Shown here piece after piece: positions 1 through 61,818 of a stretch of 61,818 nucleotides of DNA. The stretch's first letter is position 1. Every line of letters begins with the position of its first letter. The notes beneath the pieces were generated by a model, which was given only the letters and a program-made list of their open reading frames with translations, did no database searches and was not told the origin of the DNA. This DNA comes from Planctomycetota bacterium (GTDB taxonomy: Bacteria; Planctomycetota; UBA8742; UBA2392), in assembly GCA_022071975.1 (NCBI GenBank), contig JAJVIO010000029.1, forward strand, positions 1 to 61,818, in the 5' to 3' direction. The position numbers and the translations under genes are program-made.

Positions 1-1
1 C

Positions 2-235
2 GGCCACGCGCCGTTTGGTTTCAGGGTGGCCGAAGACGGCAGCACACTGGAGCCCGACGCGGAAGAACAACAGACACTGGCCCTGATCGACAGCCTGCTG
101 GCACAGGGCAAAAGCCAGCGCGCCATTGTGGCCGAGCTGAACCGCCAGCAAAGGCCATCCAAACAGGGCGGAAAGTGGCAGCGCAGCAGCCTGCGCAGTG
201 TCCTTTCCAGCCGGAAACGTCGTCTTTCCGCGTGA
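2..235 (+). CDS. Serine recombinase (resolvase/invertase), C-terminal fragment, 5' end cut by window edge
   Basis: The frame is open from base 2 to the stop at 233-235, giving 77 residues without a convincing start; the GTG at 26 is internal. The visible stretch reads GHAPFGFR, then a helical segment ending GKSQRAIVAELN, then GGKWQRSSLRSVL. This matches the Recombinase domain that follows the catalytic domain in large serine recombinases, where a PYGY-like turn and a GGKW-(S/T)-x-VR motif recur. The catalytic serine domain would lie left of the window. These enzymes move or excise mobile DNA by strand exchange. Whether the gene is intact or already a remnant cannot be seen. Similarity is by eye. 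Confidence 0.7.
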   Translation, partial: GHAPFGFRVAEDGSTLEPDAEEQQTLALIDSLLAQGKSQRAIVAELNRQQRPSKQGGKWQRSSLRSVLSSRKRRLSA

Positions 236-279
236 CCAGACATTGAGTGCAAGGCATACTATGCATACTGGAGGGGCAA

Positions 280-468
280 ATGTCCGATGAGCGAACAAAG
301 TCCATCCGCGTCACGGAGCGGACCAACAAAGCAGCCAAGACCCTGGCTGCCTATCTGGATGTCAACATGGACGAGGTGGTGGCGCGGGCCATCGAGCGGC
401 TCTGGAAGGAGACGTTCCCCAACGTCCCCATGGACGGCATCAACCCTAAAAGCAAGAAACGGAGTTGA
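280..468 (+). CDS. Small ribbon-helix-helix-like protein
   Basis: This is a 62-residue basic protein. ATG 280 is chosen because GGAGGGG sits just upstream (270-276); a GTG at 247 would add 11 residues without a better ribosome site. The pattern KSIRVTERTNKAAKTLAAY followed by a second amphipathic helix (MDEVVARAIERLWKE) fits a beta-strand plus two helices, as in ribbon-helix-helix DNA-binding proteins. It sits in a run of small accessory genes and ends 3 bases before the next start, so it is probably co-transcribed. The role is likely repression or partner control in the mobile region; the target is unknown. Confidence 0.55.
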   Translation: MSDERTKSIRVTERTNKAAKTLAAYLDVNMDEVVARAIERLWKETFPNVPMDGINPKSKKRS

Positions 469-471
469 CCC

Positions 472-972
472 GTGAAGTACGCACCTCAACCCGACTGGTG
501 GTTCTGGTGGGATGACGGCGCGCGCCGGTTCCACCGCGACGATGGCACGCGCATCAGGCACCGCATCGACTACTGGGCAATCCCGCTGCTGCCTGAGTTT
601 CGGGATATCCCCGGCATTCTTTCGAAAGACCGGCAGGTGCAGTTGAAGGCCCGCAAGCTGCTCTGGCGACGCCTGCGCCACGGCTACTACGACCGCCACT
701 ACGACAAGCACGTTCCGGAGCCCCTGCCGGTCTGGGACAACCGGGGCAACCGCGTCGCGGCGCCGGAGCGCATCCCCCTGTGCCGCGCCCGCTGCCGCGA
801 CGGGCACTACTGCCGCGCGCGGGTGGTGCGCAACAAGTTCACCGGCAAGCTCAGCAGTCGCTGCAAGTGGCACGGCGGACACGGCACCGGCCCACGAACC
901 GCAGAGGGCAAGGCCGCGTCGCTGGCTGCCCTGGCCCGCGCCCGGGCCGCAAGGAGTCGTCGTGCGGGCTGA
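472..972 (+). CDS. HGGxSTG-type domain protein, long form
   Basis: This 166-residue protein has a GTG start at 472, 3 bases after the preceding stop and with GGAG upstream. The N-terminal ~95 residues are rich in Trp, Arg and His (PDWWFWWDDG) and match nothing I recognise. The C-terminal part has a cysteine-rich stretch (CRARCRDGHYCRARV) and then GKLSSRCKWHGGHGTGPRT. This is the arrangement of the small HGGxSTG proteins common on phages and islands, here with HGT in place of HST. The Cys and His residues could bind a metal. A second copy of the domain lies at 1421-1636. The function of the family is not established. Confidence 0.6.
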   Translation: MKYAPQPDWWFWWDDGARRFHRDDGTRIRHRIDYWAIPLLPEFRDIPGILSKDRQVQLKARKLLWRRLRHGYYDRHYDKHVPEPLPVWDNRGNRVAAPERIPLCRARCRDGHYCRARVVRNKFTGKLSSRCKWHGGHGTGPRTAEGKAASLAALARARAARSRRAG

Positions 973-1194
973 TGCTGCGAAACTTTTTCCTGCCGAGGCA
1001 CTGTGCTTCGCAAACCGTCATGAGTACAGCGACGGGGTTCTGAAACGCCACTCAAGGACCGGCGTTTTACGCACGATGACGGGCAAGTGGTTTGGACAAC
1101 AGGTCGATTCCGCCGGACACGTGCGGGCAACAGGTACGGCACCTTTGCACAACCGCTTGTGTCGGTGCGCTTCGCCCAACAGGAGATTTTAGTT

Positions 1195-1428
1195 ATGCCC
1201 ATAGCCCGCTATGCCCGACGCGAAGCGCTGGTGACCCTTCGCGATCAACCGAAGCTGCTGGAAGTCTGGCAGGTTGCCGAGCTGCTTGGCGTCCACGAGC
1301 GCACCGTGCGGAGGTGGCTCTCCAGCGGCCAGCTTGCCGGTCTGGAGAAGGGTGGCAAGGGTTACCTGATCCCCAAGCTGGCTTTGGTGGACTTCCTGTG
1401 CGGGGAAGGCGTGCACGAGGATGAGTAG
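1195..1428 (+). CDS. Excisionase / MerR-like helix-turn-helix protein
   Basis: This 77-residue protein starts at ATG 1195 behind AGGAGA (1181-1186). Upstream in-frame codons lack a ribosome site. Residues ~20-65 (VWQVAELLGVHERTVRRWL, then a short wing with GKGYLIP and a closing VDFL) form the winged HTH of excisionase-family proteins, which bind attachment-site DNA or act as repressors. Its last codons overlap the start of the following HGGxSTG gene (ATGAGTAG), so the two are translationally coupled. In this setting it may serve as a recombination directionality factor or a repressor; which one cannot be told from sequence. Confidence 0.7.
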   Translation: MPIARYARREALVTLRDQPKLLEVWQVAELLGVHERTVRRWLSSGQLAGLEKGGKGYLIPKLALVDFLCGEGVHEDE

Positions 1429-1636
1429 ACCGCTTCCGAAACGCGACCGCCCCCGCTGCGGGGCCTGCTGCCGCGACGGGCACCCCTGCGAGGCCAGGGT
1501 CGCCCTGAACCCGCACACGGGCAAGCTGTCCTCACGTTGCAGAGTGCACGGTGGACTCAGCACCGGCCCCCGCACACCGGAGGGCCTGGCAAAGGTCGCC
1601 GCCAACCTGCAACGGCTATTTCATAGCAGGGCCTAG
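1421..1636 (+). CDS. HGGxSTG domain protein, short form
   Basis: This 71-residue protein starts inside the end of the HTH gene, with an 8-base overlap. It carries the full motif set: RCGACCRDGHPCEARV, GKLSSRCRVHGGLSTGPRT and PEGLAKVAANL. It is essentially the C-terminal domain of the protein at 472-972 on its own, suggesting duplication within the island. Five cysteines and one histidine could form a zinc site. Proteins of this size and motif are frequent near phage packaging or integration genes, but no activity is known to me. Confidence 0.65.
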   Translation: MSRPLPKRDRPRCGACCRDGHPCEARVALNPHTGKLSSRCRVHGGLSTGPRTPEGLAKVAANLQRLFHSRA

Positions 1637-2055
1637 GCCACGAGCATCAGCCAGGTCACCACGCGCGCCCGGCCACACCCCGTAGCGGCATTTCCGGGCT
1701 CGTTTTCCCCAAACCCCATGACGCGCACGCGCGCACCCGCGTGCGACGCTAATCTCTGTAGGTATCGCACCCAACGCCAAGGCCCGATATCCGTAGGGGG
1801 CCCATCTCCCCCACCCGAACACCAACCAAACCCCATGACGCGCGGGACCCCATAAACGCCGCTATGGGAGACACTCCAGCCTTTCTCCGCTCCGTCATGT
1901 GAAGTACTCATCCGAACGCAACTCCCGTCCTTCCTCGCTCACCCTCACCTGCTTCGCCCGCAAGTGAAGATGCTGCCGTCGGGCGGTTGCGGACAGGTAT
2001 TCGACAACCTTTCCAAATGCGAGTCTGTGTCGCGCACGTGTTTATACTCAGTAGC
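1637..2055 (+). other. 419-base spacer with an 18-base direct repeat, no convincing gene
   Basis: No reading frame here has a ribosome site and plausible composition. An exact 18-base direct repeat (CCAAACCCCATGACGCGC) occurs at 1709-1726 and 1826-1843, 117 bases apart. The region separates the small HGGxSTG operon from the 498-residue gene and probably holds the promoter of the latter. TATACT at 2043-2048 is too close to ATG 2056 to be a clear -10 box. Confidence 0.5.
1709..1843. repeat. 18-bp direct repeat pair in island spacer
   Basis: CCAAACCCCATGACGCGC is present twice, identical, at 1709-1726 and 1826-1843. Both copies run the same way on the + strand and lie in non-coding DNA. They could be protein-binding sites or recombination scars. 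Confidence 0.7.
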
Positions 2056-3552
2056 ATGAACATCGATCTGGATGCACTGAGTAACTGGTGGAGGGGCCTG
2101 CCGGATCACCTTCGTCCGACACCCTGCCAGAATTTGCAACTCGCTCAACATGGCCAGTTTGTTGAGTCCTTTGACCGAATCTGGTCGAAGCACGGCAAGC
2201 GCGTTATGCGCGCTTTAGGCCGAATACGACAGAAGGAGAGACGTATCGCGCGGGAGGCAGCACAGGCGCTGCTTGCCTGGTTTGACCGTAACGTCACCTA
2301 CATGCATGCGGCCTACTTGAAGGAAGCCGCACAGTGTAAAGCCGAGTCTGAACGTCTGATTGCGGAGGCCAAATTCAACCAGACCGACCACCTCTCCGAT
2401 GCGCAGTGGTCAGCGTCTTGTACGGCGCACGCGCAGAAAGAATCCAAACACGCGCAATGCTGGCTGGAAGCGGCAGAGTACTGCAGCGAATGGGCCGCAG
2501 CCTGGCGACGTAAGATCCAGGAGTTCGCACAGGACCCCCTGGGGCATCCTCTTGCCGACTTCGGCGTTCCCCCTGGAGGAGATGAAGTCCCCGGGGACAA
2601 TAATGGCCGCCTGTTTCGAGGACCCACCGGGCAGAAACCGGACGGCACCGACTATCACCGCTACGAGTGGAACAACGGCCGGCCTTATCCGACCCACTCT
2701 CCCGACTACGTATGCTATCTCGACTACCAGTTTTCGAACTTTGAAGCGGGACCGCCCCGAGAGTTCATTGAGGGCCTAAAAGCGCAAGGCCGGTCGACCT
2801 ACTGGGTTGGGAGAGCCTTGGACGCGCTCCACGCATGTTTGCACGCGGGCGAGATAGACACCGCATACCTCTTGTTCATCGCTACATCCCGGGTCGTGTT
2901 CGACTGGCATGCCGCGCATCAGCACCAGCCACTGGGGTTCGCTACCCGTCGATCAGAAGACGGGCGTCAGTTTGAGGAGTGCCGCGAAACCAACCCCAAC
3001 TGCAGTTACTTCGATTTCCACGGAGTCCACTTTTGGTTAGACAAATATACAGCAACGGGCCGGACGCCGTCTGCGCGGGATGCCGAGTGGTATGCCCTAA
3101 TCGTGGCTGCACTGCTTGATCATTTGGTTTCCGCCTTCGCTGAAGAAGCGCCCGCTGCCGCGCTCAGCATTCTCGTCAAGCACGACAAAGAGAAGCGGGC
3201 CGCGAACTGGTGCGTGAATTTCAACGGAGATGAGAAGCATATGACCATCGGGCAAGCGTGGTTGCTGGTTCGCCTCGGTGAATTCGGGGCGGCCACCGCG
3301 GATGAACGTCACGCGAACTCATTGCTCAAGAAGCTCCCCCAACTGGAAACACTGTTCGAGCGCCCGAGCAAGCGCAAAGGCAGAACATCCATGCGCGACT
3401 ACTCGGCCCCAAAGCTCAAGGAGCGTGTCATTGTTTCCGAAGCGGATCGCCGAGCTCTTGAAGAGTCAGCCGCCGCCGCTTCTGCCCGCGCTGCGGGGCG
3501 GGCGCAGCACAAAGACAGTCGAAGTGCACAAAATCGGCACCGGGCTTCATAG
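2056..3552 (+). CDS. Unrecognised 498-residue island protein
   Basis: I do not recognise this protein. The frame is open from 1987 (TTG), but ATG 2056 (MNIDLDALSNWW) is preferred because the preceding codons look non-coding. The N-terminal ~150 residues are helical and rich in Ala, Glu, Lys and Cys, with a likely coiled coil around IRQKERRIAREAAQALLAW. The middle has Tyr, Trp and His-rich stretches (DYHRYEWNNGRPYP; SYFDFHGVHFWLDKY), and the tail is basic and disordered. There is no signal peptide or membrane segment. It lies alone between two small-gene clusters in the integrated region, so it may be cargo. Base composition seems less GC-rich than the core genes. Confidence 0.6.
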   Translation: MNIDLDALSNWWRGLPDHLRPTPCQNLQLAQHGQFVESFDRIWSKHGKRVMRALGRIRQKERRIAREAAQALLAWFDRNVTYMHAAYLKEAAQCKAESERLIAEAKFNQTDHLSDAQWSASCTAHAQKESKHAQCWLEAAEYCSEWAAAWRRKIQEFAQDPLGHPLADFGVPPGGDEVPGDNNGRLFRGPTGQKPDGTDYHRYEWNNGRPYPTHSPDYVCYLDYQFSNFEAGPPREFIEGLKAQGRSTYWVGRALDALHACLHAGEIDTAYLLFIATSRVVFDWHAAHQHQPLGFATRRSEDGRQFEECRETNPNCSYFDFHGVHFWLDKYTATGRTPSARDAEWYALIVAALLDHLVSAFAEEAPAAALSILVKHDKEKRAANWCVNFNGDEKHMTIGQAWLLVRLGEFGAATADERHANSLLKKLPQLETLFERPSKRKGRTSMRDYSAPKLKERVIVSEADRRALEESAAAASARAAGRAQHKDSRSAQNRHRAS

Positions 3553-3624
3553 CCACCATCAGCCGTCAACTGGCCTTACAAAGGCATCCTCAGGCAGTCG
3601 CGCCTCGATCAGCTGGGGCCTAAG

Positions 3625-3659
3625 TGCGCAGTCTGCGCATCGCTGCGCATTTCCGCGCG
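3625..3659. promoter_or_regulatory. Tandem TGCGCA boxes ahead of AlpA-like gene (candidate operator)
   Basis: TGCGCA occurs at 3625-3630, 3634-3639 and 3644-3649, with a fourth related CGCGCGA at 3654-3660. The spacing is 9-10 bases, about one helical turn. The array ends 40 bases before the start of the AlpA-like regulator at 3700. TGCGCA is itself a palindrome. Evenly phased repeats next to a regulator gene suggest an autoregulatory or attachment-site binding array. No binding data can be read from sequence. Confidence 0.4.
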
Positions 3660-3699
3660 ATGCATCCTTGTGCGTGACGTTCAAGCACAAGGACATGCC

Positions 3700-3933
3700 A
3701 TGAACAAACTCGCGGCCGAAATTGAATCTGCGCTCTGGAACGACGTGAAGCTGGCATCAAAACTTGGTGTCTCGCGGAGCATGATCCACAAGTTGAATGC
3801 TGCAGGTAAGCTTCCACCACCGGTGCGCCTCGGACGATGCCTACGCTGGCGTGCGGCTGAAATCAATGCTTGGCTCGCGGCGGGGTGCCCTTCACGTGCT
3901 GCGTGGGCGTGGGAGGTGGCTTCGGATGGTTAA
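3700..3933 (+). CDS. AlpA-like helix-turn-helix regulator
   Basis: This 77-residue protein starts at ATG 3700 with AAGGACA upstream. The core DVKLASKLGVSRSMIHKLNA, then GKLPPPVRLGRCLRWRAAEINAWL, is the typical AlpA/MlrA-type HTH in which a phosphate-contacting turn is followed by LPxPVRLG. Family members activate or repress integrase and excision genes on prophages and satellites. The gene's stop overlaps the start of the primase-polymerase gene (ATGGTTAA), so the two are coupled. It is the likely switch protein of the element. The TGCGCA array directly upstream is a candidate target. Confidence 0.75.
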   Translation: MNKLAAEIESALWNDVKLASKLGVSRSMIHKLNAAGKLPPPVRLGRCLRWRAAEINAWLAAGCPSRAAWAWEVASDG

Positions 3934-5338
3934 ACAAAAGACCCCGGTGGAAGCCGGGGCCGGTACTGCGGGTGACGCGACATCGCCCATTGTACCGACC
4001 GCGCTGCCTTCCGTCAAAACAGTGGCCGACAAACTGGAGACACTCTACGGTGAACGTTGGTTTCCGCAGTTAATCAGAACCTCGGGGCCGGAATGGGGCG
4101 GCCAGAGCCCGGGCAAGCGCGCACTTGATGAGGGTTGGCAGGCCCTCCCCCGAAAGCGACGGAGTTCTCGCGCGGGTCCTCGCCAGGTTGCGTTTGAACT
4201 CGGGCAGCACCTAGCGCGAGGGGGTAACGTGGGCCTGGTACTCCCGGAAAACGTCTGTGTGCTCGACCACGACAGCCCTGCCTCTTTCCAGGCAGCCTTG
4301 ACGATGTTTCCGGACGCTCCCGCTCAGCAGAGTCACAATGGCGGTCACACTGTGCACCGACTGCCGAAAGGCGCACAGTTGGTCAACCGAACCGGTGTTG
4401 AGCTGGATGACGGCTCGCGCTTCGACATCCGCGCGGACGGTACCTACATCGTCTGCGAGCCCTCGCTTCATCCTGGAGGCACGCCCTACAAGTGGCTCCG
4501 CCCCCTGCCCCAGCGGATGAAACAGATTCCGGTCCTGCCGCCGGGCGTCCTGAACCAGCTTCCGAAACGGTACAACCCTGCAGCCGACACAGGCACACAG
4601 CGACACAACCATTCAGACAATCCTTGTCCTGCGCCAATTGCGTTGTCCTCGAAAGACGCCCCGCAGGGGGAGATTGCATGTGTTACTGAGTCACTGCGTA
4701 ACTGTGTCAGTGCGCCCGAACTGAGCCCCGACGAACAGGCAGCTGTCGAGGCCGCAATCATGGCAACGCTGCCGTCAAGAAACGGCCAGCGGCATCGGTG
4801 CGTCTATAGGCTGGCCTGCAGACTTAAAGCCATCGAGGTGCTCGCGTCACTTCAAGCCGATGCACTTAAGCACATCGTAAAGAGGTGGCACGCTCAGGCT
4901 TACCCGAACATTTCGACGAAACCGTTCGGCGAGACGTGGCTCGACTTTCGTGTAGCCTGGGGGCGCGCCAAAGCTCACGGGGCGAACTGGCAAGCCTGCG
5001 TGGATCGCGCGAGGCGGATTCCAGATCCCCTGGCCAGTTTGATCAGCGGCATTCTCTGCGACCGGACCAGTCCTCCATTCGAACTGATGATCGCCATCGC
5101 GTGCGAACTTGACGCCTTCCACAAGGGTAAGCCGTTCCCCTTCCCTTGTCGGAAAGTTGGCGAGGCAACTGGCTTGGATCGCGACACCGCAAACAAGCGC
5201 ATTCAGCTACTCACCGACGAGCGCGTTTTATTCCTCGTCAAGGAAGCCTCGCAGATCCCCGGCGGCTTTCGAGCCGCCGAGTACAAACTGAATCGGAACT
5301 GGCCTCGCGAACCGGGGCCTTCGAGCTCAGAAGATTGA
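3926..5338 (+). CDS. Primase-polymerase (Prim-Pol) N-terminal domain replication protein
   Basis: This 470-residue protein starts at ATG 3926, behind GGAGGTGG and overlapping the stop of the AlpA-like gene. Residues ~75-215 carry the signature of the bifunctional DNA primase/polymerase domain: GLVLPENVCVLDHDSP (acidic pair), a GGHTVHRLP histidine strand, and FDIRADGTYIVCEPSLHPGG before a closing Tyr-Lys-Trp. The Asp-His-Asp and the later Asp are the expected metal ligands. The C-terminal ~100 residues (CRKVGEATGLDRDTANKRIQLL) look like an HTH domain. No helicase motifs are seen. It probably primes replication of the excised element. Identification rests on motifs. Confidence 0.75.
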   Translation: MVKQKTPVEAGAGTAGDATSPIVPTALPSVKTVADKLETLYGERWFPQLIRTSGPEWGGQSPGKRALDEGWQALPRKRRSSRAGPRQVAFELGQHLARGGNVGLVLPENVCVLDHDSPASFQAALTMFPDAPAQQSHNGGHTVHRLPKGAQLVNRTGVELDDGSRFDIRADGTYIVCEPSLHPGGTPYKWLRPLPQRMKQIPVLPPGVLNQLPKRYNPAADTGTQRHNHSDNPCPAPIALSSKDAPQGEIACVTESLRNCVSAPELSPDEQAAVEAAIMATLPSRNGQRHRCVYRLACRLKAIEVLASLQADALKHIVKRWHAQAYPNISTKPFGETWLDFRVAWGRAKAHGANWQACVDRARRIPDPLASLISGILCDRTSPPFELMIAIACELDAFHKGKPFPFPCRKVGEATGLDRDTANKRIQLLTDERVLFLVKEASQIPGGFRAAEYKLNRNWPREPGPSSSED

Positions 5339-5411
5339 CTTGACAGGTCAACGACGACTTTTTGGCACACTCCGTTTCATGGTGTATGTTTCCCCCTCAC
5401 AGGAGTTTCCC

Positions 5412-6878
5412 ATGCGCATCTTTCAGGCTCAGTACACACTGGACGGCCGCGCCAAGAAGGCTGCCAAGTGGACGGTTGAGTTCCGCGACCACCACGGCGT
5501 CACCCGTCGCCTCACACTGTTCCGCGACAAGTCAGCTACGCGGGAGGCGGGCAACAAGCTGCAACGCCTGGCCGATCTGCGCCGCATGCAGCAGCCCCCC
5601 GGCCGTGAGCTTGGGCAGTTTCTGGAATCGCTGCCCCCTGACCGGCGAGAGAAGCTGGTTGTCTGGGGGATGCTTGAGCCGGAAAGCGTGGCAGCCTCGA
5701 AGTCTCTGCTGGCCCACCTCGACGACTGGAAGGCCGCACTGGCGGCAAAGAGCAACACTGCGCAGCACGTGGCACATCAGTTTCAGCGCGCTCGTGACGT
5801 GTTTCAGCGTGCCGGGTTCCGTACGCTTTCCGAGGTGAACGCAACGGCTGTCCAGAAGGTTATGCAAGCCATGCGGGATGAGGACGTGGCTTTCCGCACC
5901 ATCAACTTCCGTCTGGGGGCCTGCAAGCAGTTCTTGCGTTGGGCACAACGGGAACGCCGCGCTGGCGACAATCCTCTCGCCTACCTTGAGCCCCTCAACG
6001 CAAAGCTCGACGTGCGCAGGGAGCGCCGCGTGCTTTCACCGGATGAGTGCGTGACCCTGCTTCGCGCCGTCGAATCGACCGGGAAGCGCGCCTGCATGCA
6101 GGGTCCGGAACGCGCCCTGTTTTACCGCCTGGCGCTCGGCACCGGCCTGCGGGCCAAGGAGTGCCGCGCTCTGAAAGCTGGTGACTTCGACCTGGTTAAC
6201 TCCGCCCTGCGGGTGCGGGCCAGCACTTCCAAGAACCGGCGCGAAGTCTGGCAGCCCCTGCCTGGCGAGTTGGTGGAGCCGCTGAAGGAACAACTGAGGG
6301 GGAAGCTGCCGCTTGCCCCGGCGTTCTCAGTCGGCTCGGCAAATGCGCTCTCAAAGGCATTCAAGAGTGACCTCAAGGACGCGGGAATCGCCCGCTGTGA
6401 CGATTCCGGACGCCTGGCCGACTTCCATAGCCTCCGGCACACGTTCATCACAAACCTGGCCAATTCCGGCGTTCATCCGAACGTTGCAAAGACGCTGGCC
6501 CGCCACAGCACCATTACATTGACCATGGACCGTTACAGCCACGTGCGTCTGGAGGACGAGCGCCGGGCCGTGGAGCTGCTGCCAAGCCTGGATACACGCC
6601 AGCCGCAGAAAGCGACGGGCACTGCGGGCATGGGTATCAATGCCCAGGACAACTTGGCGTCTGGCTTGGCGTCACAGGGTGGACAACCATGCAAAACCAG
6701 CGCCAAGCATGACGCCAAGCAGGATTTTTCCGCGCCAGAAAACGCGACCGCCGATCAGCCGCAAACCTGCATGGATTCAACGAAATCGGCCCCGGAAGCT
6801 GGTTCCGAGGCCGATGATTCCTGGAGGTGGCGGGGGGATTCGAACCCCCGTATGACGGTTTTGCAAACCGTTGCCTAA
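5412..6878 (+). CDS. Tyrosine recombinase / phage-type integrase
   Basis: This 488-residue protein starts at ATG 5412 behind AGGAG (5401-5405). A SAM-like core-binding region spans ~115-195. The catalytic domain follows with ALGTGLRAKECRAL (first Arg, ~247), HSLRHTF (~337-343), LARHSTITLTMDRYSHV (His and nucleophile Tyr ~374). All key residues are present. A ~115-residue tail follows and ends with WRWRGDSNPRMTVLQTVA, which is simply the translation of the antisense strand of tRNA-Cys. The gene therefore runs into its presumed attachment site, and its 3' end would change on excision. It is the integrase of the left-hand element. Confidence 0.88.
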   Translation: MRIFQAQYTLDGRAKKAAKWTVEFRDHHGVTRRLTLFRDKSATREAGNKLQRLADLRRMQQPPGRELGQFLESLPPDRREKLVVWGMLEPESVAASKSLLAHLDDWKAALAAKSNTAQHVAHQFQRARDVFQRAGFRTLSEVNATAVQKVMQAMRDEDVAFRTINFRLGACKQFLRWAQRERRAGDNPLAYLEPLNAKLDVRRERRVLSPDECVTLLRAVESTGKRACMQGPERALFYRLALGTGLRAKECRALKAGDFDLVNSALRVRASTSKNRREVWQPLPGELVEPLKEQLRGKLPLAPAFSVGSANALSKAFKSDLKDAGIARCDDSGRLADFHSLRHTFITNLANSGVHPNVAKTLARHSTITLTMDRYSHVRLEDERRAVELLPSLDTRQPQKATGTAGMGINAQDNLASGLASQGGQPCKTSAKHDAKQDFSAPENATADQPQTCMDSTKSAPEAGSEADDSWRWRGDSNPRMTVLQTVA

Positions 6879-6896
6879 CCACTTGGCTACGCCACC
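6822..6896 (-). tRNA. tRNA-Cys (anticodon GCA)
   Basis: Folding by eye on the minus strand gives a perfect 7-bp acceptor (GGTGGCG / CGCCACC), a 3-bp D stem, anticodon stem ACGGT / ACCGT with loop TTGCAAA (anticodon GCA), a 5-base variable loop and a 5-bp T stem with TTCGAAT. The discriminator is T, as usual for tRNA-Cys, and CCA is encoded. The integrase reading frame on the other strand enters from the tRNA 3' end and stops at 6876-6878, so the 3' half is probably the attachment core. Confidence 0.93.
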
Positions 6897-6922
6897 GTTG
6901 TCAATCCGTCTGTTGGGCGAAT

Positions 6923-6949
6923 GGCGGCGGCGCATCGCGCCGCCGCCCT
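6923..6949 (-). other. GC-rich hairpin between the two tRNA genes
   Basis: GGCGGCGGCGC / GCGCCGCCGCC with loop ATC is a very stable hairpin between tRNA-Glu and tRNA-Cys. It has no T-run on the minus strand. It may be a processing or spacer structure in the dicistronic tRNA transcript. Confidence 0.5.
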
Positions 6950-6953
6950 TGTT

Positions 6954-7028
6954 TGGTGACCCCTACGGGATTCGAACCCGTATCGCCGCCTTGAAAGGGC
7001 GGTATCCTAACCATTAGATGAAGGGGCC
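6954..7028 (-). tRNA. tRNA-Glu (anticodon TTC)
   Basis: Minus-strand cloverleaf with acceptor GGCCCCT / AGGGGTC (one G-T pair), anticodon stem CCGCC / GGCGG with loop CTTTCAA (anticodon TTC), T arm with TTCGAAT, discriminator A and encoded CCA. It is transcribed toward tRNA-Cys, 57 bases away, probably as one unit. Confidence 0.93.
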
Positions 7029-7061
7029 CTGCCCTGCCTTCGGTCTCCCTTGGGCGCTCTC

Positions 7062-7089
7062 TAAATACCAAAGCGCCGTCTGCACGCAA
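7062..7089 (-). promoter_or_regulatory. Candidate promoter for the tRNA-Glu/tRNA-Cys unit
   Basis: Reading the minus strand, TTGCGT (7084-7089) and TATTTA (7062-7067) are separated by 16 bases and lie about 35 bases upstream of the mature tRNA-Glu 5' end. This fits a housekeeping-sigma promoter but is judged only by consensus. Confidence 0.4.
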
Positions 7090-7110
7090 CCCCGGGAACG
7101 CACCCGGCCG

Positions 7111-7818
7111 TCAACTCTTCGGCCCCGGTTCCAGCTCGAACATCGGCTCCTCCCCGTTCATAACGCGCGAGAGATTCACCTTCAGCATCTCCGACTTCGG
7201 CCGCTTCTCCAGCGCGCGCTCAAGCACCTTCTGCGCCGCGCCCTGGTTGCCCCCCCGAAACAGCGCCATCGCCAGCAGCACCACCGAGAACGTGTCTTCC
7301 GGCCGCCGCGCCACCAGCTTGCGCAGGGCCTCGGCGGCGCTGTCGTTCAGGCCGCGTTCGAGCTGCAGCAGGCCCATGGCGCGCAGCGCGGCCGGAAACT
7401 CGCCGCAGCGACGGTACAGTACCATGGCCTCGCGATCGTCGCCGCGGGCCTCGGCGCATGAGCCGAGAGCGAACAGCACCGGCTGCGGCGCGAGGCGGTA
7501 CTCGGGATAGCGCAGCAGCTCAAGCAACGTGAAACGCGCGGCGTCCCATTTCTCGGCCTTGATCAGCACTGCCGCCTCGGCCCACAGTCGCTTCATGCGG
7601 CGGCGGCGCAGCACCAGGTAGACGAAGAACGCGACTTCAAACACGGCCAGCGCGAACGCGGCCACCACGGCGATGCTCGCCCGCGCGCTGCCCGGCTCGG
7701 CGTGCATGTAGATCACCGCCGCGTAGCCCAGCATGTAGCCGACGCCGCCGGCGACCAGGCCGTGGGCCAGGTGCAGGGACATGGGCAGCCATGACGGCTT
7801 GGTGGGCAGGCGCTTCAT
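7111..7818 (-). CDS. Two-helix membrane protein with C-terminal TPR-like repeats
   Basis: This is a 235-residue protein. Two hydrophobic segments lie at about 16-36 (LAHGLVAGGVGYMLGYAAVI) and 47-69, followed by a basic RRRRMKRLW stop-transfer. The rest consists of helical pairs typical of tetratricopeptide repeats (AALRAMGLLQLERGLNDSAAEALRKL; VVLLAMALFRGGNQGAAQKVL). The TPR part is therefore predicted to be cytoplasmic and to hold partner proteins. It is separated by 58 bases from the upstream zinc-ribbon gene on the same strand and may be co-transcribed. I do not recognise a specific family or pathway. Confidence 0.7.
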   Translation of the reverse strand: MKRLPTKPSWLPMSLHLAHGLVAGGVGYMLGYAAVIYMHAEPGSARASIAVVAAFALAVFEVAFFVYLVLRRRRMKRLWAEAAVLIKAEKWDAARFTLLELLRYPEYRLAPQPVLFALGSCAEARGDDREAMVLYRRCGEFPAALRAMGLLQLERGLNDSAAEALRKLVARRPEDTFSVVLLAMALFRGGNQGAAQKVLERALEKRPKSEMLKVNLSRVMNGEEPMFELEPGPKS

Positions 7819-7876
7819 TGGCAGACTTCAGGTTTCCGGGTGCGAACAAGTATCAACGTGCCGGATGCCGGGGCGT

Positions 7877-9049
7877 TCAGTCGCGTATGCCGGCGCGCAG
7901 CTTGTAGCCCTGCACGAACACGCGCGGCAGCTTCTCGCCGCGTTCCTCCCACAGGGCCTGCAGCGCGGGCGGCACGCCGTCACCCAGCCACAACAGATCC
8001 TTCAGTATTTTCGCCACCGGCTCGGCGAACTCGGCGTCATCCAGCAGCGGCTTCAGCTGCTCAAGGACGGGCGCCGCCTCCTCCGGCCTCATGTCGTGGT
8101 GCGGGTGGCCCATGGTGTTCAGGGCGGCCAGCTTCGCCGCCCGAGTCCGCAGGCGGCCGACGGCGTGCACGCGGCCGTGGAAATCCTCGGGGCTCTCGGC
8201 GCCGCGGCACACGCGCAGGCACTGGTTGAGGGGCTCAACCAGTTCCGGCTGCTCGGTGGCCATGTCATCGATCAGCTCAAGCACCCAGGGACGGTGCTGG
8301 CGGTAACCGACGTCGAACTCAAGGCGCGTGTGTTTCAGAATCCAGTCGCGCACCTGGCCCGTGGTGTAGGGCAGGCGATGCAGCAGGATCTCGTTGCAGA
8401 CGTGGCGGTAGTTGCGCTCGCGGCCGATGGCGGTCTGCACGGCCATCAGGGCCTGGTGGCAGTAGTCGGCATGGCCGTGGTCTTGCGCCCACTCGGCGAT
8501 CTCGAGCAGCAGCTTGACTGTGCCGGCGTCGCCGCCGGACAGCGCGTCCAGCAGGCCGAAGCTGCCGGGGGCGGCGAAGCCGAACTTCTGGCCGACGCGG
8601 ATCACGGTGTTGCGCACCTTCAGTTCGTCGCTGCAGATCAGCTTGTGGACGATCTGGCTCATGGCTTTGTCCAGCTCGCGCGGCGCGGTCAACATGTAGG
8701 CGACATACTGGGGCAACAGGCCGGGCATGACCTTGTTGTGGGCGCAGGGCCAGCAGTTGAGGGCCCCGGCCATCTTGATCTGCTCGGCCACGTCGTTGCC
8801 GTTCAGGATGCCCCACACCAGCGCCTCGCAGCCCCACTTCGCGTAGTCTTTGCTCGGGTCTACGGGCGGCCTGGGCGGCGGGCCGTCGGGCAGCTCGGGC
8901 TCAAGGCGGCGCAGGCGGCGCACCACTTTGCTGTCGGTGCCGCAGTAGCGGCAGGTCATGATCGCCTGCTCGGCTTGCAGCTCGAGCGAAGCTCCGCAGC
9001 CGGGGCAGTAGGCGCGCTCGGCTTCCTGATAATGTTGCAGCTCAGCCAT
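7877..9049 (-). CDS. Zinc-ribbon protein with a helical repeat body
   Basis: This 390-residue protein begins with a zinc ribbon: CPGCG near residues 15-19 and CRYCG near 33-37. A proline-rich linker (PELPDGPPPRPP) follows, then ~310 residues of helices with HEAT-like character (HADYCHQALMAVQTAIG; VEPLNQCLRVCRG). Extra Cys and His occur at NCWPCAHNKVMPG, possibly a second metal site. No catalytic motif, signal peptide or membrane segment is seen. Its start is back to back with the cobalamin riboswitch on the opposite strand. No function is assigned. Confidence 0.65.
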   Translation of the reverse strand: MAELQHYQEAERAYCPGCGASLELQAEQAIMTCRYCGTDSKVVRRLRRLEPELPDGPPPRPPVDPSKDYAKWGCEALVWGILNGNDVAEQIKMAGALNCWPCAHNKVMPGLLPQYVAYMLTAPRELDKAMSQIVHKLICSDELKVRNTVIRVGQKFGFAAPGSFGLLDALSGGDAGTVKLLLEIAEWAQDHGHADYCHQALMAVQTAIGRERNYRHVCNEILLHRLPYTTGQVRDWILKHTRLEFDVGYRQHRPWVLELIDDMATEQPELVEPLNQCLRVCRGAESPEDFHGRVHAVGRLRTRAAKLAALNTMGHPHHDMRPEEAAPVLEQLKPLLDDAEFAEPVAKILKDLLWLGDGVPPALQALWEERGEKLPRVFVQGYKLRAGIRD

Positions 9050-9077
9050 GGCGCCAGTCTACCCAAGCGGATGCTTC

Positions 9078-9205
9078 GGGGTTAGATTGCACCCTTCACC
9101 ACGGGAACAGGGGTGTGATTCCCCGGCGGCCCCGCCACTGTAAAGCCAGACCTCGCGGTGATGCTGCTTTGTCTGAAGGCTCGAGGGAGGCCGGAGGGCG
9201 CGCGC
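9078..9205 (+). promoter_or_regulatory. Cobalamin (B12) riboswitch
   Basis: The conserved core reads in order: ACGGGAACAGGGGTGTGATTC (9101-9121, the GGGAA and GGTG parts), then CCGGCGGCCCCGCCACTGTA (9123-9142, the B12 box), then AAGCCAGACC (9143-9152). Flanking hairpin sequence extends to about 9200. Order, spacing and box sequences match cobalamin riboswitches. The gene downstream is the binding protein of a B12-type ABC importer, as expected for regulation by adenosylcobalamin. The edges are approximate. It probably folds over the ribosome site (GGAGG near 9191) when ligand is bound. Confidence 0.88.
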
Positions 9206-9209
9206 CCCC

Positions 9210-10092
9210 GTGCACGCGTCTTCCTGCGCGCGCGTGAAGAAACACCCACTGTTGATCGTGCTGCTGGTGGCCGCCGTCGCGGTCGCGGCCGCGTTCGGGC
9301 TTTCGCTGGCCTTGCACGGCGAGGCTGCCGCGCCTCCGCAGGCGGTGCAGACGGTGGTCTCACTGTCGCCGCCGATCACCGAGACGCTGTTTGAAATCGG
9401 CGCCGGCGAGCTGGTGATCGGCCGCAGCGACTACTGCGACTTCCCGCCACCGGCCCTGGCGCTGCCCACCTGCGGCACGGCGCTGACGCCCAATTCCGAG
9501 GCAATCGTGCGCCTGGGCCCCGGGCTGATTATCGCCGACGAATCGAAGGGCACGCCCCGCGACGAAATCGCGCGCCTGGGCAACGCCGCTTTTCTGCCCT
9601 GGCTGACAGCCGAGGACATCGTGGCCAGCACCCGCAAGCTCGGTGCACTCACAGGCCATATAGAGGAAGCAAACCTACTTGCGGACGACCTGGCCGCGGC
9701 CTTGAGCCGCCGAGCGCCGGAGAACGCGCCGCGCGTGCTGCTGGTGATGACGCCCAGCCCCGGCAAGCTTGAGCCCATCACCTTCTTCCGGCGCAACTCG
9801 ATCCACGGCCGCATGCTTGAGGCGGCGGGCGGGCGCAACGTCGTGGACTACGACGAAACCGGCGTGCCGGTGATCAGCTGGACCCGGACATCATCATCGG
9901 GATCGACCTGAACGACGAGCAGCCCGCCAGCCAGCGCGCGCAGATCCTGCACGACTGGCAAACTCTCGCGCCGCTGACGGCCGTGAAGCACGGGCGGATC
10001 GGCGTGCTGCACGGCAAACACTTCTACGGCGCGGGGCGGCGGCTGCTGCGCGCGATTGATGAGTTGCAGGCCGAGATCGAGCGGCTGAAGCC

Positions 10093-10096
<4 letters not shown>
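9210..10096 (+). pseudogene. BtuF-like cobalamin-binding protein gene, frameshifted
   Basis: Bases 9210-9911 encode a signal anchor (KKHPLLIVLLVAAVAVAAAF) and most of a periplasmic binding protein: VVSLSPPITETLFEIGAG, then GRSDYCDFP, and AIVRLGPGLIIADE. Near 9876 the frame breaks. The family's LDPDIIIGIDLNDEQ and C-terminal helix (YGAGRRLLRAIDELQ) continue in another frame from 9878 to the stop at 10094-10096, which overlaps the ATPase start. A real mutation or a sequencing error would look the same. About five residues usually found between VIS and LDPD are missing, so a small deletion is possible. The start could be 9210 or GTG 9234. It is the first gene behind the riboswitch. Confidence 0.75.
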
Positions 10097-10859
<763 letters not shown>

Positions 10860-10863
<4 letters not shown>

Positions 10864-11834
10864 AAACCCGCGTGCTGCTGCTGTGCGCGCTGAGCGCTGC
10901 CGTGATCGCCGCTTCGCCGTGGCTGGGTCGTTCGCTGGAGGGCGACTCCGGCCGTTTCATCCTGGAAAACCTGCGCATCCCGCGCGTGCTGATGGCCGTG
11001 CTGGTGGGCGGCACGCTGTCGTTGGTGGGTGCTTGCTACCAGACCATCTTCGCCAACCCGCTGGCCGCGCCCAGCACCGTGGGCACCACGGCTGGCGCGA
11101 CGCTGGGGGCGCTGGTGGCGGTGGTGGCCGCGCCGGCGCTGGGCATCAGCCTGGCCAACGGGCTGCCGATGATCGCGGCGCTGGCGTTCATCGGCGCACT
11201 GCTGGTGAGCCTGGCGATCGCGGCCATTGCCTCGCGCGGCAAGGCGCGGGTGAACGACATTTTGCTGGCGGGCATCGCGATTTCACTGGCGGCGGGCGCG
11301 ATCTCGACCGGGTTGCAGTTCAGCGCCGACCAGGTGCAACTGTACGCGGCAATCCAGTGGACGCTTGGCCATCTGCCGCAGGTGGGCTACCGGGGGCTGG
11401 TCATGATCCTGCCCTTCATGGCGATCTGCTGGGGCGTGCTGCTTTCCCAGACCCGCGCTTTGCAAACACTGCTGGGCGGCGAAGAACGCGCCCACAGCCA
11501 GGGCGTGAACGTGCCTTGGCTGCGCTCGCTGGTACTGGGCGTGGGTGCTTTAGGTGTGGGCGCCTGCGTGGCGTGGTGCGGGCCCATCGCGTTCATCGGC
11601 CTGATCGTGCCGCACATGGTGCGCATGGGCGTGGGCGCCAGCCGACGCGTGATGCTGCCGATGTCGGTGGTGCTGGGTGCGGGCTTCCTGGCCGCCTGCG
11701 ACACGGTTGCCAGGCTGATCGTTCCCGGCCGCGAGCTGCCCGTGGGCGTGGTGACCAGCGCGATCGGCGCGCCGCTGCTGGTATGGCTGGTGGTGCGGCA
11801 GGGATCAGGCCGCGGCACGCATAAGTCAAGCTGA
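10860..11834 (+). CDS. btuC: ABC transporter permease, FecCD/BtuC family
   Basis: This 324-residue protein starts at ATG 10860, overlapping the ATPase stop. It is strongly hydrophobic with about nine or ten helices. Family markers are RIPRVLMAVLVGG near residue 40, NPLAAPSTVGTTAGA, and the ATPase-contact region GPIAFIGLIVPHMVR. The last motif is diagnostic for the FecCD permease family, and PGRELPVGVVTSAIGAP matches the conserved C-terminal loop. The short spacing and the riboswitch support cobalamin as substrate. The operon has no outer-membrane receptor gene next to it. Confidence 0.88.
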
Positions 11835-11930
11835 CGCGAAGCACTGCAACAGCATTGGCCACGCGGAGGCGCGAAGGCACCAAGAATTCTTGGCGATTCG
11901 CACGCTGCTTCCGTTCCGGGACCGTGTGTA

Positions 11931-12038
11931 AACGCCAGGACGCCAAGAACGCCACGGCCTTTGCCTTGCTTGCACGTCCATTGGCCAATCAGCGCGCCGC
12001 TACGCTGGAGCCGTGGCGCAACCTGGCGCCCTGGCGTT
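11931..12038. repeat. Palindromic repeat core, copy 1 (108 bp)
   Basis: The left arm starts AACGCCAGGACGCCA and continues to CGCCACGGC. The right arm starts GCCGTGGCG and ends CCTGGCGCCCTGGCGTT. The arms pair over ~28 bases with few mismatches. The loop holds TTGGCCAAT. Confidence 0.85.
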
Positions 12039-12329
12039 GATACCCTCCCGGCTTTACTGCAGATGGTTCACTAATAATCAGCCCTTTGCGCCCCCGCGCC
12101 TCCGCGTGGCCTGAGCTTTACAGATTACCTCAGTCCTTCGCTCCTTCGTTCCTTCGCGTTGAAACCAGAACCATGAGGGAGCTGCTACAGAAGCCAACTG
12201 CATATGCGGTTGTCCACGAAGTCGCACGAAGTTCACGAAGCACTGCAACAGCATTAGCCACGCGGGGGCGCGAAGGCGCTAAGAATCCTTGGCGACTCGC
12301 ACGCTGTTTCAGTTCAGGGACCGAGCGTA

Positions 12330-12437
12330 AACGCCAGGACGCCAAGAACGCCACGGCCTTTGCCTTGCTTGCACGTCCATTGGCCAATCAGCGCGCCGCT
12401 ACGCTGGAGCCGTGGCGCAACCTGGCGCCCTGGCGTT
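12330..12437. repeat. Palindromic repeat core, copy 2 (108 bp)
   Basis: It looks identical to copy 1 over the whole core, including arms and the TTGGCCAAT loop. It starts 399 bases after copy 1. Confidence 0.85.
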
Positions 12438-12666
12438 GATACCCTCACCCGTTTGCGGAAAATGTACGACCAACAACCAGCCCTTCGCTCCTTCGTTCCT
12501 TCGCGTTGAAAACCGAACCATGAGCGAGCAGCGGCAAAAGCCAACTGCCAATGCGGTTGTCCACGAAGTTCACGAAGGACGACAACGGCATCAGCGACAC
12601 GAAGGAACGAAGGAGCGAAGAGTCCTGTGTGATTCGAACGCTGTTTCTGTTGAGGGAACGTGTGTA

Positions 12667-12774
12667 AACGCAAGGATGCAAAGAACGCCACGGCCTTTGC
12701 CTTGCTTGCTCGTCCATTGGCCAATCAGCGCGCCGCTACACTGGAGCCGTGACGCAACCTGGCGCCCTGGCGTT
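12667..12774. repeat. Palindromic repeat core, copy 3 (108 bp, degenerate left arm)
   Basis: It has the same length and loop. The left arm is changed (AACGCAAGGATGCAAAG) and the right arm has GCCGTGACG, so pairing is weaker. It starts 337 bases after copy 2. Confidence 0.85.
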
Positions 12775-12981
12775 GTTCTGACGCCCCCACGTGCCGGGTG
12801 ATGCGCCACCAGCAACCAGCCCTTTGCGCCCCCGCGCCCCCGCGTGGTCTATGCTTTTCTTCGTGTACTTCCTGGACAACCGCAGTTGCATTGCAGGCCG
12901 GGCAGCTGGCCGCTTACCTCTTTTTTCCATCGAATTGTGAACAAAGGCGTTCCACGCTATACAGCTTCCCGGAGGTGGCCT

Positions 12982-14025
12982 TTGGCCTTCATTGACGACA
13001 GCGATCTGCGTCCCGCGGCGCCCGAACCGAAAGTCATCATCCAGCAGGCCCCGCGCGGGCCGCTGGTGCCGGTGTTGCTGGTGGTTTTGATCCTGGCCGT
13101 GCTGGCTCTGGCCTTTGTGTTCGCCCTGCCCTACCTCAAGACTGACAGCGGGCCGGACGCACCCGCAACCCCCACCGTGTCCGCCAGCCAGCTTGAGCCC
13201 GAAATGCTGGTCACCCCCACCGGCCGTAAACTGGATGTAATCGAGTTCGGCGGCTACCTGTTCGAGATCACGCGGCTGGCCTACAGCAACGTGCCGCGCG
13301 CGCGCACGGTAACGATCACGGTGCCGGGTAAACCGCCGCAAATGGGCGTGTTCCACATCAATGAGAGTTTTGCGGGCGGCAAGATCCGCGTGGTCGAGAT
13401 CACCAGCAGCTCGGTGGTGCTTGAAGCCAACGGCGAGCAGAAAGTGTTCGCGATCAACGGCGCCGACCCGGGCGAAATCTGGGACAAGGCGCCCGCCGGT
13501 ACGCAGATCATCCCGCCGCGCGACACCGGCACCATCCCCGACCTGCCCGCCGGCGTCGAACGCCCGGCGCAGGACCCGCGCAAGGACATCCCCGAGCCTG
13601 AGCCGAAGAAAACCGGCTCGCTGCTCGGCAACACCAACGAAGACCCGGAAGACGTCAAGGGCCTCGAAGACCTCGACCTGCCGGACGTTCGCCCGGTACC
13701 GCTGGACCGCGCCGAATACCTGACGCTGGTGCGCGACATGGCCGACCGATTCGAGAAAGAAATGGTGCTGGGTCTCGCCATCGAACGCGACACCCGCATG
13801 GTCTACGGCCTGATGATCAAAAACCTGCGCGGCAACAGCTTCTTCGCCGCCCACGGCCTGCTGGTCGGCGACGTGATCCTGGCCGTCAACGAAGAGCCGG
13901 TGCGCAACATCGAAGAGCTGAACCTGGTGGCCCGCAGCAACGTGTTCCGCGACGAGGTGCGCCTTGAGCTCGAACGCGATGGCAACCTGATCACTTTCGT
14001 TTTCCAGCCCGGTGTGCCAGACTGA
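12982..14025 (+). CDS. Membrane-anchored PDZ protein, GspC-like
   Basis: This 347-residue protein uses a TTG start at 12982, chosen because GGAGGTGG (12971-12978) sits at the right distance and no ATG is near; the frame is open further upstream only through repeat DNA. One membrane helix (~28-51) follows a short cytoplasmic tail. A beta-rich domain with GKIRVVEITSSSVVLEANGE resembles the homology region of type II secretion protein GspC/PulC. An acidic-proline linker leads to a C-terminal PDZ domain (~255-345; GLLVGDVILAVNEEPVRN). It probably sits in the inner membrane and binds secretion partners. No other T2SS gene is adjacent, so the GspC role is inference. Confidence 0.65.
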   Translation: MAFIDDSDLRPAAPEPKVIIQQAPRGPLVPVLLVVLILAVLALAFVFALPYLKTDSGPDAPATPTVSASQLEPEMLVTPTGRKLDVIEFGGYLFEITRLAYSNVPRARTVTITVPGKPPQMGVFHINESFAGGKIRVVEITSSSVVLEANGEQKVFAINGADPGEIWDKAPAGTQIIPPRDTGTIPDLPAGVERPAQDPRKDIPEPEPKKTGSLLGNTNEDPEDVKGLEDLDLPDVRPVPLDRAEYLTLVRDMADRFEKEMVLGLAIERDTRMVYGLMIKNLRGNSFFAAHGLLVGDVILAVNEEPVRNIEELNLVARSNVFRDEVRLELERDGNLITFVFQPGVPD

Positions 14026-14104
14026 AGCGCACTTGGGGGCGGTCTCACTCGTGTTTGTGCCGCGCCGGTGACAGCCGGCGCCGTCCGTAGGAGTGAGCTG
14101 CGCA

Positions 14105-15823
14105 ATGAGAATCCTGTTGATCCTGCTGGCGCTGTCCGTGGCGCCCGTCCTGCTTGCACAGAACGTCGAGCTGGTTGACCTGCAACAGCCCGCCGCGGGA
14201 CCCGTGCAGCCCGGCACCGCCAACCACGAAGTTCTGCAGCTGCGGCTTTACAAGAACAGCGGCTCGCCGGCATCCAGCATGACCCAGCTTAAGGTCAAGC
14301 TGTCCGGCACCGCCACCAGCAGCGACTGGACGGCCGTGGACCTGTACTTCGACGCCGACCACAGCCGCACCATCAACACCGGCGACCAGTTGCTGGGCAC
14401 GGCCACGGTGACCTCGGCGGGCAAAGTGACGTTCAGCGGGCTGAGCCAGCCGATCCAGGACGGCTTCCTGAACGGCTTCGATTACCTGGTCAGCGTGGAT
14501 GTGGACGCGGCCGCCACGCCCGGTAACACGTTCGTGCTGGAGGTGGACGCCATCGACGTGACGGTTTCCGCGGGCACGGTCAGCGCGCCGCTGGGCGTCA
14601 TCACCAGCAACACCCACACCATCCGGATCGACAACGGCGCCGAGATCGACGTGCGCCAGGCCAGCACATCGATTCCCAGCAGCACGTTCGCCACCCACGA
14701 CGTCGGCTACGTGCCGACTTCCGCCGGCAACCTGACGTTCACGGTCTGGAACACCGGCACGGGCACGCTTTCGCTGACCGGCACGCCTCTGGTCGAGATC
14801 ACCTTCGTCAACAACTGCACCGCCACGGTAACCACCCAGCCCAGCGCCAGCATTGCCGCAGGCGGCAGCAGCAACTTCGTCGTGGCCGTGGACCCCGTGA
14901 ACCCGACGACTTTCGCCTTCACGTTCAAGATCGAGAACAGCGACTTCGACGAGTTCCCGTACGTTGTGCAGTGCGTGGGCTCCGCGACGCCGCTGCCGGA
15001 GATCTCCATCGAGTACCTTGCCTCGCCGGTGCCCGATGGCGGCACCATCACGCTGGGCAGCTACACCGCAGGCCTGCCGGCCACCATGAACCTGACCATC
15101 TACAACACCGGGCCCGGCTCTCTGATACTGAACGGCTCGCCGCTGGTGGACTTCCCCACCCAGAACAACGTGGCCTGCACGCTGCAGACGCCGCCCACTA
15201 CCCCGGTGGCGGCAAGCGGAGGCAGCACCAGCTTCACGGTGTCGTTCACTCCCGCGGGCAGCGGCAACTGGACGTTCGTGATCTGGGTCGAGAACAACGA
15301 CTCCAACGAAAATCCCTACAACATCACGGTAGACGGCACCTCGCCACCCGTGACGCCTACCAGGCTGGGCGTCTACCGCAACCCGGCCAACGCCAGCGCC
15401 ACACTGGCGTTCGGCACGCAGCCGATCGTTTCCGTTCAGGACAACAACGGCGCCGTCAACACCTCGGACAACTCCACGGTGATCGTCGCTTCCATCACGG
15501 GCGGTACCGGCGCGCCCGGCGCGACACTGGGCGGCACGCTCACCGCCACCTGCGTCAACGGTTACGCGACGTTCAGTAACCTTTCGATCAACCTGCAGGG
15601 CACGGCCTACACCCTGACCTTCACCCACCAGGCCGGCACGTTGACCTCGGCCGTTTCGGGCAGCTTTGACGTCGGCGCCGCGCCACCACCGCCTCCCAAA
15701 GACAACGGCGGTGACGACGGCGGCGGCTGCAGCAGCGCGCCGGGCAGGCCGTGGCTGATGCTGTTGGGACTGGCGGCGGCGCTGCTGGTCGGCATTCGCA
15801 CCCGCAAGCGCCCAAGCGCCTGA
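14105..15823 (+). CDS. Secreted beta-sandwich protein with a Cys/Arg sorting tail
   Basis: This is a 572-residue protein. ATG 14105 is chosen because it begins the signal peptide MRILLILLALSVAPVLLAQ and has GGAGTG upstream. The body is low in Lys and rich in Thr, Ser, Asn and Gly. Two repeats of the choice-of-anchor-D type are visible (LTFTVWNTGTGTLSLTGTPL and MNLTIYNTGPGSLILNGSPL), and an Ig-like region closes it. The C-terminus has a Gly/Asp linker, one Cys (GGGCSSAPGR), a hydrophobic helix and RTRKR. This is the layout of CTERM signals of the rhombosortase/MYXO type. It is probably exported and surface-anchored. No enzyme motif is seen. Confidence 0.7.
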   Translation: MRILLILLALSVAPVLLAQNVELVDLQQPAAGPVQPGTANHEVLQLRLYKNSGSPASSMTQLKVKLSGTATSSDWTAVDLYFDADHSRTINTGDQLLGTATVTSAGKVTFSGLSQPIQDGFLNGFDYLVSVDVDAAATPGNTFVLEVDAIDVTVSAGTVSAPLGVITSNTHTIRIDNGAEIDVRQASTSIPSSTFATHDVGYVPTSAGNLTFTVWNTGTGTLSLTGTPLVEITFVNNCTATVTTQPSASIAAGGSSNFVVAVDPVNPTTFAFTFKIENSDFDEFPYVVQCVGSATPLPEISIEYLASPVPDGGTITLGSYTAGLPATMNLTIYNTGPGSLILNGSPLVDFPTQNNVACTLQTPPTTPVAASGGSTSFTVSFTPAGSGNWTFVIWVENNDSNENPYNITVDGTSPPVTPTRLGVYRNPANASATLAFGTQPIVSVQDNNGAVNTSDNSTVIVASITGGTGAPGATLGGTLTATCVNGYATFSNLSINLQGTAYTLTFTHQAGTLTSAVSGSFDVGAAPPPPPKDNGGDDGGGCSSAPGRPWLMLLGLAAALLVGIRTRKRPSA

Positions 15824-15874
15824 GCCTGGAATTTTCCTGACCCCATTTTTCCCTCGGCCGGCACTACTAGGCTG

Positions 15875-16384
15875 ATGCTGATGGCCATCGACCGCCGGCT
15901 TGAGCTGGAAAAGCTCGTGCGCGCGCACCAGCGCGGCGTGTGGCGCTATCTGCGCTACCTGGGCGCCGCAAACGCCGAGGCCGACGACCTGACGCAGGAG
16001 ACATTCCTGGCCGTGTGGAAGCAGCCTTTTGACGACTACGACGAGCGCGCCACGGCGGCCTACCTGCGCCAGGTGGCAAAGAACAGGTTCCTGATGCACC
16101 TGCGCGCCAAAGGCCGCAGGCCTGAAGTGAACCTGGAAGCAGCCGAGCACGAATTCGCCGGCTTCGCGCGCGACGATGGCGGCGAAGGCCACATCGCGGC
16201 GCTGAGCGAATGCATGCAGGGGCTGCAGGGCAAGGCGAAACAGGTAGTGGACGTTTACTACGTGCAGGGTCATTCACGCGCGGCCGCGGCAACGCTTCTG
16301 CAGATGACCGAAGAGGGTGTGAAAACCCTGCTGCGCCGCGTGAAAGACAGCCTGCGCGAGTGCGTGGAACGGAAGTTGAAGTAG
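15875..16384 (+). CDS. ECF-family RNA polymerase sigma factor
   Basis: This 169-residue protein may start at ATG 15875 or 15881. Region 2 reads VWRYLRYLGAANAEADDLTQETFLAVW, with the DDLTQE core of sigma-70 region 2.2. Region 4 has the HTH SRAAAATLLQMTEEGVKTLLRRVKDSL. It closely resembles the second sigma factor of the window (30554-31078), including HQxGVWRYLR and the KTLLRR ending, so they are paralogues. The next gene, 63 bases downstream, encodes a membrane FecR-like protein likely to be its anti-sigma partner. Confidence 0.9.
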   Translation: MLMAIDRRLELEKLVRAHQRGVWRYLRYLGAANAEADDLTQETFLAVWKQPFDDYDERATAAYLRQVAKNRFLMHLRAKGRRPEVNLEAAEHEFAGFARDDGGEGHIAALSECMQGLQGKAKQVVDVYYVQGHSRAAAATLLQMTEEGVKTLLRRVKDSLRECVERKLK

Positions 16385-16447
16385 GGGTCTGGCTCCTTTT
16401 GTGGAGCGAAGCGGAACAAAAGCCTTCGCTTGCGACGGCAAACGACC

Positions 16448-18130
16448 ATGAGCGACGAAACCAACAACCCCGAACGCGAGCGCCTGGAAGACCTCAATAT
16501 AGAGGAAGCCGCCGGCCGCGTGACGCCGCCGGACCTGACGGCGCGCATCCTGGCCGCGGCCCAGCGCGGCGCGATCGACGACGCCGTGACGCCGATCAGC
16601 GGGGCGCATTCCGTGCCGCGCAGCGTACGGCCGCCCGCCGGCCGTCGCATGACCGCGGCGCTGCCCAGGCGCAACTGGCAGGGCGCCGGGATCGTGTTGT
16701 CGGCCGTGCTGCTGTTCGCGCTGGCGCTGGTAGCGTTCGTGGTCTGGAAGGGCCCGGCCGAGAAACCAACAGGACAGCCTGCCACGGCCGAGCAACCCAG
16801 GGACGTGCAGCCTGAAGCTCCTGGCGCATCGCCCAAGCGATCGATCCCAGAGGAACCACAGGAGCGTGAACCGGAAAAGCAGCCCAAGCCGGACCTGGAA
16901 CCTAGGGTCGAGCCGAAGCCCGAGGAAGGCACACCGGAGCCGGAGCGGCCGGAAGAAATCGTTGAGGAACCCAAGCCGGAACCCGAACCCAGGCAACCCG
17001 AAGACGTAGTCGAACAACCAGGCCCAGAGTCGAAGCCGGCACCAGAGCCGGAGCAGCCAAAGGAAACCGTCGAGCAGCCCAAGCCGGATGACAAGTCCGA
17101 AGTTAAATCGACACCTGCGCCCGTCGCAGTCGCATATGTGCCGGACGGAGCGTACTCCAGGGGCGCACACCATTACCAGTTTCGAAAGTCTCCCGATGAC
17201 GAATGGGCGAAGCTCTACTCGCAACTCAAGGACATTCCGCCCAGCAACGACGACAAGACTTGGCTGTACGAAGGCTGGCAGTTGAGATCAGAAGCGGGCG
17301 ATGTGTACCTGACGAATGGTGCACTGATCCAACTCGATGGCGTGGCCGGGTTCCACACCTTTGCAAATGGCCTCCGAATCGAATTGGTTGAAGATGAGAT
17401 GTACGTCGACAACCTCGCTACCACTTCCACGGTGCAGGTGACTCAAGGGGAACTGCTGGTCAACATCTCGGACGGCGCTGCCTTGTTTGAATCCAGGAGT
17501 GGCAAGCTGGACATCTTCTGTGTCGACGGCCAGGTTGAGGTCGATGGAAAGATTATCGCCGCAGGTTACGCAGCTACACTGGGCAAACGTGGTCTCTCGA
17601 GAATCCGCGAAGCGACCCAACGGGATATGGACCACCCTCTTTTGACGGGCGCAACGCCACGTCAGCTTGGACTTGAGGAGTTTGATTCCGAGCCCGTCGG
17701 TGGATTCATCCAGGGAGCGATTGAAACTCGATCCGCGACAGAGCTTGGCACCGACGATGCCGGCCACGTGGCGATCGACACCGGCCGTGACGCGGCCGTC
17801 GCATTCCAGTTTGATGGCGATCACGCGACACTTCGCGGCGAAAGCGTGCGGGTGCGCTACCGCGCCACCGGCGCGAAAAAGCTGATCCTGCAGATGTTCT
17901 GCCCGGCGCGGAACGACAACTTCGGCATCGACCTCGAGCCCGGCAAGGCCGGCGAATGGCACGTGCTCGAGATCAAGCTCAGTGACCTGCGCGACCGCGT
18001 GTCGCACAAGGACGCGCCGCCGCCGGGCACGCTGCTGAGCAGCTTCACACTGGCATTGACAGGTCAAGATGACGCGCAGCTCGAAGTGGACTGGGTCGAG
18101 CTGGTGCGCGAACCGAGATACGGAGAATAG
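16448..18130 (+). CDS. Membrane FecR-like anti-sigma protein with Pro/Glu linker
   Basis: This 560-residue protein starts at ATG 16448 (MSDETNNPERERLEDLN). The ~75-residue cytoplasmic N-terminus is of the size that binds ECF sigma factors. One membrane helix follows (~78-101; AGIVLSAVLLFALALVAFVV), then a ~110-residue Pro/Glu/Lys linker. A FecR-like beta region (~270-385) contains FANGLRIELVEDEMYVDN and KLDIFCVDGQVEVDGK. A C-terminal jelly-roll-like domain follows (VRVRYRATGAKKLILQMF). It is placed directly after the sigma gene, so it should hold that sigma at the membrane until a periplasmic signal arrives. The ligand is unknown. Confidence 0.7.
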   Translation: MSDETNNPERERLEDLNIEEAAGRVTPPDLTARILAAAQRGAIDDAVTPISGAHSVPRSVRPPAGRRMTAALPRRNWQGAGIVLSAVLLFALALVAFVVWKGPAEKPTGQPATAEQPRDVQPEAPGASPKRSIPEEPQEREPEKQPKPDLEPRVEPKPEEGTPEPERPEEIVEEPKPEPEPRQPEDVVEQPGPESKPAPEPEQPKETVEQPKPDDKSEVKSTPAPVAVAYVPDGAYSRGAHHYQFRKSPDDEWAKLYSQLKDIPPSNDDKTWLYEGWQLRSEAGDVYLTNGALIQLDGVAGFHTFANGLRIELVEDEMYVDNLATTSTVQVTQGELLVNISDGAALFESRSGKLDIFCVDGQVEVDGKIIAAGYAATLGKRGLSRIREATQRDMDHPLLTGATPRQLGLEEFDSEPVGGFIQGAIETRSATELGTDDAGHVAIDTGRDAAVAFQFDGDHATLRGESVRVRYRATGAKKLILQMFCPARNDNFGIDLEPGKAGEWHVLEIKLSDLRDRVSHKDAPPPGTLLSSFTLALTGQDDAQLEVDWVELVREPRYGE

Positions 18131-18239
18131 TGGCACTCGCGTCCCGCGAGTGAGTGTCGCGCGCTTCCAGCGCGTGAAGTCGGCCGAAAGCCGCTGCAAC
18201 TCACTCGCCGGAGGTGAATGCCACCAAAGGAGACACACC
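18131..18239 (+). repeat. Short spacer with small GC-rich hairpins
   Basis: CACTCGCG-TCC-CGCGAGTG is a perfect 8-bp hairpin with a 3-base loop at about 18133-18151. A weaker CGCGC / GCGCG hairpin follows. The form resembles the hairpins at 26750 and 28583. The ribosome site AAAGGAG for the next gene lies at the end. Confidence 0.6.
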
Positions 18240-20183
18240 ATGAAAACGACAGCAATGCTGTTGCTGGCAACGCTTTGCCTGCCCCTGGCCGCCAAAGACT
18301 GGACGCCTGCACCCGCGCTGGCCAACCCGGCCGGCGTCACGGTCGTCAACGTCAGCACCGATGCGCAACTGCAGGCGGCCGTGGGAAGCATCGCCAGCAA
18401 CCAGCTGATCGTGCTGGCGGCCGGCACATACAACCTGAGCAACACCTGCTGGTTCAACCCGGCAAGCACCGTCACCAACATCGGCATCCGCGGCGCCACG
18501 GGCAACCCGGACGACGTGGTACTCAAGGGCGCGGGCATGACCAGCAGCGCAATCCCCCACGGCATCTGGGTCGGCAAGGTCAACGGCATGCTGATCGCCG
18601 ACGTGACCATCCGCGAGGTCTTCTATCACCCGGTGCAGGTCACCGCCGACAGCAGCAACGTGCATTTCTACAACCTGAAGCTGATCGACGCCGGCGAGCA
18701 GTTCATCAAAGGCAGCAGCGGCGGCAGCCCCGGCACCGGAAGCGATTACGGCATCGTTGAGTATTGCTACTTCGCCTACACCACACAGGGCACGGACTAC
18801 ACCAACGGCGTGGACATCCACGGCGGCCAGGACTGGATCATCCGCCACAACTACTTCCTGCGCACCAACCTGATCGACAGCAGCGGCGCGATCGGCCCCG
18901 CCATCCTGATGTGGAACGGCAGCAGCGGCACCATCGTCGAGGGCAACACGTTCATCAACTGCGAGTGCGCCATCGCGCTCGGGCTGATCCAGCGCACGCC
19001 GAACGACCACAGCGGCGGCATCGTGCGCAACAACTTCATCTATCGCGCGGCCGGCACGCCCCAGGGGGTTGATTCACCGGATGCCTCCATCTGGATCTGG
19101 GATTCGCCGGGCACCAAGGTGCTGAACAACACGGTGATCCAGAGCGGCAGCTACGCCAGCGCCATCGAGTTCCGCTTCGACACCACCGGCGGTGAGTTCC
19201 GCAACAACCTGTGCGACGGCACGATCCTGGACCGCGGCAGCGGAACCAGCGGCAACACCGTCGCCGGCAACGTCACCAACGCGCAGTCGGCATGGTTCGT
19301 CAACGCGGCCTCGGGCGACCTGCGCCTGTCCGCAAGCGCGCCCGCCAGCGTCGTGGACGCGGCCAACGTGCACGCGAACGTGACGGATGACTACGACGGC
19401 AACGCCCGCGGCGGCAGCCCGGACGTCGGCGCCAGCGAGCGTGGCGGCGCACCTGCCAACCAGCCGCCGATCGCGGCCGCGACCTACAGCGGCACGCCGA
19501 ACGTGGGCAACACGCTTACACTCGACGGCACCGGCAGCAGCGACCCGGACAGCGGGCCGAACGCGCTCAGCTATGCATGGACGCAGATCAGCGGACCCAG
19601 CGTGGCGATCAGCGGCGCGGGCTCGGCCTTCGCCTCGTTCACGCCTTCCACCGTGGGCAGCTACCTGTTCCGCCTGACCGTGGACGACGGCGCCGACACG
19701 GACACGGCCGACGTCAACATCAGCGTGATTGACCCGGCGCTAACCATTGACACGTCAACATGGGCCATGACCGTGACCGACAGCAGCCTGCCGGGCGTGT
19801 CGTCACGCCAGCTCACTTACGGCGGCACCGGCACGCTGACCGTCAGCGTCAGCGCCGACCAGGCATGGCTGAGCGTCGGCTTCGACAACGGCGGCGGTGG
19901 CAACACGCTCACGGCCGGCGCCACCGGCACGATCACCGCAACGGTCAGCAGCGTGGCCGGGCTCAGCAAGGGCGCGCACACGGCCGCCATCACCGTCACG
20001 GGCAACGATGGCGCCAGCCACCAGGTGCAGATCAGCTTCCAGCTCACGTACGCGGACGCCCTGGGCAACAGCGGCGGTGGCGCGGGAGGCGGCGGATGCA
20101 CGGCCGATCACGGCGCCGCATTCGCCGCCCCGCTGCTGTTGCTGCTGGCGGCGGCGGGGATTCGCCGCCGGGTGCGCGCATGA
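18240..20183 (+). CDS. Secreted right-handed beta-helix protein (polysaccharide-lyase-like) with PKD-like domain and sorting tail
   Basis: This is a 647-residue protein with ATG 18240 behind AAAGGAG and signal peptide MKTTAMLLLATLCLPLAAK. Residues ~25-400 have the stacked short strands of a right-handed beta-helix, as in pectate lyases and chondroitinase B-like proteins (TNIGIRGATGNPDDVVLKG; DWIIRHNYFLRTNLID; SGGIVRNNFIYRAAGTP). A PKD/REJ-type domain follows (LDGTGSSDPDSGPNALSYAW), then another beta domain. The tail is Gly-rich with one Cys (GGGGCTADHG), a Leu/Ala helix and RRRVRA, like the protein at 14105. It probably acts outside the cell on a polysaccharide. The lyase residues are not certain. 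Confidence 0.72.
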   Translation: MKTTAMLLLATLCLPLAAKDWTPAPALANPAGVTVVNVSTDAQLQAAVGSIASNQLIVLAAGTYNLSNTCWFNPASTVTNIGIRGATGNPDDVVLKGAGMTSSAIPHGIWVGKVNGMLIADVTIREVFYHPVQVTADSSNVHFYNLKLIDAGEQFIKGSSGGSPGTGSDYGIVEYCYFAYTTQGTDYTNGVDIHGGQDWIIRHNYFLRTNLIDSSGAIGPAILMWNGSSGTIVEGNTFINCECAIALGLIQRTPNDHSGGIVRNNFIYRAAGTPQGVDSPDASIWIWDSPGTKVLNNTVIQSGSYASAIEFRFDTTGGEFRNNLCDGTILDRGSGTSGNTVAGNVTNAQSAWFVNAASGDLRLSASAPASVVDAANVHANVTDDYDGNARGGSPDVGASERGGAPANQPPIAAATYSGTPNVGNTLTLDGTGSSDPDSGPNALSYAWTQISGPSVAISGAGSAFASFTPSTVGSYLFRLTVDDGADTDTADVNISVIDPALTIDTSTWAMTVTDSSLPGVSSRQLTYGGTGTLTVSVSADQAWLSVGFDNGGGGNTLTAGATGTITATVSSVAGLSKGAHTAAITVTGNDGASHQVQISFQLTYADALGNSGGGAGGGGCTADHGAAFAAPLLLLLAAAGIRRRVRA

Positions 20184-20211
20184 AGAAGGCCGCCTGATGG
20201 CGGCCTTCTTC
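20182..20211. terminator. Bidirectional terminator hairpin
   Basis: GAAGAAGGCCGCC (20182-20194) pairs perfectly over 13 bases with GGCGGCCTTCTTC (20199-20211), loop TGAT. It lies exactly between two convergent genes, and the A/T-rich arm ends suit both directions. Confidence 0.8.
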
Positions 20212-20214
20212 ATG

Positions 20215-23200
20215 CTACTCTTCCTTCGGCACCAGGCTGATGTCCGCCAGGTTGGTCTTGCCGGCTGAGCCGTCTATCTCTACCACGAAGTCTTCGTAGC
20301 CCTTGGCGATCATGCGGGCCTTCTTCGCCTCAGGTGGAATGTTGATCACCACCAGCTGCATGTCGTTGCCGTGTGAGCTGGTCACGAAGCAGGCCTGGCC
20401 GTCCGGCGAACTCCAGGGAATCTTGTTGCCGGCCTCGTCCTCCAACTCCCAGCCAGGCTGGGACGTCTGCAGGTCCCGCATCGTGAAGTTTTTGAGCGTG
20501 ACCTGCAACATCGCCGCGGCGGTTGGATTGGCCTTGATGCTGGTGGTTTCACCCTTCTTCACTTTCACTTCCTTGACCTCGAACGCCTGCAATCCGTGGG
20601 CCAGGATAACCGCGCGGTAGGTGCCCGCGGGCACCGCGTAAACCTTCCATTCACGGCCGACGACGCCGAACGCGTTGAGGGGGTCTCCGGGAGTAACCTC
20701 ATTTCCCTTGGCGTCGAACAGAATCACACGCGCGCGTGGCTCAATGGCGCGCGAACTGCCGAGAGCCGGGCTGCCGTGGACGCTGACGTTGAGGATGCCG
20801 ACCTTTTCGTCGAACTTCACGTTCTCGGTGCCGTTGCCCTTCACCTGGATGCGCTGGCAGTTGATGTACTGGGGAAGACCGTTGAGGTCGGTGACGGTGG
20901 CGACGAGGTCATAGCTGCCCTCCGGCACGGCCAGCATCACGCATTGGTCTTTCTCGTCCAGGCGCCCGAAGCGCAGGATGTCGGCGTAAACCTGGCCATC
21001 CTCGTGGGGCTGGCGAAGGGCGAGGAACACGCGGTTTCGATCCACGCCCTTGGGCAGCTTCACCTTGATCGTCAGTTTGCTGAGGTCCCAATCCAGTTTC
21101 ACGGTCTGCTCGGGGGAGATGTCGATGGTCAGCTGCCGAACCAGAGACACCTCGTTGCCGTCACTCAGGCGCGCCTGCACGCTGAAGGTGTAAACTCCGT
21201 GCATGACGCGCCCGAAGTTGAAGAGGCCGTTCTCATGACGGGCGCTGTAGGTTTTCGCCCTCGTCATGCGGTTTTCGGCTTTCTCGACCAGGGTGGCCCA
21301 GTCCGCCCGCATGTCGGCTTCCATCGGCAACTCGACGGTGAGCCAGCAGTGGCCGGGATCGTCCAGGTTGATGGTGATGGTCTCCTGCACGCCGAAGGTG
21401 ATGTTGCGCTGCCTCTCCACCTGGTAGGGCTCAAGCCGCTGGCGCAGCTCGAAGCCCTGGCCGTTGCCCTTGGCCCATTCGTACTCGCGCTTGGTGATCG
21501 CCATGAACTCGCCCGGCTGCAGGTCTTTCAGCACCACCTGGCCGTTGGCGTCGGTCTTGTGCTCGGCAACAGTCGGCTGCCAGTGCAGCTGGCCCGACAG
21601 CACCACCACGGTCTCGTTCGCCTTTGACTTGCCTTTCTCCGTCACGGTGATTGTCAATGAGCCCAACTCGGGCTTCAGCGAAAGGTTGGTGGTTTTGCCC
21701 TTCTCAACCGTGACGTTGTCCTTGCTCAGGAAGCCGAATTGCCAGCTGCGCGCCACGAACAGGTACTCCCCAGCCGGCAGGCTCTCGATGCGCGGGATGT
21801 CATTCTGCTGCCAGTTCGGGCCGTACACGCCCGCCGGGTAGGGCTGATCCGCGCGGTAGTTCTGCTTGGCTTCAAGCGCGCGCTTGTACTCGGGCGAGTC
21901 ACGGTGGATCGCGAACGCCCAGTCGGCACGCATGGGCCTTCCCTCCAGGTCAAACAGCTGGTACTCGATGGTGCCACCCTGGGTCAGCGTGACGGTCAGC
22001 GGCTCTTGACGCGGCAAGTCGGTGGTCACCAGGCTGGCCGCATAGCCGTCCGCGATCACCTGCACGCTCCATTTGCCGGTGAACAGCCGGCCGATTTCAT
22101 AGCGCTCGGCCGTCAGCTGCTGCGATATAGCGTAGCTGCGATTGCGCCCGCCCCAGCCGCTGAGGTCGGCCGGCAGGGTGCCTTCCTGCAGGGTGACTGT
22201 TACGGTGTAGCGCTCGATCCCCTTGTTGTCGTCGCTGACGGCGATCACGCCCAGGCTGCGGTGAGGTTCCAGCTTGATGGCGCCCAGATCGATGCCGTTT
22301 TCTCCTTCAACCTCGACGTTTTCCTGGCGTACGCCCCAGTAGCCGTTCATGGTTACCGTAACCGTGTAGATGCCCTGCGGCAGGCCTGGCACGGTGAAGC
22401 TGTCGCCTGTCAACTGCGCCGCCATGCGTACCTGGCTTCCGCGCTCCGCGCCTGCAACGTTGACCTGCGCCGGCAGCGACCGCCCCGTGTCCATGTCCAC
22501 CGCGCTCAGCTTGATCAACCCGCCGGGCACCACGATCAGGCTGCCGAGATCATTGGCGCCGGTCCGCAGGTCGAGGCCGCTCCAGGCCGTGCTGCTCTGG
22601 GCGAATGCCCACTGCTCGTCGAGGCTCGAAAGCGTGATGCGGCCGGATGGACACACGTCTTTGGACACGAAGAACTTCCCGTCTTTGTCAGTCTCGACGA
22701 CGATGTCTTCGGCGAGTGTTCCCGGCCGAATGTAGCCGGGGTTGACCTTGATCTTCATGCCCGCGACGGGCTTGCGGTCCGACAGCTTCACGATCTTGCC
22801 GGTGGCCGTGGTGGCAAGCTGCATCGAGACCAGGCCGACCTTCTGCTCAGATCTCTCATCCAGCAGGATGCCGCGCTTTTCGGGCTTGTACTGTTCGTGC
22901 TCGCAGACCACGATCGCGTAGATGAAGGTGATCTCGCGGGTCTTGCCGCCTTCATTGACCTTGCGCTTGGGCAGAGCACCGTCGCGTTCGGAAACGGTCA
23001 CCTTGAACTTGAAGTTGCCGTTGGCGTCGGAAGTGCCCGAGCCGGAAACCTCGATTACCGGTAACTGGCCGTACTCTTTCTTGAATGCCTCAAAGTCTTC
23101 GACTCGCGCGCGCCCCCACAGGGGGTCGGGGATGACTTTGACGGTGACGTTTTTCAGCGCTCCCGGGCTGCCGGTTACAATGCCGACTACCGTGGCGTCG

Positions 23201-23262
23201 AAACCCGCGAAACAGCTCGTTGAGAAGATCACGAGCAGGGCCAGCATCAACAGGTATCGCAT
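20215..23262 (-). CDS. Very large secreted protein of carboxypeptidase-regulatory-like / Ig-like repeats
   Basis: This is a 1015-residue protein. The start at 23262 is chosen because it opens the signal peptide MRYLLMLALLVIFSTSCFA and has GTGAGGTG upstream; the frame is open 63 bases further. The body is a chain of ~90-residue beta-sandwich units with recurring cores such as GTSDANGNFKFKV, LPQGIYTVTVTMNGYWGV and LQPGEFMAITKREYEW. These are typical of CarboxypepD_reg-like and SpaA-like folds. No catalytic peptidase residues are seen. It is probably a periplasmic or surface structural or adhesion protein. A Cys in the signal region (STSCFA) could be a weak lipobox. Confidence 0.7.
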   Translation of the reverse strand: MRYLLMLALLVIFSTSCFAGFDATVVGIVTGSPGALKNVTVKVIPDPLWGRARVEDFEAFKKEYGQLPVIEVSGSGTSDANGNFKFKVTVSERDGALPKRKVNEGGKTREITFIYAIVVCEHEQYKPEKRGILLDERSEQKVGLVSMQLATTATGKIVKLSDRKPVAGMKIKVNPGYIRPGTLAEDIVVETDKDGKFFVSKDVCPSGRITLSSLDEQWAFAQSSTAWSGLDLRTGANDLGSLIVVPGGLIKLSAVDMDTGRSLPAQVNVAGAERGSQVRMAAQLTGDSFTVPGLPQGIYTVTVTMNGYWGVRQENVEVEGENGIDLGAIKLEPHRSLGVIAVSDDNKGIERYTVTVTLQEGTLPADLSGWGGRNRSYAISQQLTAERYEIGRLFTGKWSVQVIADGYAASLVTTDLPRQEPLTVTLTQGGTIEYQLFDLEGRPMRADWAFAIHRDSPEYKRALEAKQNYRADQPYPAGVYGPNWQQNDIPRIESLPAGEYLFVARSWQFGFLSKDNVTVEKGKTTNLSLKPELGSLTITVTEKGKSKANETVVVLSGQLHWQPTVAEHKTDANGQVVLKDLQPGEFMAITKREYEWAKGNGQGFELRQRLEPYQVERQRNITFGVQETITINLDDPGHCWLTVELPMEADMRADWATLVEKAENRMTRAKTYSARHENGLFNFGRVMHGVYTFSVQARLSDGNEVSLVRQLTIDISPEQTVKLDWDLSKLTIKVKLPKGVDRNRVFLALRQPHEDGQVYADILRFGRLDEKDQCVMLAVPEGSYDLVATVTDLNGLPQYINCQRIQVKGNGTENVKFDEKVGILNVSVHGSPALGSSRAIEPRARVILFDAKGNEVTPGDPLNAFGVVGREWKVYAVPAGTYRAVILAHGLQAFEVKEVKVKKGETTSIKANPTAAAMLQVTLKNFTMRDLQTSQPGWELEDEAGNKIPWSSPDGQACFVTSSHGNDMQLVVINIPPEAKKARMIAKGYEDFVVEIDGSAGKTNLADISLVPKEE

Positions 23263-23378
23263 GGTTTGCACCTCACAACCGGGAATCTGGTCATGCATTC
23301 TTAACCGCAAGGCAGGCGCGGGCAAGCGAGATCAGGCCACGGAGCGCTAAAAAGAGTTTCCAGCTTCAAGAATCGGCG

Positions 23379-24356
23379 CTAGACGCCCAGCTGTTGCTTC
23401 AGCGTCTGAAGGAACTGCTCGCCGAGGGGCTCAATGCCGTTGGGGCCTTTCAGCACGTATTCGGCGGCCTTCACTATGTTGGCGTTCAGCGCCGGGTTGG
23501 GCTGCTGGTGCAGGATGGCCGTCTGCTGCTGCAGGTCGATCTCCACGTCCATCACCGCGACCGGCCGTGTCAGCTGCCGCTGGATGCGCGCTTGCGCGGC
23601 CGGGCCCAGCAATTTGGCCGCCACGTTGCGCGCGCGCGCCAGGGCATCGTTGGCGTGGTCCGGGTCAACCGAGGCCGCCAGGGCCAGGATGGACAGCGCC
23701 GCCATCTTGGGCGACGGCACCACGGCACTGGTGGCGCCGGGCACGGGCGCGGGCTGATACACCGGCTGAGGCTGCGGGTAGGCGGGCTGCGGTGCGGCGT
23801 AACCTTGCGGCTGCGGGTAACCTGGCTGCGGAGCGCCGTACTGCACGGCCGGGTTCGCGTAGCCGCCTTGCGGGGCGCCATACTGCGGCGGATACTGCGG
23901 CGCGCCGTACATGGCGGGCTGCGCGCCGTAACGCTCGCGCAGGGCCAGCGCGCTGGTGATGGTGATGGCAATCGACGGCACCAGCCAGCACATCGCGCCG
24001 CCCAGCTCACCGCCGGCCAGACCCAGCAGGCCGAGCAGCGAGCCCAGCACGCCGTCCACCAGCGCCATGAACGCTCCGGCAATATAGCCTTTGATCGCCA
24101 GCACGCCCCCCGCCAGCGAGTACAGCACCCAGATGAAGAAGAAGCCAACCACCAGCGCCATGCCCATGCCGACGTCGCCATCAAACTGGCTCATCGGCAC
24201 CAGGCTGGCCGCGAACAGCAGCAGCAGCGTCAACCCGATCAGCAGCACGCTGCGCGCCACAATGTAGGTGATGCCCGCCGAGCGCAACGCCCGCACCGGC
24301 CGTTGCGGCTGCGGCGCGTAATCGTATTGCTGCCCGTAAGGTTGATATCCGGCCAT
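23379..24356 (-). CDS. Membrane protein with Tyr/Pro/Gln-rich repeat linker
   Basis: This is a 325-residue protein. The short Gln/Tyr-rich N-terminus (MAGYQPYGQQYDYAPQPQRP) is followed by about four membrane helices between ~30 and 140. A low-complexity stretch then repeats QYGAPQ and YPQPQ units (~145-210). The C-terminal ~110 residues are soluble and helical. The low-complexity part resembles phase-separating or surface-binding linkers of other bacterial membrane proteins, but no family is recognised. It is monocistronic; the next gene upstream is divergent. Confidence 0.65.
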   Translation of the reverse strand: MAGYQPYGQQYDYAPQPQRPVRALRSAGITYIVARSVLLIGLTLLLLFAASLVPMSQFDGDVGMGMALVVGFFFIWVLYSLAGGVLAIKGYIAGAFMALVDGVLGSLLGLLGLAGGELGGAMCWLVPSIAITITSALALRERYGAQPAMYGAPQYPPQYGAPQGGYANPAVQYGAPQPGYPQPQGYAAPQPAYPQPQPVYQPAPVPGATSAVVPSPKMAALSILALAASVDPDHANDALARARNVAAKLLGPAAQARIQRQLTRPVAVMDVEIDLQQQTAILHQQPNPALNANIVKAAEYVLKGPNGIEPLGEQFLQTLKQQLGV

Positions 24357-24473
24357 GGTCGCCCCGCGGTCAGTCTACGCAGCTTTATGATCGCGGCGTA
24401 GCGAATTCAATCGTCCGGGGCGCGTGTTCCATCTGTAGGTCCGCTTGGCACAATGCGGCCGGGAGATGCTGCC

Positions 24474-26480
24474 ATGAGCGAATACGTCTGGACGCCCGAC
24501 GCGGAAACGATCGAGAACGCCAACATCACGCGGCTGATGCGGCGCCTGATCTTCGAGGTTGACCCGCGCCACCCCGGCCAGGTCTACCACCAGGCCCGCG
24601 AATTCGTGCGCCGCAGCCAGCACGAGCCCGCGGGCTTCTGGGAAGCGGCATTGCGCGACATGGAATTCGCCTGGTACCGCGAGTACGAAACCACCCTCGA
24701 TACCAGCCGCGGCAACGCCTGGGCCGACTGGTTCATCGGCGGCGAAACCAACATCGCGCTCAACTGCGTAGACCGCCATGCCGACTCCGAGCGCGCCTCC
24801 CAGCTCGCCCTGATCGCCGAGACCGAAGACGGCAACGTCCGCCAGTTCACGTTCACCGAACTGGCCGTGCAGGTGAACCGCGTCGCCAACGCCCTGAAAT
24901 CCTGCGGCGTCGAGAAGGGCGACACCGTGGCCTGCTACATGCCCATGGTGGCCGAGGTGGTGTTCGCCATGCTGGCGACACAGAAACTGGGCGCGATTTT
25001 CATCCCGGTCTTCAGCGGCTACGCGCCGCCGGCCTTGCGCGAGCGCCTGGAGGACGCCGAAGTCAAAGTACTCTTCACGGCCGACGGCAGCATGCGCCGC
25101 GGCGAGCCCTTCAGCATCAAGCAGCAGGCCGACAAAGCAGTGGAAGGCCTGGAGTGCATCCAGAAGGTGATTGTGCTGGAGCGGCTTACCGGCAAGCAGT
25201 TCAATCCAAAATCCAGAATCCAAAATCCGGAATGCCCCATGACCAGCGGCCGTGACGTGTTCTGGCACGAGCTGGTGGACGCACAGGAAGACACCTGCGC
25301 CACGCTGCCGGTACCGAGCCTGACGCCCGCGCTGATGCTGTACACCAGCGGCACCACCGGCAAGCCCAAGGGCACGGTGCACACCCACGCGGGCTGCCTG
25401 GCGCAGATGGGCAAGGAGCTGCTGTATAACTTTGATGTCAAAGACGGCGACCGTTTCTGGTGGTTCAGCGACATCGGCTGGATGATGGGCCCCTGGGAGA
25501 TCATCGGCTGCTTCATGCACGGCGTGACGCTGATCGTGTTCGAGGGCGCGCCGAACTACCCGGAGCCCGACCGGCTCTGGAAAAGCATCGAGCGGCACAA
25601 GGCCACGCACCTTGGCATCTCGCCGACCGCGATCCGCATGCTGATGCGCGCCGGCGACGAGTGGGTGGACAGGCACGAGATGAAATCTCTGCGCGTGCTG
25701 GGCAGCACCGGCGAGCCCTGGGACCCGGAAAGCTACATGTGGTACCACAACAAGGTGGGCAAGGGCCGCCTGCCGATCATCAACATCAGCGGCGGCACGG
25801 ACATCGTGGGCTGTTTTTTAGCGCCGCTGCCGATCATGCCTTTAAAAGCCTGCACCTTGCAGTCGCCGGGTTTGGGCATGGACATCGACGTGTTCAATGA
25901 AGACGGCAACAGCGTGGTGGACGAAGTCGGCTACCTGGTCTGCAAAAAGCCCGCGCCCAGCATGACCCGCGGCCTGTGGAAGAACGAGCAGAAGTACATC
26001 GAGACCTACTGGAGCAAGTTCCCCAACGTCTGGAACCACGGCGACTGGGCCAAGGTGGACAAGGACGGCGACTGGTTCCTGTTCGGCCGCGCCGACGACA
26101 CCATGAAAATCGCCGGCCGCCGGGTCGGCCCGGGCGAGATCGAAAGCGCGCTGATCGATCACGACGCGGTAAGCGAGGCCGCGGCCATAGGCGTCCCAGA
26201 CGAACTGAAGGGCACGGAAGTGGTCTGCTTCGTGGTGCTGCACAAGCACTTCAAGCCAAGCGAAGAGCTGCGCCGCGAGCTGGTGCAGACAGTAGTGAAC
26301 GCGCTGGGCAAAGTAGACCGCCCCAAGGCCGTGCTGTTCGCGGAGGACCTGCCCAAGACAAGGAGCGCCAAGATCCTCAGGCGCCTGATCCAGAAGAAGT
26401 ATTTAGGCGAAACCAACATGGGCGACCTAAGCAGCGTAGCCAACCCGGAAGCGCTGGAAGCGATTGCCAAGGCCTCGTAG
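24474..26480 (+). CDS. Acyl-CoA synthetase of the acetyl/acetoacetyl-CoA synthetase family
   Basis: This is a 668-residue protein with ATG 24474. The AMP-binding core LMLYTSGTTGKPKGTVHTH is present (~285-303). Further motifs are FWWFSDIGWMMGP, INISGGTDIVG and the hinge DDTMKIAGRRVGPGEIE, and the catalytic Lys near 631 is in RSAKILRR. It ligates a carboxylic acid to CoA through an acyl-adenylate. Length and the N-terminal domain fit acetyl/propionyl or acetoacetyl-CoA synthetases; the acid cannot be fixed by eye. One oddity is residues ~243-256 (FNPKSRIQNPE), which are encoded by an AAAATCC-type tandem repeat and look like an insertion. Confidence 0.85.
   Translation: MSEYVWTPDAETIENANITRLMRRLIFEVDPRHPGQVYHQAREFVRRSQHEPAGFWEAALRDMEFAWYREYETTLDTSRGNAWADWFIGGETNIALNCVDRHADSERASQLALIAETEDGNVRQFTFTELAVQVNRVANALKSCGVEKGDTVACYMPMVAEVVFAMLATQKLGAIFIPVFSGYAPPALRERLEDAEVKVLFTADGSMRRGEPFSIKQQADKAVEGLECIQKVIVLERLTGKQFNPKSRIQNPECPMTSGRDVFWHELVDAQEDTCATLPVPSLTPALMLYTSGTTGKPKGTVHTHAGCLAQMGKELLYNFDVKDGDRFWWFSDIGWMMGPWEIIGCFMHGVTLIVFEGAPNYPEPDRLWKSIERHKATHLGISPTAIRMLMRAGDEWVDRHEMKSLRVLGSTGEPWDPESYMWYHNKVGKGRLPIINISGGTDIVGCFLAPLPIMPLKACTLQSPGLGMDIDVFNEDGNSVVDEVGYLVCKKPAPSMTRGLWKNEQKYIETYWSKFPNVWNHGDWAKVDKDGDWFLFGRADDTMKIAGRRVGPGEIESALIDHDAVSEAAAIGVPDELKGTEVVCFVVLHKHFKPSEELRRELVQTVVNALGKVDRPKAVLFAEDLPKTRSAKILRRLIQKKYLGETNMGDLSSVANPEALEAIAKAS
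25205..25233. repeat. AAAATCC-type heptamer repeat inside the synthetase gene
   Basis: Reads AATCCAAAATCCAGAATCC then AAAATCCGGAAT: four near-identical 7-base units in a coding region that is otherwise GC-rich. The local drop in GC and the loss of family-like sequence point to an in-frame insertion. Confidence 0.7.
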
Positions 26481-26514
26481 CTGAAAACAGGAGCCCGGAG
26501 CGCCAGCGACGGGT
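26481..26514. repeat. 34-bp hairpin repeat after the synthetase stop (left copy)
   Basis: Starts CTGAAAACAGGAGCCCGGAG and ends CGCCAGCGACGGGT. The inverse copy at 30524-30557 differs at one base. The part CCCGGAGCGCNAGCGACGGG folds into a short hairpin. Related words follow the stops at 48103 and 50009. Confidence 0.75.
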
Positions 26515-26565
26515 TGACTCCCGGCCATCGGCACGGTTGCCTGATAGAGCGACAAGGGGATGCAC

Positions 26566-26745
26566 ATGAAAAACGTCGAGATGAAGGTGGAAGGCGACAA
26601 GCTTACGATCACGGTGGACCTGACCAAGGAGTTCGGGCCGTCGTCTTCTGGCAAGACGATCATCATTGCCAGCAGCGAGGGCAACCAGACCATCGAGTAC
26701 AAAGACGGCTACAAGATCGGTTTGAACGTCTATCGCAAGCCGTAA
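26566..26745 (+). CDS. Small conserved-looking protein, 59 residues
   Basis: ATG 26566 is preferred to ATG 26560 because AAGGGG (26554-26559) then has a normal spacing of 6 bases. The protein (MKNVEMKVEGDKLTITVDLT) is a simple run of beta strands with SSSGKTIIIASSEGNQTIEY. It has no cysteine, membrane helix or signal peptide. Its regular hydrophobic pattern and good ribosome site argue that it is a real gene. I recognise no function. It converges on the VWA lipoprotein gene, with a hairpin cluster between them. Confidence 0.7.
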   Translation: MKNVEMKVEGDKLTITVDLTKEFGPSSSGKTIIIASSEGNQTIEYKDGYKIGLNVYRKP

Positions 26746-26749
26746 GTGA

Positions 26750-26878
26750 TGCGGGCACCTTGCCCGCAAGTTGTGATGGCGCCTCGCCATCACAACTAAA
26801 TTCAAGCGCCGGGCTTGCGCCCGGCGCTTGCTCGCGGGCGGGGCGCCCGCGCCACACTTTGCAGGCGGGGCGCCTGCA
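26750..26878. repeat. Cluster A of five perfect small hairpins
   Basis: In order: TGCGGGCA-CCT-TGCCCGCA (26750-26768), AGTTGTGATGGCG-CCT-mirror (26769-26797), CAAGCGCCGGGC-TTGC-mirror (26803-26830), CGCGGGCG-GGG-CGCCCGCG (26833-26851) and TGCAGGCG-GGG-CGCCTGCA (26860-26878). All stems are perfect though their sequences differ. The loops are CCT on the left and GGG on the right. The cluster lies between convergent genes and may also end transcription. Confidence 0.85.
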
Positions 26879-26888
26879 TCACACATCG

Positions 26889-28547
26889 TTACTCGCCGCC
26901 GGCTGTGGCTTGTTCGGGGTTGGTCTTGTTGTCCAGGTCGCGGGCCTTGGTGATCAGGGTTGCTAAATCCAGCACCTCGGTTTCGTCCGTTTCAGCGATC
27001 AGCTTTTTCACATCTTCAAGCAGCGCGTCGTAGCTGGCGCCCTTGGCCCAGTAGCTCTTGCGCAGCATTTCGCCGAACTCGGCCACGTTGCCGGCCAGGC
27101 GCAGGCCCTTGGGCGCTTCGGCCCAGCTGCGGGCGATCTCGCTCGTGCTAAGCTCGCGGTTGATCTCGAAGAACTCGTCGCGCTCGTCGTGCTTGTAGCG
27201 GATGGTCGCCGTGCCCACGGGGCCGTTGGCGTTTTCGTACAGCTTGATCTCGTACAGGGCCGTCACGCTGTGGCCGCTGCCGACTTCGCCGCCGTCCACG
27301 GCGTCGTTGCGGAAGTCTTCATCCTTCACGTCGCGGTTTTCGTAGCCCAGCAGGCGCCAGGATTTCACCACCTCGGGATTGAACTCGACCTGGACCTTGG
27401 TGTCGCGGGCAACCACTTGCAGCGTGCCCGTCAGGTTATCCACGAACACGCGCTTGGCCTCATCCAGCGTGTCCACGTAGGCGTAGTGGCCGTCGCCCTT
27501 GTCGCCGAGCTGTTCCATCAGGTGGTCATTGTAGTTGTTCATGCCGAAACCGATGGTGCTGAGCTGGATGCCCTTGCGGCGCTGCGACTCCACCAGTTTC
27601 AGGATGCCCTCCGGGCCGGTCTCGCCCACGTTGGCGACGCCGTCTGAACACAAAATCACGCGGTTGATGCTGCCCTCGCGGAAGGCCTCCTCGGCCATGT
27701 CGTAGCCGATGCGGATGCCTTCCTCCGCGTTGGTGCTGCCGTCCGGGTTGAGTCGATTCAGCGCCGACACAATCTCCTCGGCGTCGTTGGTGTGGCCCAG
27801 CACCTTACGGCCGTTGCTGCCGTACACCGCGATGCCCACGTAATCGTCGCGGCGCAGCTGCTTGACCAGCATCTTGAGCGCGGACTTGACGTGGTTGAGG
27901 CGGCCGTCGATGTCCATGCTGCCGCTGACGTCGATCACGAAGGTGAGCACGGCCGGCTTGCGCTGATCGGGGTCAATGCGTTTGGCCTGCATGCCGACGC
28001 GCAGCAGGTACGCGTTCTTGAGGTCAACGCCGTAGCGCGAGGGGGCGGCGTCCATGGTGATGGCGAAGGTGTCCTCGTAGGGCGCTTCGTAGCCGTAGTC
28101 GAAGTAGTTGACGAACTCCTCGACGCGCGCGAAGCCCTGGGGCGGAAGCTGGCCGTTGTTCAGGTAGCCGCGGCACTTGGTGTAGGCGCCGGTGTCGGTG
28201 TCCACGGCGAAGGTGGAAAGGCGGTCGTCTTCGCAATCAATGAACGGGTTGGTGTCGTACTTTTCCCAGAATTCGTCGTAGGGCTGGCCCTCGCGGGGTG
28301 CACCGTCAGGTTCGGTTTCGCCGTAGTCGTCGTAGGCGAACCCGCCGAGGTTGGTTTTCCCGTCGGACCTCTGCCCGCCCAAAGATTGATCGAACAGGCT
28401 CTCGATTCTGGCCTGTTCCGCAGTCAATGCTCCGCCGCACGCGCCGCCGCTTGATTCATGGGCTGCGCCCGAGCAGGCCGCCAGGAAAACCAAGCCGCCA
28501 ATGGCTGCCAGCGTGAGCATGGCCGGGAGGTTTGATTTCGTTTTCAT
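26889..28547 (-). CDS. VWA-domain lipoprotein (YfbK-like)
   Basis: This 552-residue lipoprotein has signal MKTKSNLPAMLTLAAIGGLV and lipobox LAAC (Cys25). An N-terminal domain (~80-160) contains DDRLSTFAVDTDTGAYT and RVEEFVNYFDYGY. The VWA domain (~190-375) has the MIDAS motif DVSGSM (~205), a conserved Thr/Ser region and CSDGVANVG. The C-terminal ~150 residues match the DUF3520-type domain usual in YfbK proteins. It probably binds metal-dependent partners in the periplasm or at the outer membrane. It is the last gene after a sigma factor and a membrane VWA protein on the same strand, with cluster B hairpins between the two VWA genes. Confidence 0.85.
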   Translation of the reverse strand: MKTKSNLPAMLTLAAIGGLVFLAACSGAAHESSGGACGGALTAEQARIESLFDQSLGGQRSDGKTNLGGFAYDDYGETEPDGAPREGQPYDEFWEKYDTNPFIDCEDDRLSTFAVDTDTGAYTKCRGYLNNGQLPPQGFARVEEFVNYFDYGYEAPYEDTFAITMDAAPSRYGVDLKNAYLLRVGMQAKRIDPDQRKPAVLTFVIDVSGSMDIDGRLNHVKSALKMLVKQLRRDDYVGIAVYGSNGRKVLGHTNDAEEIVSALNRLNPDGSTNAEEGIRIGYDMAEEAFREGSINRVILCSDGVANVGETGPEGILKLVESQRRKGIQLSTIGFGMNNYNDHLMEQLGDKGDGHYAYVDTLDEAKRVFVDNLTGTLQVVARDTKVQVEFNPEVVKSWRLLGYENRDVKDEDFRNDAVDGGEVGSGHSVTALYEIKLYENANGPVGTATIRYKHDERDEFFEINRELSTSEIARSWAEAPKGLRLAGNVAEFGEMLRKSYWAKGASYDALLEDVKKLIAETDETEVLDLATLITKARDLDNKTNPEQATAGGE

Positions 28548-28582
28548 CTGCTGCCCTTTCCTTCAGGGGTGGTTGTTCGTGT

Positions 28583-28671
28583 TGCGGGCGCCTCGCCCGC
28601 ACGTGTCGTGGGCGCCTCGCCCACGACTGCGGCCGGGGCGGCCGCAACACATTGCGGGCGGGGCGCCCGCA
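28583..28671. repeat. Cluster B of four perfect small hairpins
   Basis: TGCGGGCG-CCT-CGCCCGCA (28583-28601), GTCGTGGGCG-CCT-CGCCCACGAC (28605-28627), TGCGGCCG-GGG-CGGCCGCA (28628-28646) and TGCGGGCG-GGG-CGCCCGCA (28653-28671). The first and last have the same stem. Loops are again CCT, CCT, GGG, GGG. The cluster lies between the two VWA genes. Confidence 0.88.
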
Positions 28672-28675
28672 TCAC

Positions 28676-30490
28676 TTACTTCATCTCTTTCGCCTTCCGT
28701 ACCAGTTCGATCAGTTCATCCACCTTGTCGTTGCGGAATTCCTGTTGCAGGTTGCGCAGGTCTTCGAGCACCGCATCGAGGTTGCCGTTTTTCGCGTAGA
28801 AGCCCTTGCCCAGAATCTCCGCGAACTCCGCCACGTTGCCCGCCAGCCTCAAACCTTTGTCGGCCGACTCCCAGTTGCTTGCGACCTGGGTGGTGAAGAC
28901 CTCCTGGCTGATTTCCAGGGCCTCGTAGCGCTCGTCTTCCTTGTAGCGGATGGTGGCGTAGCCGATCGGCCCGCTGCGGCCTTCGTACAGCTTGATCTCG
29001 TACAGGGCCGTGGCCGCGTGGCCGGCGCTGATCTCGCCGCCGTCCACCTGGTCGTTGCGGAAGTCTTCATCCTTGATGTCGCGGTTCACGTAGCCCAGCA
29101 GGCGGTAGGACTTCACCACGTCCGGGTTGAACTCGATCTGGATCTTCACGTCACGGCCGACCACTTCGAGGGCGCCGGTCAGGTTATCGACGAAGATGCG
29201 TTTGGCCTCGTCGATGCTGTCCACGTAGGCGTAGTGGCCGTCGCCCTTGTCGCCGAGCCGCTCCATGAGCGTGTCGTTGTAGTTGCCCATGCCGAAGCCC
29301 AGCGTGCTGAGGGTGATGCCCTTGCGCCGGTGCTCGATCACGGTGTTCAGGATGCCCTCGGCCTGTGTGGCGCCGACGTTGGCCACGCCGTCTGAACAGA
29401 GAATCACGCGGTTGGTCCAGCCTTCTTTGTAGGCGGCGGTGGCCATCTGGTAGCCGACCTTCAGGCCCTCTTCGGCGTTGGTGCTGCCCTCGGTGCTGAG
29501 CCTGTCGATGGATGCCAGGATTTCGTCCTTCTGCCAGGCGTCTTTGTAATCCATGTACTGGTAGCCGCGGCTGCCGAACACGGCGATGCCGACCTTGTCG
29601 CCCTCGCGCAGCTGCTCAACCAGCAGTTTCAGGCCGCGCTGGACCAGGCCGAGGCGCGCTTCGCCGCTCATGCTGCCGCTGACGTCGATCACGAAGGTGA
29701 GCACGGCCGGCTTGCGATCGGCGGCCGGAACCTCGCGGGCCTGCACACCGACGCGCAGCAGGTAGCAGTTGGTCAGGTCGGCGCCGTAGCGCGAGGGTGC
29801 GGCGTCCATGGTGATGGAGAAGGGGTCGATGGCGGGCTTGATGTAGCCGTAGTCGAAGTAGTTGACGAATTCTTCGACGCGCACGGCCTCAGCGGGGGGC
29901 AGGTTGCCGTCGTTCAGGTAGCCACGCACGATGGTGTAAGAGCCGGTGTCGTGCTCAAGGCCGAAGGTGGAGAGGCGGTCGTCCTCGGTGTCCACGAAGG
30001 GGTTGGAGCCGTCGGCCTGGAACTTCATGCCATCCGGAGTCTCGATCGGCGGTGGAGTTTCGCCTTCTGAGGGCGGAATGGGCGAGGGTGGTGGCGGCGG
30101 TTCCAAAACCGTTCGCACGCCACCTGTGGGCCGATCTACTTGCCCACCAGCGTTGTCTTCGAATCCGAAGGTGATATCAGCCAGTCCGGCTGCGCCTGCC
30201 GAGTTGCTAGCGTGCTTGGCGCTGGTTTCTGGCGTCGCTGCTTCTTCCACGCCGCCCATGGTTGCGAACGAAGCCAGCGCGCCGATGCCGATTACCAGTA
30301 CGATTGCTGCAGCCGCGGCCAGGCCTGGGCCCCAGGCACGCCATGCGGGGCGGGGCCCGGCCACGGGCTGCTTAGGGAGGGCGGCCTCGGCGCCGGCCTT
30401 GGCCAGCGTCTGGGCGATGAGGTCGGGCGGGGTCTTGCCGCCAAGGGCTTCTTCCAGCGCCGCCTCGAGGATGGGGTCATGGTCTTTCAT
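28676..30490 (-). CDS. Membrane VWA protein with cytoplasmic anti-sigma-like N-terminus
   Basis: This is a 604-residue protein. The N-terminal ~50 residues (MKDHDPILEAALEEALGGKT, PPDLIAQTLAKA) are cytoplasmic and resemble short sigma-binding tails. A membrane helix spans ~55-77 (GLAAAAAIVLVIGIGALASF), then a Pro-rich linker. The extracytoplasmic part repeats the layout of the lipoprotein at 26889: DDRLSTFGLEHDTGSYT, a VWA domain with DVSGSM near 267 and CSDGVANVG, and the DUF3520-like end. It starts 63 bases after the sigma gene stop, so it is the probable anti-sigma partner carrying its own periplasmic sensor. The fusion logic is inference. Confidence 0.8.
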   Translation of the reverse strand: MKDHDPILEAALEEALGGKTPPDLIAQTLAKAGAEAALPKQPVAGPRPAWRAWGPGLAAAAAIVLVIGIGALASFATMGGVEEAATPETSAKHASNSAGAAGLADITFGFEDNAGGQVDRPTGGVRTVLEPPPPPSPIPPSEGETPPPIETPDGMKFQADGSNPFVDTEDDRLSTFGLEHDTGSYTIVRGYLNDGNLPPAEAVRVEEFVNYFDYGYIKPAIDPFSITMDAAPSRYGADLTNCYLLRVGVQAREVPAADRKPAVLTFVIDVSGSMSGEARLGLVQRGLKLLVEQLREGDKVGIAVFGSRGYQYMDYKDAWQKDEILASIDRLSTEGSTNAEEGLKVGYQMATAAYKEGWTNRVILCSDGVANVGATQAEGILNTVIEHRRKGITLSTLGFGMGNYNDTLMERLGDKGDGHYAYVDSIDEAKRIFVDNLTGALEVVGRDVKIQIEFNPDVVKSYRLLGYVNRDIKDEDFRNDQVDGGEISAGHAATALYEIKLYEGRSGPIGYATIRYKEDERYEALEISQEVFTTQVASNWESADKGLRLAGNVAEFAEILGKGFYAKNGNLDAVLEDLRNLQQEFRNDKVDELIELVRKAKEMK

Positions 30491-30523
30491 TGTTCGTTTC
30501 CCTGGAGATGGGTTCGCGCGCCT

Positions 30524-30557
30524 ACCCGTCGCTTGCGCTCCGGGCTCCTGTTTTCAG
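30524..30557. repeat. 34-bp hairpin repeat at the sigma gene stop (right copy)
   Basis: Inverse copy of 26481-26514 with one mismatch. It contains the stop codon of the sigma gene (30554-30556 on the minus strand). The two copies point toward each other and enclose a small ORF and both VWA genes. Confidence 0.75.
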
Positions 30558-31078
30558 GTGTCGCCGCCCACCCTGATCTCCATGCACTTGCGAAGGCGTG
30601 CCTTGGTCCTTCGTAAGAGTGTCTTTACTCCGTCGTCGGTCATGCCCAGTGTTTCAGCAATCTCGACGCGTTGCTTGCCTTGCTGGTATTGCAGGTCCAG
30701 CGCTTGCTTCGGCTTGTCCTCGAGCTGCTTGAGGCACTCCTTCAGTGCCGCCGCCAGGGCCGCGCCGTCTTCTTCCCCTACCAGCTCTGTCCACTCGGCC
30801 TCGACCTGTTCCAGCTCGGCTACCGCCACTTCACGGCCGTCGCGCCTGCGTGCCTTCAAGAACAGGTTCTTGGCCACGATGCGCAGGTAGGCGATGGTCT
30901 GGCCGCGGCTGCGCTGCTCAAACGGCTTACGGTACACGGCGAGAAACGTCTCCTGCGTGATGTCGTCGGCCAGGTTGGGCTCGGCCCCGAGCGCGCGCAG
31001 GTAGCGCCACACGCCCGCCTGGTGCTCGCGCATCAGGGCTGCCAGGTCGATCCCGTGTTCGGCCGTCGTCATCGGCAT
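30554..31078 (-). CDS. ECF-family RNA polymerase sigma factor
   Basis: This 174-residue protein starts at ATG 31078 (or 31072). Region 2 reads VWRYLRALGAEPNLADDITQETFLAVY. The region 4 HTH is KQRVEIAETLGMTDDGVKTLLRRTKARL. It is clearly paralogous to the sigma factor at 15875. It heads an operon with the membrane VWA protein and the VWA lipoprotein, so it probably controls envelope functions sensed by those proteins. It may also control its own operon. No promoter consensus could be drawn from one site. Confidence 0.9.
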   Translation of the reverse strand: MPMTTAEHGIDLAALMREHQAGVWRYLRALGAEPNLADDITQETFLAVYRKPFEQRSRGQTIAYLRIVAKNLFLKARRRDGREVAVAELEQVEAEWTELVGEEDGAALAAALKECLKQLEDKPKQALDLQYQQGKQRVEIAETLGMTDDGVKTLLRRTKARLRKCMEIRVGGDT

Positions 31079-31139
31079 CGATCATAGAGTCCGGCGGGTG
31101 CGGGGAAGGGTTCAAGATTTCTGCAAATGGTCGTTTGTC

Positions 31140-31308
31140 AGGCGCAGATGGCAGGGGCGTGGGGCGTTTGGCGTGAGGCGTGGGCAACTGCAAAGGCTTT
31201 GGCTCACGCCTCACGCCGCACGCCAAAGGGAACCGGCCGGCTTGACCCCGAGCACTTTCTAATGGGGTCAGGCACCGCAACTGCGGGGAGCCTGACCCCA
31301 TTAGAAAG
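31140..31308. repeat. Two long inverted repeats upstream of the sigma operon
   Basis: First, GGCGTGAGGCGTGGG-type tandem words at ~31158-31190 pair with CTCACGCCTCACGCC-type words at ~31201-31226. Second, a perfect 19-base arm CTTTCTAATGGGGTCAGGC (31255-31273) pairs with 31290-31308. The word TGACCCCATT also occurs at about 15838. The last four bases of the second arm also belong to the terminator at 31305. Confidence 0.75.
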
Positions 31309-31332
31309 GGGCCCGGTTTCCCGGGCCCCTTT
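31305..31332 (-). terminator. Rho-independent terminator of the 31352 lipoprotein gene
   Basis: AAAGGGGCCCGG (31305-31316) and CCGGGCCCCTTT (31321-31332) pair perfectly over 12 bases with a 4-base loop. The minus-strand 3' side continues TTTCTAAT. It is located 20 bases after the stop of the minus-strand gene. Confidence 0.75.
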
Positions 31333-31351
31333 GGTGTTGGCTGTGGCTGGC

Positions 31352-32962
31352 TTAGTTGACCTTTACGCTGACCAGGCGCTCGGTGGTCTTGATGCCGTAG
31401 AAGCCCCACTGGGCCCACCAGCCGCTTGCCGGGCGGCACATCGGCGCAATGTAGCGCGCCTGGGTGTTGCCGGTGGCGACCGCGGTGATGGAGTCGGTGC
31501 TGGGGGTGTAGCTGGCGACGCCGCTTGAGGTAAAGCCGACGCCCTCGTAGCCGCCCACGGGCTGGCCGACGTTGATGCCGATCCAGTTGAAGAAGCTGTT
31601 GATCGCGCTGTAGGGCAGGTTCAGCAGGTTGGCCACGATGCCCGCGACGTCAAAGCGGTACTGGGCGAGGTCAAGGCTGAAGTTGGGAATCGACAGCACG
31701 GTGAAGCTCTGGCCCGGCACCACGCTGGTCGAGATGTAGCCCTTCTGGGTCAGCCAGCTGGTGATCCAGCCCGGCACCAGCGCCGCAACCTGCTGCACGT
31801 AGCTGGCGTACGGGGCCAGCACCTGGCTCTGGCTCATGCGGGTGGTCACCCACGACGCGGCCTGGCTGACGTAGGTCGAAATGGTGGTGGTGAACAGCTG
31901 CTGGTTGAACGCGGCCTCGGTCTCGAAACGGCCGAGCGCGTTGACCGCGCTGCTCTGGCCGACGTTGAGGTAATAGCCGGCGGTCAGCGAGGTGATGCGC
32001 ACCAGGTCGCAGGGGATCATGGTGTTGATCAGCTCGTGGGCGGGCTGCAGGCTGGCGGACAGGCCGGTGGCCCAGCTTGCGACGCCCTGGGCCCAGCTGC
32101 CGATGAAGGGCCAGCCGGAAACCTGGTTCATGATGTAGGCCAGCAGGTTCAGCGCGCCGCGCACCTCACCGATCAGCAGGCTGGCGAAGTCGGCCTTCAG
32201 CAGGGCGGATTCGATCAGCGAATTCCACACGCTGTGCAGGGGACTCTGCTGGCTGCCGGTGGCGGCCAGGGAGACGCCGCCCGCGTCGGCCAGGAACTGC
32301 AGGTAGCCGCTGTTGTCCAGCAGCTGCTGCAGCATGGCCATCTCGCCGGTGTCCAGGTTGGCGTTGAAGATGCCGACGCTGCCCAGGATGTCCACCTGCT
32401 GGTTCAGCGCGTTGCGGGCCACGGCGGCGTCCGCCACGGGCATCAGGCCTTCCTGCTCAAGGGTATCCACGCACTCCACGGCCAGCTCGGCCAGGCGCGC
32501 GAGGCCGTTGCCGACCGCCGCGTCAAAGGAGGCGCGGGTATAGGTCAGGTTGGAGGCAACCGCGCTCACGCCCAGGGTCTGGGGGTGGGTGTCGCGCACC
32601 ACGCCATCGATGTCAACGAGCTCGACCACCACACCGCTGGTCACGGCCTCGGGCATCGGGGGCATCATCACGATGGCCGTGCCGGCCTCGCAACGGAACA
32701 CCGGCGAGCTGACGCTTTCACCGTTCAGGGTGAAGCGGACGTGGAAGCCCTCCAGGATTTCGCCCAGGCTGCCCTGCACGGGAATGGCCAGCATGTCGCC
32801 GGGCGCCGCCGTGGTTACGGGCAGGGTGTCTGAGGCAAAGGTCACGGGGGCGGGGGCCCCCGAGTCGCCACCTTCGTCGGGCTGGCAGGCCGTGGCAAAC
32901 GCGGCCAGGGCGATGGCCGCCATGACGGCAAAGCGTTTGGACAGGTCAGCAAAATTCATCAT
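31352..32962 (-). CDS. Large unknown lipoprotein
   Basis: This is a 536-residue protein. The start at 32962 (MMNFADLSKRF) is chosen for the signal peptide and AGGGAA upstream. Lipobox FATAC gives lipidated Cys26. Residues ~35-140 are an Ig-like beta domain (VTFASDTLPVTTAAPGDMLA, possibly an IPT/TIG-type fold). The rest is helical with many Ala, Ser, Trp and Gln residues, and little charge (SGWPFIGSWAQGVASWATGL). The C-terminus ends with WWAQWGFYGIKTTERLVSV. It probably lies at the inner face of the outer membrane. No family is recognised. Confidence 0.65.
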   Translation of the reverse strand: MMNFADLSKRFAVMAAIALAAFATACQPDEGGDSGAPAPVTFASDTLPVTTAAPGDMLAIPVQGSLGEILEGFHVRFTLNGESVSSPVFRCEAGTAIVMMPPMPEAVTSGVVVELVDIDGVVRDTHPQTLGVSAVASNLTYTRASFDAAVGNGLARLAELAVECVDTLEQEGLMPVADAAVARNALNQQVDILGSVGIFNANLDTGEMAMLQQLLDNSGYLQFLADAGGVSLAATGSQQSPLHSVWNSLIESALLKADFASLLIGEVRGALNLLAYIMNQVSGWPFIGSWAQGVASWATGLSASLQPAHELINTMIPCDLVRITSLTAGYYLNVGQSSAVNALGRFETEAAFNQQLFTTTISTYVSQAASWVTTRMSQSQVLAPYASYVQQVAALVPGWITSWLTQKGYISTSVVPGQSFTVLSIPNFSLDLAQYRFDVAGIVANLLNLPYSAINSFFNWIGINVGQPVGGYEGVGFTSSGVASYTPSTDSITAVATGNTQARYIAPMCRPASGWWAQWGFYGIKTTERLVSVKVN

Positions 32963-33208
32963 GATCGTAGTTCCCTTGCAGGGTCCGAGAATCGTTTCGC
33001 CCCTTCCGCAGGGGCACTCATGTCGGTGAAGGTGGAGACGGTAGAGATGGATTGTCACGTTTCAAGGTTTATTGGAGAAAAAGTTGTGACAAGACCATGA
33101 TAATAACGCTGTGCAAATAGTGCGTGCGGCTGAACCCCCATTGCTCAAACGCCTTACATACGGGACAATTAAGTTACTGGAGAGCGGGCACCTTTTGCGG
33201 AGAGTTGC

Positions 33209-33952
33209 ATGAGACTTCGCCCAGTTCCCTTGTTTCGCATCGCGCTGCTGGCTTTGCTGGCCGGCGCATGTTCCTCGCCCCAGCCACTGACAGAACGCGA
33301 AGAGCGAAGTTCTCCTCCTTATGAGGTGATCGTGCGTTCGCTGGGGCCGGCCCGCGTGTCCGATGACGGCTTTGACGCGCGCTTCGAGTTCGAGGTGATT
33401 TCGCCGATCGACCTGCAGCGCAACTCGCTGGTCCAGGAATTGCGCCAGACCATCACCTTCGAGTACGACGATGGCAGCACCCGCAAGCGCGAACTTACGC
33501 TGGTGGAGGCCTTCCGACTGCGTTTCGCCTACATGGACAGCGCGCGCCGCCACCACTATCGCATCTGGGCCGGCCAGAGCGACCGCCACTCCATGAGCGG
33601 CATGGACAGCCTGCCGGAGGAAGTCGTGGCCGTGCACATCCGGCGCGAGGTATTCGCGTATGTGGCGGACGTCAGCGGGGCCGACTTCACCGACGCCGGA
33701 TTCGCCCACCTGCCGCGCAACCAGGACGGCAGCCTGGTGTCGCGCATCCCCGAGCGCTTCAACGAACACTACCAGCGCAACCACGCCACTACCGGGCGCG
33801 TGCTGAACAGCGGCGACTCGCTGGGCCTCACGTATCGCATCGATTACCGCCTGCTGCGCAGCGGCGGCGCCAACCCGCACTTCATGGTGGACCGCGGCGG
33901 CGGCTTCGGCCGCGTGGAAGCCCCGCCAGTGCTGTGGATTCCGGGAAACTGA
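33209..33952 (+). CDS. Small unknown lipoprotein
   Basis: This 247-residue protein starts at ATG 33209. The signal peptide with lipobox LAGAC gives Cys21. The rest is a mixed beta fold with charged surface (YEVIVRSLGPARVSDDGFDA; ITFEYDDGSTRKRELTLVEA). No catalytic or binding motif is seen and no family is recognised. It is divergent from the lipoprotein at 31352, with ~245 bases between that may hold both promoters, and ends at a bidirectional terminator. Confidence 0.65.
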   Translation: MRLRPVPLFRIALLALLAGACSSPQPLTEREERSSPPYEVIVRSLGPARVSDDGFDARFEFEVISPIDLQRNSLVQELRQTITFEYDDGSTRKRELTLVEAFRLRFAYMDSARRHHYRIWAGQSDRHSMSGMDSLPEEVVAVHIRREVFAYVADVSGADFTDAGFAHLPRNQDGSLVSRIPERFNEHYQRNHATTGRVLNSGDSLGLTYRIDYRLLRSGGANPHFMVDRGGGFGRVEAPPVLWIPGN

Positions 33953-33957
33953 ACGCA

Positions 33958-33982
33958 AACGGGCCCGCATCGCGGGCCCGTT
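33958..33982. terminator. Bidirectional terminator hairpin
   Basis: AACGGGCCCGC (33958-33968) pairs perfectly with GCGGGCCCGTT (33972-33982), loop ATC. It lies between the convergent lipoprotein and receiver-PilZ genes. Confidence 0.75.
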
Positions 33983-33998
33983 GAACTCATCGCTTCGC

Positions 33999-34712
33999 TT
34001 ACGCCGCCTGGGCGTACAGGTTGCTGAGCGCGACTTCGCTCTCTTCATCCAGCGCCTCAAACGCCAGGCCGATGGTACGGCCGCTGAGGGAACGGTGGCG
34101 CTCGACGAACGCGAGCCGGGCCGTGAGCTGGATGATCTTGCCTTCCTCGACGATCAGGCTGGCGCGGGCGCCGGTCTTGCCCACTTCGTTCTCGAGGGCC
34201 TCAAGCTGTTCGGGCTCAAGCTTGGCGTCTGTGGCGTCGATTGCCACGCCGCGCTGGCTGAGGTCGATGGTGCGGGATTTCAGGCTGACGCCGGCCACTT
34301 CGAGTTCCACGGGAAGCTCGACGTGCACGCGCTGGCCGGTGCGGCGCGCGCTCTGGCGGAACATGTTCGTCAGCGCGGTCTGCACGGCGTCTTTGACGTC
34401 GCGGCCGCGGATGGGGCGATGGAACTTGCCTGCAAGCTGCACGCCCTCCAGGCGGCGCTCGTAGCCCTGGCGGGTGAGCGCGACGACGGGAAAGCCGGGC
34501 AGCATTTCGTTGGCGAAGCGGCCGACGGCGAGGTTGTCATCAACGACGGTGCCGTAGTCCATGACCAGCAGGTCGAACAGGCCGGTCGAGAGTTTCGCCT
34601 CGGCGTCCTCGCGCGTGACGGCGATGGAGACCGCATGGCCGACGCCGCGCAGCAGGCTGCGCACCAGGTAGGCGGATTCCTCGAACAGGTCGGTGATGAG
34701 CACGTTGGCCAT
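33999..34712 (-). CDS. Response-regulator receiver fused to a PilZ-like domain
   Basis: This is a 237-residue protein. The N-terminal ~120 residues follow the receiver fold: VLITDLFEESAYLVRSLL, then FDLLVMDYGTVV with the candidate phospho-Asp52, VVALTRQG and a Lys before FHRPI. The C-terminal half has the PilZ pattern (RVHVELPVELEVAG, DLSQRGVAID), usually a c-di-GMP sensor. The second PilZ motif (DxSxxG) is present as DLSQRG; the RxxxR box is weak. It probably passes a signal to motility or surface functions. No histidine kinase is adjacent. Confidence 0.75.
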   Translation of the reverse strand: MANVLITDLFEESAYLVRSLLRGVGHAVSIAVTREDAEAKLSTGLFDLLVMDYGTVVDDNLAVGRFANEMLPGFPVVALTRQGYERRLEGVQLAGKFHRPIRGRDVKDAVQTALTNMFRQSARRTGQRVHVELPVELEVAGVSLKSRTIDLSQRGVAIDATDAKLEPEQLEALENEVGKTGARASLIVEEGKIIQLTARLAFVERHRSLSGRTIGLAFEALDEESEVALSNLYAQAA

Positions 34713-34817
34713 GGTTGACTCCGGGTGTTTGTGTCGGGTGTTCGTCCCGCGTCGGCGGGACAGTCAGATAATCGGCGCAAACTGTGCGGTTCTTTGGTGT
34801 TTTTTGCGGATAGAACA

Positions 34818-34847
34818 CGGGCCCCGAACATCGGTTCGGGGCCCGTC
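34818..34847 (-). terminator. Rho-independent terminator after valS
   Basis: ACGGGCCCCGAAC (34818-34830) pairs perfectly over 13 bases with GTTCGGGGCCCGT (34835-34847), loop ATCG. It lies 37 bases past the valS stop. The stem GGGCCCCGAAC recurs at 50067-50077. Confidence 0.75.
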
Positions 34848-34883
34848 TGCTCGTGCCGGAGCGCCGGGTTTCGGCTCGCGCCG

Positions 34884-37631
34884 CTACTTCGCCAGCACTT
34901 TCGTCTCTTCGATGTGCTTCTCGATGCGCTCGAGCTCAGCCGCCACTTCGCTGAGGCGCTCGCGGTCGCGCTGCACGACGTCTTTGGGCGCGCGCTCGAT
35001 GTAGCTGAGGTTCTCGAGCTTGCGCTTGATCTTGTTGACGCCTTCCACCAGCTTGGCGCGGTTGGCCTCCAGGCGCAGCAGCTCCATCTTGAAGTCGATC
35101 AGTCCCTCGAGGTTCACGTACACTTCGTTGCCGCTGCCCAGCACCACGGTGGCCGACGCTTTGGGCTTCTTGGCACCCACGGCCACCTCGATCCGCGACA
35201 GGCCGGCGAGCTTGCAGATCGTCTCTCGCTCGGCCTCTCCCAGCAGGTCGAGCGTGGGCTTGTCGGCCACGTTGAGCGCGCCCTCGATCAGCGTCTTGGG
35301 GTCGAGGCTGTGTTCGGCCCGGATGTTGCGCAGGGCACGGGTCACATCCTGCATGAAGCCGAAGCGCTTGCGCTCAGGCTGGAACAGTCGATCCTTGCTG
35401 GCCTTGGGCCAGGCGGCAATCGCCAGCGCGAGCTCGGGTGTGTCGTGGCGCAGGGCCGCCAGCATGGGGCGCAGGGTCTGCCAGATCTCCTCGGTGATGA
35501 ACGGCGTGTACGGGTGCAGCATTTTCAGGATGCCGTCCAGCACGCGCACCAGGGTGCTCTGGGCCCGCAGCCGCGAGCGCTCGCCCCCCTTGCCGTCGTA
35601 GAGGCGCGGCTTGATCACTTCGAGGTACCAGTCGCAGAAGTCGTCCCACACGAAGTGATAGAGGGCCTGCGCCGCTTCGTTGAACTTGTAGCGTTCCAGG
35701 GCGTCGGTCACGTCCACAATTGCGTTGGTCAGACAGCCTTCGATGTAGCAGTCCTCCAGCTCCACCACCTGGCCCTCGTTCAGGGCGGCGCGCTCGGAGT
35801 CGGAGAGTTTGCCGATGGCTTCCTCGAAGTCGCCCAGGTTGCTGATGGCAAAGCGCGAGGCGTTCCAGAGCTTGTTGCAGAAGTTGCGGCCCATCTCGAA
35901 CTTTGACTCTGCCAGCTTGATGTCCTGACCCTCGCTGGTGAGCATCGGCAGCGTCAGGCGCACCGCGTCCACGCCCCATTGCTCGGCCATGTCCAGCGGG
36001 TCGATGCCGTTGTTCAGCGACTTGCTCATGCGCCGGCCCTGGGCATCAAGCACCGTGGCATGCACGTACACCGTGCTGAACGGCTTCTCGTCCAGGAACT
36101 CGTAGCTGGCCATCACCATGCGCGCCACCCACAGGTAGATGATGTCCCGTGCCGTGCTGAGAAAGTGCGTCGGGTAGAAGTAGCCAAGGTCGGCCGTTTT
36201 TTCCGGCCAGCCCAGTGTCGAGAACGGCCACAGCCAGGAGCTGGCCCAGGTGTCCATCACGTCGTCATCCTGGCGCACGAGCGGCAGGCCGGATTTCGGG
36301 TGTGTCGCGCCCGCCGGCGGGTCTTCCTTGAGCGCCACGGCGTTGCCCTCGGCGTCATACCACACCGGGATGCGATGGCCCCACCACAACTGGCGAGAGA
36401 TGCACCAGTCGCGCACGTTCTCGAGCCAGGTCAGGTACACACGCTCCCAGCGCTCGGGCACGAAGGTGATTTCGCGCTTGCCGTCGGGGCCCGGCTTCAC
36501 GGCGTTGATGGCGGGCTGCGCGAGCTCTTTCATCTTCACGAACCACTGCTCGCTGAGCAGCGGCTCCACGGGCGTCTTGCTGCGGTCGCTGTGGGGCACG
36601 TTGGTGGTGTAGTCCTCCACGCGCTCCAGCAGGCCAAGCGCATCGAGCTCGTCCACCAGCTGCTTGCGCGCCTTCAGGCGCTCGATGCCCTGGTACTTGC
36701 CGGCCTGCTCGTTCAGCGTGCCGTCTTTGTTCAGCACGTTGATCATGGGCAGCTTGTGGCGCTGGCCGCGGTCGTAGTCGGCGAAGTCGTGGCCGGGCGT
36801 CACCTTCACGGCGCCGGTGCCGAACTCGGCGTTCACGGTTTCGTCGGCGATCACCGGGATCTCGCGCCCCAGGATCGGCAGCAGCAGCGACTTGCCCACC
36901 AGGTTCGAGTAGCGCTCGTCGTCGGGGTTCACGGCCACGGCCGTGTCGCCGAACAGCGTCTCCGGGCGGGTGGTGGCCACCACCACGTGTTTGCCGGGCT
37001 GTTCCTTGATCTGGTAGCGGATGTACCAGAGGCTGCCCTTCACTTCACTGGTTTCGATTTCATCGTCGCTGATCGCGGTCTGCAGCTTGCAGTCCCAGTT
37101 GATCATGCGGTAACCGCGGTAGATCAGGCCTTTTTCCCACAGTTTCACGAAGGATTCGCGCACGGCGCGTGTCAGGCCTTCATCCATGGTGAAGCGGGTG
37201 CGTGACCAGTCGCAGCTGGCGCCGATTTTCCTGAGCTGGTTGAGGATGCGGTTGCCGTACTCATCCTTCCACTTCCACACTTCCTCCAGGAACTTGTCGC
37301 GGCCTAGTTCCTGGCGCGTCACCTTCTGCTCGGCGAGCAGCTTCTTTTCCACCACGGCCTGTGTGGCGATGCCCGCGTGGTCGGTCCCCGGCAGCCACAG
37401 CACGCAGAAGCCCTGCATGCGTTTGAAGCGCGCCACGGCGTCCTGCAGCGTGTTGTTGAGGGCGTGGCCCATGTGCAGAGCGCCAGTCACGTTGGGCGGC
37501 GGGATCATGATGGTGAACGGTTTTTTGCGGATGTCGCGGACGGCCTTGAACAGCTCGTGTTCCGTCCAGAAGGAATACCACTTGGATTCGATGGTTCCGG
37601 GCGCAAAGCGCGGGGGCATTTCTGCCGGCAT
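34884..37631 (-). CDS. valS: Valyl-tRNA synthetase
   Basis: This is a 915-residue class I synthetase that charges tRNA-Val in the cytoplasm. The HIGH-type motif is PPPNVTGALHMGHALNN (~42-58). The editing-domain regions are present (VATTRPETLFGDTAVAV; GTGAVKVTPGHDFADYD). The KMSKS-type motif is GRRMSKSLNNGIDP (~530), and a C-terminal coiled-coil arm ends the protein. Length and order match bacterial ValRS. Start ATG 37631 (MPAEMPPRFAPG) is near the usual N-terminus; the second Met at residue 5 is possible. It is monocistronic with its own terminator. Confidence 0.96.
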   Translation of the reverse strand: MPAEMPPRFAPGTIESKWYSFWTEHELFKAVRDIRKKPFTIMIPPPNVTGALHMGHALNNTLQDAVARFKRMQGFCVLWLPGTDHAGIATQAVVEKKLLAEQKVTRQELGRDKFLEEVWKWKDEYGNRILNQLRKIGASCDWSRTRFTMDEGLTRAVRESFVKLWEKGLIYRGYRMINWDCKLQTAISDDEIETSEVKGSLWYIRYQIKEQPGKHVVVATTRPETLFGDTAVAVNPDDERYSNLVGKSLLLPILGREIPVIADETVNAEFGTGAVKVTPGHDFADYDRGQRHKLPMINVLNKDGTLNEQAGKYQGIERLKARKQLVDELDALGLLERVEDYTTNVPHSDRSKTPVEPLLSEQWFVKMKELAQPAINAVKPGPDGKREITFVPERWERVYLTWLENVRDWCISRQLWWGHRIPVWYDAEGNAVALKEDPPAGATHPKSGLPLVRQDDDVMDTWASSWLWPFSTLGWPEKTADLGYFYPTHFLSTARDIIYLWVARMVMASYEFLDEKPFSTVYVHATVLDAQGRRMSKSLNNGIDPLDMAEQWGVDAVRLTLPMLTSEGQDIKLAESKFEMGRNFCNKLWNASRFAISNLGDFEEAIGKLSDSERAALNEGQVVELEDCYIEGCLTNAIVDVTDALERYKFNEAAQALYHFVWDDFCDWYLEVIKPRLYDGKGGERSRLRAQSTLVRVLDGILKMLHPYTPFITEEIWQTLRPMLAALRHDTPELALAIAAWPKASKDRLFQPERKRFGFMQDVTRALRNIRAEHSLDPKTLIEGALNVADKPTLDLLGEAERETICKLAGLSRIEVAVGAKKPKASATVVLGSGNEVYVNLEGLIDFKMELLRLEANRAKLVEGVNKIKRKLENLSYIERAPKDVVQRDRERLSEVAAELERIEKHIEETKVLAK

Positions 37632-37751
37632 GGTTGTCTCCAGTGCCCCATGTCTTGGGGCGGCCGCCTTGCCCGATCAAAGAGTGTCCCCGTGCGGGCA
37701 ACACCCGGCAAAGCGCGCGGAATGATAACGAGAGAAGGTTGCGGGGGAAGT

Positions 37752-37820
37752 GGTGGGACATGTGGGACGTGTGGGACCTGTGGATTGTCCCACATGTCCC
37801 GAGCGTCTCACATGTCGCAC
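37752..37820. repeat. Nonamer-based inverted repeat between valS and the RND gene
   Basis: The left arm is three TGTGGGAC-type 9-base units. The right arm is the inverse (GTCCCACATGTCCC, then variants). The inner pair GGGACATGTGGGAC / GTCCCACATGTCCC is perfect. It lies directly after the RND gene stop on its strand, so it may also act as a terminator. Confidence 0.7.
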
Positions 37821-37821
37821 C

Positions 37822-40800
37822 CTACTCCTGTAACGCCGGCTCGGATTTGCGGTCGCCGAAGATTACGCCCAGCCAGGACTTCACGGCGAGGCCGAAGTCG
37901 TCGAGCATGGTGTAGAGCAGCGGCACCAGCACCAGCGTGTAGACCATGCTGACCAGGATGCCGCCGAGCACCATGCGACCCATCGGGTAATAGGGCATGC
38001 CCACGAACTTGGAGTCGCCAATCGCCATGGGGATCAGGCCGAAGGCGGTGGTCAGGCTGGTGAGCAGAATCGGGCGCATGCGCTGCTGCGACGCTACCTC
38101 CACGGCGCGCTCGCGGCTCATGCCGTCGGCTCGCAGCCGGTTGATCAGGTCCACCAGCACGATGCCGTTGTTCACCACCACGCCGATCAGCACCACCAGG
38201 CCCAGGCCGGTCATCACGTCAAAGGGTGTGTCCGTCAGCCACAGGGCGCCGTAGCCGCCCAGCAGCGCGCCCGGTACGCTGATCACCAGGATGCACACCG
38301 GCTTCAGGAAACTCTCGAACAGGAAACACATCACCAGGAACACCAGCAGCCCGGCCCAGATGGTGGAGCGCCCAAGCTCATCAAAGCGCGCTTCCATGTC
38401 GCCGAAGCGCCCCCCCAGCTCCTGGGTGTAGCCGGGCGGGAACTTCACCCCTTCCATGGCGTAGTTCACCTGGGTGCGGATGCGCTGCAGGTCTTCCGTG
38501 CTGGTGGTGCCCACCACGCGCAGGCTGGTCTGCCGGTTGCGGCGCCGGATTTCACCCAGCCCCGACTTCGCCAGGCCGCTCGACTGCGTGACCGCCTTGG
38601 CCGCCACGTTGGCGCCGCTGCCCGTGAAGACGCGGGTTTCGGCCACATCCTGCAGGTTGGGGTCGCGCGCGTTGCCCTGCGAATCTTCGGGCGGCGCGAA
38701 ACGCACCCGCAGCGGCAGCATGTTTTCGCCCTGCTGGTAGTCGCGCAGGGTGGTGCCGGAAAGCTGGAACGCCAGCACCTGAGACAGCGTGCCGGGCTCC
38801 ACCCCCATGGCGGCCGCGCGCTGGCGGTCCACGCCGACGGTTACCTCGTCCATGCCTTCCTCGGTATCGACCTGGATGCCTTCCAGGCCTTCTACGCCCT
38901 CGAGGCGCACGGCGATTTCCTCGGCCAGCAGCAGCAGCCTCTCCGTGTCCGGCCCGTTGATGCGGATGCTGACTTCGCTGGTGGCGCTGCTGCCGCCCTC
39001 GAAGCCGCCGCGCATCTCCACGCCCGCGCGCTCGGGGATTGCCGCCACGATGTTCTTGTAGAGCTGCCCCGATTCCGCCACCCGCTCGGGTTCGATGAAG
39101 ATCTGGAAACGCGCGCTGCTGGCGCTGAAGTTCACCGTCAGCGTTTGGATGCCGAATTCCTGCTTCGCTTCTTCGGGCGTGCGGCCGTAGGTTGCCATGG
39201 CAAGCTCTTGGCTCATGCCCTCGGCGATGGCGCGGGCGCGTTTTTCGTCGGCGCCCTTCACGCCCAGCAGCACGGCCTCTACGTCGAACACGTAACGCAC
39301 GGCGATGGCGTCGCGCAGGGGCTGGGTATCTTCCATGACGCCGGTGATGCCGGTGGGCCCGCCCTCGATTTCGAGGCTGCCGGTGGCAGAGCCGCGCGCC
39401 AGGTCGATCTGCACCGGCACGCCGGCGGGCACGGCGGCGGACATGATCTCCAGGTCGCTGGGCGCGGTGACGGGCCGGCGGTTGTAGCCCAGCACGAAGT
39501 CGCCGACCCGGATGCGCGCGCGCTCGGCGGCGCTGCCGGGTTCAATCTGCGTGACCATCAGCGCGCGGCGCTGCACGGTGATCTCGGAACCGACCGGGAA
39601 GCTGGCCCGCAGGCTGATACGGTCGCGGTTGCCCTGGTTCTGGTCGGTCTTGTTCATGTCCGCGTTGATCTGCCAGACCAGCAGCCCGGTCACGATCAAC
39701 ACAAGCGGCACCACCGGCCAGCGCGCGGGCATCAGCCAGTGCACGCTGCGGGTGTAGAAAGCGGCCAGCCGGTCCACGATGGGTGAAGTCGGTACGCCCT
39801 CGGCGTTGCGCCCGGCAAACAGCGCCGCGAACTCCCAGGCCGCGAAGGCCGGCAGCAGCGCCAGGCGCGCGGCGCCTTTGCGCTCGCGCCAGCGGTACTC
39901 AAGGCGCGCCCGCAAGCCCGTGAACCAGCGGCGCAGGCGCGACGTCTTGTGGGCCCGCAGCAAGCCGGCACGCTGCATGGTCATGGGGATCACGCCGACG
40001 GCCAGCACGATGCTGAAAGCCAGGCTGAGGCAGACGGGAAGGCCGATCTTGCCCATGATAAAGCTGACGAACGCCTCGCCAGCCAGGAACACCACGCTGA
40101 TGAACACGATTACCGTGGTGCTGGTGGCCAGGATCAGCGCCAGGCCGACCTCGCCGGCGCCGCGCACCACGGCGGCCTCCGGGTGCTCGCCCAGCGCGTG
40201 ACGGCGGTACACGTTTTCGGCCACCACGATGCTGTTGTCGAGCAGCATGCCGCCCGCCAGCGTGAAGCCCATCAGCGCCAGCAGGTTGATGGTCTCGTCC
40301 ATCAGGAACATCACGGCCAGCGTGAGCGTCATGGAAAGCGGGATCGACAGCGCGATCACCAGCGCCAGCCGCCAGCTCTTCAGGAACACCAGCAGCACCA
40401 GGAATGCCAGCAGCCCGCCCCAGGCCAGGGTTTCCATCAGGTTGGCAATGCTTTCCTTAATGGTGTCGCCCTGGTTCCAGGCCACGCGGGTGCTGAAGCC
40501 CTTGAGCTGCGGCTTGCTGTCCAGCTCGGCCAGGGCGGCCTCGATGCGGTTGCCCACGGTCACGGTGTTGGCGTCGCCGTTCTTGAAGATCATGGCCGTG
40601 GCGCCGTCCTGCCCGTTCACGCGCACGTACTGGCTGACGCCGTAGGTCTCGTACACGCCCTTATGACCGCTGCCATGGCGCGTGATGTCGGCCACCCGCA
40701 AGCCCGGGCGCACGGGCAGGTTCTCGATGTCCTCGATGCTGCCGAAACGCGCGTCGGCCACCAGGTAGATCTCGCGCTCCTGCACCTCCTTGCCCGCGGC

Positions 40801-41535
40801 GTCCATGGGCTGGCGCACGGTGGTTTTGCCCGCGGGCGCGCGGAAGTTGTCGCCGCGCAGGCGCTGCAGCAGCTCGGCCAGGTTGATGCCGTAGGCGCGG
40901 GTCTTTTCCGGGTCCAGGTCCACGGCGATGAACTTGCGGTTGCCGCCCATGAACGTGACGCTGGCCACGCCGTCGATCGCCTCCAGGTGAGGCTGGATCA
41001 CTTTCTCGAGCAGCAGGTCCGCATCGACCGTGCCGTCCTCCCAGAAGAAGTTCACCCACGCGACCGGCATGGCGCCGCTGCTGCCGCGGAAGCGCCGCAC
41101 CTGGATGCGCCCGACGTCAGTGGGCAGCCGCAAGCGCGCGCGCTCAACGGCCGCCATGATCTCGGCGTAGGCCTCGTCCATGTCGCGCTCGCCGTCGAAC
41201 GAGATGTCGAACTCGGCGCCATCGCGGCTGGAGGTTGCGCTGAGTTCCTGGATGCCCGGGATGGTCGAAAGCTCGACGTCGACGGGCAGCGTGACTTCAC
41301 GCTCGACTGTCAGGGGGGAAACGCTGTCGCCGGCTTTGTTGTACGGCACCTCGACGCTCAGCGACTTCGACTCAAAGCCGGCCGGGAACAGCTCCAGCGG
41401 CATCAGGTTCATGCTGATCAGGCCCAGCACGCCGGTGGCGAGCAGCAGGGTGGTGACGGTCACCGGCCGGCGCGCAAAGAACGCCAGGATGGGGTGCCGC
41501 TCACGGGCCTGGATGGGCGAAAACAGGTCGCTCAT
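37822..41535 (-). CDS. RND-family efflux transporter with inserted PDZ domain
   Basis: This is a 1237-residue inner-membrane protein, longer than the usual ~1040. The start at 41535 (MSDLFSPIQARERHP) is chosen over 41577 because RND proteins begin just before ARRPV. Twelve helices and two large periplasmic loops are evident. TM4 has GMLLDNSIVVAENVY, with a single Asp, and the second half has GVVVNNGIVLVDLIN. Between ~645 and 730 the first strand of the second loop is followed by PGSAAERARIRVGDFVLGYN, a PDZ fold. It should export compounds using proton flow. No membrane-fusion protein or TolC gene is adjacent. Confidence 0.88.
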   Translation of the reverse strand: MSDLFSPIQARERHPILAFFARRPVTVTTLLLATGVLGLISMNLMPLELFPAGFESKSLSVEVPYNKAGDSVSPLTVEREVTLPVDVELSTIPGIQELSATSSRDGAEFDISFDGERDMDEAYAEIMAAVERARLRLPTDVGRIQVRRFRGSSGAMPVAWVNFFWEDGTVDADLLLEKVIQPHLEAIDGVASVTFMGGNRKFIAVDLDPEKTRAYGINLAELLQRLRGDNFRAPAGKTTVRQPMDAAGKEVQEREIYLVADARFGSIEDIENLPVRPGLRVADITRHGSGHKGVYETYGVSQYVRVNGQDGATAMIFKNGDANTVTVGNRIEAALAELDSKPQLKGFSTRVAWNQGDTIKESIANLMETLAWGGLLAFLVLLVFLKSWRLALVIALSIPLSMTLTLAVMFLMDETINLLALMGFTLAGGMLLDNSIVVAENVYRRHALGEHPEAAVVRGAGEVGLALILATSTTVIVFISVVFLAGEAFVSFIMGKIGLPVCLSLAFSIVLAVGVIPMTMQRAGLLRAHKTSRLRRWFTGLRARLEYRWRERKGAARLALLPAFAAWEFAALFAGRNAEGVPTSPIVDRLAAFYTRSVHWLMPARWPVVPLVLIVTGLLVWQINADMNKTDQNQGNRDRISLRASFPVGSEITVQRRALMVTQIEPGSAAERARIRVGDFVLGYNRRPVTAPSDLEIMSAAVPAGVPVQIDLARGSATGSLEIEGGPTGITGVMEDTQPLRDAIAVRYVFDVEAVLLGVKGADEKRARAIAEGMSQELAMATYGRTPEEAKQEFGIQTLTVNFSASSARFQIFIEPERVAESGQLYKNIVAAIPERAGVEMRGGFEGGSSATSEVSIRINGPDTERLLLLAEEIAVRLEGVEGLEGIQVDTEEGMDEVTVGVDRQRAAAMGVEPGTLSQVLAFQLSGTTLRDYQQGENMLPLRVRFAPPEDSQGNARDPNLQDVAETRVFTGSGANVAAKAVTQSSGLAKSGLGEIRRRNRQTSLRVVGTTSTEDLQRIRTQVNYAMEGVKFPPGYTQELGGRFGDMEARFDELGRSTIWAGLLVFLVMCFLFESFLKPVCILVISVPGALLGGYGALWLTDTPFDVMTGLGLVVLIGVVVNNGIVLVDLINRLRADGMSRERAVEVASQQRMRPILLTSLTTAFGLIPMAIGDSKFVGMPYYPMGRMVLGGILVSMVYTLVLVPLLYTMLDDFGLAVKSWLGVIFGDRKSEPALQE

Positions 41536-41666
41536 GGATACAGTTATACGGATGAAAGCGGATTTGAGGCGGGGCAAGCGGCAGGTTTCCGGCGTCCGGA
41601 TTGGCGAATCTGCTTTGGCTGAAGTTTCGCGCCATTGCCGGCCGATCTATGGCCGGGACTGCCGCC

Positions 41667-42041
41667 ATGAAGAAGATCTACTTCCTTACCCGCCCTGACA
41701 TGACCGCCACGCGGTCCGGCAAGTGGCGTAACCGGCTCAAGAACACCTACAAGAGCACGGACGCCATCCGCGACATCATCGACTGGACAGGCGAAGGGCG
41801 CGAGTTCTACGTGGCGATCATCTTCCACGACACGGGCGAGCGCCGCGTCTTCCACATGAACCCGCCCGGCAGCCCGGAAATCTGCACCGACTTCGCCACC
41901 AAGCGCCCCGTGCTGAACGTGATCGACCAGATCCTGCGCCTCACGGCCGCCAACGCCGACATCGACATCTGCCTGCTCGAGCGCAAGCGCGGCGGCAACC
42001 CGGACAGCGGCCGCTGGGACGGCCCCCCCGGCGCGGCGTAA
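41667..42041 (+). CDS. Unknown 124-residue protein
   Basis: ATG 41667 (MKKIYFLTRPDMTATRSGKW) is chosen because the upstream part of the frame looks non-coding. The protein is a compact alpha/beta type with EGREFYVAIIFHDTGERRVF and a basic Gly/Pro-rich end. No cysteine cluster, helix or known motif is seen. It is divergent from the RND gene and ends 6 bases before the SRPBCC gene, so the two may be co-transcribed. No function is offered. Confidence 0.55.
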   Translation: MKKIYFLTRPDMTATRSGKWRNRLKNTYKSTDAIRDIIDWTGEGREFYVAIIFHDTGERRVFHMNPPGSPEICTDFATKRPVLNVIDQILRLTAANADIDICLLERKRGGNPDSGRWDGPPGAA

Positions 42042-42047
42042 ACGCTG

Positions 42048-42491
42048 ATGGCGCGATTTCTGCAAACCGAAATCCTGATCCACGCGACGCCGCAGCGCGT
42101 ATGGGACGTGTTAAGCGACTTTGCCCGCCTGGGTGAATGGTCGCCGTTCTTCCAGAGCATCGATGGCAAGCCACAGAAGGGCGAGAGGCTGGTGGTCAGG
42201 TTTCGCAAAGGCCCCACCTTCAAGCCACGCGTGATCGAGGCGGATGCACCGCGCGTGCTTGAATGGCTGGGCAGGCTGCTGATCCCGGGACTGTTTGACG
42301 GGCGGCATCGCTTCGAGTTGCGGGCGGAAGGCGCCAACACGCGGCTGCTGCACACGGAGCGCTTCACGGGGCTGCTGGTGCCGCTGTTCGGCAAAGCGCT
42401 CGACAAGACGGAGCAGGATTTCGCGGCCTTCAACGCCGCGCTGAAGTCCCGCGCCGAGGGTGGAACTGACACTCCCCGCGACGGGGCGTGA
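42048..42491 (+). CDS. SRPBCC-family (START-like) ligand-binding protein
   Basis: This is a 147-residue protein. The pattern TEILIHATPQRVWDVLSDFARLGEWSPFF is the typical first strand plus helix of polyketide-cyclase/SRPBCC proteins. The RFRKG, PRVLEWLG and RLLHTERFTG strands and a long C-terminal helix (FGKALDKTEQDFAAFNAALK) complete the fold. Such proteins bind lipid-like or aromatic ligands in a cavity. The substrate is unknown. It is cytoplasmic, with no signal peptide. Confidence 0.8.
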   Translation: MARFLQTEILIHATPQRVWDVLSDFARLGEWSPFFQSIDGKPQKGERLVVRFRKGPTFKPRVIEADAPRVLEWLGRLLIPGLFDGRHRFELRAEGANTRLLHTERFTGLLVPLFGKALDKTEQDFAAFNAALKSRAEGGTDTPRDGA

Positions 42492-42810
42492 AAAACTTTT
42501 TCGAAGCCCTTGATTACATAATGGCGTTATTTATAACGTCGTTATGTACGCCCCTGCTCAACCACCCTGCAATTCGTGCGATCTGCATACGGGCCTTATC
42601 AAACGTGGTCCGCAGATTGCCGCCTTAAACCGCCCTGCCCATTGTGGACACGGCCGGTCCTTTTCTCGGCGACCTCACGCACACCGCACCCGCCAAGCCC
42701 GTCATTTCGGGCTTGCCCGATACATACTTGCGCAATACTTTCTGCGCCAGCGAACGCGACCAATTCGGTCAATGTCACACCTGTTAGGTCACTTTTGGCG
42801 GGGGGACGTC
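42492..42810 (+). other. 319-base leader of the Rrf2 operon
   Basis: No gene is seen apart from weak frames without ribosome sites. It holds the AT-rich promoter/operator at 42510-42546 and a long untranslated leader, ending with GGGGGG (near 42801-42806), which serves the GTG start at 42811. Confidence 0.6.
42510..42546 (+). promoter_or_regulatory. Promoter with overlapping inverted repeat ahead of the Rrf2 operon
   Basis: TTGATT (42510-42515), a 16-base spacer and TATAAC (42532-42537) form a good promoter. CATAATGGCGTTAT (42517-42530) and ATAACGTCGTTATG (42533-42546) are inverted copies with two mismatches and cover the spacer and -10 box. This layout suggests repression, most simply by the Rrf2 protein encoded downstream. 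Confidence 0.55.
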
Positions 42811-43260
42811 GTGATCATCACCTCCAAGTCAGACTACGGGCTCAGGGCCGTGCTCTACCTGGCAAGCCGCGCCGGGCGCGTGCGACTGCGCGAAATCAGC
42901 GAGTCTCAGCACATCCCCGAATCCGTTTGCGCCCAGATCATGCGCAAGCTGGTCGGCGCCCAGATTGTTGCCTCCCAGGCCGGCCCGGCCGGCGGCTACA
43001 CCCTGGCCCGCGCGCCCGAAACCATCTCGGTCGGCAGCGTGCTGGCGGCCTCGGACCGCGACATCTGCGTGTTCCGCTGCGTCGAGGACGGCTGCGACTG
43101 CGACCTGCACGGCAAGTGCGCGTTCCAGCTGGTGTTGAAGGGCTTCGGCAAAGGCATCGCGGAATACCTCGAGCAGCTTTCGCTCGCCGACCTGCGCGAC
43201 CACCGCGCGACTCTTCCTGAATTCAACCTGCACGCAGTCGCTACCGGAAAGGCGAACTGA
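42811..43260 (+). CDS. Rrf2-family transcriptional regulator with cysteine cluster
   Basis: This 149-residue protein uses GTG 42811 (VIITSKSDYGLRAVLYLA), which is where Rrf2 proteins normally begin; the frame is open further upstream. The winged HTH spans ~10-70 with HIPESVCAQIMRKL. The GPAGGYTLARAP wing and a cysteine set (CVFRCVEDGCDCDLHGKC) at ~90-108 correspond to the Fe-S site of IscR/NsrR-type members, here with five Cys. It overlaps the activase gene by one base (TGATG). It is probably a redox or iron-sulfur sensor of an oxygen-labile enzyme system. Confidence 0.85.
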   Translation: MIITSKSDYGLRAVLYLASRAGRVRLREISESQHIPESVCAQIMRKLVGAQIVASQAGPAGGYTLARAPETISVGSVLAASDRDICVFRCVEDGCDCDLHGKCAFQLVLKGFGKGIAEYLEQLSLADLRDHRATLPEFNLHAVATGKAN

Positions 43261-46200
43261 TGTCCACGCAGAAGCAGCTCCCGGCTGAAGTCATCGTCGG
43301 CCTCGACGTCGGCAGCACCACGGTCAAGGCCGTGGTCATGCACCCCGAGACCAACGAAATCCTGTGGTCCGACTACCGCCGTCACGAAACCAAGCAGCCC
43401 GAGAAGGTGCTCGAGTTCCTTGGCGAAATCACCGCGGCCTTCCCGCTGCCCAAGGAAAAGATCCGCATCTTCATCACCGGCAGCGGCGGCGGCAGCCTGG
43501 CCGCCCTGTTCGGCGCCAAGTTCGTGCAGGAAGTGAACGCCGTCAGCCTGGCCGTGGAAGTGTTCTACCCCTCGGCCGGCAGCGTGATCGAGCTTGGCGG
43601 CCAGGACGCCAAGATCATCATCTGGAAGGACGACCCCAACGGCGGCAAGCGCAAGATCCCGTCCATGAACGACAAGTGCGCGGGCGGCACCGGCGCGGTG
43701 ATCGACAAGATCAACGCCAAGGTCAAGCTTCCGATCGAGGAACTGATCAAGCTCAGCTACCACGGCGTCAAGCTGCACCCCGTTGCCGGCAAGTGCGGCG
43801 TGTTCGCCGAGACCGACATCAACGGCCTGCAGAAGCAGGGCGTGCCCCCCACCGAGCTGATGGCCAGCCTGTTCGAGGCCATCGTGCAGCAGAACCTGTC
43901 CGTGCTCACGCGCGGCAACACGCTGCGCCCGGTGTGCCTGCTGCTGGGCGGCCCCAACACCTTCATCCCCGCCATGCAGGAGGCCTGGCGCCACAACATC
44001 ATGAAGGTGTGGGAGGAACGCAAGTTCCCGCTGCCCGAAGACAAAGACCCCGAGAAGCTGATCGTGGTGCCCGACAACGCCCAGTACTTCGCGGCCATCG
44101 GCGCCGTGCTGTACGGCAAGAGCGAAGACCCCGAAGTTGCGCGTTTCACGGGCATTGAGGCTTTGCGCGAGTTCGTGGCCCACGGCCGCGACAGCATGCG
44201 CGCCGCCGGCGGCGCGGCCAAGAGCCTCAGCAAGTCGCCCGAAGAGCTGGAGGAGTTCAAGCAGCAGTACACCATCCCGAAACACGAGTTCCCCGAGTTC
44301 AAGCCGGGTGAAGTGGTCGAGGGCTGGATCGGCATCGACGGCGGCAGCACCAGCACCAAGGCCGTGCTGCTGAACCGCGACGCGAAGCTGATCGGCGCCT
44401 TCTACCAGCTGAGCAAGGGCAACCCGATCGAGGACACCAAGGAAGTGCTGGCGGGCCTGCGCGACTCCATTGAGTCCCAGGGCGCGACGCTGAAGATCAT
44501 GGGCGTCGGCACCACCGGCTACGCCAAGGACATCCTGAAAGACACCATCGGGGCCGACGTGGCCCTGGTTGAGACCGTCGCCCACACCCAGGCCGCCCTG
44601 CATTTCTATGACGGCGTGGACGTGATCGTTGACGTCGGCGGCCAGGACATCAAGGTCATCATGCTGAAGAACGGCCGCGTGTCGGACTTCAAGCTCAACA
44701 CCCAGTGCAGCGCCGGCAACGGCTATTTCCTGCAGAGCACCAGCTCGCGCTTCGGCCACCCGGTCGAGAAGTTCGCGGACATCGCGTTCCAGGCCAAAGG
44801 CCTGCCGGTGTTCAGCTACGGCTGTGCGGTGTTCATGGAAAGCGACATCGTCAACTTCCAGCAGCTGGGCTGGAGCGCGGACCAGATCATGGCCGGGCTC
44901 GCGCACGTGCTGCCGAAGAACATCTGGCTGTACGTGGTCCAGGAGCCGAACCTGGCCAAGCTGGGGCGCAAGTTCGTGCTGCAGGGCGGCACGCAGCGCA
45001 ACCTGGCGGCGGTCAAGGCGCAGGTCGATTTCATCAAGAGCAAGGTGCCCGACGCCGAGGTGATCGTGCACAAGTTCTGCGGTGAAAGCGGCGCCATCGG
45101 CTGCGCGATCGAGGCCATCCGCGTGACGCAGCGTCACGGCCACACCCACTTCATCGGCATGGACGCGCTGCTGGGCCTGGGCTACAGCAGCAAGCGCGAT
45201 GAATCGACGCGCTGCTACTTCTGCAAGAACAAGTGCCTGCGCACCTTCATCGACACCAAGACGCCCGCGGGCGACGAGCGCCGCTTCATCATCGCCACCT
45301 GCGAAAAGGGCACCGTTGAAGACGTCGCCAAGATGCGCGAAATCAAGGGCAAGATGGACGACAAGAAGAAGGCCAACCCCAACTTCGTCGATGTCGCGGC
45401 GAAGAAGGCCTTCACCAGCTACAGCCCCAAGGTCGCGCTGAAGGAAGACAAGCGCGGCCTGCTGTCGAAGATCCGCCTGCCGCGCGTGAAGGAAGCGCTC
45501 GAGAAGCGCGCCCGCATCAGCGAGCTGAAGGTGGGCATGCCGCGCGCCCTGAACATGTACAACACCGGCCCGTTCTGGAGCGCGTACTTCGAGGCCATCG
45601 GCATCAACCCGAAGAACATCTACTGGTCCGACTACACCAACGAAGAGCTCTACAAGAAGGGCTCACGCCGCGGCTCGATCGACCAGTGCTTCCCGGCCAA
45701 GGTCAGCCTGGCCCACGTGCACGACCTGGTCTACGCCAAGAAGAAGCCGGACGCGATTTTCTTCCCCATCCCCAACACCCTGCAGACCGACCTGACCCAC
45801 ATGCTGGACAGCTGCGCCTGCCCCACCGTGACCGCCACGCCGGAGGTAGTGAAGGCCGCGTTCACCAAGGAAGGCGACATCTTCAAAGAGCAGGGCATCG
45901 AGTACTGGGACCCGGTGATCGACCTGTACCGCCCGGCCTTGGCCGAGAAGCAGCTCTTTAAGTTCTTCAACCAGCACCTGGGCATCAGCAAGGAAGAGAA
46001 CGCCGCCGCCGTGCAGGAAGCCTACAAGGCGATGGACCAGTTCAAGAACGAGCTGCTGCGCAAGCCCGCCCGCGAAGTGCTGGAGCGCCTGAAGGCCGAG
46101 GGCAAGCTGGGCGTGGTGCTGCTGGCGCGCCCCTACCACAACGACCCGGGCCTGAACCACGAGATCGTCGAAGAGCTGCAGATGATGGGCTACCCGATCT

Positions 46201-46697
46201 TCAGCCTCGACAGCCTGCCGATCGACGAGGACATCCTGGAGGAAGTATTCGGCGCCGACATCCGCGCCGGGCGCATCCCCCACGCCATGGCGATCATGGA
46301 CGTCTGGAAGAACGCCTACAGCACCAACAGCGCCCAGAAGCTGTGGGCCGCCAAGTACGTGGCGCGCCACCCCAACCTGATCGGCCTTGACCTCAGCAGC
46401 TTCAAGTGCGGCCACGACGCGCCGATCTACAGCGCCGTGGAAGAGATCGTAACCGAGAGCCTGACGCCCTACTTCACCTTCCACGACATCGACGAAAACA
46501 AGCCGACCGGCGCGATCAAGATCCGCACCGAGACCATCGACTACTTCCTCAAGCGCTACATCGAGGACATGCAGGACAAGAAGGCCAAGGCCCAGCAGCT
46601 GCGCGAGAAGCTGGAGGCCAAGAAACGCGAACTGATCGAGAAGCAGCAGAAGGAACAGGACAAGTCCGACCCGGCGCTCGCCGCAGTAAGCGGCTAG
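43260..46697 (+). CDS. Acyl-CoA dehydratase activase with two ASKHA domains (BadF/HgdC type) and C-terminal activase-associated domain
   Basis: This is a 1145-residue protein. Domain 1 (~10-330) starts GLDVGSTTVKAVV with MNDKCAGGTGA (~Cys140) and GKCGVFAETD (~178). Domain 2 (~350-630) starts GIDGGSTSTKAVLLN with NTQCSAGNGYF (~482) and SYGCAVFMESD (~521). These Cys pairs are the places where HgdC-type activators bind the shared 4Fe-4S cluster. CYFCKNKC (~651-658) follows, then the DUF2229-like part (KVGMPRALNMYNTGPFWSAY), and a basic coiled tail. It should use ATP to deliver low-potential electrons to a dehydratase-type partner, probably the 48174 product. Confidence 0.85.
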   Translation: MSTQKQLPAEVIVGLDVGSTTVKAVVMHPETNEILWSDYRRHETKQPEKVLEFLGEITAAFPLPKEKIRIFITGSGGGSLAALFGAKFVQEVNAVSLAVEVFYPSAGSVIELGGQDAKIIIWKDDPNGGKRKIPSMNDKCAGGTGAVIDKINAKVKLPIEELIKLSYHGVKLHPVAGKCGVFAETDINGLQKQGVPPTELMASLFEAIVQQNLSVLTRGNTLRPVCLLLGGPNTFIPAMQEAWRHNIMKVWEERKFPLPEDKDPEKLIVVPDNAQYFAAIGAVLYGKSEDPEVARFTGIEALREFVAHGRDSMRAAGGAAKSLSKSPEELEEFKQQYTIPKHEFPEFKPGEVVEGWIGIDGGSTSTKAVLLNRDAKLIGAFYQLSKGNPIEDTKEVLAGLRDSIESQGATLKIMGVGTTGYAKDILKDTIGADVALVETVAHTQAALHFYDGVDVIVDVGGQDIKVIMLKNGRVSDFKLNTQCSAGNGYFLQSTSSRFGHPVEKFADIAFQAKGLPVFSYGCAVFMESDIVNFQQLGWSADQIMAGLAHVLPKNIWLYVVQEPNLAKLGRKFVLQGGTQRNLAAVKAQVDFIKSKVPDAEVIVHKFCGESGAIGCAIEAIRVTQRHGHTHFIGMDALLGLGYSSKRDESTRCYFCKNKCLRTFIDTKTPAGDERRFIIATCEKGTVEDVAKMREIKGKMDDKKKANPNFVDVAAKKAFTSYSPKVALKEDKRGLLSKIRLPRVKEALEKRARISELKVGMPRALNMYNTGPFWSAYFEAIGINPKNIYWSDYTNEELYKKGSRRGSIDQCFPAKVSLAHVHDLVYAKKKPDAIFFPIPNTLQTDLTHMLDSCACPTVTATPEVVKAAFTKEGDIFKEQGIEYWDPVIDLYRPALAEKQLFKFFNQHLGISKEENAAAVQEAYKAMDQFKNELLRKPAREVLERLKAEGKLGVVLLARPYHNDPGLNHEIVEELQMMGYPIFSLDSLPIDEDILEEVFGADIRAGRIPHAMAIMDVWKNAYSTNSAQKLWAAKYVARHPNLIGLDLSSFKCGHDAPIYSAVEEIVTESLTPYFTFHDIDENKPTGAIKIRTETIDYFLKRYIEDMQDKKAKAQQLREKLEAKKRELIEKQQKEQDKSDPALAAVSG

Positions 46698-46795
46698 CGG
46701 ACGGGAAACAAGCGGGAGTTGAGGTTCGAGTTCGAATAAAGTCGCGTCAGGCACCCCTGACCTCCGACCCCTGGACTCTGACCTCTGGGTAAAAA
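46698..46795 (+). other. Spacer with degenerate oligomer repeat
   Basis: The 98-base gap contains CCTGACCTCCGACCCCTGGA and CTCTGACCTCTGGG, a degenerate run of TGACC(T/C)C-type words. It is similar in style to other repeat spacers here. Nothing else is seen. Confidence 0.5.
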
Positions 46796-48103
46796 ATGGA
46801 CAAGCCGACCTACGCATCCATCCTCGGCACCATCCTCGGCCTCGCGGCCGGGATCGGCGGCATGCTGCTGTTCAGCCCCCAGTCCTCGGACACCGAAGAG
46901 CTGGCCAAGCTGCAGCAGCGCCTCACCGAAGCCAGCCGCGAGCGCGACGACGCCGCCCGCGAGCGCGATGACGCCGCCAACGCGCTGAGCGCCGAAAACA
47001 AGCGGCTCAGCGCCCTCGAGCAGGCCAACCGCGACCTGGCCGATGAGCTGGCGCGCCGCGACGCCAAAGCCGACGACGGCAAAGCCGCGCGGGAGTGGAA
47101 AGACAAGTACGACAAGCTGAAGTCCGACAGCGAAGAAGCCAAGCGCCAGGACGACGCGCGCATCGACAAGCTGGAAGGGCTGCTGGAAGACAACGGTATC
47201 CTCGCCCACCTGAGTGACGAGGAAATCGCCGCCCGCGTGGCTGAGCTGGAGACCGCCTTCAACACCGCCTTCACCGGCAAGGACAAGAAAGCGTCCATGC
47301 AGGCCCTGTGGGATCTGCAGAAGCTGGGCCCCAAGGCCTACGACAAGGCGATCGAAGTCTGGAAGAAGATCGCCGAGGACTATGGCATCAACCCCTGGGG
47401 CCAGGGTCCCGGCGAGCTGGGCCTTACCTTCCAGGAGTACACTTCGCTGGTCACCACATTCGGCATGGTCGAGTACGGCCTGACCAACCCGGATGTCGAT
47501 CCGAGCTACCGCATCGCCAGCCTTTACAACCTGCCGTGGTGGAACGGCGAAGACGCGAGCAAGCGCGCCGAGCTGGCGGGCAATGCGCTCTCCAAGGCCG
47601 AGGGCTACGAGGCCCAGGCGGCCATCGAGGCACTGCGCGACATCGACGACCCCAGCACCGCCCGGTATCTCGCCGACTACGTCACCAGCAACAGCGACAA
47701 CCCGGAGGCCCGCAAGGCCGCGGTGATGGCGCTGGCGCGCAAAAACTCGCCGGCCGGCTGGGCGGCGATCGAAGACGCCGCGGCGAACGACCCGGACCCG
47801 GGCGTGAAAGAAGCGGCACGCGTGGCACAGATGGAAAAGAACGCGCCGGTGGCAGGTGTGCTGATCACCCAGGTGATCGAGAAGTTCCAGGCCGCGCTGG
47901 CGGGCATCAAGGTGGGCGACATCCTGACCCACTACAACGGCGTGCGGGTGAAGACACTGGAAGACATCAACAAGGCCAAGCAGGACGTGCCCGCGGGAGA
48001 AAGCGTGCAGGTAGTGCTGCGCAGGGGGGACAGCGACGTCACCCTCACCCTCGGCGCGGGAATGATCGGTATCAACGGCGTGGCAGTCGCACCGAAAGAA
48101 TGA
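46796..48103 (+). CDS. Membrane-anchored coiled-coil / HEAT-like / PDZ protein
   Basis: This is a 435-residue protein. A membrane helix lies at ~8-26 (ILGTILGLAAGIGGMLLF). A highly charged coiled coil follows (~33-135, RERDDAARERDDAANALSAE). The middle is a helical domain with HEAT-like repeats (AAIEALRDIDDPSTARYLAD; KAAVMALARKNSPAGWAAIE). A C-terminal PDZ domain (~350-430, LAGIKVGDILTHYNGVRVKT) closes it. It lies between the two activase-system genes, with ~100 and 70 base gaps on the same strand, so it may tether or assemble them at the membrane. This role is inference; no homologue is known to me. Confidence 0.7.
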   Translation: MDKPTYASILGTILGLAAGIGGMLLFSPQSSDTEELAKLQQRLTEASRERDDAARERDDAANALSAENKRLSALEQANRDLADELARRDAKADDGKAAREWKDKYDKLKSDSEEAKRQDDARIDKLEGLLEDNGILAHLSDEEIAARVAELETAFNTAFTGKDKKASMQALWDLQKLGPKAYDKAIEVWKKIAEDYGINPWGQGPGELGLTFQEYTSLVTTFGMVEYGLTNPDVDPSYRIASLYNLPWWNGEDASKRAELAGNALSKAEGYEAQAAIEALRDIDDPSTARYLADYVTSNSDNPEARKAAVMALARKNSPAGWAAIEDAAANDPDPGVKEAARVAQMEKNAPVAGVLITQVIEKFQAALAGIKVGDILTHYNGVRVKTLEDINKAKQDVPAGESVQVVLRRGDSDVTLTLGAGMIGINGVAVAPKE

Positions 48104-48130
48104 ACAGGAGCCGCAAGCGCAAGCGCGCGG
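48101..48130. repeat. Repeat word at the PDZ gene stop
   Basis: TGAACAGGAGCCGCAAGCGC followed by AAGCGCGCGG is a diverged form of the 26481/30524 repeat, again starting at the stop codon. Confidence 0.45.
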
Positions 48131-48173
48131 CCGAAAACTGGATTGATTCACGAACCTTACGGAAAGGTCCGTC

Positions 48174-50009
<1,836 letters not shown>

Positions 50010-50013
50010 ACAG

Positions 50014-50043
50014 GGAGCCCCAAGCGTTAGCTCGGGGCTCTGC
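50014..50043 (+). terminator. Terminator hairpin after the dehydratase-like gene
   Basis: GAGCCCC (50015-50021) pairs with GGGGCTC (50034-50040) around an inner AGCGTTAGCT. It starts 5 bases after the stop. Related in word content to the repeat at 26481. Confidence 0.6.
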
Positions 50044-50065
50044 AGAATCCGCCTACGATTGATGG

Positions 50066-50093
50066 AGGGCCCCGAACTGACGTTCGGGGCTCT
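50066..50093. terminator. Terminator hairpin of the GGGCCCCGAAC family
   Basis: AGGGCCCCGAAC (50066-50077) pairs with GTTCGGGGCTCT (50082-50093), one G-T pair, loop TGAC. It serves the convergent 50097 gene. The stem is the same as at 34820-34830. Confidence 0.7.
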
Positions 50094-50096
50094 CTG

Positions 50097-51098
50097 CTAT
50101 CTCGATACCACCGCGTCCGGGTCCACTTTGCGTTCGCTGGCGTCGGCCGTGGGCTGACTGCTGCGGGGCATTTCAATCACGCCTGTGGCCATCAGCATGG
50201 CGAAGGTCATCGCCGCCAGCGCCAGCACCATGGCGGCGCCGGTCAGGGCGAACTGCGTGCGTGAACTGCGCTTGAAGTGCTCCTCGATGCGGTTGAAATA
50301 GCGCGCCTGGTCCTGCTGCATGGTATTGAGCCGGCTTTCATTGGTACGCGCGACCTCTGTGTGGTGGCGGCGCTGGCTGCGGCGTGCCAACTCGCTGCTC
50401 TTGACGGCCAGCGCGGCCTGCTTGAGCTGCGCCTTCTGCACGCGGTTCATCTCTTCGACCGCGGCCTTCAGCTCAGCGGCCTTGGCGTCGTTGCCCTGGC
50501 TGAGGGTTTCGACCATCACCTTGACCTGCTCGCTCTGCTCTTTGGCCTGGCTGTTGCCTTCCTCGAGCTGGCGGGTGAGTTCGTTGATCGCCCACATCTG
50601 CTTCTTGACCGTCTCCGGCAGATTGGCGGTCGCCTGCACGAACTGGGGCAGGGGCTTGAGCGCGTCCACGAACGTGCGGTTGGCCTCGGCCTGTTCGTCC
50701 AGCGCAAGCTTCAGCGCGCCGAGAGCGCGGTTCTGCTCTTCCATGTTGGGCAGCACTTCCTTCAGCGTGGCGGGCAGGCCGGCAAGCGCCTCGATCAGCT
50801 TTGCCTGCCCCATGCTCTGGGCGTGCAGGCGCTGGCCCAGCATGCGCACGTGCTGGCCCAGGTCGGTCAGGCCGTTCTTCATTTCCACCACGGCGCGGGT
50901 GCGCACGGACATGTGGGCCGGGTCCAGCGGGTTGACGGGCGCCAGCAACCGGCTGTTCAGCATCACCACTTCCTCGGCCGGGATTTCGTCGCCGTCTTCG
51001 ACCAGGATCGGGTTCAGCTCCGGGTCGTCGCTGGGCAGCTGGTAGGTCTCGGCTTCGGCCTGTTTCTTTTTGAAGATGCGGGTGACGAACTTGAACAT
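50097..51098 (-). CDS. Coiled-coil protein with C-terminal membrane anchor
   Basis: This is a 333-residue protein. The basic start MFKFVTRIFKKKQ is followed by an acidic linker (residues ~20-45) and a long helical region of ~60-265 with heptad-like spacing (MRMLGQ-type and QSEQVKVMVETLSQGNDA). A membrane helix lies at ~285-305 (ALTGAAMVLALAAMTFAMLM), and ~25 polar residues remain outside. It looks like a tail-anchored structural or scaffold protein. It resembles no family I can name. It is monocistronic and followed by a terminator. Confidence 0.65.
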   Translation of the reverse strand: MFKFVTRIFKKKQAEAETYQLPSDDPELNPILVEDGDEIPAEEVVMLNSRLLAPVNPLDPAHMSVRTRAVVEMKNGLTDLGQHVRMLGQRLHAQSMGQAKLIEALAGLPATLKEVLPNMEEQNRALGALKLALDEQAEANRTFVDALKPLPQFVQATANLPETVKKQMWAINELTRQLEEGNSQAKEQSEQVKVMVETLSQGNDAKAAELKAAVEEMNRVQKAQLKQAALAVKSSELARRSQRRHHTEVARTNESRLNTMQQDQARYFNRIEEHFKRSSRTQFALTGAAMVLALAAMTFAMLMATGVIEMPRSSQPTADASERKVDPDAVVSR

Positions 51099-51191
51099 GG
51101 TGACGCGCTCCCGATGAGTAGACGTTGATGTAGGCGCGAAAACTCGCGCCCCTCTGGAATCGGAGCGGATGCCCGGGAACTTTGGTGAATT

Positions 51192-51527
51192 TCAGATCGC
51201 GTCGCTGCCGCGCTCGCCGGTGCGGATGCGGATCACGTCGTCGAGCTTCAGCACCAGCAGCTTGCCGGCGCCCACGGCGTCGTCGCCGGCGGCTTTCATC
51301 ACCGCGTCGATGGTGGGCTGCACGAAGTCGTCGTTGACCGCGATCTCGAGCTTCAGCTTCTTGAACATCTCGATATCGAGGCGGCTCTCGCCGGCGTCGG
51401 CCGCCCCGCGCTGGTGGCCGGTTCCCAGCACCTCGCTGATCGTGAAGCGAAACACCTCGGCCTCGGCCAGGGCGTCCTTCACCGCATCCAGCTTCTCAGG
51501 GGCAATGATGACCTGGATCAGCTTCAT
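51192..51527 (-). CDS. PII-like nitrogen-regulatory-type protein without T-loop tyrosine
   Basis: This is a 111-residue protein with the full PII ferredoxin-like fold: MKLIQVIIAPEKLDAVKDAL at the start, VLGTGHQRG for the start of the T-loop, KLKLEIAVNDDFV and the C-terminal GAGKLLVLKLDDVIRIRTGE. GlnB and GlnK carry Tyr51 (and often Tyr46) in the T-loop for uridylylation; here the loop AADAGESRLDIEMF has no Tyr. It therefore cannot be modified in the classical way, though ATP/ADP and 2-oxoglutarate binding may remain. No amtB, glnA or glnD is adjacent. Confidence 0.85.
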   Translation of the reverse strand: MKLIQVIIAPEKLDAVKDALAEAEVFRFTISEVLGTGHQRGAADAGESRLDIEMFKKLKLEIAVNDDFVQPTIDAVMKAAGDDAVGAGKLLVLKLDDVIRIRTGERGSDAI

Positions 51528-51588
51528 CTACCCACTCCACTTGCGCGTGAGCCATACCCGCCCGATAATAGCCAGCGGAGTACAGCCT

Positions 51589-51810
51589 ATGATCACGAAA
51601 GCCGACAAGGAAGCGATACTGAAGCTCTCCGTTGAGTCTCGGCTCGAATTGCTTGAGTTCATCTCGGAAAGCTTGGCAGATCAGCCGCCTCAGCTTTCGA
51701 AAGCCCAGTTGCGCCTGATCGAGGAGCGACTCGCGGAACACAAAGCCAATCCCACTGAAGGAGAGGATTGGCGCACTGTGGTGGACAGGCTCCGCAGAGA
51801 AAGCAAATGA
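51589..51810 (+). CDS. Type II antitoxin, addiction-module component (RelB/ParD-like)
   Basis: This 73-residue protein starts at ATG 51589 behind GGAG. It fits the addiction-module component family: a helix with KLSVESRLELLEFISESLAD, then QLRLIEERLAEHKANPTEGE and DWRTVVDRL. The stop overlaps the toxin start (ATGA), which is typical of antitoxin-toxin pairs. It should bind and neutralise the downstream toxin and repress the operon. Confidence 0.85.
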   Translation: MITKADKEAILKLSVESRLELLEFISESLADQPPQLSKAQLRLIEERLAEHKANPTEGEDWRTVVDRLRRESK

Positions 51811-52265
51811 AGCTTGTCCTCAAGGCCTCCGCCCGCCGAGATTTGGTGGAAATCTGCGAGTGGTACGAAGCTCAAAAGCCGGGTCTGGGCAACGAGTTCC
51901 TGGACGAGTATTCAAACGTCGCGGTACGCATTGAGGAGTTCCCTACCGCCTTTCATAAAGTCCACGCTGACGTCCGCTGTGCACGGCTCAAACGGTTTCC
52001 CTACTTCATTTTCTACAAAGTTGAAGCGGAGAAGCTGATTGGATTGGCCGTCATTCATCAGCACCGCGATCCGGAGTTCTGGCGTCACAGGACTTCCCAA
52101 TCCTCGAACTCGATCTTTTCGATGCGCACGATGGGCATGGGCGTGCCGTCCACGCGCAGGGCGCGCAGGCCCACGCCGGTCGTGACGTCGCCCAGCAGCG
52201 GGCGGATCAGCGTGGAGCGCCCCTGCCGCACGTTCTCAGCCTCGGCGAACTCGGTGAACAGGTAG
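51807..52265 (+). CDS. RelE/ParE-family toxin with unusual C-terminal extension
   Basis: This 152-residue protein starts at ATG 51807, overlapping the antitoxin stop. Residues 1-95 fit ParE/RelE: LKASARRDLVEICEWYEAQK, then LKRFPYFIFYKVEAEKLI, then IHQHRDPEFWRHR, where the family normally ends. The frame then continues ~57 residues with basic Ser/Arg/Pro-rich sequence over the end of the convergent ImpE-like gene on the other strand (overlap 52085-52265). The tail is probably antisense read-through after loss of the original stop. Activity of the fused form is uncertain. Confidence 0.8.
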   Translation: MKLVLKASARRDLVEICEWYEAQKPGLGNEFLDEYSNVAVRIEEFPTAFHKVHADVRCARLKRFPYFIFYKVEAEKLIGLAVIHQHRDPEFWRHRTSQSSNSIFSMRTMGMGVPSTRRARRPTPVVTSPSSGRISVERPCRTFSASANSVNR

Positions 52266-53152
52266 AACAGCGGCATCAAGCCGCTCAGGGTTTCGCCGTC
52301 ACGCATTTCCACCAGCACGCCGGTGGCAGGCGCCGGCTGCGCGAACTCGATGCTGCGGATCGTACTGTACGGGATGAACTGCAGCTCCCCGTTGCGCACA
52401 ATTTCCAGCGTCGCGCCGGTCAGCGAATCCGCGTCTTCCAGCGCCTCGCAGCTTCGTGTGTCGGGGCCGGCCTCGTCGGGCAGCACGCGCAGGCTCAAAC
52501 TCGCCGGTTGCGGCTGGAAAATCTCGCTGCCGCGCATCAGCTCAACGGCCTGGCCGAAGTTCCGCGCCAGCAGCGCCAGCTCGGACTGCGCCTCCCGGGG
52601 CAGATCCGTCAGCCAGCGGGTGATGGCATCGGGCGTGTCGGCCGGCAGTCCAGGCTCAACTACAAGGCGAATCAGCTCCGGCCTCATGATGCGCATGAAC
52701 GTCAGGTGCACGAGGCGCTGCAGCTGCTCTTCGCCCAGCCTGCCCTGTTGGGCGGCTTCGAACAGCTTGAAGTAATCCTCCTGCTCAAAGGTGAAGTAGC
52801 GGCGGCGCATGGCCGACACGAACTCGGCCGACACGCCCTCCTCATCGGGCAGCAGCTCGAAGGCCGCGGTGATATGCGGGTAGCCGGTCTGGTGATCCCC
52901 CCGCAGAAAGCAGACCCGGCTGTACAGCAGGTGTGCCACGCCGTTGTCTTCGTCGCGGGCCAGCACGGCCGTTAACATGTTGCTGGCCTCTTCCAGCTGG
53001 TCCTGGTCGAGGGCGATGCTGGCGAGGTTCAGATTGGCGGCGGGGTGCGTGGGATCCTGGCCGAGGATCTCACCGTAGATGCGCGCCGCGCCGGCGATGT
53101 CGCCGTCGCGGTGCTTGTTGAGCGCCTCCTGCAACAGTTCGTCAAGGTCCAT
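52085..53152 (-). CDS. TPR plus ImpE-like C-terminal domain protein
   Basis: This is a 355-residue protein. ATG 53152 overlaps the stop of the upstream gene (TGATG), so it is translationally coupled. The N-terminal half has TPR-like helices (LNKHRDGDIAGAARIYGEIL, LNLASIALDQDQLEEASNML). The C-terminal ~110 residues (LQFIPYSTIRSIEFAQPAPA, GVGLRALRVDGTPMPIVRIE, then KIEF) resemble the conserved end of ImpE/SciE proteins linked to type VI secretion. No other T6SS gene is nearby, so it may be a stand-alone use of this domain. It overlaps the toxin tail on the other strand. Confidence 0.65.
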   Translation of the reverse strand: MDLDELLQEALNKHRDGDIAGAARIYGEILGQDPTHPAANLNLASIALDQDQLEEASNMLTAVLARDEDNGVAHLLYSRVCFLRGDHQTGYPHITAAFELLPDEEGVSAEFVSAMRRRYFTFEQEDYFKLFEAAQQGRLGEEQLQRLVHLTFMRIMRPELIRLVVEPGLPADTPDAITRWLTDLPREAQSELALLARNFGQAVELMRGSEIFQPQPASLSLRVLPDEAGPDTRSCEALEDADSLTGATLEIVRNGELQFIPYSTIRSIEFAQPAPATGVLVEMRDGETLSGLMPLFYLFTEFAEAENVRQGRSTLIRPLLGDVTTGVGLRALRVDGTPMPIVRIEKIEFEDWEVL

Positions 53153-54177
53153 CAGAGTGCCTGTCCCCAGCGCACCCGGTGGTAGATGCGCGTCGCCACG
53201 GCGTCGAGAATCATCAGCCCGCCGAAACTCACCGGCCAGAAATGCGGGAAGAGGTCGCCCCACGCCAGCCACAGCACCAGCGTGGCAAAGCCCGCGGCGT
53301 TGGCAAGCACCGCGCTCAGAAACAGCGGTCGCGCGAACTTGAAGCCCAGCAGCGCACCGATCACCAGCCCGATGCCCAGGCCGAAAATCGAATACAGCTC
53401 ATGGCTCGTCGCCAGGTACACGCCGCCGCCGAAGGCCGCGCCGCCCAGCACCATGCCCGCGAATGCCACATTCACCAGCATGTTCGCCAGCAGCAGCCGC
53501 GGCGCCAGCCAGGCGCCAATCAACGCGCCTGCACCCGTCGCGCTCCACATGATCCAGGGCTCGACGCCAAGGAAGAAGGTCACGCCCCACGCGATGCTGC
53601 CCAGCAACGCGGCCGCCAGCACGCGCACGAACACCGCCATCAGGATCAGCCCCAGCCCGCCGACCAGCAGCGCCACCAGCGTGGCGAAGCGCCGGTAGTT
53701 TTCATACTGGTCGCCCGCCAGGCGCCGGATTTCGGCGCGCAGGCTTTCCATGGTGAGCGGGATGGAAGGTTCGTCTTCGGCCTGTTCTTCTTCGCCGTTC
53801 ACCAGTTTTTCGGCGCGTTTACGGCGGTCCTGCAGTTCCTTGATGCGCTGCTGGATCTTTTCGCGCTCGGAGATCAGCTCGTCGGCCTTCTCAGCCTGGC
53901 TTACTTCTTCTTCCTTCAGCAGCCCCGCTTCGCGCGCGGCCTGGATCAGGTGCTTGCGCTCGACGCGCTGGGCGAGCTCCGACACGCCGATGCACAGCAG
54001 CAGCGTCAGCAGCACCCACTTCATCGGCAGGTCGGTGAGCTTGGCGGCGGCCGGCAGCTCTTCGCGCTCGAGATCGACGCGCTGGTCCATTTCGATCTCG
54101 GTGATGCTCTTGGCCTCGACGTCGTCGAACGGGTCGGTGCGCGGAGGCTCGGGCTTTTTTCCGGAAGCCTTGGCCAT
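53152..54177 (-). CDS. Multi-helix membrane protein with charged coiled coil
   Basis: This is a 341-residue protein. A first hydrophobic segment lies at ~52-68 (MKWVLLTLLLCIGVSELA). A charged coiled coil spans ~75-150 (SEREKIQQRIKELQDRRKRA). Seven or so membrane helices lie between ~165 and 330, with Gly/Ala-rich patterns (GLGIGLVIGALLGFKFARPL). No transporter or enzyme motif is recognised. It lies after the PrkA-type kinase gene, separated by the AT-rich palindrome at 54211, and is coupled to the ImpE-like gene downstream. Confidence 0.65.
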   Translation of the reverse strand: MAKASGKKPEPPRTDPFDDVEAKSITEIEMDQRVDLEREELPAAAKLTDLPMKWVLLTLLLCIGVSELAQRVERKHLIQAAREAGLLKEEEVSQAEKADELISEREKIQQRIKELQDRRKRAEKLVNGEEEQAEDEPSIPLTMESLRAEIRRLAGDQYENYRRFATLVALLVGGLGLILMAVFVRVLAAALLGSIAWGVTFFLGVEPWIMWSATGAGALIGAWLAPRLLLANMLVNVAFAGMVLGGAAFGGGVYLATSHELYSIFGLGIGLVIGALLGFKFARPLFLSAVLANAAGFATLVLWLAWGDLFPHFWPVSFGGLMILDAVATRIYHRVRWGQAL

Positions 54178-54210
54178 CAGCGCACCTCAATCACGCTGCG
54201 GGAGGGTGGG

Positions 54211-54311
54211 GAACAGCAAATTACCGATAACCAATTACCAATTACCAATTCACACCCATGCAACCTGCCGGAATTGGTAATTGGTAATTGGTAATTGTTC
54301 ATTTGCTGTTC
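54211..54311. repeat. 101-bp inverted repeat built of AATTACC heptamers
   Basis: The left arm 54211-54251 begins GAACAGCAAATTACC and ends CCAATTACCAATTC. The right arm 54271-54311 is its inverse, with ~6 mismatches out of 41. The spacer is 19 bases. Each arm holds three to four tandem AATTACC units. It is AT-rich in GC-rich DNA and lies in the gap between two minus-strand genes, so it would form a very long transcript hairpin. Confidence 0.88.
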
Positions 54312-54342
54312 GAAAGACTTCCGGCCCGCGTCCGGCGTGAAC

Positions 54343-56613
54343 TCAGCCGAGCCTCTTTTCAATGAAGTAGAGAATGATCGGCTTTGCACACTCGTAGCAA
54401 TACCCGTAGGTGCGGTCCATGTTTTCTATCAGCGAAAGGGTCGCGCTGCGCTCTGTGTCGCCCTCCGCCTTCAGGTGCTTCTCAAGTTCCGCGCGCGACT
54501 TGCACTTCTCCAGGTTTCGTTTGATCGCACTCCAGTTCACCTGGTCGCGCATTTCGCGGTACAGGCTGCGGTGCAGCTCTTTGAACAGGTCGGCGTAGGT
54601 GCTCTGCAGGTCGATGCCCGCGGGCTCCATGCCCGCCTTCAGCTTCTGGGTGCCGGTGGTGAGCGCGTTGGTCAGCCTGCTCACCATGCGGAAGCGGAAG
54701 AAGTCGCGCTCGGAATCCTCCACGTTCATCAGCGCTTCCACCTTGCGCATCATGGCCTGGTCCGGCTCCATGTCCGCGCCGGTCACGGGGCTCTTCAGCT
54801 TTTCCTTGCGGTTGTACGCCGTCACATGCTGCAGGTAGGTACGGATGCGCTTCTCAATGTCGCCGGCATCCACATTCACGATGCTGTTTTCGATCTCGCT
54901 CGCGATGATCTCATCGTAGCGCTGGCGCAGCACGGCCGTGAAGGCGCGGAAATCGTGGTAGCCGTCGTCGCGCTGGCGCGCCAGGAAGTCGTAGTTGACG
55001 GGCCCCTGGTCCACCACGCGGTCAAGCAGCACGAACACCGAGAACGGGGTGATGCACTCGGCGCTGTCGTCTTCGCAGATATCGGCGAACACGTTCTGCA
55101 GGATGCGGGTGGGGATGCCGTCCATGCCCTCGCTGATGAACTCGTTGCGCAGCCGCTTGCGCACTTCGCGGCTGAGGGTCTGGCGTTCGCGGTTGCTCAG
55201 GATCGGCGGGTACTCGCCCGCGAACAGCAGCGCCTTGGCCAGCGGGTTCAGCTTGGCAAGCACCTGGCGGGCTTCCTCGGGGATGTCGCTGGCGTTGGGC
55301 AGATCTGACTTTTCCAGGCGCGACATCACCGCCCACAGCGCCGCCAGTTCCGTGGCGTGGGGCGCGATGCGGTGGTAACGCTTGGCCTGGCGCAGCCCGC
55401 GGTTGTAGATCTTTTCTTCATCGACGTAGTTCAACAGATACGGCACGTCGATCTTGCGCATGCGCGAGCGCAGGGCCTTGGACATCGGGTCGCTGCGCAG
55501 GGCCTGGTATTCCGCCAGGTTGGTGGTGCCCAGGATCATCACGTCGATGTCGCAGCCCACCTCGCCGAAGTCCATCTTGTGCTCTTCCACGGCGCTCAGC
55601 AGGTGCTGCAGGTAGTTGCTGGGTTTCTTGAAGATGTCGCTGTAGTGCACCAGCCCGCGGTTGCCGCGCACGTACTTGCCGAAATAGCGCACCAGGCTGA
55701 CGCTGCTGAGCAGGTTGGCGATGTACTTGAAGTTTTCGTCCATCGTGACCGGCGAGCTGGCGGTCTCGACGTTGCCCTCGGGCGGGATCTTGGCGATGCC
55801 GATGCCGCCCGATTCGCTGAACACGATTCGCTGCACCAGCACGTGATCCATCACCCTCAGCCAGTCGCCCTTGTAGCGCCGCAGCAGGAACGAGTAGATC
55901 TGTTTGCTGTTGAACTCGAGGTCGCCCTCCAGGATCTTGTGCGGGATCGGGTACTTGCTGTCGAGCCCGTTCTGCTTCCACAGCTTCTCCAGCAACTCGC
56001 GCCGCGCGTTGCGCGGGATCAGCAGCAGCGGGTGCTCGTGCATCTGGCTGGGCAGCACCGCTACCGGGTTGTGCACTCCCGCCACGTCCGGCTTGGCGCT
56101 GCCGAAGCCCAGGCTGCCGCCTTCCTCGGCGTGGAAGTCTTTGCCGAAGCGCCACGCGAAGCTGTACACAGCGCCGTCCTGCTGGGTCGTGTAGGCCTCA
56201 AGCCCTCGACCGATCAGGTCGATGATGCTGGTCTTGGCCGTGCCGACCGGGCCGTGCAGCACGAAGATGCGCTCCTTGCCCTCTTCGCGGGCGCCGGCGC
56301 GGATGTACTTCACGAGCCGGCTGATGGTTCGCTCAAGCCCGTAAATGGCGTTCTTGCCGTTGTTGAAGGGGTCGTCAAACAACTTGTGGCGTCGCACCTG
56401 CTCGCCGCTGTCTTCGAATGTCTCCGAGCCGAAGTGCTGGATCATGTCGAAGGTGAGCTGGTAGGTGGTGCGCGTGTGTTTGTATGGGTCGGCGCAGACC
56501 TGGTTCAGGTAGTCGAGGTAGGACCCCTCCCAGGCGATCTGCTCGAACTGGCTGCGGTTGCGCTCGGCGATGAAATCGCTGATCAGGGCTTCGTTGATGC
56601 TGGGCCGTTCCAT
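54343..56613 (-). CDS. PrkA-type serine protein kinase / AAA protein, enlarged
   Basis: This 756-residue protein is longer than the ~640 usual for PrkA. Features are EQIAWEGSYLDYLNQVCADP at the start, Walker A GPVGTAKTS (121-129) and the AAA-type PrkA domain (FSESGGIGIAKIPPEG; HYSDIFKKPSNYLQHLLSAV; LGTTNLAEYQAL). A C-terminal kinase-like helical domain ends in YCYECAKPIILYFIEKRLG. In other bacteria PrkA acts with YeaH/YcgB (SpoVR) in nutrient stress; neither partner is in the window. It heads the minus-strand genes 53152 and 52085. Confidence 0.85.
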   Translation of the reverse strand: MERPSINEALISDFIAERNRSQFEQIAWEGSYLDYLNQVCADPYKHTRTTYQLTFDMIQHFGSETFEDSGEQVRRHKLFDDPFNNGKNAIYGLERTISRLVKYIRAGAREEGKERIFVLHGPVGTAKTSIIDLIGRGLEAYTTQQDGAVYSFAWRFGKDFHAEEGGSLGFGSAKPDVAGVHNPVAVLPSQMHEHPLLLIPRNARRELLEKLWKQNGLDSKYPIPHKILEGDLEFNSKQIYSFLLRRYKGDWLRVMDHVLVQRIVFSESGGIGIAKIPPEGNVETASSPVTMDENFKYIANLLSSVSLVRYFGKYVRGNRGLVHYSDIFKKPSNYLQHLLSAVEEHKMDFGEVGCDIDVMILGTTNLAEYQALRSDPMSKALRSRMRKIDVPYLLNYVDEEKIYNRGLRQAKRYHRIAPHATELAALWAVMSRLEKSDLPNASDIPEEARQVLAKLNPLAKALLFAGEYPPILSNRERQTLSREVRKRLRNEFISEGMDGIPTRILQNVFADICEDDSAECITPFSVFVLLDRVVDQGPVNYDFLARQRDDGYHDFRAFTAVLRQRYDEIIASEIENSIVNVDAGDIEKRIRTYLQHVTAYNRKEKLKSPVTGADMEPDQAMMRKVEALMNVEDSERDFFRFRMVSRLTNALTTGTQKLKAGMEPAGIDLQSTYADLFKELHRSLYREMRDQVNWSAIKRNLEKCKSRAELEKHLKAEGDTERSATLSLIENMDRTYGYCYECAKPIILYFIEKRLG

Positions 56614-56723
56614 GGTTCTCCAGACTGGCGCCTGCCCCTACATGATCGGAGCTAGCGCGCCCCGCGTCAAACCCGGGCATGCCCGGGCTCCGGCTGACTA
56701 TTCTAACGCGGCCCGGCCACCGT

Positions 56724-59498
56724 TCATTGCGGCTTCTTGGGCTCGTCCGGCGGCGGATCAGCCTGTTCCGGCCGTTGTTCCAGCTGTTCCTTGGCGATCT
56801 GCTGTGTGGCGAGGTGTTTCGCCAGTTTCTCCGCGTCGGAAACGTGCGGCTGTTCCGCTTCAACTTTCGGCGCGTCGGCCGCGGGTTCCGGCTCGGGATT
56901 GTCTTCGGCCTTTTCCTTGGCCAGCTCCACTTCGCGCTTGGCGATGGTCTCCGCGCGGTCGCGCTCCTCGACCGACATGGCGGCCAGCGCGGCCTCTTCC
57001 TCGGTCATCTCGCCGCGCATCTTGCGCACGTAGCGCAGGATCTGCAGGCGCTTGCGTCGCTGCTCCGTGGCCAAGGTCTTGTCGTCCTTGTCGGCATTCT
57101 GCTTGTAGCTCAGCACGGTCTGCGGCCAGGGGATCTCGATGCCCAGCTCATCGAACTTGAGTTTGCAGCGGCGCAGGTACTCGCGCGAGGCGCCCCACTG
57201 CTCACCGGCGCGGGTTTTCAGCAGCATGCGGATGGTGACGGCGCTGTCTCCAAGCTCAACCACGCCCATCAGGATGGCATCCAGCAGCTTCTTGCCCCAG
57301 GCTTCGTCCTCGCGCATTTCCTTGGCGACGCCCTCCATCACGGCGCTGACGTCGTCGGTGTTTTCTTCGTAGGCCACGCCGACGTCCACGATCGCGCGCG
57401 ACCACAGCTTGGTCTGGTTGGTGGTGACGGAGATTTCGCCATTGGGAATCGTGTGCACATCGCCGTTCAGGCTGCGGATCACCGTGGTGCGCAGATTCAG
57501 GTTCTCCACCGTGCCGGTCTTGCCGTTTACCTCGATCACGTCGCCGATGCTGAACTGGCCTTCCAGCAGGATGAAGAAGCCGGCGAAGAAGTCTTTCACC
57601 AGCGTCTGCGCGCCGAAGCCCACGGCCAGCGAGACGCCGCCCGCAGCCACCAGCAGCGGGCCGTAATCGACGTCGAACTGCGCGATCGCGAACATGATGG
57701 CGGTGATGTACACCACGACCCGCGCGGTGGTCATGAACACGGTCATGAGTGTGCGGGCGCGCTGCTGTTCGTCGGCGCTGAACTCGGATTTTTTGTCGGC
57801 GCGCGACACGATGCGCTCGATCAGCGGCTCGCCGATCTTGCGGATCAGGTACAGGATCAGCCACGCCACCAGCAGCACCGCGGCGACCTTTGCCGCGCGG
57901 ATGCCGACGGTTTTACCGATTTCTTCGTAGTACATGGACCGGGTCTGCGGCAGCAGCTCGGACGCGATCTCAACCACCCTCGCCTCGATGCGTTCCATGC
58001 GCCGGTCAACGATATCCAGTTGCGTCTGCACCTGGCGCGTGTCGCGCTTGGCGCTGCTCAGCCGCTCCTGCTCGGCCTCCAGCCTTTCGCGCAACGTGAA
58101 CAGCAGTGCCACCGGCCGTCGCTTGTAGGTTGGCACCTTTACCTTTGGCGCCGCGGGTTGCGGAGCCGCCTCCGGGTCCGGTTTCGCAAACTGAGCCTCG
58201 ATGGCATCGATGGTGGCGCGTGTTTCATCGACAAGCGAAACAACCTCGGATTCCACCACCTGCTTGCCCGTGATCAGCTTCAGAAGCTCTTCGCGTTCCT
58301 TGACCAGGCGGTCTAGCTCAAGCGCCTTGTCCTTCTGCTCCTGCTTGAAGTCGTCGATCTGGCGCCCAAGCTTCTGGTACTCTTCCAGCTCAGACTCCGG
58401 CTGCGCCTCGGCCTCGGGCTCGGCAGCGGGCCTGGCGCCGGTCTCGGCCAGCACGTTTTTCAGGCGCTCGGCGTCCTGTTCCAGTCTTTCCTTGTAGTCT
58501 TCACGGACGTCGATCTCCTGCTGGAGGCGCTTCAGCACGCCCTCAAACTCGCGCAGGCGCAGCGTTCGCGCCAGGCGGTTGCGGGAAACACGGCCGTCGT
58601 AGAGCGCTTCGATGGCGCCGCGCGTGTCCTGGCTGCCGCGCGGGTCGTCCAGCGTTGTCGGCGGCACGGCCGGCTCGGGCAGACCAAGCTTCTCCGCCGG
58701 CGTGCCCTCGAACTCGCGCCAGAGCGGCAGCGCGTCCTCAATGGCCTGCAGACCCTCATGGGCGCGCGTTTCGTAAGCCTGGTAGGCGCCGTACAGCTCC
58801 GTCACCATGTGGTCGTAGGCTTCAATGGAAAGCTGGAAACGCTCGTTGGCCCAGCGCAACTCGTACTCGAGCTTCTCGATGTCCGACAGCTTCTCGTAGA
58901 TGCGGCTCTTGCCGAATTCGAACTCGCGGGCGGCATCCGCCAGCTGGTTGGCGCGCAGCTGCTCTTCTTCCGCGAGGCGGATCGCGCGGGCGTGTTCACC
59001 TTCCGGCACGGCCTCGGTGGTGTCGGTCTTTTCCTGGCCCGGCGTAAGCTCTTTGCGCACCTGCAGCGCCAGCGCGGCCAGCGCGTCATAGCGCTGCCGG
59101 GCGTCAAGCTGCGCACGGGTGGGACCGGCCTTGGCGGCGTCCAGCGCTTCCTGCAGCGGCGCTTGCGCGGACTCGATCGCCTTCACCGCTTCTTCGGCCA
59201 GCTTCAAGGCCGCGTCGCGGGCCTGCTTTTCCTCAGGTGTGAGCTCGGGCTGTTCTGCGGCGGCCTGCTTGTCGGCCAGGTCTTTGCGCGCGGCTTCCAG
59301 TTGCCTGTTGACGTTGTCGATATGCGCCTGGATCGCCTCGGCGTCCTCCTTCACGAAGGGCGCCTCCGGCATGGGCGGGAGGGGCTTGGGTTGCTCGCTC
59401 GTACCGTCTTCGACGGGCTTTGCTTCTTGTGCTGCCGTGAAGATCACGGGCAGTGCCAGCAACGTAAGGACTGCTACGGTCCAGCAGACTGGGCGCAT
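56724..59498 (-). CDS. MscS-family mechanosensitive channel with long periplasmic coiled coil (MscK-like)
   Basis: This is a 924-residue protein. The signal peptide (MRPVCWTVAVLTLLALPVIF) is followed by ~500 residues of charged Ala/Glu-rich helices and coiled coil, probably periplasmic. Several membrane helices follow (~545-620), then the MscS pore helix and beta domain: GVSLAVGFGAQTLVKDFFAG, then FILLEGQFSIGDVIEV and LRTTVIRSLNGDVHTIPNGE. The C-terminal ~150 residues are Glu/Pro-rich. It should release solutes on osmotic downshift. The long coiled-coil part sets it apart from plain MscS. Its start is 20 bases before the ptsI stop. Confidence 0.88.
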   Translation of the reverse strand: MRPVCWTVAVLTLLALPVIFTAAQEAKPVEDGTSEQPKPLPPMPEAPFVKEDAEAIQAHIDNVNRQLEAARKDLADKQAAAEQPELTPEEKQARDAALKLAEEAVKAIESAQAPLQEALDAAKAGPTRAQLDARQRYDALAALALQVRKELTPGQEKTDTTEAVPEGEHARAIRLAEEEQLRANQLADAAREFEFGKSRIYEKLSDIEKLEYELRWANERFQLSIEAYDHMVTELYGAYQAYETRAHEGLQAIEDALPLWREFEGTPAEKLGLPEPAVPPTTLDDPRGSQDTRGAIEALYDGRVSRNRLARTLRLREFEGVLKRLQQEIDVREDYKERLEQDAERLKNVLAETGARPAAEPEAEAQPESELEEYQKLGRQIDDFKQEQKDKALELDRLVKEREELLKLITGKQVVESEVVSLVDETRATIDAIEAQFAKPDPEAAPQPAAPKVKVPTYKRRPVALLFTLRERLEAEQERLSSAKRDTRQVQTQLDIVDRRMERIEARVVEIASELLPQTRSMYYEEIGKTVGIRAAKVAAVLLVAWLILYLIRKIGEPLIERIVSRADKKSEFSADEQQRARTLMTVFMTTARVVVYITAIMFAIAQFDVDYGPLLVAAGGVSLAVGFGAQTLVKDFFAGFFILLEGQFSIGDVIEVNGKTGTVENLNLRTTVIRSLNGDVHTIPNGEISVTTNQTKLWSRAIVDVGVAYEENTDDVSAVMEGVAKEMREDEAWGKKLLDAILMGVVELGDSAVTIRMLLKTRAGEQWGASREYLRRCKLKFDELGIEIPWPQTVLSYKQNADKDDKTLATEQRRKRLQILRYVRKMRGEMTEEEAALAAMSVEERDRAETIAKREVELAKEKAEDNPEPEPAADAPKVEAEQPHVSDAEKLAKHLATQQIAKEQLEQRPEQADPPPDEPKKPQ

Positions 59499-59518
59499 TG
59501 CTCGGTTTTCCTTCCCGC

Positions 59519-61270
59519 CTACTCGCCGAATTCTTCGCTGGGCAGCAGGCGTTCCACTTCGGCCTCCAGGAGATCATTGATTTCGTCCGCGGCGCTCAGC
59601 GCCATGGCCTTGTCCGCCAGCTTCACCGACTCGTCCACCGTCACGCGGCTCAGCAGCGTGCGCAGCTCGGGCAGGCTGGTCGGTCCCACGCTGAAGTCAC
59701 GCAGCCCGAAACCCAGCAGCAGCACCGCATAGCGCGCTTCGCCCGCCATTTCGCCGCATACGCTGACCGGCTTGTTGTGCTTCACCGCCGTGTCGATCAC
59801 CAGCTTCACCAGGCGCAGCACGGCCGGATTGGTGTGTTTGAACAGGTTGGCGACGTACTGGTTGTTGCGGTCCACGGCCAGTGTGTACTGCACCAGGTCA
59901 TTGGTGCCGATGCTGAAGAAGTCAGCGTCCTGCATGAAGCTGTCAATGGTGAGCGCAGCTGACGGCACCTCGACCATCATCCCCAGCGGCACGTCGGCGC
60001 GGTACGCCACGCCTTCGCGAGTGAGGTCGGCCTTGACGTTGTCGTAAATCGCGCGCGCCTGGCGGAACTCCTCGATCGAGCCCACCATCGGCAGCATGAT
60101 CCGCACGTTGCCGAATGCCGAAACCCGCAGTGCCGCCCGCAACTGCGTGATCAGCAGGTGCGGCTGGCGCAGACTGAGGCGGATGCTGCGGCAGCCCAGG
60201 AACGGGTTTTCTTCGCGCTCAAGCCCCACTTCGGTCGCGAACTTGTCCGCGCCGAAGTCCATGGTGCGCAGGGTCAGCAGCCGGCCGTCGAGCATGCCCA
60301 GCGCGCGCTTGTAGACCTCGAAGTGCTGGTCTTCCGTGGGATGCGCGCCGAACTTGCTGTAGATGAACTCGGTGCGGAACAGGCCCACGCCGTCGCCGCC
60401 CAGCTTGATGGCCTGCTCGATTTCGTCGTCCCACTCGATGTTCGCGTACAGGTTGACGGCCGTGCCGTCGCGCGTCGTGCGCTCGGCCTTGGCGGCCGCC
60501 TCGAACATGCGCTTTTCGCGGTCAATGTAGCCTTTGCCGCGCGCTTCGTACTTCGAGTGCGTAGCTTCGTCGGGATTCACGATCACGCGGCCCGACTTGC
60601 CGTCCACGATCACCACGTCGCCGCCGCTGATGTCGCTGGTGATCGTGCCCAGGCCGACCACGGCCGGGATGCCCAGGGCGTTGGCCAGGATGGCGGTGTG
60701 GCTGGTAGCGCCGCCGACGTCGGTGATGAAGCCGGCGACCATTTTCTTGTCGAGCGTTGCTGTCTGGCTGGGCGTGAGGTCGTGGGCGACGACAACGACC
60801 TTGCGGTCGAGCTTGGTCAGGTCGTGGGCGCGCTGGCCGAGCAGGTTGCGCAGCAGGCGCTTCTGGATGTCGTAGAAATCGTTGACGCGCTGCAGGAAGT
60901 AGGCGTCGTTGATTTCCTTGATCGGCTTGATGATCTTCTTGAACACGCGGCTGACCGCGTACTCGGGCGTGTAGCGCTTGCCGCGGATTTTCTCGGGGAT
61001 CTCGCGGGTGATCAGCGGGTCCTCCAGCATCCGCAAGTGCGCGTCGAAGATCAGCCCCACCTCGTCTTTGGCGACGGAATGCACGCTGTCGCGGATTTCC
61101 GCGATTTCCTCGATGGCCTTGGTGCGCGCAAGCTCAAAGCGCTTGAGCTCGGTGTCTACCTCATCCTTGCGGATAAAGCGGCGCGGAATCCGGAACGATT
61201 CCGAATCCAGCACCAACGCCGGCGCGATGGCGACGCCCGGCGACACCGGGATGCCGTTCTTGATTTCCAT
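59519..61270 (-). CDS. ptsI: Phosphoenolpyruvate-protein phosphotransferase (enzyme I)
   Basis: This 583-residue protein matches enzyme I over its full length. It takes phosphate from PEP and passes it to HPr. The active His lies at ~190 in GGATSHTAILANALGIPAVV. The PEP-binding barrel has LFRTEFIY, LRTMDFGADK, NPFLGCRSIR and IGTNDLVQYTLAVDRN. The C-terminal VSVCGEMAGE holds the catalytic Cys. ATG 61270 follows the usual start MEIKNGIPVSPGVA. HPr and sugar permeases are not in view, so it may serve regulation (PTS-Ntr-like). The PII-like protein ~8 kb away is a loose hint only. Confidence 0.94.
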   Translation of the reverse strand: MEIKNGIPVSPGVAIAPALVLDSESFRIPRRFIRKDEVDTELKRFELARTKAIEEIAEIRDSVHSVAKDEVGLIFDAHLRMLEDPLITREIPEKIRGKRYTPEYAVSRVFKKIIKPIKEINDAYFLQRVNDFYDIQKRLLRNLLGQRAHDLTKLDRKVVVVAHDLTPSQTATLDKKMVAGFITDVGGATSHTAILANALGIPAVVGLGTITSDISGGDVVIVDGKSGRVIVNPDEATHSKYEARGKGYIDREKRMFEAAAKAERTTRDGTAVNLYANIEWDDEIEQAIKLGGDGVGLFRTEFIYSKFGAHPTEDQHFEVYKRALGMLDGRLLTLRTMDFGADKFATEVGLEREENPFLGCRSIRLSLRQPHLLITQLRAALRVSAFGNVRIMLPMVGSIEEFRQARAIYDNVKADLTREGVAYRADVPLGMMVEVPSAALTIDSFMQDADFFSIGTNDLVQYTLAVDRNNQYVANLFKHTNPAVLRLVKLVIDTAVKHNKPVSVCGEMAGEARYAVLLLGFGLRDFSVGPTSLPELRTLLSRVTVDESVKLADKAMALSAADEINDLLEAEVERLLPSEEFGE

Positions 61271-61388
61271 CCGTTCTCCCGCGAGCCAACGGGGAAGAGT
61301 GCGCGAAGGCGACCATCTCTTCCGGCCCGGCGAAACTGGCGGTTTTTATAGCAAGCGGCGCGACGCGAGTCTGCCCCCGTGCCGATTT

Positions 61389-61817
61389 TCAGGGCAGGTA
61401 GCCCGTGAAGTCTTCAACCATCGCGCGCGCGATGCAGATAGGCCGGTCGTCACGTCTGCCCCCGGCGTCGTTGTACGCCGCCTGCATGGCCTGCTGGGCG
61501 CGGTACAGGGCGGTTTGGTTCTCCACCAGCCCCGGGTCCTCAATCGCCTCGCCGTCGGCAAAGTTCAGCTCACAGGCCAGCACGCGATCCGGCCGGTCGG
61601 GGTTAAAAATCGGCACGCCGAACTTGCGGCACATGATCGGCCGCGCCTCGTACATGCCGCAGGCGCCGGCTTCGGTGAGTGCGGGGCAGGGAGTGCCCCG
61701 GCCGCGCGGCGCGTTGTCACCCCATTGCTCCGGGCCGTCGAACAGCTTCGCGCGCTCGGCCAGGTTGACGCGGGCCCGAGCCTGCAACGCCGCGCGTTCG
61801 GATTCGGGTAAAGCTTT
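61389..61817 (-). CDS. YkgJ-type cysteine-cluster protein, N-terminus cut by window edge
   Basis: The frame is open from the window edge (codons from 61817) to the stop near 61389; the TTG at 61787 is unlikely to be the start. The visible ~142 residues include PCPALTEAGACGMYEARPIM and CRKFGVP, which match the C-terminal part of YkgJ/zinc-or-iron-chelating proteins (CPxL..G.C..Y..RP..CR). A further Cys lies in DRPICIARAM. The N-terminal Cys of the cluster would lie outside. Function in the family is poorly known. Confidence 0.75.
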   Translation of the reverse strand, partial: KALPESERAALQARARVNLAERAKLFDGPEQWGDNAPRGRGTPCPALTEAGACGMYEARPIMCRKFGVPIFNPDRPDRVLACELNFADGEAIEDPGLVENQTALYRAQQAMQAAYNDAGGRRDDRPICIARAMVEDFTGYLP

Positions 61818-61818
61818 C

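What the first reader, a model, noticed from the sequence alone, without database searches (positions are those of the whole stretch)
26750..28671. Two clusters of tiny hairpins whose stems differ but stay perfectly paired
Clusters at 26750-26878 and 28583-28671 hold nine hairpins. The stem sequences vary (TGCGGGCG, AGTTGTGATGGCG, GTCGTGGGCG, TGCGGCCG, TGCAGGCG, CGCGGGCG, and others), yet every stem is perfect. Eight of the nine have a 3-base loop, CCT on the left side and GGG on the right side of each cluster. In most, a GCG or CGC core flanks the loop. Perfect pairing across different stems means either selection for structure or a copying mechanism that builds each arm from the other. Similar small hairpins (TCC loop) occur at 18133. 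This does not look like ordinary REP elements, where the stem itself is conserved.
Basis: partly seen in the sequence, partly recalled or inferred. Interest (0 to 1): 0.75.

Follow-up and report, generated by a model that had tools for sequence, protein, structure and literature searches.

The report
Mobile hairpins with transposase inside genes
Two clusters of tiny DNA hairpins in a (likely planctomycete) genome are copies of a repeat family that also flanks a transposase gene lying in frame inside a fatty-acid gene of the same genome; that transposase likely moves the repeats, and relatives of it lie in frame inside many other conserved genes.

Summary
In detail: nine perfect hairpins, eight with a 3-base loop. 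The eight share a format: a tag (GTGN; once GTTG), an 8-bp stem of variable sequence and a CCT or CCC loop, in inverted sets with tags outward, as in REPINs. The family is genome-wide: in 63 GTG-tagged copies, 23 pair changes are compensated and 11 one-sided. The same repeats flank a RAYT (REP-associated tyrosine transposase) in this genome. Around 80 RAYT relatives, tagged 8-bp/3-nt hairpins occur 131 times (0.1 in shuffles), with an identical stem on both sides in 23 of 31 loci. So these are REPs of a RAYT system, a variant with a loose tag. Published work on two other REPtrons (stem mismatches harm cleavage; stem letters matter less) would explain perfect but different stems.

The surprise lies outside the window. 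This RAYT sits in frame inside fabZ; ten genomes of its taxonomic family, this one included, have fabZ split at that site, nine in an open frame. In 39 of 80 loci a RAYT is in frame inside another gene (alaS, leuS, metH, ispG, dnaE and others). Ten searches of the paper library found no report of this.

The parts
26746..26768 (+). REP copy GTGA + TGCGGGCA-CCT-TGCCCGCA; its tag follows directly on the stop codon (26743-26745) of the + strand ORF 26566-26745
26770..26796 (+). Double-foot REP copy GTTG + TGATGGCG-CCT-CGCCATCA + CAAC (a complementary tag at each end)
26803..26830 (-). Inner untagged 12-bp hairpin with a 4-base loop; the only one of the nine that the terminator scan lists
26833..26855 (-). 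REP copy GTGG + CGCGGGCG-CCC-CGCCCGCG
26860..26882 (-). REP copy GTGA + TGCAGGCG-CCC-CGCCTGCA; ends 6 nt from the stop codon of the VWA gene
26889..28547 (-). VWA-domain gene (552 aa; vWF_A, VWA, YfbK_C) lying between the two REP clusters
28579..28601 (+). REP copy GTGT + TGCGGGCG-CCT-CGCCCGCA
28603..28625 (+). REP copy GTGT + CGTGGGCG-CCT-CGCCCACG
28628..28650 (-). REP copy GTGT + TGCGGCCG-CCC-CGGCCGCA
28653..28675 (-). REP copy GTGA + TGCGGGCG-CCC-CGCCCGCA; directly abuts the stop codon of the next gene
28676..30490 (-). Paralogous VWA-domain gene (604 aa; same Pfam set), whose stop codon abuts cluster 2
18130..18152 (+). REP copy GTGG + CACTCGCG-TCC-CGCGAGTG, of another stem type (tagged TCC-loop hairpins lie beside RAYT loci L044, L047 and L053)

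Best explanation
The hairpins are REP elements set as REPIN-like inverted groups; they are likely mobilised as single-stranded DNA by a RAYT transposase, which in this genome is flanked by the same hairpins and lies in frame inside a fabZ gene. Shown: format, copy number, orientation, co-varying stems, the flanking of the RAYT by matching REPs on both sides, and the continuous fabZ-REP-RAYT-REP-fabZ reading frame. Inferred: the RAYT reads tag, loop and a paired stem on single-stranded DNA, cuts and rejoins it, and so disperses copies (in the window, next to gene ends). Stem letters matter less than pairing, so stems drift; copies whose arms still match stay mobile and multiply, which gives perfect but different stems. 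Also inferred: the transposase is translated as an internal domain of its host protein, and this keeps it expressed and hard to lose.
For: Genome-wide: GGCGCCYCGCC 118 against 21 for the reversed control. Over 63 GTG-tagged copies, pair cells are 470 unchanged, 23 compensated, 11 one-sided; random placement gives 0.54 compensated cells, maximum 5 in 2000 trials. Adjacent pairs within 150 bp: +- 11, ++ 5, -- 6, -+ 0. 28 Y1_Tnp matches in the genome; the fabZ-borne one is bracketed by five GTG-tagged copies, three on one side and two inverted on the other, one of the five with a mismatch. Around 80 related RAYTs: 131 GT[AG]N + 8 bp + 3 nt hairpins within 500 bp, against 0.1 shuffled, 4 reversed, 7 at 1000-1500 bp; best stem match between sides identical in 23 of 31 loci, against 10% with swapped partners. 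The mix of two repeat types separates by the type flanking each genome's own fabZ RAYT in ten genomes (exact P 0.0095). Chimera: Pfam FabA in two stretches around Y1_Tnp; model pLDDT 84, pTM 0.56; fold hits FabZ across the insert and 4er8, a RAYT-REP complex. In nine chimeras NHVH is kept in 9 and Y...NP in 8 (KP in G006); differences at codon positions 1, 2, 3 of the RAYT are 27, 21, 59%. Two group-3 REPtrons: a stem mismatch strongly reduces cleavage, stem-letter swaps have moderate or no effect, loop and tag matter (PMC8266576, passages and sections 19 and 22).
Against: No movement was observed. At the window's two sites in sister genomes the repeat type fits the local fabZ RAYT in G002 and G003 but not in G004 and G005. 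The tag departs from GT[AG]G in 7 of 8 window copies, and in the S. maltophilia system changes at the third and fourth tag bases (GTTG, GTAC) abolished cleavage, while E. coli REPs need a bulged, not a perfect, stem (PMC8266576 passages); so this RAYT would have to read its tag differently. Ten genomes share ancestry, so P 0.0095 overstates the evidence, and I sorted the flank types after seeing them. With 28 Y1 matches, another RAYT could serve these REPs. 25 of 63 copies have no listed partner within 150 bp. Of the 80 RAYT loci, 41 have no copy of this exact format. Each of the ten insert-bearing genomes also has a full-length FabA-domain match elsewhere, so the fabZ chimera need not be essential. 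In this genome alaS shows a frameshift upstream of its insert.
Confidence: 0.87

Rival explanations
1. Arm-copying: during replication one arm of the hairpin is rewritten from the other by a template switch, so any stem change becomes perfect at once, without a transposase selecting for pairing.
For: In this genome compensated changes outnumber one-sided ones (23 to 11). In a second repeat type, an apex pair left free in the search is Watson-Crick in 145 of the 150 listed copies, with all four pair types present.
Against: One-sided changes prevail in the fixed part of that second type's stem: 25 one-sided, 7 two-sided and paired, 1 two-sided and unpaired. A one-sided G.T version is itself amplified in relatives. 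Seven stem variants account for all 21 perfect non-core copies, as expected if few variants arose and were then multiplied.
Confidence: 0.1
2. The hairpins are transcription terminators or RNA 3'-end protectors at gene ends, kept for that role and unrelated to transposition.
For: Cluster 1 lies between convergent genes, and two copies directly abut stop codons. REPs are often downstream of genes and plausibly transcribed (PMC3733652, section 15 read).
Against: Of the nine, only the untagged inner hairpin is listed by the terminator scan, and the count in the region (3) is at chance (3.4). No Rfam family reached its gathering score. The repeat type at the same two sites differs between sister genomes, and some sites have none. 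A terminator role does not explain the tag, the loop or the copies around RAYT genes.
Confidence: 0.05
3. A dead family: the REPs are relics, the RAYT no longer acts, and its fabZ insertion is a pseudogene.
For: Two RAYTs of this clade in the genome carry an internal stop (L044 TAG, L047 TGA). Another full-length FabA-domain gene exists.
Against: The fabZ chimera is open in 9 of the 10 genomes that carry the insert; the tenth (G005) has a run of N just after the RAYT. Codon-position differences show constraint on the RAYT part, and its motifs are kept. 34 of 67 places have the core stem unchanged.
Confidence: 0.1

Closest known systems
RAYT-associated REPs / REPINs (GTAG superfamily, REPtrons)
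   Same: Short palindromes, high copy number, 5' tag, inverted sets with tags outward, flanking of a Y1 transposase gene, compensated stem subfamilies; in the window, location by gene ends
   Different: The fourth tag base is loose (GTGA, GTGT, GTGG); the loop is mostly YCY; the RAYT has no stop of its own and lies in frame in a host gene
TnpAY1 subclass 2.4 of Quentin et al. 2018 (PMC6006769; sections 12 and part of 15 read)
   Same: NHVH, Y...NP-type motif, double-foot REPs, and in-frame REP insertions reported for this subclass
   Different: Here the whole REPtron is in frame inside an unrelated gene. That paper discarded a few unexpectedly long proteins as gene fusions or annotation errors (passage seen)
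Group-3 REPtrons of S. maltophilia and Marinomonas (PMC8266576; passages, sections 19 and 22)
   Same: Perfect stem needed, loop read, stem letters mostly free; in Marinomonas the tag helps choose the cleavage site
   Different: Other bacteria, other loops, stricter tag in S. maltophilia; not tested on this protein
Rickettsia palindromic elements
   Same: Palindromes inserted in frame in working genes (as cited in PMC3733652)
   Different: Those are the repeats alone; here the transposase gene is inserted with them
Inteins (recalled)
   Same: In-frame insertion into conserved genes
   Different: No splicing or homing family was listed for any of the 41 chimeric frames scanned

Membership tests
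REP / REPIN associated with a RAYT | Many short palindromic copies dispersed in one genome | tested here: met
   67 places within 3 mismatches; reversed-pattern control 1 hit, none
REP / REPIN associated with a RAYT | Matching copies flank a Y1_Tnp gene | tested here: met
REP / REPIN associated with a RAYT | Inverted pairs with tags outward | tested here: met
   Adjacent pairs +- 11, -+ 0; 26 of 63 copies have an outward-tag inverted partner within 150 bp, 25 have none listed
REP / REPIN associated with a RAYT | Mobilisation by the RAYT | not testable with these tools
   Needs biochemistry or strain comparison
Canonical GT[AG]G REP superfamily | Strict GT[AG]G tag at the foot of the stem | tested here: not met
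   1 of 8 tagged window copies is GTGG; the others are GTGA, GTGT or GTTG. GTAG is found at the fabZ RAYT of G001, G002, G004 and G011, so I file this as a variant, not as a canonical member
E. coli-type REP (subclass 2.2) | Bulged stem | tested here: not met
   All nine window stems perfect
TnpAY1 class 2 (RAYT) | HUH plus Y...NP motifs and homology to TnpAREP | tested here: met
   NHVH in 9 of 9, Y...NP in 8 of 9 chimeras; 4er8 by sequence E 0.0013 and by fold, rank 3, TM by target 0.59
TnpAY1 subclass 2.4 | Subclass profile | not tested
   No subclass HMM on hand; motif resemblance only
Intrinsic terminator | Stem followed by a T run, above chance | tested here: not met
   3 found, 3.4 expected in the region
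Intein | Splicing or homing domain in the insert | tested here: not met
   None listed in Pfam scans of 41 chimeric frames

The most novel reading that the evidence does not exclude
A lineage of RAYTs has adopted a protein-embedded way of life: the whole REP-RAYT-REP unit has no stop codon, is translated as an internal domain of conserved and often essential enzymes (FabZ, AlaRS, LeuRS, MetH, IspG, DnaE), is inherited with them for long periods, and from that shelter seeds ever-changing hairpin families through the genome.
Probability: 0.6. Interest if true: 0.86.

Novelty: new variant of a known kind. Interest (0 to 1): 0.73.

Why it matters
REPs are abundant and long known, yet how they spread and why their transposase persists is open. 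Here tag, stem and loop vary naturally beside their own transposase in dozens of loci, so the recognition code can be read and tested. The transposase gene also lies in frame inside conserved genes, which would explain its persistence and its expression. It would mean that working enzymes carry a transposase domain, that such proteins have been set aside as fusions or annotation errors, and that transposons can be shaped to be translated through. A cultured carrier exists (metH of Roseibacillus persicicus KCTC 12988, locus L147), so this can be tested directly.

Tried and rejected
Rfam: four matches, all below gathering score (best E 0.002, 27.4 bits against 61; highest score 28.8 bits against 90); none is credible. 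Terminators: at chance level. Arm-copying was considered and set low (see rivals). Occupancy of the window's two sites in sister genomes as a clean test that the repeat always fits the local fabZ RAYT: failed for G004 and G005. Ten paper searches listed no report of a whole RAYT in frame inside another gene; the library lacks most subscription journals, so this is weak evidence of absence. Papers: PMC6006769 outline, section 12, part 1 of 2 of section 15 and passages; PMC3733652 outline, sections 5, 15 and 16 and passages; PMC8266576 passages and sections 19 and 22; all others were seen as search listings only.

Rows dropped or chosen: one search used 67 places from the union; I left out two that are the opposite-strand reading of listed hairpins (C9:8433 and C16:69437), and the cell counts use the 63 with a GTG tag. 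One search used the 150 places that one search listed; more exist unlisted. One search kept the best 80 of 560 relatives of one clade, some of them several to a genome, so 39 of 80 does not describe all RAYTs. One search used six of the nine readable fabZ linkers, those that share the two-hairpin layout; G011 and G009 hold two copies of the first hairpin, and I took the better paired one. Positions of REPs relative to stop codons were read only for the window.

Full report
Observation. The nine hairpins are real and perfect. Left copies are on + and right copies on -, so tags face outward. In cluster 1 the first tag follows a stop codon directly; in cluster 2 the last tag abuts one. The 18133 hairpin has the same format with a GTGG tag and a TCC loop. 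The clusters lie at the 3' ends of two paralogous VWA-domain genes.

A genome-wide family. The apex GGCGCCYCGCC occurs 118 times in this 4.24-Mb genome against 21 for the reversed pattern. Searching the whole 23-mer with up to 3 mismatches, which does not favour paired changes, gave 67 places: 34 with the core stem, 21 perfect with a different stem (seven variants), and 12 with a mismatch. Over the 63 GTG-tagged copies, 470 pair cells are unchanged, 23 are compensated and 11 are one-sided; random placement of the same substitutions gives 0.54 compensated cells, maximum 5 in 2000 trials. Copies inherited from one event count several times. Neighbours within 150 bp are ordered +- 11, ++ 5, -- 6 and -+ 0; 25 of 63 have no listed neighbour. 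Among 41 genomes, 12 of the 16 in the window's own taxonomic family have the repeat within 2 mismatches, and outside it there are single 2-mismatch hits in two genomes.

The transposase. The genome holds 28 matches to Y1_Tnp. The one at contig C16 is bracketed by five GTG-tagged copies, three on one side and two inverted on the other; one of the five has a mismatch. Other RAYTs in the genome have other stems in a similar format. I took 80 named loci that encode relatives (best 80 of 560; titles name Planctomycetota, Acidobacteria, Verrucomicrobia and others). Within 500 bp of these RAYTs there are 131 copies of GT[AG]N plus 8 bp plus 3 nt, against 0.1 in shuffles, 4 in the reversed sequence and 7 at 1000-1500 bp. 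Loops are TCC 71 and TCT 37 of 131, there are 47 stems, and 31 loci have copies on both sides, 23 of them with an identical stem in the best pair (swapped partners: 10%). 41 of 80 loci have no copy of this exact format.

Co-variation at fixed sites. In six related genomes the left linker of the fabZ-borne RAYT aligns over 48 bases without gaps and holds two hairpins. All 102 cells form standard pairs (G-T counted), 6 of 17 pairs change on both sides, 0 or 1 of 500 shuffles reach the observed measures, and slid partners show 0 or 1 such pair. This is a chosen set: six of nine readable linkers, and in two genomes the better of two copies of the first hairpin. In a second repeat type, searched with the apex pair left free, 145 of the 150 listed copies pair there (68.6 expected if the sides were independent) with all four pair types; in the fixed part of that stem one-sided changes prevail (25 against 7). 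The mix of the two repeat types in ten genomes separates completely by the type flanking each genome's fabZ RAYT (exact P 0.0095, not corrected for kinship; types sorted after inspection). At the window's own two gene ends, sister genomes carry another repeat type (G002 at both; G005 at the one seen), a similar one (G003 or G004, one site each) or none (G001 at both, G003 and G004 at one); G004 and G005 carry types that do not fit their fabZ RAYT.

Why stems vary but pair. Work on two group-3 REPtrons reports that a mismatch in the perfect stem strongly reduces cleavage, that changing stem letters has moderate or no effect, and that loop and tag positions matter (PMC8266576). If this RAYT behaves alike, perfect pairing with drifting letters is what selection by the transposase would leave. 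That step is inferred. Against it: in the same paper E. coli REPs need a bulge, and in S. maltophilia changes at tag bases 3 and 4 abolish cleavage, whereas here the fourth base varies. In the Marinomonas system the tag helps choose the cleavage site and GTGG still works, so a looser tag is conceivable.

The transposase is inside genes. The C16 RAYT has no stop codon of its own: one 379-aa frame reads FabZ first half, REP-coded linker, RAYT, REP-coded linker, FabZ second half, and Pfam finds FabA in two stretches around Y1_Tnp. FabZ is split in 10 of the 13 genomes of the family that searched, this one included; nine are open throughout and the tenth has a run of N just after the RAYT. G012 has the uninterrupted gene with 15 residues at the site. 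Over nine chimeras, host parts are 87% identical on average and RAYT parts 63%; differences at codon positions 1, 2 and 3 of the RAYT are 27, 21 and 59%, so the protein is under constraint. The model has mean pLDDT 84 and pTM 0.56, with weak REP-coded linkers, and matches FabZ structures across the insert and the RAYT-REP complex 4er8. Each of the ten genomes also has a full-length FabA-domain match elsewhere. For alaS, the insert lies at one site in G000, G007 and G009; in G007 the only alaS match found carries it in a 1170-aa frame, though that genome is 88% complete. In G000 the alaS frame is broken upstream of the insert. Of the 80 loci, 45 have at least 40 residues in frame after the RAYT, and 39 have at least 60 residues in frame on both sides. 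Pfam shows Y1_Tnp plus a host family in all 39, though in some a host domain is recognised on one side only: fabZ 6, alaS 1, leuS 4, metH 8, ispG 3, dnaE 1, DinG-type helicase 2, sua5 1, chorismate-binding enzyme 1, TPR/DUF5107 2, DNA-modification enzymes 10 (gene names are my reading of the domains). REPs of the exact format lie by 20 of these 39 and by 19 of the other 41, so REPs and embedding do not go together by count.

Place among known things. This is a REP-RAYT system with a relaxed tag. Stem subfamilies and in-frame REPs in genes are known (PMC3733652), and in-frame REPs within RAYT genes are known for subclass 2.4 (PMC6006769). What ten library searches did not list is a complete RAYT unit in frame within unrelated conserved genes; one survey discarded a few long proteins as fusions or annotation errors. 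Whether the chimeras are made as one protein, and whether the RAYT is active, is untested.

Noticed in passing
L041:3-3016 (alaS of the window's genome): Besides the RAYT insert, alaS carries a second in-frame stretch, nearer its start, that reads like REP-coded residues, and its two frames are joined by a frameshift (assembly error or real).
   Followed up: partly
window 18080-18260: A composite repeat region with a GTGG-tagged TCC-loop hairpin, resembling the REP group beside the RAYT at L044.
   Followed up: partly
L044 and L047: Two RAYTs of the same clade carry an internal stop codon, so some members are decaying.
   Followed up: no
G000 places listed: A further REP type with a GGAG tag (GGAGC-GCAGGC..): 10 of the 21 copies listed for this genome form inverted pairs 74-80 bp apart.
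   Followed up: partly
L188 left linker (G008): Five near-identical 30-bp REP units in tandem inside the fabZ reading frame, four with a G.T wobble: in-frame expansion of a coding REP.
   Followed up: no
window 26889-30490: Two tandem paralogous VWA-domain genes (vWF_A, VWA, YfbK_C) with a REP cluster at the 3' end of each.
   Followed up: partly
L104, L117, L123, L129, L133, L146, L147, L148: metH of Verrucomicrobiota, including MAGs labelled Akkermansia and the cultured Roseibacillus persicicus, carries a RAYT in frame between two stretches of its activation domain.
   Followed up: partly
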